Origin: Pseudomonas lutea
Lineage (GTDB): Bacteria > Pseudomonadota > Gammaproteobacteria > Pseudomonadales > Pseudomonadaceae
Assembly: GCF_000759445.1 (NCBI RefSeq)
Contig: NZ_JRMB01000001.1
Coordinates: 1,612,001 to 1,676,000 of the forward strand
Direction of reading: 5' to 3'
Length of the DNA stretch: 64,000 nt
In this document: positions 1 through 64,000 of the stretch, piece after piece
Layout: each line of letters starts with the position of its first letter
Position numbering within the stretch: the first letter of the stretch is position 1
Notes under the pieces: generated by a model
What the model was told of the DNA's origin: nothing
Databases searched by the model: none
What the model saw: only the letters and a program-made list of their open reading frames with translations
Made by a program: the position numbers and the translations under genes

Positions 1-44
1 ACCCCTCTTTGATGTCCCGTTTCTGGAGCCGTGTGATCTTATGA
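1..44 (+). CDS. 3' end of an upstream gene, probable FAD-linked sugar oxidase (DprE1-like)
   Basis: Reading in the frame of position 3, the first 44 bases encode a short C-terminus ending in SRFWSRVIL and a TGA that overlaps the ATG of the next gene (ATGA). Only 13 residues are visible, so the family cannot be read from the sequence itself. The DprE1-like FAD oxidase guess is inference: the next gene resembles DprE2, and in known systems the oxidase and the reductase act as a pair. The overlapping stop/start indicates translational coupling. Confidence 0.45.
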   Translation, partial: PSLMSRFWSRVIL

Positions 45-793
45 AAACTGCAGTGAAGAAAGTCCTGATCATCGGCGCCACCTCCGCCATCGCCAGCGCT
101 TGCGCGCGTCTGTGGGCCACGGAAGGCAGCGATTTTTTCTTGGTGGCGCGCAACGTCGAGAAGCTGGAACAGACCGCAGCCGACCTTAAAGCGCGTGGCG
201 CCAGCCATGTCACGCTGCACGAGATGGATGCCAACGACATCGAGGCGCACCCGCTGATGATGGGCCGCTGCCTGACCGCGCTGGGCCAGATCGACATCGC
301 CCTGATCGCCCACGGCACGCTGCCCGACCAGAAGGCCTGCGAGCGGGACGTGCACCTTGCGCTGAAGGAATTCGCCAACAACTGCACGTCGGTGATCGCG
401 CTGCTGACCGTGCTGGCGATGCAATTCGAGACCCAGCGCTGCGGCAGTCTGGCGATCATCTCTTCGGTGGCCGCCGACCGTGGCCGCCCCTCGAATTACC
501 TGTACGGCAGCGCCAAAGCGGCGGTGTCGACTTACTGCGAAGGGCTGCAAGCGCGCCTGTTCAAGGTGGGCGTCCACGTCACGACGATCAAGCCGGGCTT
601 CGTCGACACGCCGATGACCCAAGGCCTGTCGCTGCCGGCCGCCCTGCTCGCGCAACCGGCGCAGGTCGCGCAACGCATCGTCAAAGGCATCGCCAACAAA
701 GTGCCGACGCTTTATGCGCCGGGGTTCTGGGCGCTGATCATGTTGATCATCCGCTCGATCCCTCAGCCGGTGTTCAAGAGGCTGAACCTGTGA
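41..793 (+). CDS. SDR-family oxidoreductase, DprE2-like keto-sugar reductase
   Basis: Short-chain dehydrogenase of 250 residues. The N-terminal Rossmann motif GATSAIA is at residues 12-18, the active-site serine in IISSVA near 141, and the YGSAK catalytic Tyr155/Lys159 pair follows. The SSVAADRGRPSNYLYGSAK stretch resembles DprE2, the NADH-dependent half of the decaprenylphosphoryl-ribose 2'-epimerase. A hydrophobic C-terminal segment (about residues 230-245) could attach it to the membrane. It overlaps the preceding gene by 4 bases and the next (flippase-like) gene by 4 bases, so the set is an operon. A role in making a lipid-linked pentose is inference; the SDR assignment is secure. Confidence 0.8.
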   Translation: MKTAVKKVLIIGATSAIASACARLWATEGSDFFLVARNVEKLEQTAADLKARGASHVTLHEMDANDIEAHPLMMGRCLTALGQIDIALIAHGTLPDQKACERDVHLALKEFANNCTSVIALLTVLAMQFETQRCGSLAIISSVAADRGRPSNYLYGSAKAAVSTYCEGLQARLFKVGVHVTTIKPGFVDTPMTQGLSLPAALLAQPAQVAQRIVKGIANKVPTLYAPGFWALIMLIIRSIPQPVFKRLNL

Positions 794-1776
794 ACACCGC
801 CCAGGCTGATCACTCGCATCTGTCCGGCTGGCGTTACCGCGCCGTGGTGCTGTCAGTGGTCGGCTCGGCGTTGGGCTATCTGGGTTTTTCGCTGTGGGGC
901 GGCTGGCACGCGGTGGGCGCTGCGGTGGGCGAAGTCGGGCTGCTGGGCATCGTCATTGCGCTGTTCATGTCGTCGGTCAATTACGGGCTGCGCTTCCTGC
1001 GCTGGCAGAGCTACCTGAAGGTGCTCGGCCATCCGATGCCATGGCGACCGAGCCTGAATATTTACCTGGCCGGATTCGCCTTGACCACCACGCCGGGCAA
1101 AGCCGGCGAAGCGCTGCGCGGAGTGCTGCTCAAACGCTGGGGCGTGCCTTACCCCCAAAGCTTCGCGGCGTTTTTCAGCGAGCGGCTATCGGACCTTTTT
1201 GCGGTGGTGCTGCTGACCCTGTTTGGCCTGTCGCTGTATCCACAAGCGTGGCCGATGATCGTGGTCGGCGTGGCATTGGTCGCGGTCGGCCTGGTGGTGC
1301 TGTCGCAACGGCGATTGCTTGAGCACCTGATGCGCAAGGTGCCGAGCGGCGGCGGCAAAGTGCTGGGCCTGATGCGCCACTTGCTGCAGGTGCTGGTGCA
1401 TGCGCAACAGTGCCATCGCCTGCGCCTGATGCTTGGCCTGACCGCCCTGAGCGTGGTCGCCTGGAGCGCCGAGGCGCTGGCCTTCGACTGGATTCTGAAG
1501 TGGATGGGCGCCGACATCCCGTTGACCTTCGCGGTGTTTGTCTACGCCCTGGCGATGCTCGCCGGCGCGGTGAGCTTCATGCCCGGCGGGCTGGGCGGCG
1601 CGGAGGCGGTGATGGTCGGCCTGCTGGTCTGGAAAGGCATGAACAGCGCCGACGCCGTCGCCGCCACCGTGCTGATTCGTCTGGCCACCCTATGGTTCGC
1701 CGTGGCCATTGGCGCGGTGATGCTGATCAAACTCAAGGGCGAGGCCGCGACGCCTCCCCTGCAACCGATTCAATAA
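790..1776 (+). CDS. Lysylphosphatidylglycerol synthase TM-domain / flippase-like integral membrane protein
   Basis: Polytopic protein of 328 residues with about eight hydrophobic segments. It is of the UPF0104 / LPG_synthase_TM type, recognisable by the GGLGGAEAVMVGLL stretch near residue 260 and the TTTPGKAGEALRG stretch near residue 100. Members without a catalytic domain are often placed next to polyprenyl-linked sugar genes and are proposed to act as lipid flippases or transporters. The start overlaps the SDR stop by 4 bases. Here it would be a candidate for moving the lipid-linked sugar across the inner membrane, which is inference from context. Confidence 0.75.
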   Translation: MNTAQADHSHLSGWRYRAVVLSVVGSALGYLGFSLWGGWHAVGAAVGEVGLLGIVIALFMSSVNYGLRFLRWQSYLKVLGHPMPWRPSLNIYLAGFALTTTPGKAGEALRGVLLKRWGVPYPQSFAAFFSERLSDLFAVVLLTLFGLSLYPQAWPMIVVGVALVAVGLVVLSQRRLLEHLMRKVPSGGGKVLGLMRHLLQVLVHAQQCHRLRLMLGLTALSVVAWSAEALAFDWILKWMGADIPLTFAVFVYALAMLAGAVSFMPGGLGGAEAVMVGLLVWKGMNSADAVAATVLIRLATLWFAVAIGAVMLIKLKGEAATPPLQPIQ

Positions 1777-1812
1777 CGCTTTTTGACGCAATAAAGGGCA
1801 GGAGTGCAAGAC

Positions 1813-3243
1813 ATGGTGGCAGCAGTACGTTATCGAGCGTTGTTCGGAATTCCCTTGTTGCTGGTGGTGGCCGCCATCATCTGGAGTTTCCTGGCGTCCA
1901 GCGGACCGATTCAGTGGATGGACAACGGTATCTTCATCGCCGATGCCTCGGAGGGTCGCTATTTCAGTGAAACCCTGGGGCCGCTGGATCATCCGTTGTA
2001 CCTGTTTGTCACCACCGCGATGTTCGCGCAGCTCGGGCCGCTGGTCTTGAGCTTCCTGAACTCGATGCTGCTGATTCCGCTGGCATGGGCGATTTTCCGT
2101 CTCGCCAAAGGCGTCGGCGCGACGTCGCAGCAGGCCCTGCTGGCGGTCGCTGCCGCGGTGCTGTGCCACTGCGTTTTCTGGGTCTCGACCAAGGCTGAGG
2201 TGTACCTCCTGCATACCGTGCTCGTGACCCTGGCGTACATGGTGCATTTTCGGGACAAATCGCGGCTGGGCCTGCTCAAGGCATTGTTCGTCATCGGCGT
2301 GCTGACCGGCCTGGCGGCGGCCATCCATCAACTGACGTTCATCGTGCTGTTTCCGCTTTATGTGCAACTGGTGTGGCAGCACCGGGCGCGTGTGCTGTTG
2401 ACGATTCCGGGGTTTATCGTGGGCTTCGCGGTGGCGGTTCCCGGCATTCTGCAAGAGCTGCAAAACGGTCTGAGCCTGATCGATATTGGGCATCGTTATC
2501 TGATTGGCATTCCAGACAGGACCACCGAGCAGAGCTGGCAGGGTTCGCTGTTTCGTTTCGACGAGCTGTGGCACGAGAAGAATTCGGTGGTGCTGCTGAT
2601 GCTCTCGTTGATCGGCCCGCAGCTGGTGGCGCTGGTGCTGTTCCCCAAGAGTCGGCGCCTGCGGTTGTTGTGGTGCGCGGCCATGATGAATTTCATTTTT
2701 GCGGTGACGTACAACGTCACCGATCGCTTCACCTTTTTTCTGCCGGGCGCTGTGCTGTTGAGCATCATCGGGGTGATTCATGTGCAAGCCTGGCTGGCGC
2801 GTCATAACGCCGCCCCTGTCGCTTACGCCCTGCCCCTCAGCGGCCCCGCAGCGATTCTAGCGGTGTACGCGGTATACGCCAGCGGCGTGGTCGCACTGCC
2901 CACCCACAAAGAGGCGTTGCCTTTCCGTGAAGACATTCACTATTTCATGGTGCCCTACCTGCGCGACCGCTCGGCCGAATCGTTCGCCCGCAGTTACGAG
3001 CAGTCGGCCCCGCAAGGCGCGCTGATCGTCTCCGACTGGACGCCCAACGGAGCACTGCGTTCGGCACAAGCTGGTGGGTTGCTCAAGGGCCGGACCATCG
3101 CGCTGTGCGAAGGCGCGCAGAACATCGAGTCGTACCTCGACGGCCCCGGCGCCTTCCTGGCACGCACCAGCTACTGCTCAAGCATCTCCGATCGCTTTAC
3201 CCTGCAGGCGTTGGCAGTGGGCTATGAATTGCGGGCGAAATAG
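1813..3243 (+). CDS. Polytopic membrane protein, probable GT-C type glycosyltransferase (GT39/DUF2723-like)
   Basis: Membrane protein of 476 residues with about ten hydrophobic helices. ATG at 1813 is preferred because GGCAGGAG lies 8 bases upstream; a GTG at 1804 is the alternative. An acidic residue-rich loop after the first helix ([18 protein letters not shown]) and the later AEVYLLHT motif resemble GT-C fold lipid-phosphate-sugar-dependent transferases such as the DUF2723 family. It lies 36 bases after the flippase-like gene. The probable job is transfer of a lipid-linked sugar outside the inner membrane; acceptor and sugar are unknown. The family call is by eye and moderate. Confidence 0.6.
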
Positions 3244-3286
3244 CCTGGCTTGCGAGCAATACGTCAACCGCCGGAAGCGCAAAAGC

Positions 3287-3520
3287 TTCCCGGCTGAAGC
3301 CGGTCCCACAGGATGCGCGTCGTCCTTGTGGGAATGATGATTTCCCGGCTGAAGCCAGTCATCACTGGATGCGCGCTGCCCTTGTGGGAATGATGATTTC
3401 CCGGCTGAAGCCAGTCATCACTGGATGCGCGCTGCCCTTGTGGGAATGATGATTTCCCGGCTGAAGCCAGTCATCACTGGATGCGCGCTGCCCTTGTGGG
3501 ACCGGCTTTAGCCGGGAATA
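3287..3520 (+). repeat. Tandem REP array, about 56-bp period, four copies
   Basis: The motif TTCCCGGCTGAAGCC recurs at 3287, 3342, 3398 and 3454 (periods 55, 56, 56). The last three copies are nearly identical over the whole unit, and the array ends in the inverse-oriented copy GTGGGACCGGCTTTAGCCGG at about 3497. This is the same REP family as the array near 60 kb and the single copy at 40120. It lies downstream of the membrane-protein gene and no convincing gene overlaps it. Confidence 0.85.
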
Positions 3521-3600
3521 GGGCGGTACAGACGCCGGGTATTTATCGGCTGAAACGGGATGTGTTGGATCAGTCACCTCTCAACAGAAGACCCACCCCG

Positions 3601-4830
3601 GTTCGCGGGCAAGCGCGCTCCTACAGGATCGGGTGGGCTCGGCATCCTGATTATCCCTCCTGATCGCGGACATATGCCGCTTAATGCCGCACCTAAAATC
3701 AGCAGATGTCTCTCACTGACACACCGCAAATCATGGTGTAGGAGCGCGCTTGCCCGCGAATGCGTTGGATCAGCTGCATATCAGTGGCTGACCCGCCCCG
3801 TTCGCGGGCAAGCGCGCTCCTACAGCATCGGGTGGGCTCGGCATCCTGTTTATCCCTCCTGATCGCGGACACATGCCGCTCAATGCCGCACCTAAAATCA
3901 GCAGATGTCTCTCACTGACACAACGCAAATCATGGTGTAGGAGCGCGCTTGCCCGCGAATGCGTTGGATCAGCTGCATATCAGTGGCTGACCCGCCCCGT
4001 TCGCGGGCAAGCGCGCTCCTACAGGATCGGGTGGGCTCGGCATCCTGTTTATCCCTCCTGATCGCGGACACATGCCGCTCAATGCCGCACCTAAAATCAG
4101 CAGATGTCTCTCACTGACACACCGCAAATCATGGTGTAGGAGCGCGCTTGCCCGCGAATGCGTTGGATCAGCTGCATATCCGTAGCTGACCCACCCCGTT
4201 CGCGGGCAAGCGCGCTCCTACAGGATCGGGTGGGCTCGGCATCCTGATTATCCCTCCTGATCGCGGACACATGCCGCTCAATGCCGCACCTAAAATCAGC
4301 AGATGTCTCTCACTGACACACCGCAAATCATGTTTAGGAGCGCGCTTGCCCGCGAATGCGTTGGATCAGCTGCATATCAGTGGCTGACCCACCCCGTTCG
4401 CGGGCAAGCGCGCTCCTACAGGATCGGGTGGGCTCGGCATCCTGATTATCCCTCCTGATCGCGGACACATGCCGCTCAATGCCGCACCTAAAATCAGCAG
4501 ATGTCTCTCACTGACACACCGCAAATCATGTTTAGGAGCGCGCTTGCCCGCGAATGCGTTGGATCAGCTGCATATCCGTAGCTGACCCACCCCGTTCGCG
4601 GGCAAGCGCGCTCCTACAGGATCGGGTGGGCTCGGCATCCTGATTATCCCTCCTGATCGCGGACATATGCCGCTTAATGCCGCACCTAAAATCAGCAGAT
4701 GTCTCTCACTGACACACCGCAAATCATGGTGTAGGAGCGCGCTTGCCCGCGAATGCGTTGGATCAGCTGCATATCCGTAGCTGACCCACCCCGTTCGCGG
4801 GCTGGCGCGCTTCTGCAGCATCGGGTTGGC
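3601..4830 (+). repeat. Tandem 199-bp REP-pair array, six full copies plus a degenerate one
   Basis: GTTCGCGGGCAAGCGCGCTC starts a unit at 3601, 3800, 3999, 4198, 4396 and 4594, and a decayed copy at 4793. Periods are 199, 199, 199, 198, 198 and 199; the 198-bp units share the same local change (CATGTTTAGG in place of CATGGTGTAGG). Each unit carries two inverted REP-like arms, GTAGGAGCGCGCTTGCCCGC and its complement, about 40 bases apart, plus a conserved spacer of about 110 bases. Short open frames inside (for example 3873-4061) only mirror the repeat and are not genes. Confidence 0.92.
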
Positions 4831-5022
4831 GTTGTTGCCGGTACGCGGCCCGGCCTCAAAGCTGCAAGCCTCTTTCCTGGAACATACCCAATCGTACATC
4901 GCCGAACATGTGCCGACGGCGTACCGGTTTTAAATATGAAATGACCGTCCGTCGGCTGTCATGCACCCTTTTGGTTAGCCAACTGACCAATAGGTATCCA
5001 TGACAACAAAGGGATTCACATC

Positions 5023-5346
5023 ATGATCAAGAACAAATTCACTGCCCTGACACTCGCTGGCTTGATGGCTGTCGCTACCGGTTCCGCATTTGCCGGCGCC
5101 ACCAGCCCAACCGATCCGGTTGACAAGAACGGCCCGGCGTCGAGCAGCTCCACACGTGGCCAGAACAACGACGGCACCTCCCCTGGCACGTCCACCCCAG
5201 GCACCAAGGGCATGGGCAGCACCAACGGCACCAATCGTACTACCGATGGCGAAGGCGGCGGCATGACCAACGGCAACGGCATGGGCGGCAGTGGCGGCGG
5301 CACTGGTGGTACCGGTGGCGCAAGCGGCTCCAGCGGCAGCAAGTAA
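5023..5346 (+). CDS. Small secreted Gly/Ser/Thr-rich protein, unknown function
   Basis: A protein of 107 residues with a clear Sec signal peptide (positive MIKNK start, hydrophobic core, SAFA cleavage near residue 24). The mature part is low complexity: Gly, Ser, Thr and Asn make up most of it, with glycine runs such as GGSGGGTGGTGG near the C-terminus and no cysteine. It is therefore probably disordered outside the inner membrane. A rho-independent terminator follows at 5404. I recognise no functional family. It stands alone between the REP array and a cupin gene. Confidence 0.8.
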   Translation: MIKNKFTALTLAGLMAVATGSAFAGATSPTDPVDKNGPASSSSTRGQNNDGTSPGTSTPGTKGMGSTNGTNRTTDGEGGGMTNGNGMGGSGGGTGGTGGASGSSGSK

Positions 5347-5403
5347 TTGTCGCGTTGCAGGTGAGCGCTGGCGGTATGACGCCTGCTCACCGATGAATAC
5401 AGG

Positions 5404-5433
5404 AAAGGCCGAACATGTTTCGGCCTTTTTTTG
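5404..5433 (+). terminator. Rho-independent terminator after the Gly/Ser-rich gene
   Basis: GGCCGAA and TTCGGCC form a stem around a short CATGT loop, followed by seven T residues. It sits about 60 bases after the stop of the small secreted protein gene. Confidence 0.85.
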
Positions 5434-5640
5434 TGCGTGCGAAAAAGTAGTGTTTTCGGGTGATTCGCTTCCCTTCCTACCGCAGCCTGCCTTAACTCCT
5501 GCTCTGCACAGGGAAAAGCCACCGCTGGCATAACGGTGAGGACAGGAAATGGCCTCCACAGCTTCCCTCCAATTGGACGTGTCCGCAGAACACCCCAACC
5601 TTTAGCGTGGTCGTTACCCACCGCTATCGGACAATCCACC

Positions 5641-6063
5641 ATGAAAGCCTACAAACGCCTCACTGCACCACTCTCCGGGATCGCCTTTGCTGCGCTCGCG
5701 TTCGCCGCCCACGTACACGCTCACGATGCAGGCCAGGAGAAAGTCACGGTGCTGGAGGCGCACCCGATGCTCAACGCCCCCGGGAAAAAAGCCATGACAT
5801 TGACCGTGGACTACGCCCCGGGGCAGGCCTCAATCGCCCACAGCCACAGCGGCAGTGCAATCGCCTACGTGCTCGAGGGCGCAGTCGTATCGCGGGTCAA
5901 CGATGGCAAAGCACAGACTTATACAGCCGGCCAGACCTGGTACGAACCGGCCGGGTCCCGGCATTACGAATCCCGCAACGCCAGCGCCACACAGCCGGCG
6001 AAGCTGCTGGTGTTCATTCTGCTCGACGACAACGCAGACATCCTTGAACCCCTTCCCCAGTGA
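5641..6063 (+). CDS. Exported single-domain cupin protein
   Basis: Protein of 140 residues from ATG 5641. This start is chosen because it begins a signal peptide (MKAYKRL, hydrophobic core, cleavage near VHAHDA); longer upstream frames would bury it. The cupin core shows the HSHSG metal-ligand pair near residue 63, an EG turn (VLEGAVV) and a second-motif histidine in PAGSRHYE near residue 107, typical of Cupin_2 proteins. It probably binds a metal in the periplasm. The substrate is unknown, and its neighbours do not suggest one. Confidence 0.8.
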   Translation: MKAYKRLTAPLSGIAFAALAFAAHVHAHDAGQEKVTVLEAHPMLNAPGKKAMTLTVDYAPGQASIAHSHSGSAIAYVLEGAVVSRVNDGKAQTYTAGQTWYEPAGSRHYESRNASATQPAKLLVFILLDDNADILEPLPQ

Positions 6064-6179
6064 AGGCCGAGGGATGCGGCGCTGCGATGTATTCGCGCTA
6101 AATTTTCCGCCGCGGCTGTCGATACGCTATTCGTAGAGCCCGAATGTCGGGTCGGACCGGATCAGTGAAAGGCATAGGT

Positions 6180-6446
6180 ATGTACAACAACATTTTTCTG
6201 CTGGTAGAACATGGCCGCGATCAAGGTGAAGTTTCAGTGCTGGGGTGGTTCGATGACGAACGCGCCGCACACGACACCGCCGAAGCCATGGAGTGGAAAG
6301 CGTATCGCGACGAGTCCAAGCGTCATCATCAATGGTCGAGCCAGCCCCTGTTGCCGCCGGACCAGACCGCGCACCGACGCTTTTGGGTGAAAGGCATCAG
6401 CAAATTCAGCCACACCCCGGCGCCGCGTTCGTGGGCGGTGCATTGA
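6180..6446 (+). CDS. Small hypothetical cytoplasmic protein
   Basis: Protein of 88 residues starting MYNNIFLLVEHGRD at ATG 6180, with AAAGG about 8 bases upstream. It is rich in charged and aromatic residues (WFDDERAAHDTAEAMEWKAYRDE), has no signal peptide or cysteines, and ends in PRSWAVH. I recognise no family. Composition and the plausible ribosome binding site favour a real gene, but evidence is limited to the open frame. Confidence 0.55.
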   Translation: MYNNIFLLVEHGRDQGEVSVLGWFDDERAAHDTAEAMEWKAYRDESKRHHQWSSQPLLPPDQTAHRRFWVKGISKFSHTPAPRSWAVH

Positions 6447-6627
6447 TGGTTCTACGTTAGTCGCCCGGATCGCGGCGGCGCGTGAAACCGCCTCGCCCCT
6501 CAAGGTTGGCAGCGCACGCCCTACGTGCGCTCAGCCCGTGTCATTAAGACTTTGCCCTGAATCGATAGACCGCCTCCCGCCAAATAAGATAGCGTGCGGA
6601 CCCGCGCTTTCCTCAGGTCATGCCCGC

Positions 6628-7020
6628 ATGAACGACCGTCACATCATCATCCCCGACGAAATGCGCTTACTGGCCGAGCGCGCAGGCTACGCGCCTGCCG
6701 TCAAGGTCGGCAAAACCCTCTACTGCGCGGGCCAAGTCGGCCGCACCCCTGATCTGGCAGTGATAGAAGACCCGGAGCAGCAGTTCATTGCCGCCTGGGA
6801 AAACCTGCGCCTGGTTCTGGCGGCCGGAGGTTGCACCTTTGAAGACGTGGTGGACCTGACGACCTACCACACCGATCTTCAGCGCGACATGCCCCTGTTC
6901 AGGGCCGTGAAAGACAGCGTCTTCCCCCGAGCTACGTGCGCATGGACCTGCCTGGGCGTCAGCGAGCTTGCCAGGCCGGGGCTGCTGGTGGAGATCAAGT
7001 GCATCGCGGTGCAGCGCTGA
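6628..7020 (+). CDS. RidA/YjgF family protein
   Basis: Protein of 130 residues from ATG 6628, the usual RidA length. It has the family core: VGKTLYCAGQVG near 26-37, the AWENLRLVLAAGG helix, VVDLTTYHTDL, and a C-terminal FPRATCAW...LLVEIKCIAV. The arginine that contacts the substrate carboxylate in RidA appears retained (PRAT), while the cysteine found two residues on in canonical RidA is threonine, pointing to a divergent subfamily. RidA members hydrolyse reactive enamine/imine intermediates; the substrate of this one is not known. Monocistronic in appearance. Confidence 0.8.
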   Translation: MNDRHIIIPDEMRLLAERAGYAPAVKVGKTLYCAGQVGRTPDLAVIEDPEQQFIAAWENLRLVLAAGGCTFEDVVDLTTYHTDLQRDMPLFRAVKDSVFPRATCAWTCLGVSELARPGLLVEIKCIAVQR

Positions 7021-7038
7021 TCGCTGGGTGCCCAGGAT

Positions 7039-7311
7039 TCAACCCACTCTCAGGCTTTGCAGTTCCGAGGTTTCCTCCTCAACCACGCCGTGACTGACCA
7101 TCCAGCGAATCATCTGCGCCACCGGCACCCGATGATGACGGACGACGCACGAGGCGGTGTCGGGGTCGCCATAGCGTTCGACATATCGGCTGAGCGTCAC
7201 GTAGCGGCCATCGTCGGTCATGCGCAACTCGACTTCGCGGCTGTGTAACGTCGCCGGCGCAGGTCTGCGGATCGTGCGTCGCAGCACCCAAGTGTCAGGG
7301 TTATTGATCAT
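7039..7311 (-). CDS. Small hypothetical protein coupled to the MlaA-family gene
   Basis: Protein of 90 residues read from ATG 7311 (MINNPDTWVLRR), with GGGGA 8 bases upstream; an ATG nine bases earlier is possible but has no usable binding site. Its first 11 bases overlap the end of the MlaA-like gene, so the pair is translationally coupled. Features: a basic N-terminus, RYVTLSRYVERYGDPDTASCVVRHH, no membrane segment. No family recognised. The coupling suggests it works with, or is regulated with, the lipoprotein. Confidence 0.6.
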   Translation of the reverse strand: MINNPDTWVLRRTIRRPAPATLHSREVELRMTDDGRYVTLSRYVERYGDPDTASCVVRHHRVPVAQMIRWMVSHGVVEEETSELQSLRVG

Positions 7312-8089
7312 TCGATACATCCCCCGGGCAGCTCGAACGCGGTGACACCACCGCACCCGCTTTTCCTTCCAGCACGCGCTCCGCGCGCTTAAGGGCCACG
7401 GTGTCTCGCAACGCGACGTAATAGTCAGGCTGCAGGCGCAACCGGTCAGTGACCGGCAACAGCTCGGCACGACCATCGACGATGCCGCCCACGGTATTGA
7501 CGGTGCCGAGGGTCTGAACGGTATCGCTGTTGCTGCCCAACGGGTCAACCACGAAGCTCAACACCTTGCCCGTCGCGTCGCGCAGGTTCGCTGTGCCCAG
7601 CAAGGGCAATTCCACGATCGGCCCGTTGGCGATATTCCAGACCCCGAAGGTTTGCCCGAAGTCAGACGTATGCCGTTCTATTCCCATCCTGCCCGAGAAA
7701 TCGATCAAGCCCACGATGCCCACGGTGGTGTTGATGACGAAGCGACCCAGGGTCGCGACTGACCGGTTGCCGTTGCCTTGCAGCACGTCGTTGATGAACA
7801 CTTTGGGCTCGCCGAAGTTGGCGACGAAGTTGTGAACGCCCGCCTGGAAGAACGACGGCAGATGGCGATAACCCCGTGCCACCGGCGCCAAGGCGTAGTC
7901 GTCTACCGTGCGGTTGAACGCGAAGATGCCACGGTTCGCCGACTCAGCCGGATCATGGACGGTGTAAGCGACCTCGGCACAGGAGTCGACTGGCGCGACA
8001 GGCGCCTGGGCACAACCGCTGGCGAGCAAGGCAGTGCACACGGTGAAAGCCACGTGGCAAGCCGATGGAGCATGTTTGAACGTAGGCAT
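7301..8089 (-). CDS. mlaA: MlaA/VacJ-family outer-membrane lipoprotein
   Basis: Lipoprotein of 262 residues with a lipobox LASGC (Cys26). The body matches the VacJ/MlaA family: DPAESANRGIFAFNRTVDDY, NFGEPKVFINDVLQGN, RFVINTTVGIVGLIDFS and the QTFGVWNI...LPLLG stretch. MlaA takes mislocalised phospholipids from the outer leaflet of the outer membrane and passes them to MlaC. No mlaBCDEF genes are next to it, as is usual for mlaA. It shares an operon with the small overlapping gene downstream. It may be a paralogue rather than the main MlaA, which the window cannot settle. Confidence 0.88.
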   Translation of the reverse strand: MPTFKHAPSACHVAFTVCTALLASGCAQAPVAPVDSCAEVAYTVHDPAESANRGIFAFNRTVDDYALAPVARGYRHLPSFFQAGVHNFVANFGEPKVFINDVLQGNGNRSVATLGRFVINTTVGIVGLIDFSGRMGIERHTSDFGQTFGVWNIANGPIVELPLLGTANLRDATGKVLSFVVDPLGSNSDTVQTLGTVNTVGGIVDGRAELLPVTDRLRLQPDYYVALRDTVALKRAERVLEGKAGAVVSPRSSCPGDVSNDQ

Positions 8090-8258
8090 ACAAGATGATC
8101 TCGACGAGGACTGGGCGAGATCCTGCCTGCGCTTTTTTGCCTGAACATGTCTGCTTTATTGCCGGCGGGACGCTTTATTACCGAGTTGAAATATATGACG
8201 CGGCGGGCGGAATGATTTTAGATGGGCGCATCCAGCCACGCCCGCAGCGAGTCCAACC

Positions 8259-8969
8259 GTGAGCCATTTACTCCTGGTCGATGACGATGTCGAAGTCCTC
8301 GCCCTCTTGCAGAAATTCCTTGAGCAACACGGCTACAGCGTGGCCGTCGCAACCGGCGGCGCATCGTTGTGGCAGGCTGTCGAAAAACGGCGGCCGGACC
8401 TGGTCATTCTTGACGTGATGCTGCCCGGGGAGAGCGGTCTTGTGCTGTGTCAGCAGTTGCGCGCGCAACACGCCGTGGCCGTGATCATGCTGACGGCCAT
8501 GGGCGAATTGAGCGATCGCGTCGTCGGGCTGGAGTTGGGTGCCGACGATTACCTGACCAAGCCCTTCGATGCCCGGGAGTTGCTGGCCCGGGTGCGCGCC
8601 GTGCTCAGGCGAGTGGGCGACGGGGCCAGGGAACCCACCGATGCGTCGCGCTCGATTCTGGAATTCGCCAATTGGCATCTTGACGTCACGCGCCGTGAAT
8701 TGCGCTCGCCGGACAAGGTCATGATCCCGCTTTCCACCGGGGAGTTCGAGCTGCTGCTGGTGTTTGCCGAGCATCCAAGACGCGTGCTCAGCCGTCAGCA
8801 ACTGCTGGACATGGCGCGCGGCGAGTCATACGACGCGTTTGATCGCAGCGTTGACGTGCAGGTCAGCCGGCTGCGGCGCAAGCTGGAAGCGGACCTTCAC
8901 AGCGAACCCATGATCCGCACGATCCGTAATGGCGGTTATCTGTTCAGCCCCTCGGTGGTGAGGCGATGA
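8259..8969 (+). CDS. OmpR-family response regulator
   Basis: Protein of 236 residues from GTG 8259. Receiver domain: acidic DDD at 8-10, phospho-acceptor Asp52 in VILDVMLPGESG, and conserved lysine in YLTKPFDARELLARV. A C-terminal winged helix (about 140-232) ends in the family signature DVQVSRLRRKLE and TIRNGGYLF. It overlaps the histidine kinase gene by 4 bases, so the two are a cognate pair. The target regulon and signal cannot be deduced; the next gene on the left is the divergently read MlaA-like lipoprotein gene. Confidence 0.92.
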   Translation: MSHLLLVDDDVEVLALLQKFLEQHGYSVAVATGGASLWQAVEKRRPDLVILDVMLPGESGLVLCQQLRAQHAVAVIMLTAMGELSDRVVGLELGADDYLTKPFDARELLARVRAVLRRVGDGAREPTDASRSILEFANWHLDVTRRELRSPDKVMIPLSTGEFELLLVFAEHPRRVLSRQQLLDMARGESYDAFDRSVDVQVSRLRRKLEADLHSEPMIRTIRNGGYLFSPSVVRR

Positions 8970-10321
8970 AGGCGTTGCCCGACTGGCGCACTCGCCTGAG
9001 GCGCGCTCATGACACGGTGGCCGGCTGGATCGCCCTGACTACCCTGCTGGCAATGCTGACCTCGCTGGCCTTGAACGGCGCGTTCAGTCTGCTGGCCGGG
9101 GTCTGGGCGCGCCCGCCCATTCTCGAAACCGGGCTGATGGAAAAAGTCGCCACGATTGGGCGCATCATCAATGCCGCTCCGGCTTCACAGCGGGCAAATA
9201 TCGCTGACGCGGCCGCCGACAAAACCTTCAATGTCCGATGGTTGTTGCGCCATGACGATGCGCACCTGCCCGCCATTAACGAGCCGGGTTTCAGCGACGG
9301 TCAGGCGCTATTGCGCGAACTGCTGGAGATGCCCCAGGCCTCGATCGAAGCCTATGACCCGGACGACTGGGGCAGCCAATACGTCGAGCGGCCCTACGTC
9401 CTGATGCTGCAGCTTGCCGACGGCTCCTGGTTGCAGTTCTCCGTGCCCACGCGCAAATGGGGGCTCGACCCGTTCAAGCGCAATCTCGTCGTTTTGATAC
9501 TGGCCTTGATCTCGACACTGATAGTGGTGCTGATCGCGACCCGTCACCTGGCCACGCCGCTGGAGCGGTTCGCGGAAGGCGCCAGACGATTCGGCAAGGA
9601 TTTTCGCGCGCCGCCGATTGCCGTCGTCGGGCCCCATGAAATTCGTCAGGCGATCCTGGCGTTCAACGCCATGCAGGCGCAGATCCAGCACTTTCTCAAC
9701 GACCGCACGCAGATGCTCGCGGCCATTTCCCATGACCTGCGGGCCCCGCTCACACGCATGCGCCTGCGCGGCGAGTTCGTCGAGGACGCCGAACAGCAAT
9801 CCAGACTGTTCCGGGATGTGGATGAGATGCAAAGCATGGTCAATTCCGCGCTGGATTTTTTCCGCGACGATTCGCGCCTGGAACCCGCCACGGACTTCGA
9901 TCTGGCCGAGCTGCTGCTCACGGTGATAGATGATTTCAAGGATGCAGGCGTCGATGTGGCCTACACAGGGATTGGCCGTCTGGTCTATAACGGTCGCCCC
10001 GTCGGCATCAAGCGGGCCGTGGTCAACCTGATCGATAACGCAGTGAAATACGGACTTGAGGTCAGTGTTGAGCTGGACACTCTGCCCGACTGGGTCGAAA
10101 TCTGCGTCAAGGACCGCGGCCCGGGTATTGCACCCGAGCTGCAGGAGCAGGTGTTTGCGCCTTTTTATCGCATCGAAGGCTCACGCAACAAGCACACCGG
10201 CGGTGTCGGCCTGGGCTTGTCGGCGGCGCGCGCCACCGTACTTGAACACGGAGGAACGCTGACCCTTGGCAATCAGCCCGGCGGCGGGCTTGAGGTCATC
10301 GTTGCCCTGCCGCTGAACTGA
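8966..10321 (+). CDS. Two-component sensor histidine kinase
   Basis: Membrane kinase of 451 residues. An N-terminal helix (about 20-45), a periplasmic sensor of about 120 residues with no recognisable ligand motif, a second helix (about 170-192), HAMP linker, H-box AAISHDLRAPLTRMR with His256, then N-box (NLIDNAVKYG), G1 (DRGPGI) and G2 (GGVGLGLSAA) ATP-binding motifs. Length and order match EnvZ/CpxA-type kinases. The start overlaps the response regulator stop by 4 bases. The signal is unknown. Confidence 0.92.
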   Translation: MKALPDWRTRLRRAHDTVAGWIALTTLLAMLTSLALNGAFSLLAGVWARPPILETGLMEKVATIGRIINAAPASQRANIADAAADKTFNVRWLLRHDDAHLPAINEPGFSDGQALLRELLEMPQASIEAYDPDDWGSQYVERPYVLMLQLADGSWLQFSVPTRKWGLDPFKRNLVVLILALISTLIVVLIATRHLATPLERFAEGARRFGKDFRAPPIAVVGPHEIRQAILAFNAMQAQIQHFLNDRTQMLAAISHDLRAPLTRMRLRGEFVEDAEQQSRLFRDVDEMQSMVNSALDFFRDDSRLEPATDFDLAELLLTVIDDFKDAGVDVAYTGIGRLVYNGRPVGIKRAVVNLIDNAVKYGLEVSVELDTLPDWVEICVKDRGPGIAPELQEQVFAPFYRIEGSRNKHTGGVGLGLSAARATVLEHGGTLTLGNQPGGGLEVIVALPLN

Positions 10322-10404
10322 GCCACGTTGCCTGAACAACATGGCTCGCGGCTCCGGGCATGTTCTGCCCTACCCGCGCCCAGACGTCTGGAAAGAAGCT
10401 GCCA

Positions 10405-12669
10405 TCAACGCGCAGTGATTTTCCAGGCCCGGTGGATTTTTCCGTTGCGGGCAAAGTCAGGGTCAACCGTCTGCTGAGTGATTTCTTCCACCGCGTACCG
10501 CTCCACCAGCGTCTCTTCGAGCTGGAACTTGCGGAAGTTGTTGGAGAAATACAGCACGCCGCCGGGCGCCAGGCGCGCCATGGCCAGGTCGATCAACTGC
10601 ACCTGATCGCGCTGCACGTCAAACACCCCTTCCATGCGCTTGGAGTTCGAGAAGGTCGGCGGGTCGATGAAGATCAGGTCGTATTCATCACGACTGGCCT
10701 CAAGCCAGACCATCACATCGCTTTGCTCCAGACGGTTCTTGTCTGAGAAACCATTGAGCGAGAGGTTGCGACGGGCCCAGTCCAGGTAAGTCTTGGACAG
10801 GTCGACGCTGGTGGTGCTGCGCGCGCCGCCCTTGGCCGCGTGCACGCTGGCGGTCGCGGTGTAGCAATACAGGTTGAGAAAACGCTTGCCAGCCGCTTCG
10901 CGCTGAATGCGCATACGCATCGGCCGGTGATCGAGGAACAGCCCGGTGTCCAGGTAATCCGTAAGGTTGACCAGCAGCTTGACGCCGCCTTCGTTGACCT
11001 CGTTGAATTTGCCCTGGGCGCTCTGGCGCTCGTACTGTTTGGTGCCGCTCTGGCGCTCGCGGCGCTTGACCACCACCCGGCTCTTGTCGATGCCCAGTGC
11101 CTGCGGAATGGCTGCCAGTGCATCGAACATGCGGATGGACGCTTTCTCCGGGTCGATGGATTTCGGCGCCACGTATTCCTGGACGTGCACCCAGTCGTGG
11201 TACAGGTCGATGGCCATGGCGTACTCGGGCATGTCCGCATCGTAGACGCGGTAGCAATCGATGCCTTCGCGCTTGACCCATTTGCCCAGTGCCTTCACGT
11301 TCTTCTGCAGGCGATTGGCAAACATCTGCCCGCCTTCGCTCAGGCGCGGTTGCTCGATGACCGGCGCCGGTGCCGGCTTGATCGGGTTGCCGTTCTTGTT
11401 GTACTGACGCTCCTGCGGCGCGTCCGGGGTCTGGTCGTAAGCGGCCTGCTCACGCTCGGCCTGACGCTGCTCCGGTGTGCGGCGCTCGCCGGTCACAAAC
11501 TGGTCCGGCAGGACTTTGATCAACAGCAGCTTGCACGGCAGCGCGCCGTTCCAGAACGCATATTGCTTGTGGCTGCGGATGCCCATGCGCTTGCCCAGGT
11601 CCGGGGCGCCGGTGAACACTGCGGCCTCCCAGTTCAGGCAGGCCTGACGCAGACGCTCGCCGAGGTTCTGATAGAGGTACAACAGGCTCGCCTCGTCGCC
11701 CAGACGTTCGCCGTAGGGAGGGTTGCAGATGACCAGGCCGGTCTGATTCTGATCGGGACGCGGCTCGAAGGTCGCCACTTCGCCCTGATAGATCTTGATC
11801 CATTCGCTCAGGCCGGCGCGTTCGACGTTATTGCGGCCGGGCTGAATCAACCGCGGATCGGCTTCGTAACCGCGAATCCACAACGGCGGTTTGGCCAGGC
11901 CGGCTTGCGCCCTTTCCAGCGCTTCATCATGCAGCTTGCGCCAGATCGCCGGCACGTGACCCAGCCACGCGGAGAAACCCCAGCGCTCGCGCTTAAGGTT
12001 GGGCGCGATATCGGCGGCAATCATCGCCGCCTCCACCAGAAATGTGCCGACGCCGCACATCGGGTCAGCCAGCGCGCCGCCTTCAGCAGCAATGCGTGGC
12101 CAGCCGGAGCGAATCAGAATGGCGGCGGCGAGGTTTTCCTTGAGCGGCGCAGCGCCTTGCTGCAGGCGGTAACCGCGCTGGTGCAGGCTGTGGCCGGACA
12201 GGTCCAGGGACAAAATCGCTTCGCCCCGGTCCAGGCGCAGGTGCACGCGCAGGTCGGGGTTGAGTTTATCGACCGAGGGGCGCAGTCCGTCGGCAGTGCG
12301 CAAGCGGTCGACGATGCCGTCTTTGACCTTCAAGGCGCCGAAATGCGTGTTGTCGATGCCCGAACCGTGCCCGCTGAACTCCACGGCCAGCGTGCCTTCC
12401 GGCTCCAGATGGTCGGCCCACTCGATGTCGTGCACGCCGTGATAAAGGTCTTCGGCGTCCTTCATCGGAAAGCGCTTGAGGACCAGCAGTACCCTGTTGG
12501 CCAGTCGCGACCACAGGCACAGCCGGTAAGCGGTCTCCATGTCGGCGGTGCCGCGAATGGCCGACGTGTGCTCGCGGGTTTCCTCCAGGCCAAGGGCCGT
12601 GGCCTCCTCGGCAAGCAAGCCTTCGAGGCCCTTCGGGCAGGTGAGGAAGAGTTCGTAACGGTCCGACAT
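10405..12669 (-). CDS. rlmL: Bifunctional 23S rRNA methyltransferase RlmKL
   Basis: Protein of 754 residues from ATG 12669 (MSDRYELFLTCPKGLEGL). The N-terminal THUMP region and RlmL domain (m2G2445) contain the catalytic CNPPYGERLG motif. The C-terminal RlmK domain (m7G2069) contains FLNLYCYTATASVHAA and FIDPPTFSNSKRM. Fusion of both activities in one chain of 700-750 residues is the gamma-proteobacterial norm. It modifies 23S rRNA during 50S assembly. The gene faces the histidine kinase gene. A long open frame on the opposite strand is a shadow of its codon bias. Confidence 0.95.
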   Translation of the reverse strand: MSDRYELFLTCPKGLEGLLAEEATALGLEETREHTSAIRGTADMETAYRLCLWSRLANRVLLVLKRFPMKDAEDLYHGVHDIEWADHLEPEGTLAVEFSGHGSGIDNTHFGALKVKDGIVDRLRTADGLRPSVDKLNPDLRVHLRLDRGEAILSLDLSGHSLHQRGYRLQQGAAPLKENLAAAILIRSGWPRIAAEGGALADPMCGVGTFLVEAAMIAADIAPNLKRERWGFSAWLGHVPAIWRKLHDEALERAQAGLAKPPLWIRGYEADPRLIQPGRNNVERAGLSEWIKIYQGEVATFEPRPDQNQTGLVICNPPYGERLGDEASLLYLYQNLGERLRQACLNWEAAVFTGAPDLGKRMGIRSHKQYAFWNGALPCKLLLIKVLPDQFVTGERRTPEQRQAEREQAAYDQTPDAPQERQYNKNGNPIKPAPAPVIEQPRLSEGGQMFANRLQKNVKALGKWVKREGIDCYRVYDADMPEYAMAIDLYHDWVHVQEYVAPKSIDPEKASIRMFDALAAIPQALGIDKSRVVVKRRERQSGTKQYERQSAQGKFNEVNEGGVKLLVNLTDYLDTGLFLDHRPMRMRIQREAAGKRFLNLYCYTATASVHAAKGGARSTTSVDLSKTYLDWARRNLSLNGFSDKNRLEQSDVMVWLEASRDEYDLIFIDPPTFSNSKRMEGVFDVQRDQVQLIDLAMARLAPGGVLYFSNNFRKFQLEETLVERYAVEEITQQTVDPDFARNGKIHRAWKITAR

Positions 12670-13234
12670 GAGTATTCCAGAGCCTTGGGCTATAGCGGCC
12701 GGACAACGCATTGTCCGACCCGATTCAAACAGACGCCTTTCAAGGAGGACGGCTGCGCGGCACACAGTTTGTGCCTGTCCTTCGCACCGATGCATTTCGG
12801 ATACGACGGCCCGCCAACGTGTGAACGCGACGGTTTGGTATAAAAAAGACTATTCAGCACGACGGTGGCGGCAATAAAAAGTCACATCGGTGACCCTTCG
12901 TCGCTTTTCGGCTGGCCGCAAACGGCCATCAGTCGTAAGTGCGAAACTTTTGCACTCTCCCCCAGGAACCGCGGTTCAAGGGGCTTTCAAAAAAAAGCGC
13001 GGTTCAAAGGCTGCACGCCTTATGGCGCTTATGCCTGAGATATGACGTTCTTATGACTAAACGGTCATTCACAGGGCAACCTTCATTGGTTAGAAATCAT
13101 CCAGGCCATCACCGCAACGGCGATGGCATCAAGCCCGCGACGCCGGCAGCGGGCCGTTAATGGCAGAGCATTCTGCCCGACCTCAACCCGAGGTCTCCAG
13201 GGACATTACAGTCAACAAACGAGGGCAACACCCT
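12670..13234. other. Intergenic region between rlmL and rmf, probable rmf promoter and leader
   Basis: A stretch of 565 bases between divergent genes. It holds the promoters of both, but no unambiguous -35/-10 pair stands out. It is locally A-rich around 12987-12995. Short open frames within it lack ribosome binding sites and family features. I see no RNA gene or repeat. Confidence 0.5.
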
Positions 13235-13450
13235 ATGAGAAGACTTAAGCGTGATCCGTTGGAAAGAGCATTTTCGCGCGGATATCAATACGGCGTATCT
13301 GGTAAATCCCGTGAGCTTTGCCCATTTACTCTACCGTCAGTGCGTCAAGCCTGGATCAATGGCTGGCGAGAAGGACGCGGCGACAACTGGGACGGTATGA
13401 CCGGCACTGCGGGCATTCACAGACTCAACGAACTTCACGCGGTCGGCTGA
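13235..13450 (+). CDS. rmf: Ribosome modulation factor RMF
   Basis: Basic protein of 71 residues from ATG 13235 (MRRLKRDPLERAF). It has the RMF signatures ERAFSRGYQYGVSGKSRELCPF and RQAWINGWREGR. RMF binds the 30S subunit in stationary phase and pairs 70S ribosomes into inactive 100S dimers. A longer in-frame reading from 13160 would add residues not found in RMF and is not used. A strong terminator follows, shared with the convergent pyrD. Confidence 0.96.
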   Translation: MRRLKRDPLERAFSRGYQYGVSGKSRELCPFTLPSVRQAWINGWREGRGDNWDGMTGTAGIHRLNELHAVG

Positions 13451-13549
13451 CGCAACCTCACGTTACAGCCTGACCTAAAGCTTCTTCGACATTTTTGACT
13501 CGCTACACCGATAACACGCACGTCCCACCCGGGCGGCGGGCCAAGGCCC

Positions 13550-13579
13550 AAGAGGGGTTCCAGTGGGAACCCCTCTTTT
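13550..13579. terminator. Bidirectional terminator between rmf and pyrD
   Basis: GAGGGGTTCC and GGAACCCCTC form a 10-bp stem with a short loop. It is flanked by A residues on the left and TTTT on the right, so it can serve both convergent genes. Confidence 0.85.
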
Positions 13580-13581
13580 CG

Positions 13582-14613
13582 TCACACCGCTTGACGGCTC
13601 ATCGATGCGATGGCGTCCACCGATTCGCGAATCAGCGCCGGGCCCTTGTAAATAAAACCTGAATAGATCTGCACCAAGCTCGCTCCGGCCGCGATCTTCT
13701 CGGCGGCGTGCCTGCCTTCGGTGATGCCGCCGGCGGCGATGATCGGCATCCGCCCGCTCAACTCACCAGCCAGCACTTTGACGATATGCGTGCTCTGCTC
13801 GCGCACCGGAGCGCCCGAGAGCCCGCCAGTTTCGTCGCCGTGGGGCAACCCTTCGACGCCCTGACGGCTGAGGGTGGTGTTGGTTGCAATCACGGCATCC
13901 ATTCCCGACTCCAGCAGCGCGCTGGCAACCAGCACGGTTTCCTCATCGGTCATGTCGGGGGCGATCTTGATCGCCAGCGGCACACGCTTGCCGTGAATGT
14001 GGGTCAGGGCTTCCTGGCGCGAACGCAAGGCCTGGAGCAACTGCTTGAGTGAATCGCCGAACTGCAGGCTGCGCAGCCCGGGCGTGTTCGGCGAACTGAC
14101 GTTGACGGTGATGTAGCTGGCGTGGTCGTAGACCTTGTCCAGACAGATAAGGTAGTCATCGACTGCCCGCTCGACCGGCGTGTCGGCATTCTTCCCGATG
14201 TTGATGCCCAGCACGCCGTTGTACTGCGCGGCCTGCACACGGCTGACCAGATTGTCGACGCCCAGATTGTTGAAGCCCATGCGGTTGATGATGGCCTCGG
14301 CGTGGGGCAGGCGGAAAATGCGCGGCTTCGGATTGCCCGGTTGCGGGCGCGGCGTGACGGTGCCGATTTCGACGAAACCGAAGCCCAGCTGGGCAAAACC
14401 GTCGATGGCCGCGCCGTTCTTGTCCAGCCCCGCCGCCAGCCCGACCGGGTTGGGGAAGCGCAGGCCCATGACGGTCACCGGCAGCTGCATCGGTGCCTTG
14501 TTGAACAGGCCATTAAGGCCCAGGCGCCCACCGGCTCCAATCAGATCGATGGACAGATCGTGGGACGCTTCCGGGGAAAGTTTGAACAGTAACTGGCGGG
14601 CCAGATTATACAT
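13582..14613 (-). CDS. pyrD: Dihydroorotate dehydrogenase (quinone), class 2
   Basis: Enzyme of 343 residues from ATG 14613 ([15 protein letters not shown]). The N-terminal membrane-associating helix that distinguishes class 2 enzymes is present. FMN-binding and active-site features include [19 protein letters not shown], the [12 protein letters not shown] segment carrying the catalytic serine, and the C-terminal GGI...[11 protein letters not shown] phosphate-binding loop. It oxidises dihydroorotate to orotate with ubiquinone in pyrimidine biosynthesis at the inner membrane. It is read away from the nasS gene and shares a 275-base divergent promoter region with it. Confidence 0.96.
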
Positions 14614-14720
14614 GGGCGGTCGCGGCTCGATTGCGGCTGGGATCAGCGGCGGATTATAAACGCCGGTACGGGCCAAGCGCGAGGCATGTCGAGAACTTTG
14701 CTGAAGCCCACCTCCGCCAC

Positions 14721-14736
14721 TGGCATATGGCTTGCT
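14721..14736 (+). promoter_or_regulatory. Candidate sigma-54 promoter for nasST
   Basis: TGGCATATGGCTTGCT has the GG-N10-GC spacing of -24/-12 promoters and matches the TGGCA...TTGC consensus at the key positions. It predicts a start near 14747, just before the hexaloop hairpin. Nitrogen-controlled nas genes are commonly RpoN/NtrC dependent. No clear NtrC site was seen upstream. Confidence 0.6.
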
Positions 14737-14752
14737 TGATGCCCTTCAACGA

Positions 14753-14774
14753 CTCGATCCAATGGCGGAGCGAG
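14753..14774 (+). promoter_or_regulatory. Hexaloop RNA hairpin (ANTAR-type target) in the nasS leader
   Basis: CTCGATCC and GGAGCGAG pair (one mismatch) around the six-base loop AATGGC. The loop has A at position 1 and G at position 4, the bases conserved in RNA hexaloops bound by ANTAR-domain proteins such as NasR and NasT. The near-identical loop AACGGC occurs in the narK leader. A second ANTAR hairpin was not resolved. Confidence 0.5.
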
Positions 14775-14788
14775 ACACAGGACAACGA

Positions 14789-14833
14789 CGTCGCTGTCGC
14801 CCCGGATCAACCGGGGCGGGGCGGCGTTTTTTT
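14789..14833 (+). terminator. Leader terminator upstream of nasS
   Basis: The outer stem CGTCGC/GCGGCG and inner stem GCCCCGG/CCGGGGC (loop ATCAA) are followed by seven T residues (14827-14833). It lies between the candidate promoter and the nasS start, so it would block expression unless antiterminated. The outer stem is identical to that of the narK leader terminator. Confidence 0.75.
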
Positions 14834-14888
14834 GGACGTTCGGCAGCGCTCTCTTGCACATGCCGACCTCCAGGCGGGCTCGTAAACA

Positions 14889-16097
14889 ATGAATGACACG
14901 ATTAACCCTTCGCAGGTCTGGATCAACGGCAGCGACGCCCCCGAACTGGCCAGCGTCGACCTCGGCTTCATGGCCCTCACCGACAGCGCCTCGCTGGTCG
15001 TCGCCGCCACCCAGGGCTTTGCCCAGCCGTACGGGCTGCACATCAACCTGCACCGGCAGACGTCGTGGGCAAATCTGCGCGACAAGTTGGTCAGCGGCGA
15101 GCTGCACGCTGCCCACAGCCTCTACGGCCTGGTCTACGCCGTTCAATTGGGTCTGGCCGGCCCCGCAACAGACATGGCCGTCCTCATGGGCCTGAATCAG
15201 AACGGTCAGAGCATCAACCTGTCGCGCTCGCTGCAGGACGCCGGCGTGACCACTCCTGAGGCACTTGATCGGCATACGCACCAAAGCGACTCAAAACTGA
15301 CGTTCGCGCAAACATTCCCCACCGGCAATCACGCGCTGTGGCTTTATTACTGGCTCGCGAGCCAGGGCATTCACCCGCTGCGCGACGTCAACAGCGTGGT
15401 CGTGCCGCCGCCGCAAATGGTCGAGCATCTGCAGGCCGGGCGCATCGATGGCTTTTGCGTCGGTGAGCCGTGGGGCGCCAGCGCGGTGCAACAGAAGCTG
15501 GGCTTCACACTGGCGACGTCTCAGGCCATCTGGCCGGACCACCCGGAAAAGGTCCTGGCGTGCAGTCTCGAATTTGTCCGCCAGTATCCAAACACCGCGC
15601 GGGCACTGGTGATGGCGGTACTGCAAGCCAGCCGCTTCATTGAGGCAAATCCGGATAACCGGCGCAGCACCGCGCAATTGCTCAGCGCCGCCGACTACGT
15701 CAATGCGCCGGTTGGCGCGATCGAATCCAGGTTGCTCGGCGAGTACGACGACGGGCTCGGCAACCAGTGGTCCGATCACCATGCCATCCGCTTCCATCGC
15801 AACGGCGAGGTCAACATGCCGTGGCTGTCGGACGGCATGTGGTTCATGACCCAGTTTCGCCGCTGGGGCTTGCTGCGCCAGGACCCGGATTATCTCGGCG
15901 TGGCTCGCAGCGTCCAGCAGTTGGGGTTGTACCGTCAGGCCGCCGAAGCGCTGGACATCGCCGTCCCCGCATCGCCAATGCGCAGCAGTCAGTTGATCGA
16001 CGGAAAGGTCTGGGATGGCAGCGACCCCGCCCGGTACGCGCGCAGTTTCAAACTGCATGCCCTCGCCGATGCCGCCCTCGTTAGCACTGATCACTGA
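14889..16097 (+). CDS. nasS: NasS, cytoplasmic nitrate/nitrite sensor
   Basis: Protein of 402 residues of the NrtA/CmpA periplasmic-binding-protein fold but without a signal peptide, so cytoplasmic. This is typical of NasS, which sequesters NasT until nitrate or nitrite binds. Family features: ASVDLGFMALTDSASLVVAA, HRQTSWANLRDKL, LHAAHSLYGLVYA, DGFCVGEPWG and the C-terminal MPWLSDGMWFMTQFRRWG. nasT starts 12 bases downstream. A candidate sigma-54 promoter, hexaloop hairpin and terminator precede the gene, so its own expression may be under NasT control. Confidence 0.9.
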   Translation: MNDTINPSQVWINGSDAPELASVDLGFMALTDSASLVVAATQGFAQPYGLHINLHRQTSWANLRDKLVSGELHAAHSLYGLVYAVQLGLAGPATDMAVLMGLNQNGQSINLSRSLQDAGVTTPEALDRHTHQSDSKLTFAQTFPTGNHALWLYYWLASQGIHPLRDVNSVVVPPPQMVEHLQAGRIDGFCVGEPWGASAVQQKLGFTLATSQAIWPDHPEKVLACSLEFVRQYPNTARALVMAVLQASRFIEANPDNRRSTAQLLSAADYVNAPVGAIESRLLGEYDDGLGNQWSDHHAIRFHRNGEVNMPWLSDGMWFMTQFRRWGLLRQDPDYLGVARSVQQLGLYRQAAEALDIAVPASPMRSSQLIDGKVWDGSDPARYARSFKLHALADAALVSTDH

Positions 16098-16109
16098 GGA
16101 GACGCCGAC

Positions 16110-16685
16110 ATGCTGCGAATCCTGCTGATCAACGACACCCCTAAAAAAGTCGGTCGCCTCAAGGCTGCGCTGACCGAAGCCGGTTTCGAGGTGATCGACG
16201 AATCCGGCCTCATCATCGATCTGCCGGCGCGCGTCCAGGCCGTGCGCCCCGACGTGATTCTCATCGACACCGAATCCCCTGGCCGGGACGTTCTGGAACA
16301 AGTGGTGCTGGTGACCCGCGACCTGCCGCGCCCGATCGTGATGTTTACTGACGAGCACGATCCCGGCGTGATGCGCCAGGCGATCAAGTCGGGGGTCAGT
16401 GCCTACATCGTTGAGGGCATCCACGCTCAGCGTCTGCAGCCGATTCTCGATGTGGCGATGGCGCGCTTCGAAAGCGACCAGGACCTGCGTGCGCAACTGC
16501 ACGCCCGTGACCAGCAACTGGCCGAACGCAAACGCATCGAGACCGCCAAGGGCCTGCTGATGAAGATGAAGCAGTGCAACGAGGAGGAGGCCTACACGCT
16601 GATGCGACGCCAGGCCATGAGCCGGCAGCAGAAGCTGATTCAGGTGGCCGAACAGATCATTGCCATGAGCGAGCTGTTGGGTTGA
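16110..16685 (+). CDS. nasT: NasT, ANTAR-domain RNA-binding antiterminator
   Basis: Protein of 191 residues. N-terminal pseudo-receiver with Asp53 in VILIDTESPG; a coiled segment (about 115-130); C-terminal ANTAR domain (about 125-186) with IETAKGLLMKMKQCNEEEAY and a helix that ends MSRQQKLIQVAEQI. ANTAR proteins bind paired hexaloop hairpins in nascent RNA and prevent terminator formation. It is co-transcribed with nasS, 12 bases apart. Two leaders in this window contain matching hexaloops and terminators. Confidence 0.93.
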   Translation: MLRILLINDTPKKVGRLKAALTEAGFEVIDESGLIIDLPARVQAVRPDVILIDTESPGRDVLEQVVLVTRDLPRPIVMFTDEHDPGVMRQAIKSGVSAYIVEGIHAQRLQPILDVAMARFESDQDLRAQLHARDQQLAERKRIETAKGLLMKMKQCNEEEAYTLMRRQAMSRQQKLIQVAEQIIAMSELLG

Positions 16686-16787
16686 TGGCCTGGAGACTGC
16701 CGCAATGTCCGGGAGCAAGCTTAATGAAGCTTCAGCAAGCCAGCGAAGGCTGCCGGTAATCACCTGACTACACGCAGCTCACCCTGG

Positions 16788-16884
16788 AGCCGGCTTGCTG
16801 GCGAACCTTCCTGTCAGCCGACATCTACACCGCTGACCCACCGCATTCGTCCGAACGCGGCCCGCGGTAAGCCGGGTCCTACAA
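16788..16884. repeat. Degenerate REP pair downstream of nasT
   Basis: GAGCCGGCTTGCTGGCGAACC near 16790 and a decayed inverse arm GCGGTAAGCCGGGTCCTAC near 16864 form an inverted pair of the GTAGGAGCCGGCTTGCTGGCG family also seen at 29618 and 39966. It lies between nasT and the narK promoter region. Confidence 0.6.
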
Positions 16885-16912
16885 AATGAACCCCGTGCAG
16901 CCGGGGTGATTC

Positions 16913-16928
16913 TGGCGTGCGTTTTGCT
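16913..16928 (+). promoter_or_regulatory. Candidate sigma-54 promoter for the nitrate transporter operon
   Basis: TGGCGTGCGTTTTGCT has GG-N10-GC spacing and the TGGC...TTGCT consensus. The predicted start (about 16939) falls just before the hexaloop hairpin, as in the nasS leader. Confidence 0.6.
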
Positions 16929-16942
16929 AGTTAGACCTCACA

Positions 16943-16962
16943 GGTAGCCAACGGCGGTTGCC
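16943..16962 (+). promoter_or_regulatory. Hexaloop RNA hairpin (ANTAR-type target) in the narK leader
   Basis: GGTAGCC and GGTTGCC form a 7-bp stem around AACGGC. A1 and G4 of the loop match the ANTAR hexaloop consensus. GACACAG follows at 16970 and also follows the nasS-leader hairpin at 14774, so the two leaders share sequence as well as structure. Confidence 0.55.
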
Positions 16963-16975
16963 CACTCACGACACA

Positions 16976-17021
16976 GACGTCGCACCCCTTCGCGAATCCG
17001 CGCAGGGCTGCGGCGTTTTTT
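16976..17021 (+). terminator. Leader terminator upstream of the nitrate transporter gene
   Basis: GACGTCGCACCCC pairs with GGGCTGCGGCG (one C/C mismatch), then six T residues at 17016-17021. A second hairpin (GCCCCGA/TCGGGGC, 17029-17047) follows. The site is 125 bases before the transporter start, suited to transcription attenuation by NasT. Confidence 0.8.
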
Positions 17022-17146
17022 CGTTTTAGCCCCGAGCACATCGGGGCGGGTGGAGTGCCGCTCTGGTGCTTCGCCTGCATGACCTGACCCGAAGCGGTGC
17101 GAGCGATGCCGGCACCGATCACGATTTCCTGCAGATGAGGTGTTAG

Positions 17147-18358
17147 ATGAATACAAGTTTCTGGAAAGCCGGCCACAAACCGACCCTGTTCGCCGCGTTC
17201 CTGTACTTCGACCTGAGCTTCATGGTCTGGTATCTGCTCGGCCCGCTGGCGGTGCAGATCGCCGCCGATTTGCACCTCACCACCCAGCAACGCGGCCTGA
17301 TGGTCGCTACGCCCATCCTGGCAGGCGCCGTGTTGCGCTTCATCATGGGCATGCTTGCCGATCAGCTCTCACCGAAAATCGCCGGCATCATCGGCCAGGT
17401 GATCGTTATCGCCGCCCTGCTGGGTGCCTGGCAGCTGGGGATCCACAGCTACGAACAGGCGCTGCTGTTAGGCGTGTTTCTGGGCATGGCCGGCGCCTCG
17501 TTCGCCGTCGCACTCCCGCTGGCCTCGCAGTGGTACCCGCCGCAGCATCAGGGCAAGGCGTTGGGCATCGCCGGCGCCGGTAACTCCGGGACCGTGTTCG
17601 CCGCCCTGATCGCGCCGGTCCTGGCCGCCAGCTTTGGCTGGAACAACGTGTTCGGGTTTGCTGTGGCGCCGTTGCTGCTGACCCTGATTGCGTTCTCGTT
17701 GATGGCGAAAAACGCGCCCGAACGTCCCAAAGCCAAGTCCATGGCCGACTACTTCAAGGCACTGGGCGACCGCGACAGCTGGTGGTTCATGTTCTTCTAT
17801 AGCGTGACCTTTGGCGGCTTCATCGGTCTGGCCAGCGCCCTGCCCGGCTACTTCAACGACCAATACGGCCTGAGCCCGGTGACCGCCGGCTACTACACCG
17901 CCGCCTGCGTGTTTGGCGGCAGCATGATGCGCCCGTTGGGCGGCGCGCTGGCCGATCGCTTCGGCGGTATCAGAACCCTCTCCGGGATGTACGCAGTGGC
18001 GGCAATCTGCATTGCAGCAGTCGGCTTCAACCTGCCCAGTTCGTGGGCGGCCCTGGCATTGTTCGTCGCTGCCATGTTGGGTCTCGGGGCCGGCAATGGT
18101 GCGGTGTTCCAACTGGTGCCACAACGCTTTCGCAAAGAGATCGGCGTGATGACCGGGCTCATCGGCATGGCCGGCGGCATCGGCGGCTTCCTGCTTGCCG
18201 CAGGACTGGGGGCCATCAAACAGAACACCGGCGAATACCAATTGGGCCTTTGGCTGTTTGCGCTGCTGGGCGTGCTGGCGTGGTTCGGGCTGATGAACGT
18301 CAAGCGTCGCTGGAGAACCACCTGGGGCTCGGCGGCGGTGACCGCCGCCCGCGTCTAG
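17147..18358 (+). CDS. NarK/NasA-type nitrate/nitrite MFS transporter
   Basis: Major-facilitator protein of 403 residues with about 12 helices. It carries the two glycine-rich nitrate signature stretches of the NNP family, GIAGAGNSGTVFAAL (about 143-157) and LGLGAGNGAVFQLVPQRF near residue 310. GAGG precedes the ATG. It takes up nitrate, or exchanges nitrate and nitrite, at the inner membrane. The kinase/phosphatase gene starts 3 bases after its stop, so they form one transcript read from the attenuated leader. Confidence 0.92.
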   Translation: MNTSFWKAGHKPTLFAAFLYFDLSFMVWYLLGPLAVQIAADLHLTTQQRGLMVATPILAGAVLRFIMGMLADQLSPKIAGIIGQVIVIAALLGAWQLGIHSYEQALLLGVFLGMAGASFAVALPLASQWYPPQHQGKALGIAGAGNSGTVFAALIAPVLAASFGWNNVFGFAVAPLLLTLIAFSLMAKNAPERPKAKSMADYFKALGDRDSWWFMFFYSVTFGGFIGLASALPGYFNDQYGLSPVTAGYYTAACVFGGSMMRPLGGALADRFGGIRTLSGMYAVAAICIAAVGFNLPSSWAALALFVAAMLGLGAGNGAVFQLVPQRFRKEIGVMTGLIGMAGGIGGFLLAAGLGAIKQNTGEYQLGLWLFALLGVLAWFGLMNVKRRWRTTWGSAAVTAARV

Positions 18359-18361
18359 AGC

Positions 18362-20062
18362 GTGAGTCTCAATCAGCCCAACGTCCGGGTCGCCAATACC
18401 GTGAGCGGCCTGCAACTGCGCGTCGCCGAACACAGCGCGACCGGGCCGCGCGCCGAAAATCAGGACGCCATGCGCGTGGTGACACCCGCCCCGGCCCTCG
18501 CCGCCAGCAAGGGCTACTTGTTCGCGCTTGCCGACGGTGTCAGCCAATGCGCCGACGGCGGCCTGGCCGCTCGCGCCACCTTGCAGGCGCTGGCGATGGA
18601 TTACTACGCGACGCCGGAAACCTGGAGCGTCGCAGTGGCGATGGATCGCCTGCTTCTTGCGCAGAACCGCTGGCTGCTCGCCAACGGCTTACTGACCACG
18701 CTGAGCGCGCTGGTCCTGCGCGGCCGTCGCTTCACCCTCGCCCATGTCGGCGACTGCCGCGTGTACCGATGGCAGCCGGGCCAGCTTCAGCGAATCAGCC
18801 AGGACCATGTCTGGGAGCAGCCCGACATGCAACACGTGCTCAAACGCGCACTCGGCCTGGACCAGTACGTGGTCATGGACTACCTGGACGGTGAACTCCA
18901 CGCAGGCGAGCGACTGCTGCTGGTCAGCGATGGCGTGTGGGCGACATTGGGTGACGCGAAGATAGGTGCGATCCTGGGCGAACAAGCCGACCTGGATTCG
19001 GCGGTGCGCACATTAGTCAACGCGGCACATCTGTGCGGGAGCACCGACAATGCCAGCGCTGTGCTGATTGAGGTCGATCAGCTGGGCTCCGACAGCCTGG
19101 GCGAAACATTGATGCAACTGCAACAGTGGCCCGTCCCGCCGAAGCTCAAGGCAGGCCAGACATTTGAGGGCTGGCACGTTGAGGGACGTATTGGCGACTC
19201 GCGGCAATCGCTGCTCTATCGCGTCCGTGACAGTCAGCAGCAGCCATGGTTGTTGAAGACGATTGCACCTGCGCGGGTTGATGAAGCGGGCGCAGGCCAA
19301 GCCTTGTTGCTCGAAGAGTGGTTTCTGAGGCGCGTCGCAGGCGTCAGCTTCCCGCAGGTGCATGCCTGCACCCAGCGCCAGCACTTGTATTACGTGATGC
19401 GTGAGCATGCGGGCCGAACCCTTGCCGAACTCTTCGTGAGTGACGGACCGATGCCGCTGCCTCAATGGCTTGGACTGGCGCAGAACCTCATCGGCGCCGT
19501 GGCGCTGTTGCACCGCCGCAATATCATTCACCGCGACATCAAACCGGAGAACCTGCTCCTCGATGCATCAGGCGCACTCCGCGTGCTGGACTTCGGGTTG
19601 GCCTACTGTCCCGGACTGTCTGTCGTTGAGGACGGTGATGTGCCTGGCACACCCAGCTTCATGCCGCCCGAGGCCTTCGACGGCGCAAAGCCCTGCCCCG
19701 CGTTCGATCTGTATGCGGTCAGCGTGACGCTGTACTTTCTGCTGACCGGCCACTACCCCTACGGCGAAATCGAACCCTTCCAGCACCACCGCTATGGTCA
19801 TCCACAACCCGCTGGCCGTTACCGCCCGGATGTCCCGGAGTGGCTGGAACATCATCTACAGCGCGCATTGCTTGCTGACCCACTCAAGCGCTTCGAGACG
19901 GCCGAGCATTGGTTGATAGCGTTTCGACAAGGCGAACTCCAGCTACATGACCGGCGCACGCTGCCGTTGCTTGAACGAGAGCCGTTGAAGGTCTGGCGCA
20001 CAATCGCCTTGCTCTCGCTAGTAATCAATCTGCTGATGCTGGCCTGGATGCTCAATCCTTGA
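18362..20062 (+). CDS. Bifunctional PP2C phosphatase / Ser-Thr protein kinase, membrane-anchored
   Basis: Fusion of 566 residues from GTG 18362. The N-terminal PP2C-type phosphatase (about 12-235) has AENQDAMRV, FALADGVSQCADGG and AHVGDCRVYRW. A Hanks-type kinase (about 265-530) has HRDIKPENLLL (Asp392), DFG (Asp410) and GTPSFMPPEAF. The glycine loop is degenerate (GRIGDSRQSLLY). One C-terminal helix (about 545-562) anchors it in the membrane. The same fusion lies in the nitrate-assimilation cluster of P. aeruginosa. Its targets are unknown; a role in tuning nitrate uptake is inference from co-transcription with the transporter. Confidence 0.92.
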   Translation: MSLNQPNVRVANTVSGLQLRVAEHSATGPRAENQDAMRVVTPAPALAASKGYLFALADGVSQCADGGLAARATLQALAMDYYATPETWSVAVAMDRLLLAQNRWLLANGLLTTLSALVLRGRRFTLAHVGDCRVYRWQPGQLQRISQDHVWEQPDMQHVLKRALGLDQYVVMDYLDGELHAGERLLLVSDGVWATLGDAKIGAILGEQADLDSAVRTLVNAAHLCGSTDNASAVLIEVDQLGSDSLGETLMQLQQWPVPPKLKAGQTFEGWHVEGRIGDSRQSLLYRVRDSQQQPWLLKTIAPARVDEAGAGQALLLEEWFLRRVAGVSFPQVHACTQRQHLYYVMREHAGRTLAELFVSDGPMPLPQWLGLAQNLIGAVALLHRRNIIHRDIKPENLLLDASGALRVLDFGLAYCPGLSVVEDGDVPGTPSFMPPEAFDGAKPCPAFDLYAVSVTLYFLLTGHYPYGEIEPFQHHRYGHPQPAGRYRPDVPEWLEHHLQRALLADPLKRFETAEHWLIAFRQGELQLHDRRTLPLLEREPLKVWRTIALLSLVINLLMLAWMLNP

Positions 20063-20117
20063 GCCACGGCAGATCCCTACCCGACGGTTCACTGCGGATG
20101 CTAAATCGCAGGCAAAG

Positions 20118-20143
20118 AAAAACCCGGCCTAAGCCGGGTTTTT
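20118..20143. terminator. Bidirectional terminator between the kinase gene and oprF
   Basis: AAAAACCCGGC and GCCGGGTTTTT form a stem with loop CTAA. A and T tracts on both sides allow it to serve the convergent oprF and the kinase gene. Confidence 0.85.
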
Positions 20144-20159
20144 CGTGAAGCGAGGCTAA

Positions 20160-21194
20160 TTACTTAGCTTGGGCTTCTACTTGTGCTTCTACGCGGCGGT
20201 TAACAGCACGGCCAGCGTCAGTTGCGTTGTCAGCAACTGGGCGAGTTTCGCCGTAGCCAACCGAGTTCACGCGGTTAGCGCCAACACCGTACTGGTTAAC
20301 CAGAACTTGCTTAACGGCGTTTGCACGACGCTCGGACAGCTTCTGGTTGTAAGCGTCAGGACCGACGGAGTCAGTGTGACCTTCAACAGTGGTGGTGGTC
20401 TGTGGGTACTGCTTCATGAAGTCAGCCAGGTTCTTGATGTCGCCGTAGCTGTTTGGCTTCACAACCGACTTGTTGAAGTCGAATTTAACGTCCAGCTCTA
20501 CACGAACGACTTCAGCAACAGCTGGGCAGCCGTTAGCGTCAACAGTCACGTTTGCAGGGGTGTCCGGGCACTTGTCAACGTTGTCGCAGACGCCGTCGTT
20601 GTCGCTGTCGGAGCACACTTCAGCTACTGGAGCTGGTGCTGCTTCAACTTTCTTCGAACCGCCGCCGAAGTTCACACCGATACCGACGCTAGGAGCCCAC
20701 TCGGTGTCGCCCTGATCGATGTTGTACTGAGCTTCAACGCCAGCACGGGCATAGAAGTTGTCAGTGAAGTACAGCTTGGCACCGCCGCCGATGTTGGCGA
20801 AGGTGGAACGGTTACGACCGTTGCTGCCGTTCTGATCGATGCTCTGATCGGAGAAACCAGCCGAAACGTATGGACGCAGCATGTCGCCCGGGTTGTTGAA
20901 GTGGTACAGAGCGTCCAGAGCGGTGTTCGCGCCCTTGATGTTCTGGCCATTGTCGCTACGGACGTTGTGCACTTCGTCATAGCCCAGACGCAATTCAACG
21001 TCGTCGGTCAGGAAGTAGCCAACAGAACCGCCGAACAGGTTGCCGTCGTTTTTGAAGTTACGAGCGCTGTCGAACTGTTCTTTCTTGGCGAAGCCTTCGA
21101 TTTCGACTGCGCCTTGGCCTTGTGCCAGAGCGCCGAACGAAGTTGCGGCAACAATAGTACCAATGGCCAAGCCCAAGGTGTTTTTCAGTTTCAT
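20160..21194 (-). CDS. oprF: Major outer-membrane porin OprF
   Basis: Protein of 344 residues with a Sec signal peptide (cleavage near ALAQ). The N-terminal eight-stranded beta-barrel is of OmpA type. A linker carries a thrombospondin type-3-like calcium motif with cysteines (CSDSDNDGVCDNVDKCPD). The C-terminal OmpA domain (about 230-344) binds peptidoglycan (VEGHTDSVGPDAYNQKLSERR). OprF anchors the outer membrane to the wall and is a diffusion porin. It lies directly downstream of sigX, the usual order in Pseudomonas, and is known to be transcribed in part from a SigX-dependent promoter. Confidence 0.97.
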   Translation of the reverse strand: MKLKNTLGLAIGTIVAATSFGALAQGQGAVEIEGFAKKEQFDSARNFKNDGNLFGGSVGYFLTDDVELRLGYDEVHNVRSDNGQNIKGANTALDALYHFNNPGDMLRPYVSAGFSDQSIDQNGSNGRNRSTFANIGGGAKLYFTDNFYARAGVEAQYNIDQGDTEWAPSVGIGVNFGGGSKKVEAAPAPVAEVCSDSDNDGVCDNVDKCPDTPANVTVDANGCPAVAEVVRVELDVKFDFNKSVVKPNSYGDIKNLADFMKQYPQTTTTVEGHTDSVGPDAYNQKLSERRANAVKQVLVNQYGVGANRVNSVGYGETRPVADNATDAGRAVNRRVEAQVEAQAK

Positions 21195-21301
21195 CCGTTA
21201 AATCCCCATCTGGTGATTGTAAAGCAGTCCCCCTAAGCGAGAGACAACTCGTCGGCAAGTCTATCAGAACTTGCCTGCTCGTTAGAGATATTTGCGCCGA
21301 G

Positions 21302-21892
21302 TTAAGTTTCGGTAACGCCTGCAAATTTCTCACGTAATTTATCAAGTGCCCGTTTGTAGCGCATTTTCGTGGCACTCAGGCCCATGTGCATGATGTCTGC
21401 GATCTCCTGAAACTCCAGCTCTGCGACAAATCGTAGCACCAGAATCTCTCTGTCGATCGGGTTCACATACACAAGCCAGCGATCAAGCCCGCCCTTTTCT
21501 TCTGGTTTCGGCGCCTTTTCTTCCGACGCTTCCTCGAGGGGGTCAAGACTCAAAGCGTCCAGCAACCGACGCTTTCGCCGCTCCTTCCTGTACTGCGTGA
21601 TGCATTCGTTGTACGTAATGCTGTAGAGCCAGGTTTTGAACTTCGATTTACCCTCGAAGTTCTTCAAGCCATACAACACCTTAAGCATCACTTCCTGACA
21701 GACATCGTCAGCATCGCGATCGTTCCCCAGATAGCGTGCGCACACGTTAAAAAGTGTCCGCTGGTAACGACGCATCAGCTCTTCATACGCACGCGTGACA
21801 TGGAACAGCTCGTCGTGCGAGCGCGCCACCAGCTCCTCGTCGGAGAGCTCGCGTGGGTCATAGCGCAGAGAGGGCGATTGAGCGTTATTCAA
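21302..21892 (-). CDS. sigX: ECF sigma factor SigX
   Basis: Sigma factor of 196 residues. Region 2 includes RYQRTLFNVCARYLGN and DADDVCQEVMLKV, an ILE/KTWLYSITYN segment follows, and region 4 has LVLRFVAELEFQEIADIMHMGLSATKMRYKRAL. No anti-sigma gene is adjacent; as in other pseudomonads, the preceding gene is cmpX, encoding a mechanosensitive-like channel that is linked to SigX activity. SigX governs oprF, envelope and fatty-acid genes. Confidence 0.95.
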   Translation of the reverse strand: MNNAQSPSLRYDPRELSDEELVARSHDELFHVTRAYEELMRRYQRTLFNVCARYLGNDRDADDVCQEVMLKVLYGLKNFEGKSKFKTWLYSITYNECITQYRKERRKRRLLDALSLDPLEEASEEKAPKPEEKGGLDRWLVYVNPIDREILVLRFVAELEFQEIADIMHMGLSATKMRYKRALDKLREKFAGVTET

Positions 21893-21982
21893 AACAAGTC
21901 GTGCCGACGGTCAGGGAGATGTCCACCGCACCCGGAACTCGCCCGGATTTTTGCGGCGGCATACATTAGCAGGTTCGCCGAC

Positions 21983-22807
21983 TCAACGGCTGCTCACTCG
22001 CTGCTCAAGGAGGATCCGGTTGGACAAAGACACCAACTCGCCTTCCTCGGTCAGCAGGGTGGTTTTCACCGTGCCAATTTCCTCGATCTGCCCTTCGACC
22101 TCTCCAACACGCACTTGTTGCCCTACCTGGTACAACTCCCGTACATAAATTCCCGCCAGGATCTGGCTCGCGATTTCGCGGCTTCCCAGACCCATGGCCA
22201 ACGCAACGGCCAGACCAACGGTAATCAATCCGATGACGATGACGTGGTTCAGCAGGTCCGTTTTGACCTCAAGCTGACTGATCGCCACCGAAATACTGAT
22301 GATGATCACCAGCCACTGAGCGATCCTGCCGAGGCCGGCCGAGTAATCCAGCCCTACCCCTTCGGCCGCGCCACGCACGATGCCGTTAACCAGTTGCGCG
22401 AGCAATACGCCCACCAGCAACACCAGCGCAGCGCCGAATACCTTCGGCAGATACAGCGCAAGCATGTCCAGCGTCGCGGATACCCGCTCCAGCCCCAGCG
22501 ATTCTGCCGCCGACACCAGAAAAATCAAGAGCACGAACCAATAAACGATCTTGCCGATCAAGGTGGAAATCGGGACCTGAATGCCTGCGCGGCTGATCAG
22601 CTTGGTCAGCCCCGTACCGCCCATCAGCCGATCAAGACCGAGTTTTGCCAACAGCTTGGAAAGCAGGGTGTCGAGCAGCTTCGCCACCACGAAACCCAAA
22701 AGCACGACCACCAGAGCCCCGAACAGATTCGGGATGAAGTTTGCCACTTTGGTCCACAACGCAGTCATTGCAGTGACCAGACTCTGCGTCCAGAGATCCA
22801 ATTCCAT
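21983..22807 (-). CDS. cmpX: CmpX, MscS-like inner-membrane protein
   Basis: Protein of 274 residues from ATG 22807; a TTG six bases upstream is possible. It has several hydrophobic helices (two TM_helix-type repeats with FGALVVVLLGFVVAKLLD and VFGAALVLLVGVLLAQLV) and a C-terminal hydrophilic beta region (VGEVEGQIEEIGTVKTTLL) of small-conductance mechanosensitive channel type. It lies between crfX and sigX. In Pseudomonas it influences SigX and envelope stress signalling. It starts 2 bases after the crfX stop, indicating coupling. Confidence 0.9.
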   Translation of the reverse strand: MELDLWTQSLVTAMTALWTKVANFIPNLFGALVVVLLGFVVAKLLDTLLSKLLAKLGLDRLMGGTGLTKLISRAGIQVPISTLIGKIVYWFVLLIFLVSAAESLGLERVSATLDMLALYLPKVFGAALVLLVGVLLAQLVNGIVRGAAEGVGLDYSAGLGRIAQWLVIIISISVAISQLEVKTDLLNHVIVIGLITVGLAVALAMGLGSREIASQILAGIYVRELYQVGQQVRVGEVEGQIEEIGTVKTTLLTEEGELVSLSNRILLEQRVSSR

Positions 22808-22809
22808 AT

Positions 22810-23073
22810 TCAATCAGCCTTGTCTTGTGCGCCGGTAAACGTGGTGCCGGCGCGTGTCGCCTTGCGACGGGAAACAGGTGAAACGTGAGCGGAGCCGTTG
22901 TTTACGGCAATCATCAACGCTTGCGTGCAACGACCCAGAAGACTGAACAGATCACCGGCGCCCACCTGACGGTTAGCGGTCTTCAATACCCGGCCCAGAA
23001 CGGCATCGTCGTCGCGGCTGCTGGACGACGAATTGAGCATGTCTCGCAGTGATTCTTCAAACGGGTCGTGCAT
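22810..23073 (-). CDS. crfX: CrfX, small conserved Pseudomonas protein
   Basis: Protein of 87 residues from ATG 23073 (MHDPFEESLRDML). It is serine-rich near the N-terminus (NSSSSSRDDDAVLG), has a central helix (LFSLLGRCTQALMIAVNNG) and a basic C-terminus. Identified by position and sequence as CrfX of the cmaX-crfX-cmpX-sigX-oprF block; its molecular role is unclear. It ends 2 bases before cmpX. Confidence 0.85.
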   Translation of the reverse strand: MHDPFEESLRDMLNSSSSSRDDDAVLGRVLKTANRQVGAGDLFSLLGRCTQALMIAVNNGSAHVSPVSRRKATRAGTTFTGAQDKAD

Positions 23074-23160
23074 CGGGCACCTCACGCTATGTCACTGAAA
23101 GACGCAGGCAGATGTGCAGGAGTCACACAACACATCCAGACGGCTGTGACTTTTTTACCG

Positions 23161-24156
23161 TTATACCCAACGCAGGCGCTTGAACAACCACATCTGGCCT
23201 ATCGCAACCACCAGCATCAAAAGGCACGCGAAGAGAAAACCGTATGGGTTTTCCGAGCCGGGAATGCCTCCCACGTTGATGCCCAGCAAGCCTGTCAGAA
23301 AGCTCATCGGCAGAAAAATTCCAGTGATGATGCCAAACCGGTACATGGTCCTGTTCATGCGCTCGCTGAGGCGGCGGTCTTCGGCCTCAAGCACCAGCCC
23401 CACTCGCTCTCGGGTCAATTCCAGCTCTTCCAGATACCGGGTGAGACTGTTGTTCAATTCGTTCCAGTAGTCCGCATCGTCCTCCACGAACCACGGCATC
23501 TTGCTGCGCGTCAGTTGCGCGTAGATCTCACGCTGCGGCGCAAGAAAACGCCGCAGCCCTGCCGCGCGCCTGCGGATGTGCACCATGTTGCCGTGCTCGG
23601 GCATATACCGCTCGTCGGCATCTATGCGTTCTTCCATGTCATCGACCAATTCGGTCAGCTCGCTGACGACGGCCTGCACCTTGTCGGTGAGAAACTGGGC
23701 CAGATAAAGCAGCAGCTCTGATGCGGTTTTGGGCCCCTTGCCTTCGTTGAGCGAGGCGATCAACTCGTCAGTCGCCCGCAGGGAGCGCAGGCGCAATGAG
23801 ATCACTCGCTGAGCCGCCGCGAAAATCCGCACCGAGACCATGTCCTCCGGCTCCGCCCCCGGGTTCAGGTTGACGCCACGCAGGAACAGCAACAACTCGT
23901 TCTCGGGCAGCGCCAGCAAGCGCGGCCGGGTGTTCTCTTCCAGCATCAGGTCACAGACGAACTGGCTTAGCCCGCTCGCACTGCGCAACCACGTCTGGGT
24001 CTGCGGATGACTGCGATCCCAGTGAAGCCACACGCTTTCGTGGGGCTCCAGTTGCAAACCATCCAGTTCGGTTCGAGGAATCGAACGCGCTCCGCCCTTA
24101 CCGTCCAGCACGAGGGCATGAACCAGCCCCCACTGCGCGTTTGATTCGTCGAACAT
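23161..24156 (-). CDS. cmaX: CmaX, CorA/ZntB-family divalent metal transporter
   Basis: Protein of 331 residues from ATG 24156 (MFDESNAQWGLVHA). A large cytoplasmic funnel with long charged helices (about 1-265) is followed by two C-terminal helices. The first helix ends in the GxN pore signature GINVGGIPG, the second is FACLLMLVVAIGQMWLF. The GIN variant is typical of ZntB-like members, which move zinc or other divalent ions. It is the first gene of the cmaX-crfX-cmpX block. Confidence 0.9.
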   Translation of the reverse strand: MFDESNAQWGLVHALVLDGKGGARSIPRTELDGLQLEPHESVWLHWDRSHPQTQTWLRSASGLSQFVCDLMLEENTRPRLLALPENELLLFLRGVNLNPGAEPEDMVSVRIFAAAQRVISLRLRSLRATDELIASLNEGKGPKTASELLLYLAQFLTDKVQAVVSELTELVDDMEERIDADERYMPEHGNMVHIRRRAAGLRRFLAPQREIYAQLTRSKMPWFVEDDADYWNELNNSLTRYLEELELTRERVGLVLEAEDRRLSERMNRTMYRFGIITGIFLPMSFLTGLLGINVGGIPGSENPYGFLFACLLMLVVAIGQMWLFKRLRWV

Positions 24157-24216
24157 TCGTATCCTTGCTGACTGCGATGCAGACCTGGTGGCTGCACCCA
24201 TAAGAATGAAAGTTGA

Positions 24217-24705
24217 TCAGTCCGGCATCGTCAATGCGATGGGCGAGACAATGATGCCGTTGTTGTCGGCGTACACGAATTCGCCCGGCCTGAAGGTCAC
24301 GCCACCGAAGTTGACGACCTTGTTGAGTTCACCCAGGCCGCGCTTTTCGGTCTTCAGCGGATGACTGGCCAACGCCTGCACGCCCAGATCGGTCTGCGCC
24401 AGGACATCGACGTCGCGCACACAGCCGTAGATGACCATCCCTTCCCAGCCGTTTTTCGCAGCTTTCTCGGCGATCATGTCGCCCAGCAACGCGCAACGCA
24501 GCGAGCCTCCGCCGTCAACCACCAGCACCTTGCCCGTGCCGTCCTGCTCAGCCTGCTCACGGACCAGAGAATTGTCCTCAAAGCATTTGAGCGTCACGAT
24601 CTCGCCGCCAAACGAATCACGGCCACCGAAGTTGCTGAACATTGGCTCGACCACCTGAACCTGTTCAGGGTAAGCGTCGCACAAGTCCGGGGTGATGTAG
24701 TGCAT
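24217..24705 (-). CDS. rraA: Ribonuclease E activity regulator RraA family protein
   Basis: Protein of 162 residues, the normal length for RraA. Motifs: [37 protein letters not shown] and [16 protein letters not shown], where the GGGSLR and CVRD segments line the ligand pocket of the fold. E. coli RraA binds RNase E and lowers its activity; some members are aldolases instead. An upstream-strand neighbour is the esterase gene, with a 204-base gap. Confidence 0.9.
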
Positions 24706-24909
24706 GGGGTAACTCCTGTCAGAAAGGCTCTACGGGTCGGATACAACGGCTCGAGCATAGCTCGCGGGTGTAACACACCGAAACGCCCCGCGCCGTCTTC
24801 TTATATAGAACAAAAACCCGACCGACGAGTCGTGACGTGCATTTACTGACCCGGACTGACGTGAGCGCAGCTTATCCCCAAGTCGGCGCGCAAGGAATGG
24901 TCGCGACCC

Positions 24910-25908
24910 TCATAGGTGCGGAGTTGCCATCATGTTCAGCGTTGATTCAGTCTTGGCGGCTGCGGCATGGCGGTTCAGCCAGTCCGCGACGCGCGGCCAC
25001 ACCTGGGTCTGCGCGGCTTTGCTGACCAGCATCTGCACATGGTCGAAATCCTCGCTGAAGCCGTGGTCGCGACCGAGGACCAGAAATGACTTGTCGGGCG
25101 CGCCAAACTGATCGAACAGTTCGCGGCACGCCCATTCCGGGTCCTGATGATCCCCGACTGCGGCGACCGCCAGCAGCGGAACCGTCACCTGCGCCAGCCC
25201 CGACCACCAATTGTCCTTTTTATCCCCGAAGCGCCCGAACAGGCCGTGCCAGCGCATGCTTTCCAGGATCACGCCCATCGGCTCATCCTCAGGGCCGCGT
25301 TTGAAGCGCGGGCCCGAAACATGCTCGAAGCGCTTGAGTGTCAGCCGTGCGAGCCACTGCAGCGGCGGTACTTTGAGCGGCCAGTGGCTGCGGGTGACCT
25401 GGCTGCCGAAGATTGCCACGGAGGCTGCGTCGTCCGCCGTCAGCGTCTGCCCGCCCAGCGCGGCCGCCAGCGTGGTGCCGCCCAGGGAATGACCGACCCA
25501 GTGCGGCGCCTGACCGGTCTGCTCACGGACGAACGCGGCGATGGCCGGCAGATCGTAGCGGGCGTAATCGGCGACACAGTTGCCCGCATAAGCGCTGTTG
25601 CGCGCTGACAGCCCGTGGCCGCGCATCTCCGCGATCCAGACGTCGAACCCTTCGCGCGCCAGGTACGCACCCAGGCCAATACCCTTTGGCGAATACCAGA
25701 AGCGGCGATTGGAAAAGCTGCCGTGCAGCAGCACAGCTGGCACGCCCCGGGCGTCCGGCGCCGCAACACGACCCAGTCGGGTGACAGCAATTTCGACAGT
25801 GAAATCCGGGCTGTTGCCGGGCTTCAGGCGGTACACGTCCTCGGTCAGGTCGCCACGACGCTCGGCGCTGATCAGGGCTACAGGGAAAAGATGACTGCTG
25901 CTTTGCAT
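24910..25908 (-). CDS. Alpha/beta-hydrolase, probable esterase
   Basis: Protein of 332 residues from ATG 25908 (MQSSSHLFPVALISAE). Fold markers: oxyanion segment LLHGSFSNRRFW near 61-72, nucleophile elbow GHSLGG with Ser141, an acidic residue after AVAAVGDHQDPEW, and histidine in LGRDHGFSEDFDH. No signal peptide. The neighbourhood (ppsA, rraA) is conserved in Pseudomonas but does not reveal the substrate. A longer reading upstream of 25908 has low-complexity sequence and is not used. Confidence 0.85.
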   Translation of the reverse strand: MQSSSHLFPVALISAERRGDLTEDVYRLKPGNSPDFTVEIAVTRLGRVAAPDARGVPAVLLHGSFSNRRFWYSPKGIGLGAYLAREGFDVWIAEMRGHGLSARNSAYAGNCVADYARYDLPAIAAFVREQTGQAPHWVGHSLGGTTLAAALGGQTLTADDAASVAIFGSQVTRSHWPLKVPPLQWLARLTLKRFEHVSGPRFKRGPEDEPMGVILESMRWHGLFGRFGDKKDNWWSGLAQVTVPLLAVAAVGDHQDPEWACRELFDQFGAPDKSFLVLGRDHGFSEDFDHVQMLVSKAAQTQVWPRVADWLNRHAAAAKTESTLNMMATPHL

Positions 25909-26102
25909 GGTGCTCTTGCTGGAAGTCTTGAGTGAGTCGGGTTCGGTCCGGTTCAGACCCGTGTCGGAACTGCTTCTGCGGCCGCCATTGGTGGTGGCCG
26001 ACAGTGGCGGCTGACAGTGGTGGCTGGCCGCCGTGGCTGCAGGCTTGTACCGCAGGCCATTACTGCAGGTTGACGCTCTCTGCGCGCTGAAAATCACCCA
26101 TG

Positions 26103-26136
26103 AAAAAGGGCGGATTCGTTAAAACCCGCCCTTTTT
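26103..26136 (-). terminator. Rho-independent terminator after ppsA
   Basis: AAAAAGGGCGG and CCGCCCTTTTT form a long stem with a loop of about 11 bases. On the minus strand it lies about 50 bases after the ppsA stop and ends in a T tract. Confidence 0.8.
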
Positions 26137-26183
26137 CAGGAAACCGGCCCGTACAAACGGGCCGGCATGTTACTCCATCTGCA

Positions 26184-28559
<2,376 letters not shown>

Positions 28560-28780
28560 GGTGATCTCTCCACTAACCGATTATTGTTGGGAAACGCTTT
28601 GGTGCTGGAATCGCAGGTAATCAGGACAAGCCCACAGCTTTGGATCGTGAACAGCCGGGTTGTGGCTGTGTCGACCGGGCAATCCGATTGCCGAATACAG
28701 GTAGAATGCAGCGAGTCAGGGCCTGCAAGCCGGCCTATCATATCCATAAATGACCATCAGCTTAAGGCCCCGGGGCGCAA

Positions 28781-29599
28781 ATGAAACGATCCGCTTTCTT
28801 CATCTCCGATGGCACCGGCATTACCGCCGAAACCCTGGGGCAAAGTCTGTTAGCGCAATTTGAAAACATTACTTTCAACAAGTTCACGAGGCCCTATATC
28901 GACAGCGTCGAGAAGGCTCGGGCGATGGTCCAGCAAATCAACAACGCTGCCGAAAAGGATGAGGCCCGTCCGATTATTTTCGACACCATCGTGAATCAGG
29001 ACATCCGCGAAATCCTCGCCACCTCCAACGGCTTCATGATCGACATCTTCTCGACCTTCCTCGCCCCGCTGGAGCTGGAGCTTAGTTCACACTCTTCCTA
29101 TTCGGTGGGCAAATCCCATTCCATCGGGCACAACTCCAACTACATGGAGCGAATCGAGGCAGTGAACTTCGCGCTGGACAACGACGACGGGGCCAGGACG
29201 CATTACTACGACAAGGCCGACATCATCCTGGTGGGTGTGTCGCGCTGCGGCAAAACGCCGACCTGCCTGTATATGGCCATGCAGTTCGGGATTCGGGCGG
29301 CCAACTACCCGTTGACCGAGGACGACATGGAACGCTTGCAGCTGCCCCCGGCGCTCAAGCTGCATCGCGACAAGCTGTTCGGCCTGACCATCGACCCCGA
29401 CCGCCTTACCGCCATTCGCCATGAGCGCAAACCCAACAGCCGCTACTCCAGCTACGCACAATGCGAGTTTGAAGTGCGCGAAGTCGAAAGCCTGTTCCGC
29501 CGCGAAAACATTCCGAACATTAACTCAACGCACTTTTCAGTCGAGGAAATCTCGGCGAAGGTGCTGGTGGAGAAAGGCGTGGAACGGCGCTTTAAATAA
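28781..29599 (+). CDS. ppsR: PEP synthase regulatory protein (bifunctional kinase/pyrophosphorylase)
   Basis: Protein of 272 residues, DUF299/PSRP family. N-terminal [13 protein letters not shown]-loop [10 protein letters not shown] (about 152-161), and C-terminal [15 protein letters not shown] and [11 protein letters not shown]. It inactivates PEP synthase by ADP-dependent threonine phosphorylation and reactivates it by phosphate-dependent dephosphorylation. It is divergent from ppsA across a 221-base intergenic region that probably carries both promoters. Confidence 0.95.
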
Positions 29600-29617
29600 G
29601 CGCTTGGCTTCAGACCT

Positions 29618-29753
29618 GTAGGAGCCGGCTTGCTGGCGAACCGAGGCTTCAGACCCCATTTTCAGTGCCTGACTCACCGCGATCGTACGAAAGCGGTGGG
29701 TCAGTACCATGGGTGTGCATGAATAGCCGGTTCGCCAGCAAGCCGGCTCCTAC
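29618..29753. repeat. Inverted REP pair between ppsR and prpF
   Basis: GTAGGAGCCGGCTTGCTGGC at 29618 and its exact complement ending at 29753 face each other across about 86 bases. It lies between convergent genes and could act as a terminator-like structure for both. Confidence 0.85.
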
Positions 29754-29782
29754 AGACCGAGGTGGCCGATGAAACCGGGTTT

Positions 29783-30964
29783 TCAGCCCGGCACCCGCAC
29801 CCACCCTTCCATCAACACCCGTGCGCTGCGGCTCATGATGGCTTTTTTGACTTGCCATTCGCCGTTGACTTGCGCCGCTTCGGCGCCGACCCGCAACGTT
29901 CCGGAGGGATGACCGAAACGCACCGCGCTGCGTTCGCCGCCGCCCGCTGCCAGGTTGACCAGCGTGCCGGGAATCGCCGCTGCGGTGCCGATGGCCACCG
30001 CCGCCGTGCCCATCATCGCGTGATGGAGTTTGCCCATGGACATGGCCCGCACCAGCAGGTCAGTGTCCTGGGGTGTGACCCTTTTGCCGCTGGAAGAAAG
30101 GTACTCTGCCGGCGGCGCCACGAACGCAACTTTTGGCGTGTGCTGACGGGTGACAGCCTCATCCACATTGCCGATCAGGCCCATGCGCACCGCGCCATAG
30201 GCGCGGATCGTTTCGAACATGCTCAAGGCGTTCGGATCGCTGTTGATCGCGTCCTGCAGCTCGCTGCCGGTGTAGCCGATGGCGGCGGCGTCCACGAAGA
30301 TGGTCGGGATGCCGGCGTTGATCATCGTCACCTTTAACGTACCCAACCCCGGCACCTCAAGGTCATCAACCAGATTGCCGGTCGGGAACATCGAGCCGCC
30401 AGCACCTTCCTCTTCTGCGGCAGGGTCCATGAACTCCAATTGCACTTCGGCCGCAGGAAAGGTCACGCCATCGAGCTCGAAGTCGCCGGTTTCCTGCACC
30501 ACGCCGTCTGTGATCGGCACGTGGGCAATGATGGTTTTGCCGATATTGACCTGCCAGATACGCACCACCGCCACACCGTTGCGGGGAATTCGCGCCGGAT
30601 CAACCAGGCCGTTGCTGATCGCAAACGGCCCGACCGCCGCCGAAAGATTGCCGCAGTTGCCGCTCCAGTCGACGAAAGGCTTGTCGATGGAGACCTGACC
30701 AAACAGGTAATCGACGTCGTGGTCGGCGCGGCTGCTCTTTGACAGGATCACCGTCTTGCTGGTGCTTGAGGTCGCGCCGCCCATGCCATCGATCTGCTTG
30801 GCGTAAGGGTCTGGGCTGCCGATCACCCGCAGCAACAACGCATCACGTGCCGGCCCGGCAGTTTGCGCCGCTTCAGGCAAGTCGCCGAGCAGGAAAAACA
30901 CGCCCTTGCTGGTGCCCCCGCGCATATACGTGGCGGGAATTCTGATCTGTGCTGCGTTAGCCAT
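29783..30964 (-). CDS. prpF: 2-methylaconitate cis-trans isomerase PrpF
   Basis: Protein of 393 residues. It starts MANAAQIRIPATYMRGGTSK, the typical PrpF N-terminus. A central SGNCGNLSAAVGPFAI has the catalytic cysteine region of the diaminopimelate-epimerase-like fold, and GKLHHAMMGTAAVAIG is conserved. It isomerises the trans-2-methylaconitate made by AcnD so that an aconitase can finish 2-methylisocitrate formation. Last gene of the prpB-prpC-acnD-prpF operon. Confidence 0.95.
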   Translation of the reverse strand: MANAAQIRIPATYMRGGTSKGVFFLLGDLPEAAQTAGPARDALLLRVIGSPDPYAKQIDGMGGATSSTSKTVILSKSSRADHDVDYLFGQVSIDKPFVDWSGNCGNLSAAVGPFAISNGLVDPARIPRNGVAVVRIWQVNIGKTIIAHVPITDGVVQETGDFELDGVTFPAAEVQLEFMDPAAEEEGAGGSMFPTGNLVDDLEVPGLGTLKVTMINAGIPTIFVDAAAIGYTGSELQDAINSDPNALSMFETIRAYGAVRMGLIGNVDEAVTRQHTPKVAFVAPPAEYLSSSGKRVTPQDTDLLVRAMSMGKLHHAMMGTAAVAIGTAAAIPGTLVNLAAGGGERSAVRFGHPSGTLRVGAEAAQVNGEWQVKKAIMSRSARVLMEGWVRVPG

Positions 30965-31015
30965 GAATGGGTCCTTCTTATTCTTTCTAATCCAGAGAGC
31001 CGAGTGTGCGACGGC

Positions 31016-33610
31016 TCAGGCAACGGCCGACGATTCGAGGAAGTCCTGGGCAAAGCGTTGCAACACGCCACCGGCCTCGTAGATCAACACTTCTTCACCG
31101 GTGTCCAGACGGCAGGTCACCGGCACCTCCACACGCTCGCCGGTCTTGCGCTGGATAATCAGCGTCAGCGTGGCACCCGGAGTGCGCGCACCCACCACGT
31201 CATAGGTTTCACTGCCATCGATGCCCAGGGTCAGTCGGTTGGTCCCCGGTTTGAACTCCAGTGGCAGCACGCCCATGCCTACCAGATTGGTGCGATGGAT
31301 ACGCTCGAACCCTTCCGCGACGATGACCTCCACGCCTGCCAGCCGCACCCCTTTGGCCGCCCAGTCACGGGAAGAACCCTGGCCGTAGTCGGCACCCGCA
31401 ATGATGATCAACGGCTGCTTGCGCGCCATGTAGGTTTCGATGGCCTCCCACATCCGTGTCACCGTGCCTTCCGGCTCGATCCGAGCGTACGAGCCCTGCT
31501 TGACCTTGCCGTTCTCGCGCACCATCTCGTTGAACAGTTTAGGGTTGGCGAACGTGGCGCGCTGAGCGGTCAGGTGGTCACCGCGATGGGTCGCGTACGA
31601 GTTGAAGTCTTCTTCCGGTAGGCCCATCTTCTCCAGGTATTCCCCCGCCGCGCTGTCGAGCATGATCGCGTTGGAGGGCGACAGGTGATCGGTAGTGATG
31701 TTGTCCGGCAGCACCGCCAGCGGTCGCATGCCGCGCAGGGTTCGCTCGCCGGCCAGCGCGCCTTCCCAATACGGCGGGCGGCGAATGTACGTACTCATGG
31801 GACGCCAGTCGTACAGCGGCGCGACTTTCGGGCCGGTGTCTTCGTGGATGGCGAACATCGGGATGTACACCTGACGGAACTGTTCGGGCTTAACCGACGC
31901 CTTCACCACCTCATCGATCTCGGCGTCGCTCGGCCAGAGGTCCTTCAGGCGGATTTCTTCGCCGTTCGGACCGAGGCCCAGCACATCTTTCTCGATATCG
32001 AAGCGAATCGTACCGGCGATGGCGTAGGCCACCACCAGCGGGGGCGAGGCGAGAAACGCCTGCTTGGCGTAAGGGTGAATGCGTCCGTCGAAGTTGCGGT
32101 TGCCCGACAACACCGCCGTGGCATACAGATCGCGGTCGATGATTTCCTGCTGGATCGCGGGGTCCAGGGCCCCGGACATCCCGTTGCAGGTGGTGCAGGC
32201 GAAGGCCACGACGCCGAAGCCCAACTGTTCCAGTTCCGAGGTCAAACCCGCTTCGTCCAGGTACAGCGCGACGGTCTTTGAGCCCGGCGCAAGAGACGAC
32301 TTCACCCAAGGCTTGCGCACCAGCCCCAGGCGATTGGCGTTGCGCGCCAGCAGGCCGGCGGCGATGACGTTGCGCGGGTTGCTGGTGTTGGTGCAACTGG
32401 TGATCGCGGCGATGATGACCGCGCCGTCCGGCATTTCGCCCGGTGTCTCCAACCACGGCGCCGCGATGCCTTTGGCGGCGAGATCGCTGGTTGCTACCCG
32501 AGCATGGGGATTGGACGGGCCGGCCATGTTGCGCACCACGCTGGACAGGTCGAAATGCAGCACCCGCTCGTATTCGGCGCTCTCCAGGCTATCCGCCCAC
32601 AGCCCCGCCTGCCGGGCATAGGTTTCCACCAGCTGCACTTGCGCGTCTTCGCGGCCGGTCAGCCTGAGGTAGTCGATGGTCTGTTGATCGATGGCGAACA
32701 TCGCCGCCGTCGCCCCGTATTCAGGGGCCATGTTGGAAATGGTCGCGCGATCGCCAAGGGTCAGCGCGCGGGCGCCCTCCCCGTAGAACTCCAGGTACGC
32801 GCCAACCACTTTCTGCTGACGCAGGTATTCGGTGAGCGCCAGCACCACATCGGTGGCGGTGATGCCTGGCTGCGGACGGCCGGCAAGCTCCACGCCAATG
32901 ATGTCCGGCAGGCGCATCCACGAGGCGCGGCCGAGCATGACGTTCTCGGCCTCAAGGCCGCCTACGCCTATAGCGATGACGCCCAGGGCGTCCACATGCG
33001 GGGTGTGACTGTCGGTGCCGACCAGCGTATCGGGGAAGGCCACCCCGTTGAGCGTCTGGATGACCGGCGACATCCGCTCCAGATTGATCTGGTGCATGAT
33101 GCCGTTCCCTGGCGGGATGACTTCAACGTTCTTGAACGCCTGCTTGGTCCAGTTGATGAAGTGAAAGCGGTCTTCGTTGCGACGGTCTTCGATCGCGCGG
33201 TTCTTGGTAAACGCATCCGGGTCGTAACCGCCACATTCGACGGCCAGCGAGTGGTCGACAATGAGTTGCACCGGCACCACCGGGTTGACCTGCGCCGGGT
33301 CGCCGCCCATGTCGGCGATGGCGTCGCGCAAGCCGGCGAGGTCCACCAACGCGGTTTGGCCGAGGATGTCATGGCACACCACCCGCGCCGGAAACCACGG
33401 AAAGTCGAGGTCGCGCTTGCGCTCGATCAATTGCGTGAGGGAGGCCGTCAGGGTTGTCGGGTGGCAACGACGGACCAGGTTTTCAGCGAGCACGCGGGAG
33501 GTGTACGGCAGCGTGTCGTAAGCACCGGGCCGGATAGAATCGACCGCCGCGCGGGCGTCGTAGTAATCCAGCGAAGTGCCGGGCAGTGGTGTGCGGTATT
33601 CAGTGTTCAT
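31016..33610 (-). CDS. acnD: Fe/S-dependent 2-methylisocitrate dehydratase AcnD
   Basis: Aconitase-family enzyme of 864 residues. 4Fe-4S ligands are in SCTNTSNPRNV and CTTCNGMSG. Also seen are VGTDSHTPHVDALGVIAIG near 200-218, the swivel domain with SSRDWAAKG and a C-terminal RTPGATLTLI. AcnD dehydrates 2-methylcitrate; it is used with PrpF in place of PrpD. It follows prpC by 62 bases in the operon. The ATG at 33610 begins MNTEYRTPLPG, as in homologues. Confidence 0.96.
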   Translation of the reverse strand: MNTEYRTPLPGTSLDYYDARAAVDSIRPGAYDTLPYTSRVLAENLVRRCHPTTLTASLTQLIERKRDLDFPWFPARVVCHDILGQTALVDLAGLRDAIADMGGDPAQVNPVVPVQLIVDHSLAVECGGYDPDAFTKNRAIEDRRNEDRFHFINWTKQAFKNVEVIPPGNGIMHQINLERMSPVIQTLNGVAFPDTLVGTDSHTPHVDALGVIAIGVGGLEAENVMLGRASWMRLPDIIGVELAGRPQPGITATDVVLALTEYLRQQKVVGAYLEFYGEGARALTLGDRATISNMAPEYGATAAMFAIDQQTIDYLRLTGREDAQVQLVETYARQAGLWADSLESAEYERVLHFDLSSVVRNMAGPSNPHARVATSDLAAKGIAAPWLETPGEMPDGAVIIAAITSCTNTSNPRNVIAAGLLARNANRLGLVRKPWVKSSLAPGSKTVALYLDEAGLTSELEQLGFGVVAFACTTCNGMSGALDPAIQQEIIDRDLYATAVLSGNRNFDGRIHPYAKQAFLASPPLVVAYAIAGTIRFDIEKDVLGLGPNGEEIRLKDLWPSDAEIDEVVKASVKPEQFRQVYIPMFAIHEDTGPKVAPLYDWRPMSTYIRRPPYWEGALAGERTLRGMRPLAVLPDNITTDHLSPSNAIMLDSAAGEYLEKMGLPEEDFNSYATHRGDHLTAQRATFANPKLFNEMVRENGKVKQGSYARIEPEGTVTRMWEAIETYMARKQPLIIIAGADYGQGSSRDWAAKGVRLAGVEVIVAEGFERIHRTNLVGMGVLPLEFKPGTNRLTLGIDGSETYDVVGARTPGATLTLIIQRKTGERVEVPVTCRLDTGEEVLIYEAGGVLQRFAQDFLESSAVA

Positions 33611-33672
33611 CGTCAGGACTCGATCACGGAAAAGTTACGGGTGGAGAGCCCCGTGGAACTCTCCTTTGCCCA

Positions 33673-34800
33673 TCAGCGCTGTTCGATTGGCACGAATTTG
33701 CGCTGCTCGACGCCGATGTACTCGGCGCTCGGTCGGATGATGCGGTTGTTGGCACGCTGTTCGAAGACGTGAGCGGCCCAGCCGGTCAGGCGCGAGCAGA
33801 CGAATATCGGCGTGAACAGCTTGGTCGGGATACCCATGAAGTGGTACGCCGAGGCGTGGTAGAAGTCAGCATTGGGAAAGAGCTTCTTCTGCTCCCACAT
33901 GGTCTTGTCGATGGCTTCGGACACCGGGAACAGCACCGTGTCGCCCAGCTCCTCCGCGAGCTTTTTCGACCAGCCCTTGATCACCTCGTTACGCGGATCG
34001 CTGTCTTTATAGATCGCATGACCGAAGCCCATGATCTTGTCCTTGCGCTCCAGCATCGCCAGCGTGCCCTTGGCGGCCTCTTCAGCAGACGAGAACTTCT
34101 CGATCATCTCCATCGCCGCCTCGTTGGCGCCGCCATGCAACGGGCCGCGCAAGGTGCCAATGGCCGCCGTGATGCAGGAGAACAGGTCGGACAAGGTCGA
34201 AGCGCAGACGCGCGCGGTGAAGGTCGATGCGTTGAACTCGTGCTCGGCGTAAAGGATCAACGAGACGTCCATGACCTTGCGATGCAACTCGCTGGGCGCC
34301 TTGTCCAGCAGCAGTTTCAGGAAATGCCCGGCGATCGACACCTCGTCGGTGACGCAATCGATGCGCTTGCCCTCATGGCTGAAGCGGTACCAGTAGCACA
34401 TGATCGCCGGGAAGGCGGCGAGCAGCCGGTCGGTGGAATCGAGTTGTTGAGCGAAGCTGGATTCAGGCTCCAGGTTGCCGAGCATTGAGCAGCCAGTGCG
34501 CATGACGTCCATCGGGTGGGCGTCAGCGGGAATGCGCTCAAGCACCTCTTTCAGCGCCTGGGGCAGGTCGCGCAGGCCCTGGAGCTTTTGCAGGTAACCG
34601 TCGAGTTGCGATTGAGTCGGCAGTGCGCCGTACAGCAGCAGGTAGGCGACTTCTTCAAACCGGGCGTCGGCGGCCAGGTCCTTCACATCATAGCCACGGT
34701 AGGTCAATCCGGCACCGGCCTGGCCAACGGTGGACAACGCGGTCTGTCCGGCCACCTGGCCCCGCAGGCCTGCACCGCTCAGTACTTTTGCTTCAGCCAT
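33673..34800 (-). CDS. prpC: 2-methylcitrate synthase PrpC
   Basis: Citrate-synthase-family enzyme of 375 residues from ATG 34800 (MAEAKVLSGAGLRGQ). Catalytic histidines are in LHGGANEAAM and GFGHAIYKDSDPR, and the C-terminal catalytic aspartate region precedes TPIFVCSRLTGW. It condenses propionyl-CoA with oxaloacetate. A REP pair (34886-34973) separates it from prpB, which may lower or stabilise the downstream part of the transcript. Confidence 0.95.
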   Translation of the reverse strand: MAEAKVLSGAGLRGQVAGQTALSTVGQAGAGLTYRGYDVKDLAADARFEEVAYLLLYGALPTQSQLDGYLQKLQGLRDLPQALKEVLERIPADAHPMDVMRTGCSMLGNLEPESSFAQQLDSTDRLLAAFPAIMCYWYRFSHEGKRIDCVTDEVSIAGHFLKLLLDKAPSELHRKVMDVSLILYAEHEFNASTFTARVCASTLSDLFSCITAAIGTLRGPLHGGANEAAMEMIEKFSSAEEAAKGTLAMLERKDKIMGFGHAIYKDSDPRNEVIKGWSKKLAEELGDTVLFPVSEAIDKTMWEQKKLFPNADFYHASAYHFMGIPTKLFTPIFVCSRLTGWAAHVFEQRANNRIIRPSAEYIGVEQRKFVPIEQR

Positions 34801-34885
34801 TGCTGTCTCCAGTCTTGTAGTTGTGGGAATCGGCAATTCAGTTTTGTAAGTCAGCCAAATATCGCTGGGTATACCCGCCCCCTTT

Positions 34886-34973
34886 GTAGGAGCGCGCTTG
34901 CCCGCGAAAGCGTCGTGTCAGCAAATTTCATCGTCAGCTGGAAGAAAGCATTCGCCGGCAAGCGCGCTCCTGC
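34886..34973. repeat. Inverted REP pair between prpB and prpC
   Basis: GTAGGAGCGCGCTTGCCCGC at 34886 and the inverse arm GGCAAGCGCGCTCCTGC ending at 34973 form a hairpin-capable pair, inside the operon. It is the same family as the 199-bp array at 3601-4830. Confidence 0.85.
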
Positions 34974-34985
34974 ACCTGGGCGTGG

Positions 34986-35876
34986 TCAGCCTTTCTTCTG
35001 TGCAAACAGCGCATCGAGCTTCTGCTCGAACGCGTGGTAATCGATGCGCTCGTACAACTCCATTCGGGTCTGCATGGTGTCGATGACATTCTGCTGCGTC
35101 CCGTCGCGACGGATGGCGTTATAGACGTTCTCGGCCGCCTTGTTCATCGCCCGGAACGCAGACAGCGGATACAACACCAGCGCGACTTCGGCCGACTTCA
35201 GCTGTTCGGTGGTGAACAGTGGGGTCGAGCCAAATTCAGTGATATTGGCGAGAATGGGCGCCTTCACGCGCGAAGCGAACAGCTTGTACATGTCCAGTTC
35301 GGTGATCGCTTCAGGGAAGACCATGTCGGCGCCTGCTTCGATGCACGCCGCAGCCCGGTCAAGTGCCGACTCCAGGCCTTCCACCGCCAGCGCGTCCGTT
35401 CGCGCCATGATCACAAAGCTGTCATCGGTGCGCGCGTCGACGGCTGCCTTGATCCGATCAACCATCTCCTGCTGCGAGACGATCTCTTTACCCGGCCGAT
35501 GACCGCAGCGCTTGGCTCCGACCTGGTCTTCGATGTGCATCGCGGCCGCGCCGAACTTGATCATCGATTTGACGGTGCGCGCGACATTGAATGCCGAAGC
35601 GCCGAAACCGGTGTCGACGTCCACCAGCAGCGGCAGCTCGCAGACATCGGTGATGCGGCGCACGTCGGTGAGCACGTCATCCAGCCCGGTAATGCCCAGG
35701 TCCGGCACGCCCAGAGAGCCCGCGGCGACACCGCCACCGGACAGGTAAATGGCCTTGAAGCCGGCCCGTTGCGCGAGCAGCGCGTGGTTGGCGTTGATCG
35801 TGCCGACCACCTGCAGCGGGTGTTCGCTGGCCACGGCATCACGGAAGCGTTGGCCGGGAGTGGTGCGTGTTGTCAT
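34986..35876 (-). CDS. prpB: 2-methylisocitrate lyase PrpB
   Basis: Protein of 296 residues of the isocitrate-lyase superfamily. Catalytic loop [10 protein letters not shown] (cysteine and histidine), metal-binding DVDTGFG, and [16 protein letters not shown]. It cleaves 2-methylisocitrate into pyruvate and succinate. The start overlaps the end of the upstream GntR gene by 4 bases, so regulator and enzyme are one transcript. Confidence 0.96.
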
Positions 35877-36580
35877 TGTTCACCTCGGGCAGTTGCAGCT
35901 TGAAAATGCTGCTCAATGTTGCGTTTGGACGCGGCGATGTGGCGGCGCATCAACAGCTCGGCAAGCTCGCCGTCGCGGTCGGCAATGGCGTCGAGAATCC
36001 GGTGATGCTCGCTGAACGCTTGGCGCGGACGGTTGGGCGTGGTCGAAAACTGGATGCGGTACATGCGCACCAGTTGGTAAAGGTCATCGCACAGCATCTG
36101 CGTCAGCGTGCTGTTGCGCGCGCCCTGAATGATCCGGTAATGAAAATCGAAGTCGCCTTCCTGCTGGTAGTAGCCAACCCCGGCCTGAAAAGCAGTGTCC
36201 CGCTCATGGGTTTCCAGCACCCGACGCAGTTCGGCGACTTCCTCAACGCTCATGCGCTCGGCCGCCAGGCGGCACGCCATGCCTTCAAGAGACTCACGGA
36301 TTTCGTACAGCTCGACCAGCTCGGCGTGGCTCAACGAGACGACGCGTGCGCCAACGTGGGGGATGCGAACCAGCAAACGCTGGCCTTCCAGCCGGTGTAT
36401 AGCCTCGCGCAACGGTCCCCGGCTGATGCCGTAGGTCCGCGCCAGCTCGGGTTCGGAAATCTTGCTGCCGGGCGCAATATCGCCCTTGACGATGGCAGCC
36501 TGGATGCGGCGAAAAACGTTCTCGGACAGTGTTTCGGCATCGACAGCATTAGCGGGCAGGACTTCCGCTGCATCCAACAT
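35873..36580 (-). CDS. GntR-family regulator of the methylcitrate operon
   Basis: FadR/FCD-type GntR protein of 235 residues. ATG 36580 is preferred because GATGAGG lies 8 bases upstream; GTG 36589 is an alternative. N-terminal winged helix: [33 protein letters not shown]-terminal all-helical ligand domain with histidines typical of metal binding ([29 protein letters not shown]). It heads the prpB-prpC-acnD-prpF operon with a 4-base overlap. A perfect palindrome lies 71 bases upstream. It probably represses the operon until a methylcitrate intermediate binds. Confidence 0.88.
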
Positions 36581-36650
36581 TGTTGACACCTCATCTGTGA
36601 ATAGCCCTGAATCTAGCCAAAGATGAGGCTCGCGTCAAAGCTAAACCGCT

Positions 36651-36664
36651 GATTGTCGACAATC
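36651..36664. promoter_or_regulatory. Palindrome, candidate operator of the prp operon
   Basis: GATTGTCGACAATC is a perfect 14-bp palindrome in the promoter region upstream of the GntR gene. FCD-type GntR repressors often bind short palindromes of the TTGTNNACAA kind. Its position suggests autoregulation. Confidence 0.5.
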
Positions 36665-36870
36665 GTCTAATACCTCAGCCGATCAGGGCAGTCTCCGACA
36701 ACACGTATCCGCGTTCCCCTTCACTGGCGCCATAAAACCTTCATGCTAGAATGCGGCCCGCCTCAGACTGCCGATCCGTCCAGCAGGCGCTTTGCCGCAA
36801 GGTCGCGCTGAAACACAGCACCGCACCCTGACGTCAAAGCAGCTCCCTCACTTTCATCGCGCCTGGACTT
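36665..36870. other. Divergent promoter region between the prp operon and the retropepsin-like gene
   Basis: The plus strand carries TGCTAGAAT (36744-36752), an extended -10 type element about 120 bases before the retropepsin-like gene. No good -35 was seen. Otherwise no gene, repeat or RNA was recognised. Confidence 0.35.
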
Positions 36871-37419
36871 ATGAGCCGCCACCCTCTTCTCTTCCTGCTC
36901 TCCCTCTATTTACCGGGTCTTTTTCTGCCCGGACTGTGTCAGGCCGCCGAAAAGACCGTCTATGGCTTGAACGAGTACGCAGAGCTTGCGGACATCGATC
37001 TGCAGGTCGCGGCCAAGCTGGACACCGGTGCCAAAACCGCCTCCCTCAGTGCCCGTGACATCAAACGCTTCAAGCGCAACGGTGAATCGTGGGTGCGCTT
37101 TTATCTGGCGATCGACGATGCCCACGAACACCCCATCGAACGTCCTCTGGCGCGCGTCAGCAAGATCAAGCGCCGCGCCGGGGACATCGATGCCGACGAC
37201 GACAAGAAATACACCGCCCGCCCGGTCATCAGCCTTGATGTGTGCATGGGCAGTGCGCTGCGCAACATAGAAGTGAACTTGACCGATCGCAGCGCATTCC
37301 AATACCCGCTTTTGATTGGCTCCGAAGCCCTCAAGCACTTCGACGCGCTGGTCGACCCAAGCCTGAAATACGCAGCAGGCAAGCCTGCCTGCGTCACCCA
37401 TGCTCAAACCGCAGAGTAA
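36871..37419 (+). CDS. Exported retropepsin-like protein (PF05618, 'ATP-dependent zinc protease' family)
   Basis: Protein of 182 residues with an N-terminal signal (hydrophobic segment ending LCQAAEK). The core has the aspartic-protease-type motif KLDTGAKTASLSA near residues 43-55, and the C-terminal LLIGSEALKHF resembles the second strand-loop of the retropepsin fold. The old name 'ATP-dependent zinc protease' is unsupported by the motif. It is the first of three genes together with an inactive-transglutaminase/7TM protein and an ATP-grasp ligase. Its substrate is unknown; a single DTG site implies a dimer if it acts as a protease. Confidence 0.8.
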   Translation: MSRHPLLFLLSLYLPGLFLPGLCQAAEKTVYGLNEYAELADIDLQVAAKLDTGAKTASLSARDIKRFKRNGESWVRFYLAIDDAHEHPIERPLARVSKIKRRAGDIDADDDKKYTARPVISLDVCMGSALRNIEVNLTDRSAFQYPLLIGSEALKHFDALVDPSLKYAAGKPACVTHAQTAE

Positions 37420-37423
37420 CGAC

Positions 37424-38974
37424 ATGCGCTCTCTTACCCTCCATCTGAAAATCCTGATCGCGACCCTTGTGACACTGGGCATCGCCATCACGGCTTACCA
37501 GATATTGGTGCTCGGCATTCCGGTGACCGAAGACGAAACCGACGACCTGTGGAACATCGACGCCAAAGTCGAGTTCGTCGCCAATCCCAAAGACACGGTC
37601 AAAGTGCAGATGTATGTGCCGCCCCTGTCGCGCGACTACATCAGCCTCAATGAAAGCTTTATCTCCAACAACTATGGCGTGAACGTCAACCGCGCCGACG
37701 GCAACCGCAAAGTCACCTGGTCGGCGCGGCGGGCCAACGGTAACCAGACGCTGTATTACCGACTGGTACTGACCAAGCGTTACAGCGGCGAAAAAGCCAA
37801 GGTCAAGGGCCCGATCTTCCGCGACAGCATCGTCGTCGAAGGCCCGGAAAAAATTGCCGCCGACGCGCTGCTTGCGCCCATCCGCCAGCATTCCGCCGAC
37901 GTCGAGACCTTCGTCAGCGAAGCCATCAAACGCGTCAATAATCTGAGCGACGACAACGTCAAGCTGCTGCTGGCGGGTGATACGTCGGTACAGAACAAGG
38001 CGCGCATCACCGAAACCCTGTTGTCCATTGCCCACGTGCCCGTGGAGAAGGTGCACACCATTCGCCTGGTGGCCGACCAGCCGCAGTCCCCCGAGCTGTG
38101 GTTGCGCAGTTTCAATGGCAAGGACTGGCTGTATTTCAACCCCGACACCGGCGAGGCCGGCCTGCCGCAGGATCGCCTGCTCTGGTGGATTGGCGACGAC
38201 AACCTGATCTCCGTCGAAGGCGGCAAGAAGGCCACCGTCAGCTTCAGTCTGAACAACAGCGAAATGAACGCGATCCGTCTGGCCAAGCTGACGGACGAAA
38301 GCACTGACGCCGATTTCCTCGAGTACTCGCTGTATGGCCTGCCGCTGCAGACCCAGCAGACCTTCATGATCATGGTGATGATCCCTATCGGCGTGCTGGT
38401 GATTCTGATCCTGCGCAACCTGATCGGGCTGCAGACTCTGGGCACTTTCACCCCGGTGCTGATCGCCCTGGCGTTCCGCGAGACCCAGCTGGGCTTCGGG
38501 ATTGTGTTGTTCACCATCATCACCGCGCTGGGCCTGTCGCTGCGCTCGTATCTGGAACACCTCAAGCTGCAGATGTTGCCGAGGCTCTCGGTGGTGCTGA
38601 CGTTCGTGGTGGTACTGATTGCGGCCATCAGCCTGTTCAGCCACAAGCTGGGGCTTGAGCGCGGGCTGTCGGTGGCGCTGTTCCCGATGGTGATTCTGAC
38701 CATGACCATCGAGCGTCTGTCGATCACCTGGGAAGAACGTGGCGGTGGCCATGCGATGAAAGTCGCGATCGGCACGCTGTTCGCCGCTTCTCTCGCCCAT
38801 ATCATCATGAGCGTCCCGGAGTTCATCTACTTCGTGTTCACCTTCCCGGCGATCCTGCTGATCCTCGTGGGCTTCATGCTGGCCATGGGGCGCTATCGCG
38901 GCTATCGGCTGACCGAACTGATTCGCTTCAAGGCGTTCATCAAGGAAGACGCCGAACGGGATAGCTTCAAATGA
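37424..38974 (+). CDS. Inactive transglutaminase domain fused to seven transmembrane helices
   Basis: Protein of 516 residues from ATG 37424 (MRSLTLHLKILIATL); an ATG at 37400 overlapping the previous gene is possible. Layout: one N-terminal helix (about 7-27), a large periplasmic region (about 28-305) of transglutaminase-like fold without an evident Cys-His-Asp triad, then seven hydrophobic helices (about 312-500) and a cytoplasmic basic tail. It ends overlapping the ATP-grasp gene by 4 bases. The family is known from this gene trio but has no established function. Confidence 0.8.
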   Translation: MRSLTLHLKILIATLVTLGIAITAYQILVLGIPVTEDETDDLWNIDAKVEFVANPKDTVKVQMYVPPLSRDYISLNESFISNNYGVNVNRADGNRKVTWSARRANGNQTLYYRLVLTKRYSGEKAKVKGPIFRDSIVVEGPEKIAADALLAPIRQHSADVETFVSEAIKRVNNLSDDNVKLLLAGDTSVQNKARITETLLSIAHVPVEKVHTIRLVADQPQSPELWLRSFNGKDWLYFNPDTGEAGLPQDRLLWWIGDDNLISVEGGKKATVSFSLNNSEMNAIRLAKLTDESTDADFLEYSLYGLPLQTQQTFMIMVMIPIGVLVILILRNLIGLQTLGTFTPVLIALAFRETQLGFGIVLFTIITALGLSLRSYLEHLKLQMLPRLSVVLTFVVVLIAAISLFSHKLGLERGLSVALFPMVILTMTIERLSITWEERGGGHAMKVAIGTLFAASLAHIIMSVPEFIYFVFTFPAILLILVGFMLAMGRYRGYRLTELIRFKAFIKEDAERDSFK

Positions 38975-39942
38975 TGGGCTGGTGGAAGACGTGGAAGGCG
39001 CTGGAAGCCAAGGGCATCATGGGCATCAATCGGCGCAACGCCGACTATGTGCTCAAGTACAACAAGCGCAGCCTTTACCCCATCGTCGATGACAAGATCA
39101 TCACCAAGGAGCGCGCCATTGCGGCGGGCATCCACGTGCCTGAACTGTACGGGGTTATCTCCACCGAAAAGGAGATCGACAAGCTGGATACGATCATTGG
39201 CGGACGCCGTGATTTCGTCATCAAGCCCGCCAAAGGCGCAGGCGGCGACGGCATTCTGGTCATCGCCGACCGCTTCGAAGAACGCTTCCGCACGGTCTCC
39301 GGGCGCATCATCAGCCATGAGGAAATCGAGCATCAGATTTCCAGCATCCTCACCGGCCTGTACTCCCTGGGTGGCCATCGTGACCGGGCGCTGATCGAGT
39401 ACCGCGTAACGCCCGACCAGATCTTCAAGAGCATCAGTTACGAAGGGGTGCCTGATATCCGCGTGATCGTGCTGATGGGCTATCCGGTGATGGCCATGCT
39501 GCGCCTGCCGACCCGGCAGTCCGGCGGCAAGGCCAACCTGCATCAGGGCGCCATCGGGGTCGGCGTTGACCTGGCAACCGGGTTGACCCTGCGCGGCACC
39601 TGGCTGAACAACATCATCAGCAAGCACCCCGACACCACCAATGCAGTGGACGGCGTGCAACTGCCCAATTGGGACGGCTTCATGAAACTCGCCGCCGAAT
39701 GCTACGAGCTGTGCGGGCTGGGTTACATCGGCGTCGACATGGTGCTGGACCAGGACCGCGGGCCGCTGATCCTGGAGCTTAACGCCCGGCCGGGGCTCAA
39801 CATCCAGATTGCCAACGACTGCGGGCTGACGCACCGCACCGTCGCGGTGGAGCAGCGACTGGAAACGCTAGCTGCGGAAGGTCGTCATGAGAGCCCGGAA
39901 GCGCGGGTCACGTTCGCTCAAGGGTTGTTTGGGCACGTTTGA
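38971..39942 (+). CDS. ATP-grasp ligase, alpha-L-glutamate ligase-like (RimK-related)
   Basis: Cytoplasmic protein of 323 residues. ATP-grasp motifs: DFVIKPAKGAGGDGILV near 75-91, DIRVIVLMGYPVMAM near residue 165, and the metal-binding LILELNARPGLNIQIAN near 268-284. Proteins of this type ligate an amino acid (often glutamate) to a carboxylate. Its start overlaps the 7TM gene stop by 4 bases. Together with the retropepsin-like protein it suggests a make-and-cut amide modification at the envelope, which is inference. Confidence 0.82.
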   Translation: MMGWWKTWKALEAKGIMGINRRNADYVLKYNKRSLYPIVDDKIITKERAIAAGIHVPELYGVISTEKEIDKLDTIIGGRRDFVIKPAKGAGGDGILVIADRFEERFRTVSGRIISHEEIEHQISSILTGLYSLGGHRDRALIEYRVTPDQIFKSISYEGVPDIRVIVLMGYPVMAMLRLPTRQSGGKANLHQGAIGVGVDLATGLTLRGTWLNNIISKHPDTTNAVDGVQLPNWDGFMKLAAECYELCGLGYIGVDMVLDQDRGPLILELNARPGLNIQIANDCGLTHRTVAVEQRLETLAAEGRHESPEARVTFAQGLFGHV

Positions 39943-39965
39943 GATCTGCGGCAGGCGCAGAATCT

Positions 39966-40142
39966 GCAGAAGCCGGCTTGCTGGCGAACCGGGTGGGTCA
40001 GCAATAACGGTGTTGACTGGGCCGATGCGTTCGCCAGCAAGCCGGCTCCTACAGTCGACCCAAGCCACGCCGCGAGCCTTCGCCGTACATCAAGCGCGCG
40101 CCCATAGCGAAATGCGTATGTGGGACCGGCTTTAGCCGGGAA
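39966..40142. repeat. REP pair and an extra REP of another family before pabB
   Basis: GCAGAAGCCGGCTTGCTGGC (39966) and its inverse arm ending at 40052 make a pair. A single copy of GTGGGACCGGCTTTAGCCGG follows at 40120. Two families side by side fill most of the 350 bases between the ATP-grasp gene and pabB. Confidence 0.8.
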
Positions 40143-40292
40143 GGCGTGAAGGCGTGAAGCATCGCGCCGCCAGCATTGAGGAGGGGCAAAGAATCTTGCC
40201 TGGCTCGCCGCCGGCCACAGCATTCCCCTACAACTCGGCCCCGCGGAAGACTACAATCGCCGTCCTCGCGCCCAGACTGATCCACGCCTCGC

Positions 40293-41636
40293 ATGCCTAT
40301 CTGCTCTTTACACCCACTGCCTTATCGTGCCGACCCCTGCGGGTATTTCGCCCGCGTGCGGTTTGCTCAGGGCGCCGTGCTGCTGGACAGCGGCCGCCCG
40401 ACGGCTGACCGCGGCCGCTTCGATCTGCTCAGTGCCTGGCCGCTGGACACACTGCAGCCGGTTGCGAATGAATCCGGCCCGGTCTTTCTACAGCGCCTGC
40501 GTGAGTCACTGGCCCGCCTCGGTGAAGCCGATTTACCCGAGCACTGCGCGCTGCCGTTCGCCGGCGGATTAATCGGCTATCTGGCGTACGACTTCGGCCG
40601 CCTGTTTGAACCCCTGCCCGATCAAGCCATCGATGACCTGCACCTGCCCTCCGCTCGATTGGGGCTGTATGCCTGGGCGCTGGTCAGCGATCACCAGGAG
40701 CAGACCAGCCAACTGGTGTTTCACCCGGCGCTGGCGCACGCCGAACGCCAGCACCTCATTGCGCTGTTCGAGCACCCCGCGGCGCAAGCGGACATATCGT
40801 TCAAGCTGACGGCGCCCTTCGCATCGGACATCAACGCCGGGCAGTACCGGCAGGCCATCGAGCGCATTCACGCTTATATCCAGGCGGGTGACTGCTACCA
40901 AGTCAATTTCGCCCAGCGCTTTCGCGCCTGCTTTGAAGGCGACCCATGGACGGCGTATCAGGCGCTGCGCGTCGCCTGCCCTACCCCGTTCGCCGGCTAT
41001 CTGGCCCTGCCCAAGGGCGATGCGGTGTTGAGCCTGTCACCCGAGCGGTTCGTCAAGGTGAGTCAGCGTCAGGTCGAGACGCGTCCGATCAAGGGCACCC
41101 GTCCGCGGGGTCGAAACAGCGCTGAGGACGCAGCCTTTGCCGATGAGTTGCTGGCAAGTGAGAAAGACCGCGCCGAGAACCTGATGATCGTCGACCTGCT
41201 GCGCAATGACCTGGGGCGCACCTGCCGCATCGGCTCGGTCAAGGTGCCGGAGCTGTTCAGGCTGGAAAGCTATCCCAACGTGCATCACTTGGTCAGCGCC
41301 ATTACCGGCGAGCTGGCCGAGGGCAAGGATGCGCTGGACCTGATCGGCGGCGGTTTTCCGGGTGGGTCGATCACCGGCGCGCCGAAGATCCGCGCGATGC
41401 AGATCATCGAAGAACTGGAGCCGACCCGGCGGGCCCTGTATTGCGGCTCGCTGATGTACCTGGACGTGCGCGGCGAAATGGACAGCTCCATTGCCATCCG
41501 CAGCTTGCTGGCCAAAGACGGCCAGATTGCGTGCTGGGGCGGCGGCGGCATCGTCGCTGATTCGCAGTGGGAGGCGGAGTATCAAGAGACCTTCACCAAA
41601 GTGCGGGTGTTGATGCAGACGCTTGAGAGGTTATGA
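40293..41636 (+). CDS. pabB: Aminodeoxychorismate synthase component I
   Basis: Chorismate-binding enzyme of 447 residues. N-terminal region with PFAGGLIGYLAYDFGR, then the chorismate-utilising domain with QVNFAQRF, VETRPIKGTRPRG, NLMIVDLLRNDLGR, PGGSITGAPKIRAM and CWGGGGIVADS. It aminates chorismate to 4-amino-4-deoxychorismate for folate synthesis, using ammonia from the PabA glutaminase. The DLLRNDLG variant and the lack of a fused glutaminase support PabB rather than TrpE. It appears to be monocistronic. Confidence 0.93.
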   Translation: MPICSLHPLPYRADPCGYFARVRFAQGAVLLDSGRPTADRGRFDLLSAWPLDTLQPVANESGPVFLQRLRESLARLGEADLPEHCALPFAGGLIGYLAYDFGRLFEPLPDQAIDDLHLPSARLGLYAWALVSDHQEQTSQLVFHPALAHAERQHLIALFEHPAAQADISFKLTAPFASDINAGQYRQAIERIHAYIQAGDCYQVNFAQRFRACFEGDPWTAYQALRVACPTPFAGYLALPKGDAVLSLSPERFVKVSQRQVETRPIKGTRPRGRNSAEDAAFADELLASEKDRAENLMIVDLLRNDLGRTCRIGSVKVPELFRLESYPNVHHLVSAITGELAEGKDALDLIGGGFPGGSITGAPKIRAMQIIEELEPTRRALYCGSLMYLDVRGEMDSSIAIRSLLAKDGQIACWGGGGIVADSQWEAEYQETFTKVRVLMQTLERL

Positions 41637-42106
41637 GTGGCAGCCCCCCCCCCTCATTGACGCAAATCCTTGGGTCTGGGTGGTCCCTCACACGTGAGCA
41701 CTGGCAGCCCCGTAGGATCAGCGTGTGTCGGTGAGGTCGGCTGACCACGCTGCCGCTATCGCGAATCAGTATTTCTAACGCGTGAAGAGGCCCTGGGATT
41801 CCACCTCATACATTCGGCGGAATACGGTCTGTAGGAGCGCGCTTGCCCGCGAAACGCGGTGCGTCAGGTGAATACGGCGTTGAACTTGCCGACGTCTTCG
41901 CGGGCAAGCGCGCTCCTACAAGTCATGTGATCAACCGGAATGTCAGCGCCCCCCCCTGATCCGCCCTCTGCGCCATCCGCCCAGCTCCAATCTCCAATCT
42001 CCAAGCCCAGGCAATCCCCGCTTTCAGCCAAACGAGGCCAGATTTTTTGTTACCATCTGCGCCATTACGAGCGCTTAAGCGCCAGCCTGATATAGGAAGC
42101 CGCCTG
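41637..42106. other. Intergenic region pabB-cysH with a REP pair
   Basis: The region contains two poly-C stretches (41644-41652 and 41951-41956) and an inverted REP pair, detailed separately at 41831-41919. The last 100 bases should hold the cysH promoter; TTTTTTGTTACCATC near 42043 is AT-rich, but no confident -35/-10 was assigned. No gene seen. Confidence 0.5.
41831..41919. repeat. Inverted REP pair upstream of cysH
   Basis: GTAGGAGCGCGCTTGCCCGC at 41831 and its exact complement ending at 41919 face each other. It is the same family as the 199-bp array at 3601-4830. Confidence 0.88.
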
Positions 42107-42841
42107 ATGAATCACCCTTTCGACGTCGATGACATCGCCGCCACGTACGCCAATAAATCCCCGTCCGACATCCTCAAGTTCGCCTTCCAGCACTTTGGCG
42201 ACGATTTGTGGATTTCCTTCAGCGGTGCCGAAGACGTGGTACTGGTGGACATGGCCTGGAAACTCAACAAAAACGTCAAAGTCTTCAGTCTGGACACCGG
42301 CCGGCTGCACCCGGAGACCTATCGTTTCATCGATCAGGTGCGCGAGCAGTACAAGATCGACATCGATATCGTCAGCCCTGATCGGGAAAAACTCGAACCT
42401 ATGGTCAAGGAAAAGGGCTTGTTCAGCTTCTACCGCGACGGCCATGGCGAGTGCTGCGGTATTCGCAAGATCGAGCCGTTGCGGCGCAAACTTGCCGGCG
42501 TCACCGCCTGGGCCACCGGGCAGCGTCGGGACCAGAGCCCAAGCACGCGCAACAACGTGGCGGTGGTCGAAATCGACGGTGCATTCTCGACGCCGGAACG
42601 CCCACTCTACAAATTCAACCCGCTGGCCCAAATGAGCAGCGCGGACGTGTGGAATTACATCCGCATGCTTGAACTGCCTTACAACCCTCTGCACGAGCGC
42701 GGCTTTATCAGCATTGGCTGCGAACCCTGCACCCGCCCGGTTCTGCCCAACCAGCATGAGCGTGAAGGCCGTTGGTGGTGGGAAGAAGCCACGCAGAAGG
42801 AATGCGGGCTGCATGCGGGCAATCTAATCGCGAAAGGATAG
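42107..42841 (+). CDS. cysH: Assimilatory adenylylsulfate (APS) reductase CysH
   Basis: Protein of 244 residues from ATG 42107 ([16 protein letters not shown]). P-loop-like [13 protein letters not shown], catalytic CysCys in [14 protein letters not shown], the second pair GCEPCTRPV and a final ECGLH. The CC...CxxC set ligates a 4Fe-4S cluster, the mark of APS rather than PAPS reductases, as established for Pseudomonas. It reduces APS to sulfite with thioredoxin. It is convergent with cysB, the regulator of sulfur assimilation. Confidence 0.95.
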
Positions 42842-42845
42842 AGAG

Positions 42846-42958
42846 GCAGCTGCAAGCTTCAAGCATCAAGCATCAAGCCTCAAGCTGCAAGAGAACGGCG
42901 GTCCGCGTGGGGTCTGCTGTTTCTTGCAGCTTGAAACTTGCCGCTTGAAGCTGAGGTT
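42846..42958. repeat. Heptamer-rich inverted repeat between cysH and cysB
   Basis: Short direct repeats of the CAAGCNT kind (caagcttcaagcatcaagc...) run for about 45 bases, and their complement (cttgcagcttgaaacttgcc...) follows about 40 bases later. The arms can form an imperfect hairpin between the convergent cysH and cysB genes, possibly a bidirectional terminator. Confidence 0.75.
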
Positions 42959-42964
42959 CGCCTC

Positions 42965-43948
<984 letters not shown>

Positions 43949-44091
43949 TCAAAGCCGTAAGACGCCATAGGCATCAGCAACGGTATATAACTGGATTATT
44001 GGTCCGGATGGCAAAGCTAGAACTTTTTATCACTTTTGAGCCGTAATGGCACGCAGCTTTTCAAGCGTTCGAAATATTCACGCAACCGCCA

Positions 44092-44586
44092 TCACGTCTG
44101 TGGTCGCCTCTGCAGCATCGGCACCATATAGACCGGCACGTTGGACAGTTGCAGAACCCGCGCGGCGGTCCGTCCGATCGGCGTATCCCCCTCACCGCCC
44201 TTGCTGCGGCTGCCCAGCACCAGCAGATCGACGCCCAGCAGGCGTGCCTGATCGAGTATCACTTTGGAGGGGTCGCCTTGAACCACGCGGACGCTGCAGA
44301 TCAACGCCAGGTCCTGGTGGCCCTCACCCAACTCTTCGCGAAAACTGGCCAAAACCCTGGCCTCGATCCCGTCGATGACGGTATTGACGCCTTCGCTGTG
44401 GAGTTCCTTCAGCGCATCGGCGGTCAGGTAACTCTGCAGCACCGACTCGGCGAACAGCCCCATCGGCTCAACCACGTGCACCACGTGCAGCTCGGCCTTG
44501 AACGTCCGCGCCAGCACCACAGCGTGCTGCAGCACGTACGGCGCATACAGGCCGAGGTCGGTGGCGTAGAGCATCGAGCGGATCAT
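44092..44586 (-). CDS. Universal stress protein family (UspA-like)
   Basis: Protein of 164 residues from ATG 44586 (MIRSMLYATDLGLYAPYV). It has the Usp fold with an early DLG motif and the ATP-binding type C-terminal GVDLLVLGSRSKGGEGDTPIGRTAARVLQLSNVPVYMV, including G-2x-G-9x-G(S/T)-like spacing. Probably a nucleotide-binding stress protein. It is the last of four minus-strand genes that may be co-transcribed (thioredoxin-like, panE, nucleotidase, Usp). Confidence 0.85.
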   Translation of the reverse strand: MIRSMLYATDLGLYAPYVLQHAVVLARTFKAELHVVHVVEPMGLFAESVLQSYLTADALKELHSEGVNTVIDGIEARVLASFREELGEGHQDLALICSVRVVQGDPSKVILDQARLLGVDLLVLGSRSKGGEGDTPIGRTAARVLQLSNVPVYMVPMLQRRPQT

Positions 44587-44681
44587 AAAGCCCCCGGGAC
44601 CACCTTTCAGATGAAGTCCCAGCAAGCGTAGCAGCGCCTCGAGCAATGCGACGTCCGCCTGCTGCTTTTCGATCTAACGCC

Positions 44682-45602
44682 TCAAGGTTTTAGCTCGTTG
44701 CTGATGCCATGGGGCACGTGCCCGGTCGCGACGACCTCGCGCGCCCGTTCGCAGTGACCGGGTTGGTCGTCGAAGAACACATCCGCCGCAAACGCTTCCA
44801 GAAATGCGGATTTGTCCAACCCGCCCAGAAACAGCGACTCATCCAGACGAATGTCCCACTCCCTCAGCGTCCGGATTACCCGCTCGTGAGCCGGAGCGGA
44901 GCGTGCGGTGACCAACGCCGTGCGAATAGGGCAAGACTCTTCGGGAAATTCTCTCTGAAGGGCATTCAGCGCAGCCAGAAACGGCTTGAACGGTCCGCCC
45001 GGCAACGGCCTGCGGGCGGCCTCGCGCTCATTGGCCTGAAACGCTTCAAGCCCGCCCGACTGGTAAACGCGCTCGGACTCGTCGGAAAACAGCACGGCGT
45101 CACCGTCAAAGGCGATGCGCAGCTCGGCACTGGCGGCCCGCCGGGCACCGCCGGACAGAATGGTGGCGGCGGCGAAACCGGCGTCCAGGGCGCTGCGCAC
45201 GTCCTCGGCGTGGGTCGACAGGAAAAGATGGCTGCCAAACGCCGCCAGATAAGGGAACGGGCTGCGCCCGCCGACGAACGCCGCGCGGTAGATGTCCAGG
45301 CCGTAATGCTGGATCGAATTGAACACCCGCAAGCCGGTGTCGGCGCTGTTGCGCGAGACCAGCACCACTTCCACCCGCGACTGGGTCAAACCGGCATTAA
45401 GGCTCAGCAGCTTTTCGACCAACCGAAACGCATCGCCGGGTTCAAGCACTTCATCTTCATGCTCGATCTGGTATTGACGATAGGCCGCTACACCCTCCGC
45501 CATGTAGATCTCATGGCTTTCGCGTAAGTCAAACAGCGCCCGCGAGGAAATCGCCAGGACCAGCTTGCTCGCAAGAGGCTTTACGTTCAGCGCGTTGCTC
45601 AT
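44682..45602 (-). CDS. 5'-nucleotidase (PF06189 family)
   Basis: Protein of 306 residues from ATG 45602 (MSNALNVKPLASKLVLAISS); ATGs at 45608 and 45614 are alternatives, but the binding site AGGA favours 45602. Family features: ALFDLRESHEIY, VVLVSRNSADTGLRVFNSI, FLSTHAEDVRSALDAG, DGDAVLFSDESERVYQ and FFDDQPGHCERA. Cytosolic 5'-nucleotidases of this group remove phosphate from nucleoside monophosphates. The gap to panE is 43 bases. Confidence 0.85.
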   Translation of the reverse strand: MSNALNVKPLASKLVLAISSRALFDLRESHEIYMAEGVAAYRQYQIEHEDEVLEPGDAFRLVEKLLSLNAGLTQSRVEVVLVSRNSADTGLRVFNSIQHYGLDIYRAAFVGGRSPFPYLAAFGSHLFLSTHAEDVRSALDAGFAAATILSGGARRAASAELRIAFDGDAVLFSDESERVYQSGGLEAFQANEREAARRPLPGGPFKPFLAALNALQREFPEESCPIRTALVTARSAPAHERVIRTLREWDIRLDESLFLGGLDKSAFLEAFAADVFFDDQPGHCERAREVVATGHVPHGISNELKP

Positions 45603-45645
45603 CTTCATCCTCATGGGTCAGGTGCGCGGAGTACGGCAACGGTTT

Positions 45646-46599
45646 CTATCGATTGTTCCGGTCGATGAACGCCAGCGCATGGTAAAGAGCGCGAACCTTG
45701 GGCATGTCACAGCCGGCCGCGAGCGCAGTGGCCAGAGGCCGGGCGTAAATCGCATCGAGTTCCAGCGGACGTCGTTCGGTGAAATCGTGGTACATGCTCG
45801 GCCGGTAATCCGGCATATGGCCGGTGACTTTGAGCAGGTGCTCGGCATAGCCCTCTGGCAGCCCGTGCCCGCACGCCTGGGCGCCCTGCACCACTTCGGC
45901 CATGAGCCCTTGAATCAGCGCGCGGCTGTCGGCGTCGGCCATCAGTGGCGTGGTGCTGGCATTGAGCAACACCGAGAGGCCGTTGTAAGGCACGTTCCAC
46001 ACCAGTTTTTGCCAGCGGGCCAGGTCGAGGTTGTCCATCGCTACCGAATCGATGCCGGCTTGATGAAACAAAGAGGCGCCCTGCTCGACCCAATGATTGC
46101 GCGTCGGGGCGTCGGCCGGGCCGCTGTGGTAGCCAATATTGACCGCGCCAAACGCCTGATGGGTGATCTGCCCCGGCCCCGTGCGATGCACACAAACGAA
46201 GCACAGCCCGCCCAAAAGGTGGAGCGCGTCGGGCAGTACGGCCCGCAGCGCGTCCTCCACGCCCAGACCGTTTTGCAACAGCAGCACCTTGGCGCCGGGC
46301 GCGGCGGCCTGCACGATGGCGGAGGCCACCCCGCCATTGCCGGTGGTCTTGGCGCCGATCAGCAGCCAATCGCACGGCGGCATGTCGGCAGCGCAGGCGT
46401 AGGCCTGCACCTTGTCCAGCTTCAGCAGGCCATGCACCTGGCTGTCCACCGTCAAACCGTCGCGGGACACGGCATCGAATTCGCTGCGCAGTAGAAAATG
46501 CACATCGAAGCCGGCCCGCGCCAGCATCACGCCGTAGAACCCGCCGATCGCACCCGTGCCGATGATGCCGATGCGGGGTTTGATTGCGCTTTCGCTCAT
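45646..46599 (-). CDS. panE: 2-dehydropantoate 2-reductase (ketopantoate reductase family)
   Basis: Protein of 317 residues. N-terminal NADPH-binding GIIGTGAIGGFYGVMLARAG, central VLLLQNGLGVED, and the active-site lysine region ARWQKLVWNVPYNGLSVLL followed by MYHDFTERRPLELDAIYARP. These are the PanE/ApbA hallmarks. It reduces ketopantoate to pantoate in CoA synthesis. Pseudomonas often has several PanE-like paralogues, so the exact substrate is less certain than the family. It starts 12 bases after the thioredoxin-like gene. Confidence 0.85.
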   Translation of the reverse strand: MSESAIKPRIGIIGTGAIGGFYGVMLARAGFDVHFLLRSEFDAVSRDGLTVDSQVHGLLKLDKVQAYACAADMPPCDWLLIGAKTTGNGGVASAIVQAAAPGAKVLLLQNGLGVEDALRAVLPDALHLLGGLCFVCVHRTGPGQITHQAFGAVNIGYHSGPADAPTRNHWVEQGASLFHQAGIDSVAMDNLDLARWQKLVWNVPYNGLSVLLNASTTPLMADADSRALIQGLMAEVVQGAQACGHGLPEGYAEHLLKVTGHMPDYRPSMYHDFTERRPLELDAIYARPLATALAAGCDMPKVRALYHALAFIDRNNR

Positions 46600-46611
46600 G
46601 TTTGCTCCGAT

Positions 46612-46947
46612 TCAGGGAAGTTCGTCTGGCGCAGTGGCCAATGCGACCGCCAGCCCGGCGGTGATCGCCTCGGCGGATATTTGCGTGCGCAGCGGGCCGA
46701 ATAATGCGCCGTCCCGCACCACGAACATCGCCGGCAGGTGAAAAACGCCATAGCGCTGCACCGCGCCACCATTTTCCTCGGCATCAATCCAGCACAGACG
46801 ATCCACAGGGATCGATTGCTCCGGCAGATGATGGCGGGCCCAGCGGCAACTGGAGCAGCCCAGGCTGGTGAAAATCAGCAGTGACACGCCCGGCAGCGCC
46901 AGCAGTTGCTGGTCGAGGTCGAAGTCCGTCAATTGCAGTTGATCCAC
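46612..46947 (-). CDS. Thioredoxin-like protein with CSSC active site
   Basis: Protein of 111 residues. GTG 46947 (VDQLQLTDFD) is the chosen start, supported by GGAG 6 bases upstream; the open frame continues upstream without a convincing start. Motif: FTSLGCSSCRWARHH (Cys31, Cys34), then a cis-proline region FHLPAMFVV. Cytoplasmic, since no signal is present. CSSC rather than CGPC suggests a specialised reductase or chaperone-like role. It is the first gene of a tight cluster with panE. Confidence 0.8.
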   Translation of the reverse strand: MDQLQLTDFDLDQQLLALPGVSLLIFTSLGCSSCRWARHHLPEQSIPVDRLCWIDAEENGGAVQRYGVFHLPAMFVVRDGALFGPLRTQISAEAITAGLAVALATAPDELP

Positions 46948-47250
46948 GCGCTTCTCCTCTGAATGATGTGCGGCTGATTGTATGCCCGCCGCCGGTTCTG
47001 GCAGGACTGGCTTTGCTGTGAATAGCGCTTTGACATCGCGAGCGGCGTGAGTCGGGACCACCCGAAGTGCGATTGCGCCGCCCGAAACAGGTCAGACAAT
47101 GCCGCAACTGTTGGACGAAAGCCACGCTTACCCATTGTCGAAGGATGGGCTAACGCGCTAAGGTTCCGCTCCCCCGTTGCGCTCAATCATGCTCGGCTCC
47201 GCCGCACGGGGACGCTGGCGGCCAGCATCCGCGACCTGATGAGTAACACG
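46948..47250. other. Divergent promoter region between the thioredoxin-like gene and the DAHP synthase gene
   Basis: About 300 bases. In-frame codons extend upstream of the DAHP synthase start but encode sequence without family similarity or a ribosome binding site. No repeat, RNA gene or clear promoter was recognised. Confidence 0.4.
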
Positions 47251-48327
47251 ATGGCTGATTTACCGATTGACGACCTCAACGTTGCCTCCAACGAGACACT
47301 GATCACCCCGGATCAGCTGAAACGCGAAATCCCGCTGACCCCTGCCGCCCAGGCCACGGTCAGCCAAGGTCGCGAAGTCATCCGCAACATTCTCGACGGC
47401 AAGGATCACCGCCTGTTCATCGTGATCGGGCCGTGCTCGATCCACGACCTCAAGGCCGCCCACGAATACGCCGACCGCCTCAAGGCGCTGGCCGCCGAAG
47501 TGTCCGATACGCTGTATCTGGTCATGCGCGTGTACTTCGAAAAACCGCGCACCACCGTGGGCTGGAAAGGCCTGATCAACGACCCGTACCTGGACGACTC
47601 CTTCAAGATTCAGGATGGCTTGCACATCGGCCGTCAACTGCTGCGCGATCTGGCCGAAAAAGGCCTGCCGACCGCCACTGAGGCGCTCGACCCTATCTCG
47701 CCGCAGTATCTGCAAGACCTCATCAGTTGGTCGGCCATCGGCGCGCGCACCACCGAATCCCAGACCCACCGCGAAATGGCGTCGGGCCTGTCTTCGGCCG
47801 TCGGCTTCAAGAACGGCACCGACGGTGGTCTGACGGTCGCGATCAATGCCCTGCAATCAGTGTCGAGCCCGCATCGCTTCCTGGGTATCAACCAGGAAGG
47901 CGGCGTGTCCATCGTCACCACCAAGGGCAACGCTTACGGCCATGTCGTATTGCGCGGCGGCAACGGCAAGCCCAACTACGACTCGGTCAGTGTGGCTCTG
48001 TGCGAGCAGGCGCTGAACAAGGCGAAGATCAAGCCGAACATCATGGTCGATTGCAGCCACGCCAACTCCAACAAAGACCCGGCGCTGCAGCCGCTGGTGA
48101 TGGAAAACGTCGCCAACCAGATTCTCGAAGGCAACGAATCGATCATCGGGCTGATGGTCGAGAGTCATTTGAACTGGGGCTGTCAGGCAATTCCCAAAGA
48201 CCTCGCCGATTTGCAATACGGCGTGTCCATCACCGATGCATGCATCGATTGGGAAAGCACCGAGAAAACCCTGCGCAGCATGCACGCCAAACTCAAGGAC
48301 GTGCTGCCCGGCCGTAAACGCGGCTAA
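47251..48327 (+). CDS. aroF: 3-deoxy-7-phosphoheptulonate (DAHP) synthase, class I
   Basis: Protein of 358 residues from ATG 47251 (MADLPIDDLNVASNE), where GAG lies 8 bases upstream; ATG 47239 would add four residues. Class I alpha-beta signatures: VIGPCSIHD, MRVYFEKPRTTVGWKGLINDP, WSAIGARTTESQTHREMASGL, GFKNGTDG and MVDCSHANSNKD. It condenses PEP and erythrose 4-phosphate, the first step of aromatic biosynthesis. It looks closest to the tyrosine-sensitive AroF type, but the feedback specificity is not certain from sequence. Confidence 0.9.
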   Translation: MADLPIDDLNVASNETLITPDQLKREIPLTPAAQATVSQGREVIRNILDGKDHRLFIVIGPCSIHDLKAAHEYADRLKALAAEVSDTLYLVMRVYFEKPRTTVGWKGLINDPYLDDSFKIQDGLHIGRQLLRDLAEKGLPTATEALDPISPQYLQDLISWSAIGARTTESQTHREMASGLSSAVGFKNGTDGGLTVAINALQSVSSPHRFLGINQEGGVSIVTTKGNAYGHVVLRGGNGKPNYDSVSVALCEQALNKAKIKPNIMVDCSHANSNKDPALQPLVMENVANQILEGNESIIGLMVESHLNWGCQAIPKDLADLQYGVSITDACIDWESTEKTLRSMHAKLKDVLPGRKRG

Positions 48328-48349
48328 AAGGGCTGATTGCAGAAACGAC

Positions 48350-48376
48350 AACGCCGAGCAAATGCTCGGCGTTTTA
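48350..48376 (+). terminator. Rho-independent terminator after the DAHP synthase gene
   Basis: AACGCCGAGCA and TGCTCGGCGTT pair around AA, then TTATT. It lies 22 bases after the stop. Confidence 0.88.
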
Positions 48377-48410
48377 TTGTGTGGAGCTTACCGGATGAAA
48401 AGCGGCGCGG

Positions 48411-48692
48411 TTAAATCTTGGCCGCCTGCCGCTGGTTGCGCTCCATATAGCGCTCCACATAAGAGCACGAAGGGATCACGGTATAGCCGATGTCATCGGC
48501 ATAGTTGAGCGCCACTTCGGTCAAGGCTGCTGCTATCCCCCGCCCGCGCAATTCGTTGGGAACGAACGTACGGTAAATGTCCAGGGTCTGTTTACCCAGG
48601 TCCATGTAAGTCAGATAGGCACGATGACCGTCAATGTTCACTTCGAACTGGTGACCGGTCTCGTCATGGTGGATGGACAACGCCTCGCTCAT
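48411..48692 (-). CDS. Small GNAT-family N-acetyltransferase (YidJ/Gtn-like)
   Basis: Protein of 93 residues, the size of the single-domain COG2388 group. The acetyl-CoA binding motif VPNELRGRGIAAALTEVALNYA (about 43-64) is followed by the VIPSCSYVERYMERN motif typical of this group. The acceptor substrate is unknown. It is convergent with the DAHP synthase gene. Confidence 0.85.
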   Translation of the reverse strand: MSEALSIHHDETGHQFEVNIDGHRAYLTYMDLGKQTLDIYRTFVPNELRGRGIAAALTEVALNYADDIGYTVIPSCSYVERYMERNQRQAAKI

Positions 48693-49120
48693 CGCTACTC
48701 CTCGCGGGTCTTGGAATTGGACCCCTACCTTATCGACATTTTCCCGGCGAAGGAACCTCTGCAGACCCCGTGTCGTTTATCGGGCTGCAAGACTGGGCCT
48801 GACTACGCCGCCCTGTGCCATTTGGACACCGCGAAGCAGACCGATGTTCTTGAATATCAGCACAGGCAAATAGTAGGCCCCTTCTGCGAACGGGCTCAAG
48901 TGAATGAACTGTTAATTGCGCTGCCGCACATCTGACCGCAACCCACGCGGAACCTGTCGTCGCCGGCCAATGTCCATTGAGACGCGACGCTTGTAGTTGA
49001 GTTACTTGATCAGTGTTTCACCCCCTTGGGGATGCCTTCATCAGGCAGGCTGCTTCGTGCGGATAAAAAGCGTGAGGAGTTGCACGGAACACCTTCAAAG
49101 CAAAGAATTTTAGGCAGATC
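48693..49120. other. Intergenic region upstream of oprI
   Basis: About 430 bases between the divergent acetyltransferase and oprI genes. The plus-strand open frame 48624-48935 overlaps the acetyltransferase antisense and lacks a binding site, so no gene is called. No known repeat or RNA seen. Confidence 0.4.
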
Positions 49121-49149
49121 TTGCACTCGGTCCGTTTACTTACTACAAA
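49121..49149 (+). promoter_or_regulatory. Candidate sigma-70 promoter of oprI
   Basis: TTGCAC (49121) and TACAAA (49144) are separated by 17 bases, a good -35/-10 arrangement about 80 bases before the oprI start. oprI is among the most strongly expressed Pseudomonas genes. Confidence 0.55.
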
Positions 49150-49229
49150 CAATGAGTACTATGTACGCCGGTCATTTTCTCACTTTCGAGAGATGACTAA
49201 TTTGATAGAAGTCCTTTAAGGGGAACACG

Positions 49230-49481
49230 ATGAACAACGTTCTGAAATTCTCTGCTCTGGCCCTGGCCGCAGTTCTGGCTACCGGTTGCAGCAGCGCATC
49301 CAAAGAAACCGAAGCCCGTCTGACTGCAACTGAAGACGCAGCCGCTCGTTCGCAAGCGCGTGCCGATGAAGCCTACCGCAAGGCTGATGAAGCTCTGGCT
49401 GCTGCTCAAAAAGCTCAGCAAACTGCTGACGAAGCCAACGAGCGCGCTCTGCGCATGTTGGACAAGGCTAGCCGTAAGTAA
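49230..49481 (+). CDS. oprI: Major outer-membrane lipoprotein OprI (Lpp)
   Basis: Lipoprotein of 83 residues: signal with lipobox LATGC (Cys20), a long alanine-rich heptad coiled coil ([23 protein letters not shown]...), and the C-terminal lysine of ASRK for peptidoglycan linkage. It trimerises and tethers the outer membrane to the wall. AAGGGG precedes the ATG; a strong terminator follows. Confidence 0.97.
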
Positions 49482-49502
49482 TAATCCCTCGGGGTTATTG
49501 AT

Positions 49503-49533
49503 AAGCCGATCCGTGTACGGATCGGCTTTTTTA
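49503..49533 (+). terminator. Rho-independent terminator of oprI
   Basis: AAGCCGATCCG and CGGATCGGCTT form an 11-bp stem with loop TGTA followed by TTTTTA. Confidence 0.92.
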
Positions 49534-49583
49534 TTGCCCGGAGTTTGCCCCCTCGCCTCGCGAAGGCCAGGTTGCCAGGCAAT

Positions 49584-49625
49584 AAAAAACCCGCCCTCCT
49601 GCGCTATCAACACGGGATGGGCGGG
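49584..49625 (-). terminator. Terminator of the L,D-transpeptidase gene
   Basis: On the minus strand GCCCGCCC pairs with GGGCGGG across a loop of about 20 bases, followed by TTTTTTATTG. It lies just after the L,D-transpeptidase stop. Confidence 0.7.
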
Positions 49626-49651
49626 CATCGGCGGGGAGAGACAGCGCGCCG

Positions 49652-50614
49652 TTATTGCAGCGTCAGCGGTGCTTCATTGACCACCGGCGCGGTCGGCACG
49701 GCGATCTCTACCGGCATGCCGTCTTCGGCCGCTACCACGTCCCGCACCTCATCCCAGTTGATTCGCAGGCTGTTGGCCAGGTCTTCACGCTTGAGCAAGG
49801 CGTTGATGACCGCCGTGTGCTTGTCGACCACAGAAGGGTTGCCGCTTTCATCGAGGGGCGTGTGCGCTTCGAGGAACACCTTGCCGCCGCTGACGCCGAA
49901 CTTATAGGGCTCGCTCATGATGCGCACAGTGGTGCCCACCGGCACCATGTCGGCCATTTCAAGCACGTTGTTGTTGTACATGCGGAAGCAGCCATGGCTG
50001 GTGCGCATGCCGATGCCGAACTTCTTGTTCGAGCCGTGGATCAGGTAGCCCGGCAAGCCGAGGCCGAATTTGAACGGGCCCAGGGGATTGTCAGGCCCTG
50101 CCGGCACCACGTTGGGCAGGATGTCACCGTCGGCGGCATGTTCGGCCTTGACCGACGCGGGCGGCGTCCAGGTCGGGTTAGGGGTCTTGGCCGTCACTTT
50201 GGTCGTCGAAATCGGTGAGCCCCAACCTTCGCGGCCGATGCCCAGCGGGAAGGTGTACACCACGTTCCGGCCTTTCGGGTAGTAGTACAAACGGTACTCG
50301 GCCAGGTTGATGACGATCCCTTCGCGCGGGCCCGGCGGCAAAATGAAGCGAGTCGGCAACACCACCTGGGTGCCTGCACCCGGCAGCCATGCATCGACGC
50401 CAGGGTTGGCGGCGATCATTTCCAGGTAGCCCAGATCGTAGCGGGTGGCCAGGTCAGCAAAGGTGTCTTCGTATTTGGCGGTCACGGTTTGCACCTGACC
50501 AATGATGTCCTCACCGGGCGGCGGCAGCGGAAACTCCAGTGCGGAGGCGGGGCCGGCCGCGCACAGCGCAGCGAACGACAGACAGCGGGCGAAAGCTGGA
50601 ATGCGCGACAACAT
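49652..50614 (-). CDS. L,D-transpeptidase (YkuD domain) with LysM
   Basis: Exported protein of 320 residues from ATG 50614 (MLSRIPAFARCLSFAALC), with AAGGA 8 bases upstream. Signal peptide (cleavage near ASALEF), a LysM-like segment (KYEDTFADLATRYDLGYLEMIAAN), and a YkuD domain with HGSNKKFGIGMRTSHGCFRMYN holding the catalytic Cys and His. Phe follows the catalytic Cys, where Ile or Val is common. Such enzymes form 3-3 peptidoglycan cross-links or attach Braun-type lipoprotein; the proximity of oprI is suggestive only. Confidence 0.9.
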   Translation of the reverse strand: MLSRIPAFARCLSFAALCAAGPASALEFPLPPPGEDIIGQVQTVTAKYEDTFADLATRYDLGYLEMIAANPGVDAWLPGAGTQVVLPTRFILPPGPREGIVINLAEYRLYYYPKGRNVVYTFPLGIGREGWGSPISTTKVTAKTPNPTWTPPASVKAEHAADGDILPNVVPAGPDNPLGPFKFGLGLPGYLIHGSNKKFGIGMRTSHGCFRMYNNNVLEMADMVPVGTTVRIMSEPYKFGVSGGKVFLEAHTPLDESGNPSVVDKHTAVINALLKREDLANSLRINWDEVRDVVAAEDGMPVEIAVPTAPVVNEAPLTLQ

Positions 50615-50696
50615 CCGGAGGATCCTTGGTAAACGGGAGGCTTGATTGAGCGCGATTGTACACGCACGCCTGCGCCTCAGGGAGTGCTCGCGCGCC

Positions 50697-50993
50697 TTAA
50701 ACGCCGGCTTCCAGCTCCGGCCAGATCGGGTGCCAGCCACGTCGCTGGGCGTCGATGATGGCCCGGCACAGCGGGCACAGCCGCTCGTCCTGATAAACCG
50801 TCTGCTCGACGGGTGACCAGCGCGGCTGCGCGGGCAGCAGGGTGCCGCACAATGTCCGGTCGGCCGAGCCTGCCAGTTCGAGCTGGCGAGCAACCAGGTG
50901 CACAAGGATTTCCTGGCACGCGAACAGGTCGAGCTGTTCGTCAGGCTCGATCAGTTGATAGGCATAAAGGGACCAGGCAGGACGGCGCGGCAT
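50697..50993 (-). CDS. Small hypothetical protein with a CPLC motif
   Basis: Protein of 98 residues from ATG 50993 (MPRRPAWSLYAYQL), with GGAG 6 bases upstream. It contains LCGTLLPAQPRW and a C-terminal ERLCPLCRAIIDAQRRGWHP, so two cysteines could bind a metal or be redox active. No family recognised. It lies next to a DCC-type redox protein with its own CPLC, which may be chance. Confidence 0.6.
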   Translation of the reverse strand: MPRRPAWSLYAYQLIEPDEQLDLFACQEILVHLVARQLELAGSADRTLCGTLLPAQPRWSPVEQTVYQDERLCPLCRAIIDAQRRGWHPIWPELEAGV

Positions 50994-51064
50994 CGGGGGC
51001 TCCAGATCGGGGGCGCCACATTAGCCGAAAGCCCCCGTCTGGAAAAGGCCTGCAGGCCTTTAAA

Positions 51065-51502
51065 TCAGCGGTTTTGGTCTGAAGGCGGAGAAACCGGGCA
51101 ACTGCCGTCGCGGCATCGACGACTGCCGTCCGGATGAGGCAACCACGCCAGATGCGGACGCCAGCGGCAGAACAACCTGTAACCGAGGTTAAGCAACGGT
51201 CTGAGCGGCCGCCATGACAGCGGCGCAGCCCATGCGCCCAGGCCGGCTGCGCGCCAACTCCAGAGCGTAGCGTCGAGGCCCGTGACCCAGGTGCCGTCTG
51301 CGAACCTGGCATGCAGGGCGTCGTGCATCTGCTCAAGGCTAAACCCCAGCGCAGCGGCATCGAAGCCCTCTTCGTCAATATCGACGAACTGCAACCGCCC
51401 TGGCGACGCGTGCGAGCGCAGGACCTTGATCTCGCGCGCGCAAAGGGGGCAGTCACCGTCGAAATACAGCGTCAAAGGCCACTGCTCTTTCTTGTACATC
51501 AT
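51065..51502 (-). CDS. DCC-family thiol-disulfide oxidoreductase (DUF393)
   Basis: Protein of 145 residues from ATG 51502; ATGs at 51508 and 51499 are alternatives, and AGG six bases upstream favours 51502. The signature YFDGDCPLCAREI near residues 13-25 gives the DxxCxxC motif after which the family is named. The rest (GRLQFVDIDEEGFDAAALGF...) fits DUF393. Predicted thioredoxin-like, function not established. Confidence 0.82.
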   Translation of the reverse strand: MMYKKEQWPLTLYFDGDCPLCAREIKVLRSHASPGRLQFVDIDEEGFDAAALGFSLEQMHDALHARFADGTWVTGLDATLWSWRAAGLGAWAAPLSWRPLRPLLNLGYRLFCRWRPHLAWLPHPDGSRRCRDGSCPVSPPSDQNR

Positions 51503-51640
51503 CTGCATCCTGTATAGGTTTCGCCCACCATAGGCGCTAACTCACAGACTGACAATGGCGCTGACCCGTTCTCTGTCACCGGGCCCGAATATCCGGCGAT
51601 CAGGACAACGCCCAGCCCGGCCACCTCGCAAAGGCCCCAG

Positions 51641-52246
51641 TCAAAGCAAAGGCTTGAGCACCGGCCAGACGTTATCCAGCAAATAAGGCTGCGCCTGGAC
51701 GTTAGGGTGGATTCCATCGTTTTGCGTCATGTCAGGCCTGCCGCCCACGCCCTCCAGCATGAACGGCACCAGTGCCGCATCGGTGGCTTCGGCGACTTTC
51801 GGGTACACCGCCGCGAATGCCGTGGTGTAGCGCTCACCGTAGTTCGGCGGGATTTTCATGCCCAGCAAGAGCACCTTGGCCCCCGCCGCCTTGGACCGCT
51901 CAACCATGTCGGTAAGGTTTTGTTGCAATTGCGCCGGGGGCTGGCCGCGCAGGCCGTCATTGCCGCCCAGTTCGAGGACCACCAGATCAGGTTTGTGCTC
52001 GGCCAGCAGCGCCGACAGCCGCGCCTGGCCGCCTGCGCTGGTGTCGCCGCTGACCGACGCATTGATGACCTTTTCCTTGTAACCTTCCTCTGCCAGGCGC
52101 TGCTCCAGCAGGCTGACCCAGCCGACCCGGGTATCCAGGCCGAAAGCCGCGCTGATACTATCGCCAACGATCAGCACCGTGCCCGCCATCGCGCCTTGAG
52201 ACACCAGCAGCAAACCCAGGCCAGCACTTAAAAACCACGCACGCAT
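51641..52246 (-). CDS. tesA: SGNH-hydrolase, TesA-like arylesterase/lysophospholipase
   Basis: Exported enzyme of 201 residues from ATG 52246 (MRAWFLSAGLGLLLV), with GGAG 6 bases upstream. Signal peptide ends near AMAG. SGNH blocks: VGDSISAAFG (Ser), a glycine in block II, LELGGNDGLRG (Asn), and DGIHPNVQAQPYL (Asp, His). It matches E. coli TesA (thioesterase I/protease I/lysophospholipase L1). It is divergent from ybbA-ybbP-like genes with only 10 bases between, the same arrangement as in E. coli. Confidence 0.92.
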   Translation of the reverse strand: MRAWFLSAGLGLLLVSQGAMAGTVLIVGDSISAAFGLDTRVGWVSLLEQRLAEEGYKEKVINASVSGDTSAGGQARLSALLAEHKPDLVVLELGGNDGLRGQPPAQLQQNLTDMVERSKAAGAKVLLLGMKIPPNYGERYTTAFAAVYPKVAEATDAALVPFMLEGVGGRPDMTQNDGIHPNVQAQPYLLDNVWPVLKPLL

Positions 52247-52256
52247 CGGATTCTCC

Positions 52257-52940
52257 ATGAGCGAAAGTATTCTCAGTGCTCGGAACCTCAGCAAAGTGGT
52301 CCCAAGCACCGAAGGTGACTTGACCATCCTGCACGAACTCTCCCTGGAACTAAACAAGGGCGACACACTGGCCATCGTCGGCGCGTCGGGCTCGGGCAAA
52401 TCCACCCTGCTCGGTTTGCTGGCCGGTCTCGACCTGCCGAGCGCCGGCTCGGTGATCCTGTCGGGCCGCAATCTCAGCGAGCTGGACGAGGATCAGCGGG
52501 CCCGGGTTCGCGCCGAGCACGTTGGGTTTGTATTTCAGTCCTTCCAGCTGCTCGACAGCCTGAACGCGCTGGAAAACGTCATGCTGCCGATGGAGCTTGA
52601 GGGCCGCAAAGACGCCCGCGATCAGGCACGGCACCTGCTGGAGCGGGTGGGACTGGGTCAACGCCTGACGCATACGCCGCGCCAGCTGTCGGGCGGCGAG
52701 CAGCAACGGGTGGCCATCGCCCGGGCTTTTGCCGCCGACCCGGACGTGCTGTTCGCCGATGAGCCCACCGGCAATCTCGACAGTCACACAGGCGAGCGCA
52801 TCAGCGACCTGCTGTTTGAACTCAATAAAGAGCGCAATACCACCCTGGTGCTGGTCACCCACGATGAGCGCCTGGCACACCGCTGCCGACGCCTGATCCG
52901 TCTTGAAGGTGGCCGACTGGTCGCCCCCATGGAGCCTTGA
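52257..52940 (+). CDS. ybbA: ABC transporter ATP-binding protein, YbbA-like
   Basis: Protein of 227 residues of the LolD/MacB ATPase group. Walker [12 protein letters not shown], signature [14 protein letters not shown], Walker [14 protein letters not shown]-loop [14 protein letters not shown]. It overlaps the permease gene (TGATG). Together they form a type VII (mechanotransmission-type) ABC system, not an importer. In E. coli YbbAP lies beside tesA. Confidence 0.92.
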
Positions 52941-55453
52941 TGGCACGCCTGCCCTTTTCACGTCTGCTCAGTCTCGCCGCGCGCCAGCTGATGCGCGACG
53001 CCCGCGCCGGCGAACTGCGCGTGCTGTTCTTCGCGCTGGTGGTGGCGGTCGCTGCCAGCACCGCAATCGGTTACTTCGGCGCACGGCTCAACAGCGCGAT
53101 GCTGTTGCGCGCGACCGAATTCCTGGGGGCTGACCTCATCCTCGGCGGCTCGACGCCAGCGACGCCCGAACAGATCGACGCCGGCAAGGCGCTGAAACTG
53201 GACCATTCCAGGATCGTCATTTTCTCCAGCGTGGTGGCCACCGATAACGGCATCCAGCTGGCCAGCGTCAAAGCCGTTGATGCGGCGTACCCCTTGCGCG
53301 GCGAGTTGAAGAGCGCCCCGGCACCGTATGAAAGCGAAACGACGGGCGGTGAGCCAGGGCCCGGCGAAGCCTGGGCAGAGGCGCGGATCCTTGTCGCGCT
53401 GAATCTCAAGGTGGGCGACAGCATCGACGTCGGCTCCAGAACCTTGAAGCTCACCCGGGTGCTGACCTACGAGCCGGACCGTGCGGGCAATTTCTATAGC
53501 CTCACGCCGCGGGTGATGATCAACATGGCCGACCTTGAGGCCACCAAGGTCGTGCAGCCTGGTAGCCGGGTTTCCTACAGAGATTTGTGGCGCGGCACAC
53601 CGCAGGATCTGGCTGCCTACCGCAAAACCGTCGAACCGGGGCTGGCGCCGAACCAGAAAATCGACGACGCCCGCGACGGCAATCAGCAGATCGGCGGTGC
53701 GCTGGGCAAAGCCGAGCGTTATCTGAACATGGCCAGTTTGGTCGCGGTGCTGCTGGCGGGTGTCGCCGTAGCCTTGTCGGCGGCGCGTTTTGCGGTGCGC
53801 CGATTCGATGCCAGTGCGCTCCTGCGTTGTCTGGGGCTGTCGCGCAACGAAGCACTGGTTCTGTTCAGTCTGCAGCTGGCCATGCTCGGCGTGGCCGCCA
53901 GCGCGGCGGGTGCCCTGCTCGGCTGGTTTGCCCAGCTGGGCCTGTTTCATCTGCTGGAAAACCTGCTGCCGGCCGCGGTGCCGCCGGGTGGCTGGCTGCC
54001 TGCGGTAGCGGGTATCGGCACCGGGCTCGTTGCGTTGGCCGGCTTTGCACTGCCGCCGCTGGCAGCGTTGGGGCGCGTGCCACCGCTGCGGGTGCTGCGT
54101 CGGGACATGTTGCCGATACCCGCCAGCACCTGGCTGGTGTACGGTGCGGCGCTCTTCGCGCTGGGGCTGATCATGTGGCGGTTGAGCCTCGACCTGGTGC
54201 TGACGTTCGCCCTGCTGGGCGGCGGCGTAATCGCGGCGTTGCTGCTGGGCGGCGTGTTGCTGCTGGCCTTGAAAAGCCTGCGAAGGTTGCTGGCCGGAGC
54301 ATCCTTGCCGTGGCGTCTGGGCCTGGGCCAATTGCTGCGCCACCCGATGGCCGCTGCGGGTCAATCGCTGGCGTTTGGCCTGATCCTGCTGGCCATGGCG
54401 CTGATTGCGCTGTTGCGTGGCGAGCTGCTCGACACCTGGCAGAATCAGTTGCCCAAAGACGCGCCCAACTACTTCGCCTTGAACATCCTGCCCAACGACA
54501 AAGACCGTTTCGCCGAGCGTATGGGCCAGCTCTCGACACACAGCGCGCCGTTATACCCGATGATTCCCGGGCGTCTGATGACCATTAACGGCGAACCGGT
54601 GAGCAAATTCGTCACCAAGGACTCGCGAGGCGAAAACGCGACCCAGCGCGACCTCAACCTGACATGGGCGGCAACGCTGCCGGAAGGCAACAGCATCACG
54701 GCAGGCCAGTGGTGGTCCACCGACAAGCCCCCTGCCGACGACGTCGTTCCCGGTGTATCGGTGGAAACCAAACTGGCCGACAGCCTGCACGTGAAGCTGG
54801 GCGACACCCTTGGCTTCGTGATCGGCGGGTTGACCCGCGAGGTCCGTGTGACAAGCCTGCGCGACATCAACTGGGACACCTTCCAGCCCAACTTTTTCAT
54901 GATCTTCCAGCCCGGCACCCTGAAGGACGTGCCTGCCACGTACCTGACCAGTTTCTATCTGGCGCCGGGCAATGATCAGCACATCGTCGAGCTGTCCCGG
55001 GCTTTCCCGGCGGTGACGATCCTGCAGGTGGAGGCGCTTCTGGAACAGCTGCGCAGCATCCTCGATCAAGTGACCATGGCGGTGCAGTACGTACTGTTGT
55101 TCGTGCTGGCAGCCGGGATGGCGGTGTTGTTCTCCGGGCTGCAGGCGACGCTGGACGAGCGGATTCGCCAGGGCGCGTTGCTAAGAGCGCTGGGCGCCAG
55201 CCGCGCGTTGTTGATCAAGGCGCGGCGCATCGAGTTCGGGTTGCTGGGCGCGGTCAGCGGTGTGCTGGCGGCGATTGGCTGCGAGCTGGTCAGCTTCGCC
55301 CTGTACCGCTACGCCTTCAATCTGCAGTGGCATCCCCACGTCTGGCTGTTGGCGTTGCCGCTGATTGGCGCGTTGCTGGTGGGTGGCGCGGGGGTGTTCG
55401 GGACGCGACGGGCGCTGAATGCCAGTCCGCTGCAAGTGCTGCGCGAGGGGTAA
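52940..55453 (+). CDS. ybbP: ABC transporter permease, YbbP/FtsX-like
   Basis: Membrane protein of 837 residues from ATG 52940; the codon just before it is TTG and is not preferred. N-terminal helix followed by a large periplasmic domain, then two FtsX-type helix bundles (about 265-480 and 715-830) and a second periplasmic domain. It contains SAARFAVRRFDASALLRCLGL and the C-terminal RRALNASPLQVLREG motif shared by YbbP proteins. Proposed to act with TesA-like hydrolase on lipids or lipoproteins, not proven. Confidence 0.9.
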   Translation: MARLPFSRLLSLAARQLMRDARAGELRVLFFALVVAVAASTAIGYFGARLNSAMLLRATEFLGADLILGGSTPATPEQIDAGKALKLDHSRIVIFSSVVATDNGIQLASVKAVDAAYPLRGELKSAPAPYESETTGGEPGPGEAWAEARILVALNLKVGDSIDVGSRTLKLTRVLTYEPDRAGNFYSLTPRVMINMADLEATKVVQPGSRVSYRDLWRGTPQDLAAYRKTVEPGLAPNQKIDDARDGNQQIGGALGKAERYLNMASLVAVLLAGVAVALSAARFAVRRFDASALLRCLGLSRNEALVLFSLQLAMLGVAASAAGALLGWFAQLGLFHLLENLLPAAVPPGGWLPAVAGIGTGLVALAGFALPPLAALGRVPPLRVLRRDMLPIPASTWLVYGAALFALGLIMWRLSLDLVLTFALLGGGVIAALLLGGVLLLALKSLRRLLAGASLPWRLGLGQLLRHPMAAAGQSLAFGLILLAMALIALLRGELLDTWQNQLPKDAPNYFALNILPNDKDRFAERMGQLSTHSAPLYPMIPGRLMTINGEPVSKFVTKDSRGENATQRDLNLTWAATLPEGNSITAGQWWSTDKPPADDVVPGVSVETKLADSLHVKLGDTLGFVIGGLTREVRVTSLRDINWDTFQPNFFMIFQPGTLKDVPATYLTSFYLAPGNDQHIVELSRAFPAVTILQVEALLEQLRSILDQVTMAVQYVLLFVLAAGMAVLFSGLQATLDERIRQGALLRALGASRALLIKARRIEFGLLGAVSGVLAAIGCELVSFALYRYAFNLQWHPHVWLLALPLIGALLVGGAGVFGTRRALNASPLQVLREG

Positions 55454-55531
55454 GATCCACAGACAGGCTTGGGGTGGGCGGCGACCGGGCCGCCCATCCG
55501 GGTCAGCTGGCGGGTGCGCGCATCGCAGCCG

Positions 55532-56014
55532 CTATTTTGGGTATTCGATCTTGTTGATCCACCATAATTTGCTGCCGGTCGGCACGGGCACTGACACTTC
55601 ATCGCCCACTTCTTTCTTCAGCAGCGCCCGCGCCATGGGCGAATCAATCGAGATGTAGTCCATCCGGCCGTAAATCTCGTCGTACCCGACGATGCGAAAC
55701 CGCTTGGTGTCGCCCTCTTCGTCCTCAACCTCAACCCATGCGCCGAAAAACACCCGGCCCTCCTGCTCGGGCGAGTACACCACGACGCGCATGTCTTCCA
55801 GCCGCTTGCGCAAATAGCGCACCCGCCGGTCGATTTCGCGCAGCAGCTTCTTGTTGTATTGATAGTCGGCGTTCTCACTGCGATCACCCAGTGAAGCGGC
55901 CCACGCCACTTTTTGCGTGATGTCGGGCCGGTGTTCTCGCCAGAGGTAATCGAGCTCCTTTTTGAGGGCTGCGTGACCCTCGACGGTGATTATTTTGGTG
56001 CTGGTTTCACTCAT
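55532..56014 (-). CDS. greB: Transcript cleavage factor GreB
   Basis: Protein of 160 residues from ATG 56014 (MSETSTKIITVEGHAALKK). Coiled-coil N-terminus with LGDRSENADYQYNKKLLREIDRRVRYL, whose tip acidic residues enter the RNA polymerase secondary channel. C-terminal FKBP-like domain with VFFGAWVEVEDEEG and SIDSPMARALLKKEVGDEV. Sequence and basic patch favour GreB over GreA. It rescues backtracked RNA polymerase. Confidence 0.95.
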   Translation of the reverse strand: MSETSTKIITVEGHAALKKELDYLWREHRPDITQKVAWAASLGDRSENADYQYNKKLLREIDRRVRYLRKRLEDMRVVVYSPEQEGRVFFGAWVEVEDEEGDTKRFRIVGYDEIYGRMDYISIDSPMARALLKKEVGDEVSVPVPTGSKLWWINKIEYPK

Positions 56015-56098
56015 CAATGCTTTCTCGGTCCGGGCGGGCTGGCTCGTTCGCGCAAGCCTACAGGGTTGGGCCTGGCGGCGGGCAAATCAAGTCGACGC

Positions 56099-57112
56099 TC
56101 ACTTGACCAGGCGTACTTCCCTGGACGGTCGATAACCAAAATAGGCGCTGTAGCATTTGCTGAAATGGCTTGGCGAAACAAACCCGCAGGCCACCAGGAC
56201 GTCCACTTGAGACAAGTCGGTGTGCTGCAGCAAACGCCGCGCCTCGGTGATACGCAACTCCAGGTAATAGCGCTGCGGGGTGGTGCCCAGCTGTTCCTTG
56301 AACAGCCGTTCGATCTGCCGACGCGAGCGGCCGGCGTATTCGGCGAGTTGCTCCAGTTCCAGGGGCTCTTCAAGATTGGCATCCATCAGCCTGACCACCT
56401 CTTTGAGCGGCGCGCTGACGGTCAGGTGTCGGCTCGGTTTGATTCGTCGATAGCGTGATTCCTCGAAGGACAAGATGTCTTCGATGCCCTCGACCAGCGC
56501 TTTGTCATGCAGACCTTTGATCCATTCCAGCGCCATGTGGAACGCCCCGGCCGGGCTTGACGCAGTGAGGCGATCACGGTCAATGACAAACGCTTCGCTG
56601 GTGACCTGACTGACCTTGCACACCTCGGCCAGGGCGGCGCGGTGCTCGGGGTGGATGGCGCAGCGATAGCCGTCGAGCACGCCAGCGGCCCCCAGAAACC
56701 AGGCACCGTTCCACAGCCCCGCGAGGGTAACGCCAAGTTCAGCGGCCATCGTAAGCAGGGTGTTCAACGCTTCATCGGCCTTGAGCTCGGTGCGGTATCC
56801 GCCGCAGATCACCAACAGATCCAGCTCCCTCAAAGCTGAGGCTTCCAGCCGCGCGTCGGGCCGGATGACCAGACCCAGATCACTGGCGACTTCGCCTTCG
56901 CGCAAGCCAAAGGTGCGCGATGCAAACAGACCGGGGCGCAGCAGATTGGCGGTGACGAGGGTGTCCAGTGCCTGGGTGAACGCCGGCAACGAGAAGTGCT
57001 CGAGCAAGATAAAGCCCGCGCGCGCCTGGGTTGACGGGTCGCGTTTGTTCTCGTCCACGTAGCGAAGGTTCTTGCCCTTCATGCCACCGCTGAATTCTCG
57101 CCGTTCGATCAC
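56099..57112 (-). CDS. GlxA-type AraC-family regulator (DJ-1/PfpI-like N-terminal domain)
   Basis: Protein of 337 residues from GTG 57112, with GAGG 5 bases upstream; ATG 57082 is possible. The N-terminal DJ-1/PfpI-like domain (about 30-200) has LLVICGGYRTEL and GLWNGAWFLGAAGVLDGY in which the nucleophile cysteine is replaced by Asn, so it is a ligand sensor rather than an enzyme. C-terminal AraC double helix-turn-helix: LEQLAEYAGRSRRQIERLF and DVLVACGFVSPSHFSKCY. Similar proteins control betaine, carnitine and arginine catabolism; this one's effector is unknown. Confidence 0.88.
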   Translation of the reverse strand: MIERREFSGGMKGKNLRYVDENKRDPSTQARAGFILLEHFSLPAFTQALDTLVTANLLRPGLFASRTFGLREGEVASDLGLVIRPDARLEASALRELDLLVICGGYRTELKADEALNTLLTMAAELGVTLAGLWNGAWFLGAAGVLDGYRCAIHPEHRAALAEVCKVSQVTSEAFVIDRDRLTASSPAGAFHMALEWIKGLHDKALVEGIEDILSFEESRYRRIKPSRHLTVSAPLKEVVRLMDANLEEPLELEQLAEYAGRSRRQIERLFKEQLGTTPQRYYLELRITEARRLLQHTDLSQVDVLVACGFVSPSHFSKCYSAYFGYRPSREVRLVK

Positions 57113-57291
57113 TGCTGCCTCACGTTCGCGCCCGCCGCTCTTCGACTTAAAAAGCGGCAGCGCAATTCTAGCGGAACGGCGCCGGCATTAAAGTTTAGTC
57201 AGGCGTGCCGATACAGGTCGGCCTGCAAAAAACCATCCCCTGCGAGAAGTTGCCGGCCCAACCCACCCGCTCACTGACCCAGGCTGCTTTC

Positions 57292-58470
57292 ATGGCACTC
57301 GATCCGATGACGATGCTGACGATGACCATTGCCCTCGCAGCCGCCGCCGCGCTGTACCTGGGCATGGAATGGCGGGCGGTGCAGGCGCCTTCGCTGCTGC
57401 TCTGGAGCGCGGGCTTTGCGACCATCTCCATCGGCTCGACCCTCGCGCTGTTGCGTGGCAGCGGCATTTTGCTCATCGGTATCTGGTTTGCCAACGGTTT
57501 GCTGGTGACTGCGCACTGGCTCTTTCTGCTGGGGGTGGCGCGGTTTACCCAGACAACACTGTCGAAAAACTGGTACCTGATCTTTGCGCTATGGCTCGGG
57601 CTTTTGCTGCTGCCGGATCAACCCTGGTGGTCGAAGGTGATGCTGGTGAGCAACTCCCTGCTGGTCACGCTGCTGATGCTCAAGGCCAGTTGGCTGTTGC
57701 GCCCGCATGGCAGGTCTCTGAGCGTCGGCGCCGTGCAGTTGCGCTACATCTTGCTGGCCCACGGCATGTTTTATCTCGCTAAAGCAGTGACGGCCGTCAT
57801 GCCGGGCACGCTGATTGATCTGGCAGCCTTTCGAGGAGAGATCATTCAAATATCGCTGGTCGAAGGGGCGATGGCGATCATGCTTATTGCGCTGTCGATG
57901 ACCGGCTCGGAGCGTTATCGCCGGGAAAAACATATCGCCAGGCTCGCAGCACGCGATCCTCTGACCGGGCTCTACAATCGGCGGGAATTCGAAGCACGCG
58001 GGCAGCGGCTGCTGGACAAGGTAACGGATACCCGGCCGGCAGCGTTGTTGCTCATGGACATCGACCACTTCAAACTGGTCAACGATCTCTACGGACACTC
58101 GGCAGGGGATCAGTTGCTGATCTCACTGAGCGAGCTCATACGCTCGACCCTCCCGGACGGCTCGCTTGCGGCGCGACTGGGCGGCGATGAGTTCGTGATC
58201 CTGCTGGACGACACGTCAAGTGAGCGGGTTCTGGCATGGAGCACTGCGCTGCGCGAGGCTTTTCAGGCGTCCGCGTTACACCGCTTTGCCACTCCCGAGG
58301 CGGTCACGCTGAGCATAGGCGCCAGTCTGTTCAGCGAAGCCCCCGCGAGCCTGGCCGTGCTTATCGAGCGCAGCGACTCAGCGTTATACGAATCGAAACG
58401 GGGTGGACGCAATCGGCTTCGGCTGGTAGACCAGAGAGCCGATGACCGCAGTTCGCTGCCGACCCAGTGA
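57292..58470 (+). CDS. Membrane diguanylate cyclase (GGDEF)
   Basis: Protein of 392 residues from ATG 57292 (MALDPMTMLTMTIALA). N-terminal membrane module of about seven hydrophobic helices (about 4-210), then a GGDEF domain with DPLTGLYNRREFEARG, LLMDIDHFKLVNDLYGHSAGDQ and GGDEF at 297-301. The usual product-inhibition RxxD site is absent (PDGS at that position), so feedback by c-di-GMP at this site is unlikely. Makes c-di-GMP from two GTP. No EAL domain. Confidence 0.92.
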   Translation: MALDPMTMLTMTIALAAAAALYLGMEWRAVQAPSLLLWSAGFATISIGSTLALLRGSGILLIGIWFANGLLVTAHWLFLLGVARFTQTTLSKNWYLIFALWLGLLLLPDQPWWSKVMLVSNSLLVTLLMLKASWLLRPHGRSLSVGAVQLRYILLAHGMFYLAKAVTAVMPGTLIDLAAFRGEIIQISLVEGAMAIMLIALSMTGSERYRREKHIARLAARDPLTGLYNRREFEARGQRLLDKVTDTRPAALLLMDIDHFKLVNDLYGHSAGDQLLISLSELIRSTLPDGSLAARLGGDEFVILLDDTSSERVLAWSTALREAFQASALHRFATPEAVTLSIGASLFSEAPASLAVLIERSDSALYESKRGGRNRLRLVDQRADDRSSLPTQ

Positions 58471-58483
58471 AGGATTGCCCGCC

Positions 58484-59014
58484 ATGCCCCTGACCAGCGC
58501 GCGCTTGATTTACCGAGCCCCGACGCCTGCCGACCTTGCCCGTCTGTATGCAATCTACAGCGACCCTCAAACCCAGCAATTCAACCCGTCCGGCCCGATG
58601 ACCGAAGAAGCTCAGGCGCAGGCGTTGCTCGCCCGCTGGACTGACCATTGGAACATTCACGGTTATGGCTGGTGGGCCATCGCGCGCAAGGACGCCCCTC
58701 ACCACATAATCGGTTTCGGAGGAATCGCGTTTCACGATTATCTGGGGGAGCAGCGCATGAACCTGGGCTACCGGTTTGCGGTGGAGGCATGGGGCAAGGG
58801 GTTTGCCACGGAAACAGGAGAAACGGCGTTGCGGCACGCGTTCGTCACGTTAGGGTTAGACGAAGTATTTGGTTTCGTGCGGCCCGCCAATCTCGCCTCG
58901 GCCCGGGTCCTGGAAAAGATCGGCATGCGGCGCTGTGGCGAACTCGACGACGTACCCGGTCAGCCACCGAGCTTGTTGTTCAAGGCGACGGCAGCATCGC
59001 TGAAAGCGTTATAA
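58484..59014 (+). CDS. GNAT-family N-acetyltransferase (RimJ/RimL-like)
   Basis: Protein of 176 residues from ATG 58484, AAGGA 9 bases upstream. Acetyltransf_3 pattern: LTSARLIYRAPTPADL, GGIAFHDYLGEQRMNLGYRFAVEAWGKGFATETGE and FVRPANLASARVLEKIGMRRCGE. Acceptor unknown; relatives acetylate protein N-termini or small amines. It begins 13 bases after the diguanylate cyclase stop, so they may share a transcript. Confidence 0.88.
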   Translation: MPLTSARLIYRAPTPADLARLYAIYSDPQTQQFNPSGPMTEEAQAQALLARWTDHWNIHGYGWWAIARKDAPHHIIGFGGIAFHDYLGEQRMNLGYRFAVEAWGKGFATETGETALRHAFVTLGLDEVFGFVRPANLASARVLEKIGMRRCGELDDVPGQPPSLLFKATAASLKAL

Positions 59015-59054
59015 ACGGCAGGCGTCCGGCATCGGTCATCACCGACAGAGCGCC

Positions 59055-59258
59055 TTAGTGCGCAGCGTGCTCCGCACAGCTGGCATCCAGCTCGTCCCAC
59101 GGGTGCGCCATCTCACGTGCGTAGCCACAAGTGGGTAAATGCTCAAATGTCGATTCGCGCTCGGACTCGCGTTGCCTGGCCTTGCAGGTTCTGCATAACA
59201 CTGTGTGGTCTGATAACCGCCAGTGGCTGTTCCACCGTACGAGATCGTCGGTCACCAT
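59055..59258 (-). CDS. Small cysteine-containing hypothetical protein
   Basis: Protein of 67 residues starting MVTDDLVRWNSHWRLSD with AGGA 7 bases upstream of the ATG. Four cysteines: a CRTC pair near residue 22, then LPTCGYA near residue 44 and DASCAEH near residue 61, a pattern that could bind zinc. No family recognised. The binding site and conserved-looking cysteine pattern make it a probable gene. Confidence 0.6.
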   Translation of the reverse strand: MVTDDLVRWNSHWRLSDHTVLCRTCKARQRESERESTFEHLPTCGYAREMAHPWDELDASCAEHAAH

Positions 59259-59528
59259 TGTGTCTTCCTCTGCATCGCTTGCTTACCCAGTTGATCCACT
59301 TTGGCGTTCAGGGTTTCGATAGCCGGGACGCGGCCTGATGAGCGGTCGGTCCCTCGGCAAGGCTGCCCCCTGGTCATCGGCGACACGCCGGGTTGAACGG
59401 CAACATGAGCAACACTTCCTGGACCTCACGTGGTTTACCTAACCTTTACCAATACCGGACGCAGCTTTACATGCATCCGGTGTTTCATAGGGCCATGGCG
59501 AATTCACTATACCGCCTGAGGAGACACC
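59259..59528. other. Intergenic region before the exported RY-rich protein
   Basis: About 270 bases with no recognised gene. It should hold the divergent promoters of the two small genes. TTTACC repeated (59433-59450) is AT-rich, but no confident promoter is called. Confidence 0.35.
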
Positions 59529-59882
59529 ATGTTGTCGAAGATGAGCCACGCCTTGATTCTGTCCGGATTGCTCGCCGCGGCCGGTACCGCATCGGCCAGC
59601 GAACGCAACGTGATTGTTCCGGTTATCGCCGGGGCGGCCGTAGGCGCGGTATTGGCGGCAGTGATCAGTCAGTCGAACCATCACGGGCGCGAGCGTTACC
59701 AGGATTACCGCCCGCAGCCACAATATGCGCCGCGTTATCAGCAGCAGTACCAGCGTGTGGTTTATGTGCCGGTGCGCGAGCGCGTTGAGTACCGTCGATT
59801 CGCACCCCCGCCACCGCGCGGCTATTACGATGGTGGCTATCGCAGGGGCTTCGACCACGGCCGTGGCTACGACCGCTGGTAA
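59529..59882 (+). CDS. Small exported Arg/Tyr-rich protein
   Basis: Protein of 117 residues, GAGGAG upstream of the ATG. N-terminal signal (MLSKMSHALILSGLLAAAG) with cleavage near ASASE, then a glycine/alanine hydrophobic stretch (VIVPVIAGAAVGAVLAAV) resembling a glycine-zipper, then a low-complexity tail of Arg, Tyr, Gln and Pro (YRPQPQYAPRYQQQYQRVVY) ending in a Gly/Tyr/Arg segment. Probably an envelope protein. No defined function. Confidence 0.78.
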   Translation: MLSKMSHALILSGLLAAAGTASASERNVIVPVIAGAAVGAVLAAVISQSNHHGRERYQDYRPQPQYAPRYQQQYQRVVYVPVRERVEYRRFAPPPPRGYYDGGYRRGFDHGRGYDRW

Positions 59883-59905
59883 TTTTGCAGCCCGCCGCGT
59901 GACGC

Positions 59906-60345
59906 TTCCCGGTTGAAGCCAGATTGACCGGGCTGGCCTCTTCCCGGCTGAGCCGGTCCCACTGACAGCATTCACCTGTGGGACTGGCTTTAGCCGGGAA
60001 AGCGTCAGTGGCAACAACGAAAAAATCCAGGCAGTCCGGGCTGGCCTCTTCCCGGCTGAAGCCGGTCCCACTGACCGCACCCACCTGTGGGACCGGCTTT
60101 AGCCGGGAAAGCGTCAGTGGCAACAACGAAAAAATCCAGGCAGTCCGGGCTGGCCTCTTCCCGGCTGAAGCCGGTCCCACTGACCGCACCCACCTGTGGG
60201 ACCGGCTTTAGCCGGGAAAGCGTCAGTGGCAACAACGAAAAAATCCAGGCAGTCCGGGCTGGCCTCTTCCCGGCTGAAGCCGGTCCCACTGACCGCATTC
60301 ACATGTGGGATCTGCTTTAGCCGGGAAAGCGTCAGCGGCAACAAT
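59906..60345 (+). repeat. Tandem REP array with a perfect 109-bp period
   Basis: AGCGTCAGTGGCAACAACGA starts units at 60001, 60110 and 60219, with a fourth start at 60328 (AGCGTCAGCGG). Each unit carries inverted arms TTCCCGGCTGAAGCCGGTCC and GTGGGACCGGCTTTAGCCGG about 20 bases apart. The second and third units look identical base for base up to the last 20 bases. An incomplete unit precedes at about 59906. Open frames on both strands through it are repeat artefacts. Confidence 0.9.
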
Positions 60346-60496
60346 GATAAACCCAGGCCGCAAGGGAAGACGTCAGCGGCAACCCTGCAAAATCCAGATT
60401 GTAGGGCTGGCCGCTTCCCCGCTAATGCCGCTTCCCTGACAACTCTGCTAACGTGTCCGGCCAACACAGGCCCGTAGACCACCTGCAGGGACAGAC
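60346..60496. other. Remnant repeat and promoter region before the DUF2938 gene
   Basis: About 150 bases with decayed REP fragments (GCTGGCCGCTTCCCCGCTAATGCC) and a likely promoter for the next gene. No gene seen. Confidence 0.4.
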
Positions 60497-60979
60497 ATGT
60501 TTGAATTCATCTTTCTGGCAATTCTCATTGGCATGGGCGGCACGGCATTGCTCGACCTCTGGGCGTTGCTGCTCAAGGCTATCCTGGGGTTGCCGACCCC
60601 GCCCTGGCACCTCGTTGGCCGCTGGTTCGCCGGAATGCCTAAGGGACGATTCCGGCACCGCGACGGCATCGGCAACTCGCCTGTTATCCATCGCGAACTG
60701 GCGGTTGGCTGGTTCATGCATTACGCCGTCGGCGTGGTGTTTGCGGCCGTACTGCTGGGGATCTGGGGCGTGCAATGGGCGCACTCGCCTACCTTTCTTC
60801 CCGCACTGATCGTCGGGCTGGTCACCATCGGTGCGGGCTGGTTCATCCTGCAACCGGGCATGGGCGTCGGGGTTGCCTGCAGCAAGGCGCCCAAGCCGAA
60901 CGTTGCCCGCTTGCAAAATGTACTCGGGCACGTGGTCTTTGCCGTTGGCATGTACGGGACGGCGCTGCTGGTCGGCTGA
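60497..60979 (+). CDS. DUF2938 family integral membrane protein
   Basis: Protein of 160 residues with four hydrophobic helices. It begins MFEFIFLAILIGMGGTALLD and has the family landmarks LGLPTPPWHLVGRWF, GWFMHYAVGVVFA and FILQPGMGVGVA. GGGACAG precedes the ATG. The family is widespread in proteobacteria and has no known function. Confidence 0.82.
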   Translation: MFEFIFLAILIGMGGTALLDLWALLLKAILGLPTPPWHLVGRWFAGMPKGRFRHRDGIGNSPVIHRELAVGWFMHYAVGVVFAAVLLGIWGVQWAHSPTFLPALIVGLVTIGAGWFILQPGMGVGVACSKAPKPNVARLQNVLGHVVFAVGMYGTALLVG

Positions 60980-61127
60980 TTGCACCAGGCTGAATGCAAA
61001 GCGCGCGTGCGCGGTCTGTGGTCGCACCCGGCCAATCGCGATGAACCTATCTGCACCGATGCCGTTCTGAAACCCTAGAGCTGCATCCTTATGGAGCCCG
61101 TTCAACTCGATCAATCAGGAGACCCAC

Positions 61128-62189
61128 ATGACTCAGACCGCCTTGGTCGTCGGCGCCAGCGGCATCGTCGGCAGTGCAACCACTCAACTGTTGCTCGATA
61201 ACGGCTGGCAAGTCGCTGCCCTCTCCCGCCGTCCTTCGGCGATGCCTGGCGTGATCCCCGTGGCAGCCGATCTGCACGATCCGGATTCTGTCAAACAGGC
61301 CCTCGCCGACCTCAAACCCACCCACGTGTTTCTCACCACGTGGTCACGGCAGGCCACCGAAGCGGAGAACATCCGGGTCAACGCCGCGATGGTGCGCAAC
61401 GTTCTCGACGCCTTGAGCCCGGCAAAAAGCGTTCGGCATGTGGCGCTGGTCACCGGTTTGAAGCATTACCTGGGCCCGTTTGAAGCCTATGGCAAGGGCA
61501 CGTTGCCGCAGACGCCATTCCGTGAATCCCAAGGCCGGCTGGACATCGAAAACTTCTATTACGCCCAAGAAGACGAAGTGTTCGCAGCAGCCAAGCGCGA
61601 CGGCTTCACCTGGAGCGTGCACCGTCCGCACACGGTCACCGGGGTTGCGGTGGGCAATGCCATGAACATGGCCACGACTCTGGCGGTGTACGCTTCGATC
61701 TGCAAGGCCACCGGCCGGCCATTCGTGTTTCCTGGCTCCCGCGTGCAGTGGGACAGCCTGACCGACATGACCGACGCTCGCCAGTTGGCCAAACAGCAAC
61801 TCTGGGCCGCCACCACCCCGGCCGCCGCCAATCAGGCGTTCAACATCACCAACGGTGACGTGTTCCGCTGGAAGTGGATGTGGGGCCAGATCGCCGAGTA
61901 CTTCGGACTGCACCCTGCAGCGTTCCCGGAAAAGCCGTCTCCGCTGGAAGAACAGATGGCCAATGACCAGCCGGCCTGGGATGAACTGGTTCGCACCCAC
62001 GGCTTGAAAGAGGCCGATATCACCCGCCTTATTTCACCGTGGCACAGCGATGCGGACCTGGGCCGGCCAATCGAGGTAGTGACTGACATGTCGAAAAGCC
62101 GTGCGCTGGGTTTCAAGGAATTCCAGGCCAGTGACCAGGCGTTCTTCGACGTTTTCGACACGCTCCGTGCCCAGCGCCTGATCCCGTAA
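61128..62189 (+). CDS. PRISE-type SDR reductase (progesterone 5-beta-reductase/iridoid synthase-like)
   Basis: Protein of 353 residues. N-terminal NADP-binding GASGIVGSATTQLLL, then LTTWSRQATEAENIRVNAAMVRNVLDAL, HVALVTGLKHYLGPFEAYGKG, the FYYAQED segment with the active tyrosine-like motif, and WSVHRPHTVTG. This organisation matches the extended SDR75 (PRISE) proteins that reduce activated enones. Bacterial substrates are unknown. A strong terminator follows. Confidence 0.88.
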   Translation: MTQTALVVGASGIVGSATTQLLLDNGWQVAALSRRPSAMPGVIPVAADLHDPDSVKQALADLKPTHVFLTTWSRQATEAENIRVNAAMVRNVLDALSPAKSVRHVALVTGLKHYLGPFEAYGKGTLPQTPFRESQGRLDIENFYYAQEDEVFAAAKRDGFTWSVHRPHTVTGVAVGNAMNMATTLAVYASICKATGRPFVFPGSRVQWDSLTDMTDARQLAKQQLWAATTPAAANQAFNITNGDVFRWKWMWGQIAEYFGLHPAAFPEKPSPLEEQMANDQPAWDELVRTHGLKEADITRLISPWHSDADLGRPIEVVTDMSKSRALGFKEFQASDQAFFDVFDTLRAQRLIP

Positions 62190-62210
62190 CGCAGCCGCCC
62201 GTGCCACACA

Positions 62211-62250
62211 AAAAACCGCAGCGATGAATCTGTCATCGCCGCGGTTTTTT
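62211..62250 (+). terminator. Rho-independent terminator after the PRISE reductase
   Basis: AAAACCGC and GCGGTTTT, with inner GCGATGA and TCATCGC around loop ATCTG, form a long stem, then TTTTTT. With A residues on the left it may serve the convergent DUF2945 gene too. Confidence 0.9.
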
Positions 62251-62278
62251 TGTCTGCCGTTAATTTGAAGAGGACAGG

Positions 62279-62488
62279 TCACGCCTTTTCCAGCGCGTCC
62301 TCCTTGTGCATCGCCAGATGGCCGGTCTTGTCGCTCTTGACCTCGTACTGTGGCGCTTCGGGTGAAGCATGGCGGTGGCGGCCCATGAACTCTACTTCCT
62401 TGGTATGCACTTTGGTCACTTTGCCGAGGATGTGCCCGGCCTCGGAATTCCAGCGCACGTGATCACCCACTTTGAATGCGTGAGGCAT
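62279..62488 (-). CDS. DUF2945 (hypervirulence-associated TUDOR domain) protein
   Basis: Protein of 69 residues: HAFKVGDHVRWNSEAGHILGKVTKVHTKEVEFMGRHRHAS... a small beta-barrel of the TUDOR-like DUF2945 family. Proteins of this kind are common next to stress or carbohydrate genes and have no clear biochemical role. It lies 15 bases beyond the GH15 stop on the same strand, so it may be translated from the same transcript. Confidence 0.85.
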   Translation of the reverse strand: MPHAFKVGDHVRWNSEAGHILGKVTKVHTKEVEFMGRHRHASPEAPQYEVKSDKTGHLAMHKEDALEKA

Positions 62489-62503
62489 CTACCTTCTCCG
62501 GTT

Positions 62504-64000
62504 TCAGGGCTGCCAGAGGGTCTGGCCGCCTTCAAGTTTGCGATCCAGAAAACTCGCCGCGCTGATCAGCGCCAAGTGGCTCAGCGCTTGTGGCGTGTTG
62601 CCCAAGTGATGGCCATGGGCGTCGAACTCCTCGGCGTACAGGCCCAGCGGATTGGCGTAACGGAGCAACTGTTCAAACTCCAGGTGCGCCTTCTCCAAAC
62701 GTCCCGCGCGAGCGAGGCATTCAACGTACCAGAACGAACACGCCACAAAGGCGCCTTCTTCGCCATCGAGACCATCGTGATAGTCATCGTCGTTGCGATA
62801 GCGGAACACCATCCCATCGCGGACCAGCGCGCCCTCAATGGCGTCCAGGGTCTGCAGCCATTTTGGATCACTGGCACCCACAAAACGCACCAGCGGCATC
62901 AGCAACATCGAGGCGTCCAGGTTTTTGCTGCCTTTGTGCTGGACGAAATGGCCCAGATCGGCGTCCCAGAAATTGTCCCAGATGTCATCGTGGATGGCCT
63001 GGCGCTGCTTGTCCCATCGCTCGAAAGGCGCTGGAAGCGAGCGTTTCAAGGACAAACGCAGCGCGCGGTCCAGGGCAACCCAGCACATCAGCCGTGAATG
63101 CAGAAAGTGCTGGTCCTCGCCGCGCATTTCCCAGATGCCCACGTCTTTGCTCTGCCAGTTTTCGCACAGGTCGTTGACCAGGCGGGTGACGTTCTTCCAG
63201 CCTTCGTGGGAGATCGCTTCGCCGTACTTGTTGGCCAGATACACCGCGTCGAGCAACTCGCCATAAATGTCCAGCTGCGTCTGCTTGTACGCTTCGTTCC
63301 CCACACGCACCGGGGTCGCCCCGCCGTAACCGCTCAGGTGATCCAGCTCTTTTTCCGGGAGTTCTTCGCGCCCATCTAGCGAATATAGGATGCCCAACTT
63401 GTTGGCATCTTCGCAGCAGTCGCCCATGCGGTCGCGAACCCAATGCATAAAGGCATTGGCCTCATCGGAATACCCAAGGCGCATGAAGGCGTAGACGGTA
63501 AACGAGGCGTCGCGGATCCAGGTGTAGCGGTAGTCCCAGTTGCGCTGACCACCCTCTTCCTCCGGCAGACCAAACGTGGCGGCGGCGACAATGCCGCCGT
63601 GCTTGCGCGACGTGAGCAGCTTGAGCGCCAGCGCCGAACGGTTGACCACCTCACGCCAGCGCCCGCGGTAGTTGGAGTGGCGGCTCCAGTGCTGCCAGTA
63701 ACTGACCGTGGTTTTCAGGTCGCAATCGCAGTTCGTCGCCGTGACCAGCGGATCTTCGGCACCGCCGAGCATGAACTCGACGATATCGCCCTGTTTCATT
63801 TCGAACTCGGCCACCGCCGCCTGACCCTCAAGACGTATGCCGGTGGTAGCGGCAAGGCGCAGCGCAGGCTGGCCCTCGGCCTCGAAGCATACGTCTTGCC
63901 CCTCCATCCGAGCGGCCGTGTCAGCGCGGCTGTAATCGTGGCGCACCCGGCACAACATGCGCACCGCCGTCTGGCCGTGGCGAACCTGGATCCGCCGGAT
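62504..64000 (-). CDS. Glycoside hydrolase family 15 protein (3' portion)
   Basis: Partial protein; 498 residues are visible and the 5' end lies beyond position 64000. The frame stays open to the edge (upstream codons read IRRIQVRHGQTAVRM), so no start is in the window. GH15 glucoamylase/trehalase-like features: WRYT-like NWDYRYTWIRDASFTVYAFMRLGY and the catalytic-type ESRLMCWVALDRALRL region, plus NFWDADLGHFVQHKGS. Likely a cytoplasmic trehalase or glucoamylase; the substrate is not proven. It ends 15 bases before the DUF2945 gene. Confidence 0.9.
   Translation of the reverse strand: MRRIQVRHGQTAVRMLCRVRHDYSRADTAARMEGQDVCFEAEGQPALRLAATTGIRLEGQAAVAEFEMKQGDIVEFMLGGAEDPLVTATNCDCDLKTTVSYWQHWSRHSNYRGRWREVVNRSALALKLLTSRKHGGIVAAATFGLPEEEGGQRNWDYRYTWIRDASFTVYAFMRLGYSDEANAFMHWVRDRMGDCCEDANKLGILYSLDGREELPEKELDHLSGYGGATPVRVGNEAYKQTQLDIYGELLDAVYLANKYGEAISHEGWKNVTRLVNDLCENWQSKDVGIWEMRGEDQHFLHSRLMCWVALDRALRLSLKRSLPAPFERWDKQRQAIHDDIWDNFWDADLGHFVQHKGSKNLDASMLLMPLVRFVGASDPKWLQTLDAIEGALVRDGMVFRYRNDDDYHDGLDGEEGAFVACSFWYVECLARAGRLEKAHLEFEQLLRYANPLGLYAEEFDAHGHHLGNTPQALSHLALISAASFLDRKLEGGQTLWQP

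Follow-up and report, generated by a model that had tools for sequence, protein, structure and literature searches.

The rloABC operon of Pseudomonas lutea and comparative evidence on the product of its ATP-grasp ligase

The closest described system is rloABC, named by Lormand et al. (2025) in Pseudomonas aeruginosa PA14 and P. fluorescens (PMC12239564). In that work, RloA cleaves 8E and 10E in vitro but not 6E or fewer, cuts both a C-terminal polyglutamate tag and internal stretches, and also cuts RimB substrates in vitro. Catalytic and Arg-pocket mutants of RloA fail; among those that affect polyglutamate binding, R114A and R137A show the strongest impairment in vitro and also fail in vivo. 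Mutants lacking all three RloA proteases do not grow in salt-free medium; deletion of rloB or rloC fully rescues growth of the ΔrloA1-3 strain and partly rescues its other defects, and rloABC mutants are altered in osmotic tolerance, cell shape, biofilm, and the response to cell-wall antibiotics (PMC12239564). In related work, RimB cleaves polyglutamate and stimulates RimK to form free poly-α-L-glutamate in chains of up to 28–36 (PMC11957791), PA1766, PA1767, PA1768, and PA1769 appear in a table of suppressor mutations (PMC7314104), the PA1766–PA1768 operon shows parallel evolution (PMC10127599), and Shewanella releases more vesicles when it loses a seven-transmembrane-helix inactive transglutaminase (PMC12096838).

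We analyzed a 64,000-nucleotide stretch of the P. lutea genome (hereafter, the window), in which the operon at positions 36871–39942 is the rloABC of Pseudomonas; this kind of operon is already in print, and the comparative evidence is the new part. Three plus-strand open reading frames make up the operon: rloA (36871..37419, 182 aa; NCBIfam NF052262 RloA1, 336.4 bits against a cut-off of 280), rloB (37424..38974, a 516-aa inner-membrane protein; NF052267 RloB, 1064.3 bits, cut-off 900), and rloC (38971..39942, a 323-aa cytoplasmic, α-L-glutamate-ligase-like ATP-grasp protein; TIGR02291, 571.4 bits, cut-off 314.2). The longest open reading frame for rloB begins at 37400, which would place its first bases within rloA; the start at 37424 is backed by many 516-aa database relatives and by where the RloB profile match begins. 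Named relatives of RloB, with identities of up to 97%, agree with a Pseudomonas genome. With that start, rloA and rloB are separated by 4 bases, and rloB and rloC overlap by 4 bases (38971–38974). The A-B-C order on one strand, tightly packed, is the arrangement that identifies rloABC, and it is not due to chance, since the same order is found repeatedly among the Pseudomonadota sampled. Pfam matches were PF05618 for RloA (155.7 bits), PF14400 (157.3 bits) and PF14402 (325.5 bits) for RloB, and PF14397 (326.9 bits) for RloC, all of them exceeding their cut-offs. The preliminary description of this DNA had recognized the tight packing, an exported DTGA protease-like domain, a triad-less transglutaminase fold set on a 7TM base, and a RimK-like ATP-grasp ligase domain, all of which are borne out by these coordinates, the profile matches, and the residues discussed below.

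Upstream, on the opposite strand, lie a regulator gene recognized from weak, below-cut-off matches, presumably of the GntR type, and the methylcitrate genes prpB, 2-methylcitrate synthase, acnD, and prpF; pabB lies downstream. We saw no link between the operon and these flanking genes, and a scan of positions 36560–40320 returned zero terminators and a single promoter-like site, which faces the opposite way; both counts are at or below the mean of shuffled sequence. Elsewhere the same genome has a separate rimB-rimK pair with an EAL-type gene ahead of it (L002) and an RloA2-like gene (L003), where the RimA, RimB, and RloA2 labels are our reading of the sequences. On the same reading its three PF05618 genes are RloA, RloA2, and RimB, whereas PA14 has RloA3 too (PMC12239564). 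PF14403, another ATP-grasp family, has two matches in this genome, neither near the window operon.

RloA (36871..37419, plus strand) is predicted to be an exported retropepsin-like aspartic peptidase, with a signal-peptide-like N-terminus judged by eye to span about residues 1–25, cysteines at positions 125 and 174, and a DTG active-site motif at Asp51–Gly53 (37021..37029, plus strand) within the sequence DTGA. It matches the solved structure 9g58 (E 3.9e-86, 290.6 bits), and all of the polyglutamate-contact residues named for the published protein are present at a constant offset of 3. Its score against the RimB equivalog, 82.9 bits, lies below the cut-off of 200. Across the 92 RloA-like proteins compared, Asp51 and Gly53 are invariant (92/92 each), Thr52 is replaced by Ser in 24 and by Pro in 1, and a crude test finds a hydrophobic N-terminus in 68, many of the other 24 having an open reading frame cut at the locus end or an uncertain start. 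R117 is kept in 91/92 and R140 in 90/92, and this conservation suggests a polyanionic substrate for RloA. RloA might instead cut RloB and so switch off an RloB-RloC activity that is harmful if unchecked, whatever RloC makes; loss of RloB or RloC is epistatic to loss of RloA, and RloA and the soluble domain of RloB are predicted to share a compartment (PMC12239564). The impairment of R114A and R137A and the retention of the matching residues point to a polyanion rather than to RloB, and we consider such a switch quite improbable.

The periplasmic part of RloB (residues 39–282; 37538..38269, plus strand) has a transglutaminase/cysteine-protease fold without Cys-His-Asp: in the window protein, V, E, and N occupy the Cys, His, and Asp columns. 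It is followed by the 7TM_transglut membrane domain (residues 260–505; 38201..38938, plus strand), which gives the PF14402 match. Fold searches with the membrane part returned only middling neighbors (RnfA, ALMT, and RND pumps); we assign no fold to this part, and the lack of a closer neighbor does not speak for a new one. RloC keeps residues that we take, from their place in motifs, to be the ATP-grasp catalytic set. Each of K42, K85, D162, R164, R178, N189, H191, D256, E269, N271, and R273 occurs in 99–102 of the 102 RloC proteins compared, one of which is the window RloC. The window protein scores 19.8 bits against the equivalog for RimK, the S6 glutamate ligase, below the cut-off of 331. 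RloB and RloC also occur as fusions, in L214 and P0108.

Because the best 80 of 571 related loci were all from Pseudomonas, we sought diversity through genome-wide searches instead. In 200 genomes drawn from the phylum (overlaps and adjacency were read off match lists), PF14402 was found in 34 and TIGR02291 in 55 at E 1e-3. At 250 bits or above, TIGR02291 was confined to exactly the 34 PF14402 genomes, where it lay beside the 7TM gene in every one (34/34); the next best match scored 81 bits. PF05618 was more widespread (72/200) and directly adjoined rloB in 27 of the 34. RloB and RloC are thus the core of the system, and RloA is a common but separable partner. The preliminary description had proposed co-occurrence of the three genes and retention of the ATP-grasp catalytic residues as checks; the residues are retained (each listed one in at least 99/102 RloC proteins), and co-occurrence holds for the inseparable rloB and rloC, adjacent in all 34 of the 200 genomes, but less strictly for rloA, adjacent in just 27.

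For a wider comparison we assembled 113 RloB loci from the 34 genomes above, 81 of 369 further-searched genomes (four shared between the sets), and G208; two genomes contributed two loci each, and L224 was dropped as it had no RloB match. The Cys-His-Asp triad is intact in 12 of these loci and not intact in 101. RloC adjoins RloB in all 12 triad-bearing loci, and an RloA-like gene lies within 1.5 kb in none of them (0/12). Where a triad-less RloB is accompanied by RloC, rloA lies upstream on the same strand in 85 loci and does not in six (L046, L167, L180, L200, L049, and L050, of which L049 and L050 have an RloB without the transglutaminase domain); in the other 10 triad-less loci an adjacent RloC is absent or a contig end intervenes. 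In a tree of 108 RloB membrane domains the triad-bearing group forms one clade, explained by a single change (support 100/99); the tree holds 11 of the 12 triad-bearing rows, since five of the 113 were excluded for a short first matched stretch (including the triad-bearing L051), the branch leading to L214 is very long, and the analysis carried warnings of long branches meeting and of a bootstrap that had not settled. The association of an intact triad with the absence of RloA accordingly counts as one event, and we rejected it as independent evidence for a repeated trade-off between the two. On the same tree the triad-less rows without RloA require about three changes, with the triad not returning. 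At the whole-genome level, PF05618 has no match in seven of the 12 genomes with a triad-bearing locus (G060, G136, G172, G208, G291, G506, and G408) and does match in five (G096, G317, G393, G503, and G255), G255 also holding a triad-less locus with RloA besides its triad-bearing one. Four triad-less genomes have a full RloB that RloA does not adjoin; PF05618 matches elsewhere in three of them (G193, G379, and G335) and nowhere in the fourth (G478).

Database relatives of the triad-bearing RloB, among the 120 listed of 1054, carry PF01841; the sources named for them are Mariprofundaceae, Gallionella, Nitrosomonadales, Chromatiales, Gammaproteobacteria, Deltaproteobacteria, and Nitrospirota. 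The intact triad of this sister clade did not figure in the preliminary description. Searches of the open-access PMC literature, judged from their listings, showed no paper on the triad-bearing relatives or on the RimK linkage described below; work by Iyer et al. from 2009 reportedly may already describe some of these neighborhoods.

The triad-bearing loci also differ downstream of RloC, where profile searches found a gene for a transmembrane TPR protein in 12/12 and a barrel gene in 10/12, the latter missed in L052 (which ends 2.7 kb beyond rloB) and in L214 (the fused form). Six triad-bearing loci supplied the sequences for the TPR profile, and relatives of the L047 gene those for the barrel profile; these source rows therefore match by construction. 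Neither gene was found in any of the 62 triad-less RloB-RloC loci that hold at least 3.5 kb beyond rloB, which is the fair control because 27 of the 89 such loci end too soon after rloB to show them; L219, which belongs to the class without RloC, gave a TPR match of 115 bits. A structural model of the barrel protein has 16 strands (mean pLDDT 90.2), and Foldseek placed porins first (E 3.3e-9) and also returned AlgE, which exports alginate (E 5.2e-8); the TM-scores were modest, at about 0.40–0.46. The model shows a predicted outer-membrane barrel and leaves its cargo unspecified.

These genes bear on whether RloC makes a free polymer or a tag. On the latter account, RloC would glutamylate a specific acceptor (a protein C-terminus, a lipid, or a cell-wall precursor) in the cytoplasm, the acceptor would reach the envelope by another route, RloB would position or sense it, and RloA would remove the tag, with no free polymer. 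RimK acts in this way on RpsF and RloA cuts C-terminal polyglutamate tags, and a prediction cited in PMC10127599 has the operon genes modifying cell-wall proteins. Against this, RloB is as widespread as RloC (34/34) and the sister operon adds TPR and barrel genes, a pattern more in keeping with an exported product than with a tag on a single protein; we regard this tagging account as rather unlikely.

Further evidence for a glutamate product comes from the neighbors of rloBC. As 23 of the 113 loci are shorter than 5 kb and could hardly show RimK, we used the 90 longer than 5 kb, in six of which rloB or rloC has a full-length RimK-type ligase (above 390 bits to the RimK of the window's own genome) no more than about 1.2 kb away. 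L186 has rloA-rloB-rloC-rimK on one strand, L193 has rimB-rimK divergent from rloA-rloB, and L050 has the run rimB-rimK-secreted protein-rloB-rloC; the other three, L219, L220, and L222, belong to the class without RloC. No RimK was near the 12 triad-bearing loci. Three of the linked cases fall in one clade, leaving about four separate origins. In 80 whole genomes, a set that excludes G131, the carrier of L050, RimK exceeded the cut-off in 53 and, as read off the list, lay within 10 kb of RloB in 5; random gene order predicts about 0.4 (Poisson 6e-5), an expectation based on rough figures (about 58 RimK genes, 3.3-Mb genomes) and on a test made after the pattern had been noticed. A different chemistry, in which RloC attaches an amino acid to a unit of sugar or cell wall and RloB flips that unit, would accord with the name of the PF14397 family (Sugar-transfer associated ATP-grasp), matched at 326.9 bits, and with the published cell-shape and ampicillin phenotypes (PMC12239564). 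Set against it, the NCBIfam group of RloC is α-L-glutamate-ligase-like, and the extra neighbors recognized in the linked loci are RimK and RimB; of the readings considered here we find this the hardest to credit.

Several lines (the cleavage and rescue already published, the inseparable RloB and RloC, the residues of RloA that bind polyanions, and the repeated proximity of RimK) together suggest a glutamate chain that is made by RloC and cut by RloA, with RloB acting between the two. Our best model, in which we have about even confidence, is that RloC makes polyglutamate, RloB moves the product outward, and RloA trims it. RloC, with ATP, would join glutamates into a chain in the cytoplasm, free or on an acceptor, most likely through RimK-like α linkages; RloB, as its obligate partner, would carry or hand the product across the inner membrane, with its periplasmic transglutaminase-fold domain, dead in Pseudomonas, binding or guiding the chain; and RloA would cut the chain in the periplasm. 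Without the RloA proteases, uncut anionic polymer would accumulate there and lead to failure at low osmolarity, and removing RloB or RloC would stop production and so rescue the cells. We infer the product of RloC from the evidence above, movement of the chain by RloB from its membrane location and the barrel-bearing sister operon, and accumulation of uncut polymer from the genetics. The preliminary description proposed that the operon modifies envelope peptides or amides, with one component forming a bond that another trims; the trimming agrees with published genetics and biochemistry and with our comparative results, and RloC would be the putative maker. Its further statement that the operon has no clear biochemical role is outdated in view of the polyglutamate cleavage by RloA in vitro and the suppression by ΔrloB or ΔrloC (PMC12239564).

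More broadly, and only tentatively, RloB-RloC could be a system of Gram-negative bacteria that both synthesizes polyglutamate, by means of an ATP-grasp ligase, and exports it. One lineage would have a TPR/outer-membrane-barrel route and a live transglutaminase; Pseudomonas and most sampled RloB-RloC-bearing Gammaproteobacteria would have a dead transglutaminase and a periplasmic polymer that RloA cuts. The comparative evidence narrows the question of the product to one testable candidate, periplasmic polyglutamate, and the sister operon, with its own outer-membrane barrel, may secrete its product, which would make it easier to detect.

Among known systems, rloABC of PA14 and P. fluorescens has the same gene order and domains, and we found no difference in the window operon itself. 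The PgsBCA/CapBCA poly-γ-glutamate synthase also couples a ligase with a polytopic membrane protein and exports polyglutamate; PgsB is a Mur-ligase-like enzyme and not an ATP-grasp protein. CapC matches the 7TM part of RloB in register, weakly. PF14102 (CapC/PgsC) gave no RloB match at E up to 1 and 0 matches in the window's own genome, and CapC copies of four Pseudomonadota genomes aligned weakly with the membrane domain of RloB (hhalign P 0.0059, probability 6.3%). Mean RloB scores exceeded those of 33 membrane decoys, but in a profile-dependent manner (one CapC profile put 77% of the 113 non-independent RloB sequences above the 95th percentile of the decoys, and another put 10% there). Given this weak similarity, whose outcome shifts with the CapC profile, we do not claim kinship between RloB and CapC. 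The CapC-bearing region of L060 had zero PDB matches at E up to 5, and a weak PF14102 match in G587 was set aside as belonging to a protein that we take to be CtaA-like and that has no RloB match. RimB-RimK (RimABK) resembles the operon in pairing a retropepsin-like protease with an ATP-grasp glutamate ligase, but RloA is exported, RloC scores below the RimK cut-off, and RloB lacks a Rim counterpart. The "UUP1 family" RloB proteins of Mariprofundaceae, Gallionella, Nitrosomonadales, and others share the RloB architecture and an adjacent RloC with the window operon, and differ from it in having Cys-His-Asp, no RloA within 1.5 kb, and transmembrane TPR and predicted outer-membrane barrel genes downstream.

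Upstream of rloABC, the window carries an ordinary set of methylcitrate cycle genes on the minus strand (29783-36589), comprising prpF, acnD, the 2-methylcitrate synthase gene and prpB, together with a regulator gene.

Among the compared loci, RloB with an intact Cys-His-Asp triad is joined to the ATP-grasp ligase RloC in a single 838-aa protein at L214:4976-7489; a similar RloB-RloC fusion, the 786-aa protein P0108, is close to Pseudomonas RloB. Genome G255 holds two loci, L203 and L210, one triad-less with RloA and one a triad-bearing rloBC locus; at 6% contamination the two may come from different cells. A third RloB-like group (L215-L223) has no adjoining RloC; its loci often carry an RloA-like gene encoded on the opposite strand, and three of them hold the polyglutamate ligase RimK. 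In L049 and L050, a 7TM RloB without a transglutaminase domain is preceded by a secreted-looking protein of 314-315 aa (L049:5963-6907 and L050:6155-7096), possibly a barrel; the L049 copy had no Pfam match.

Tandem forms of CapC, the membrane protein of poly-gamma-glutamate synthase, were also encountered. The ORF at L058:4487-7723 and its counterparts in L059, L060 and L061 encode proteins of ~1080 aa with two tandem CapC domains and a long C-terminal part, and are followed by a second large ORF (818-827 aa). One family, f26, is common to these tandem-CapC loci and several genomes with triad-bearing RloBC.
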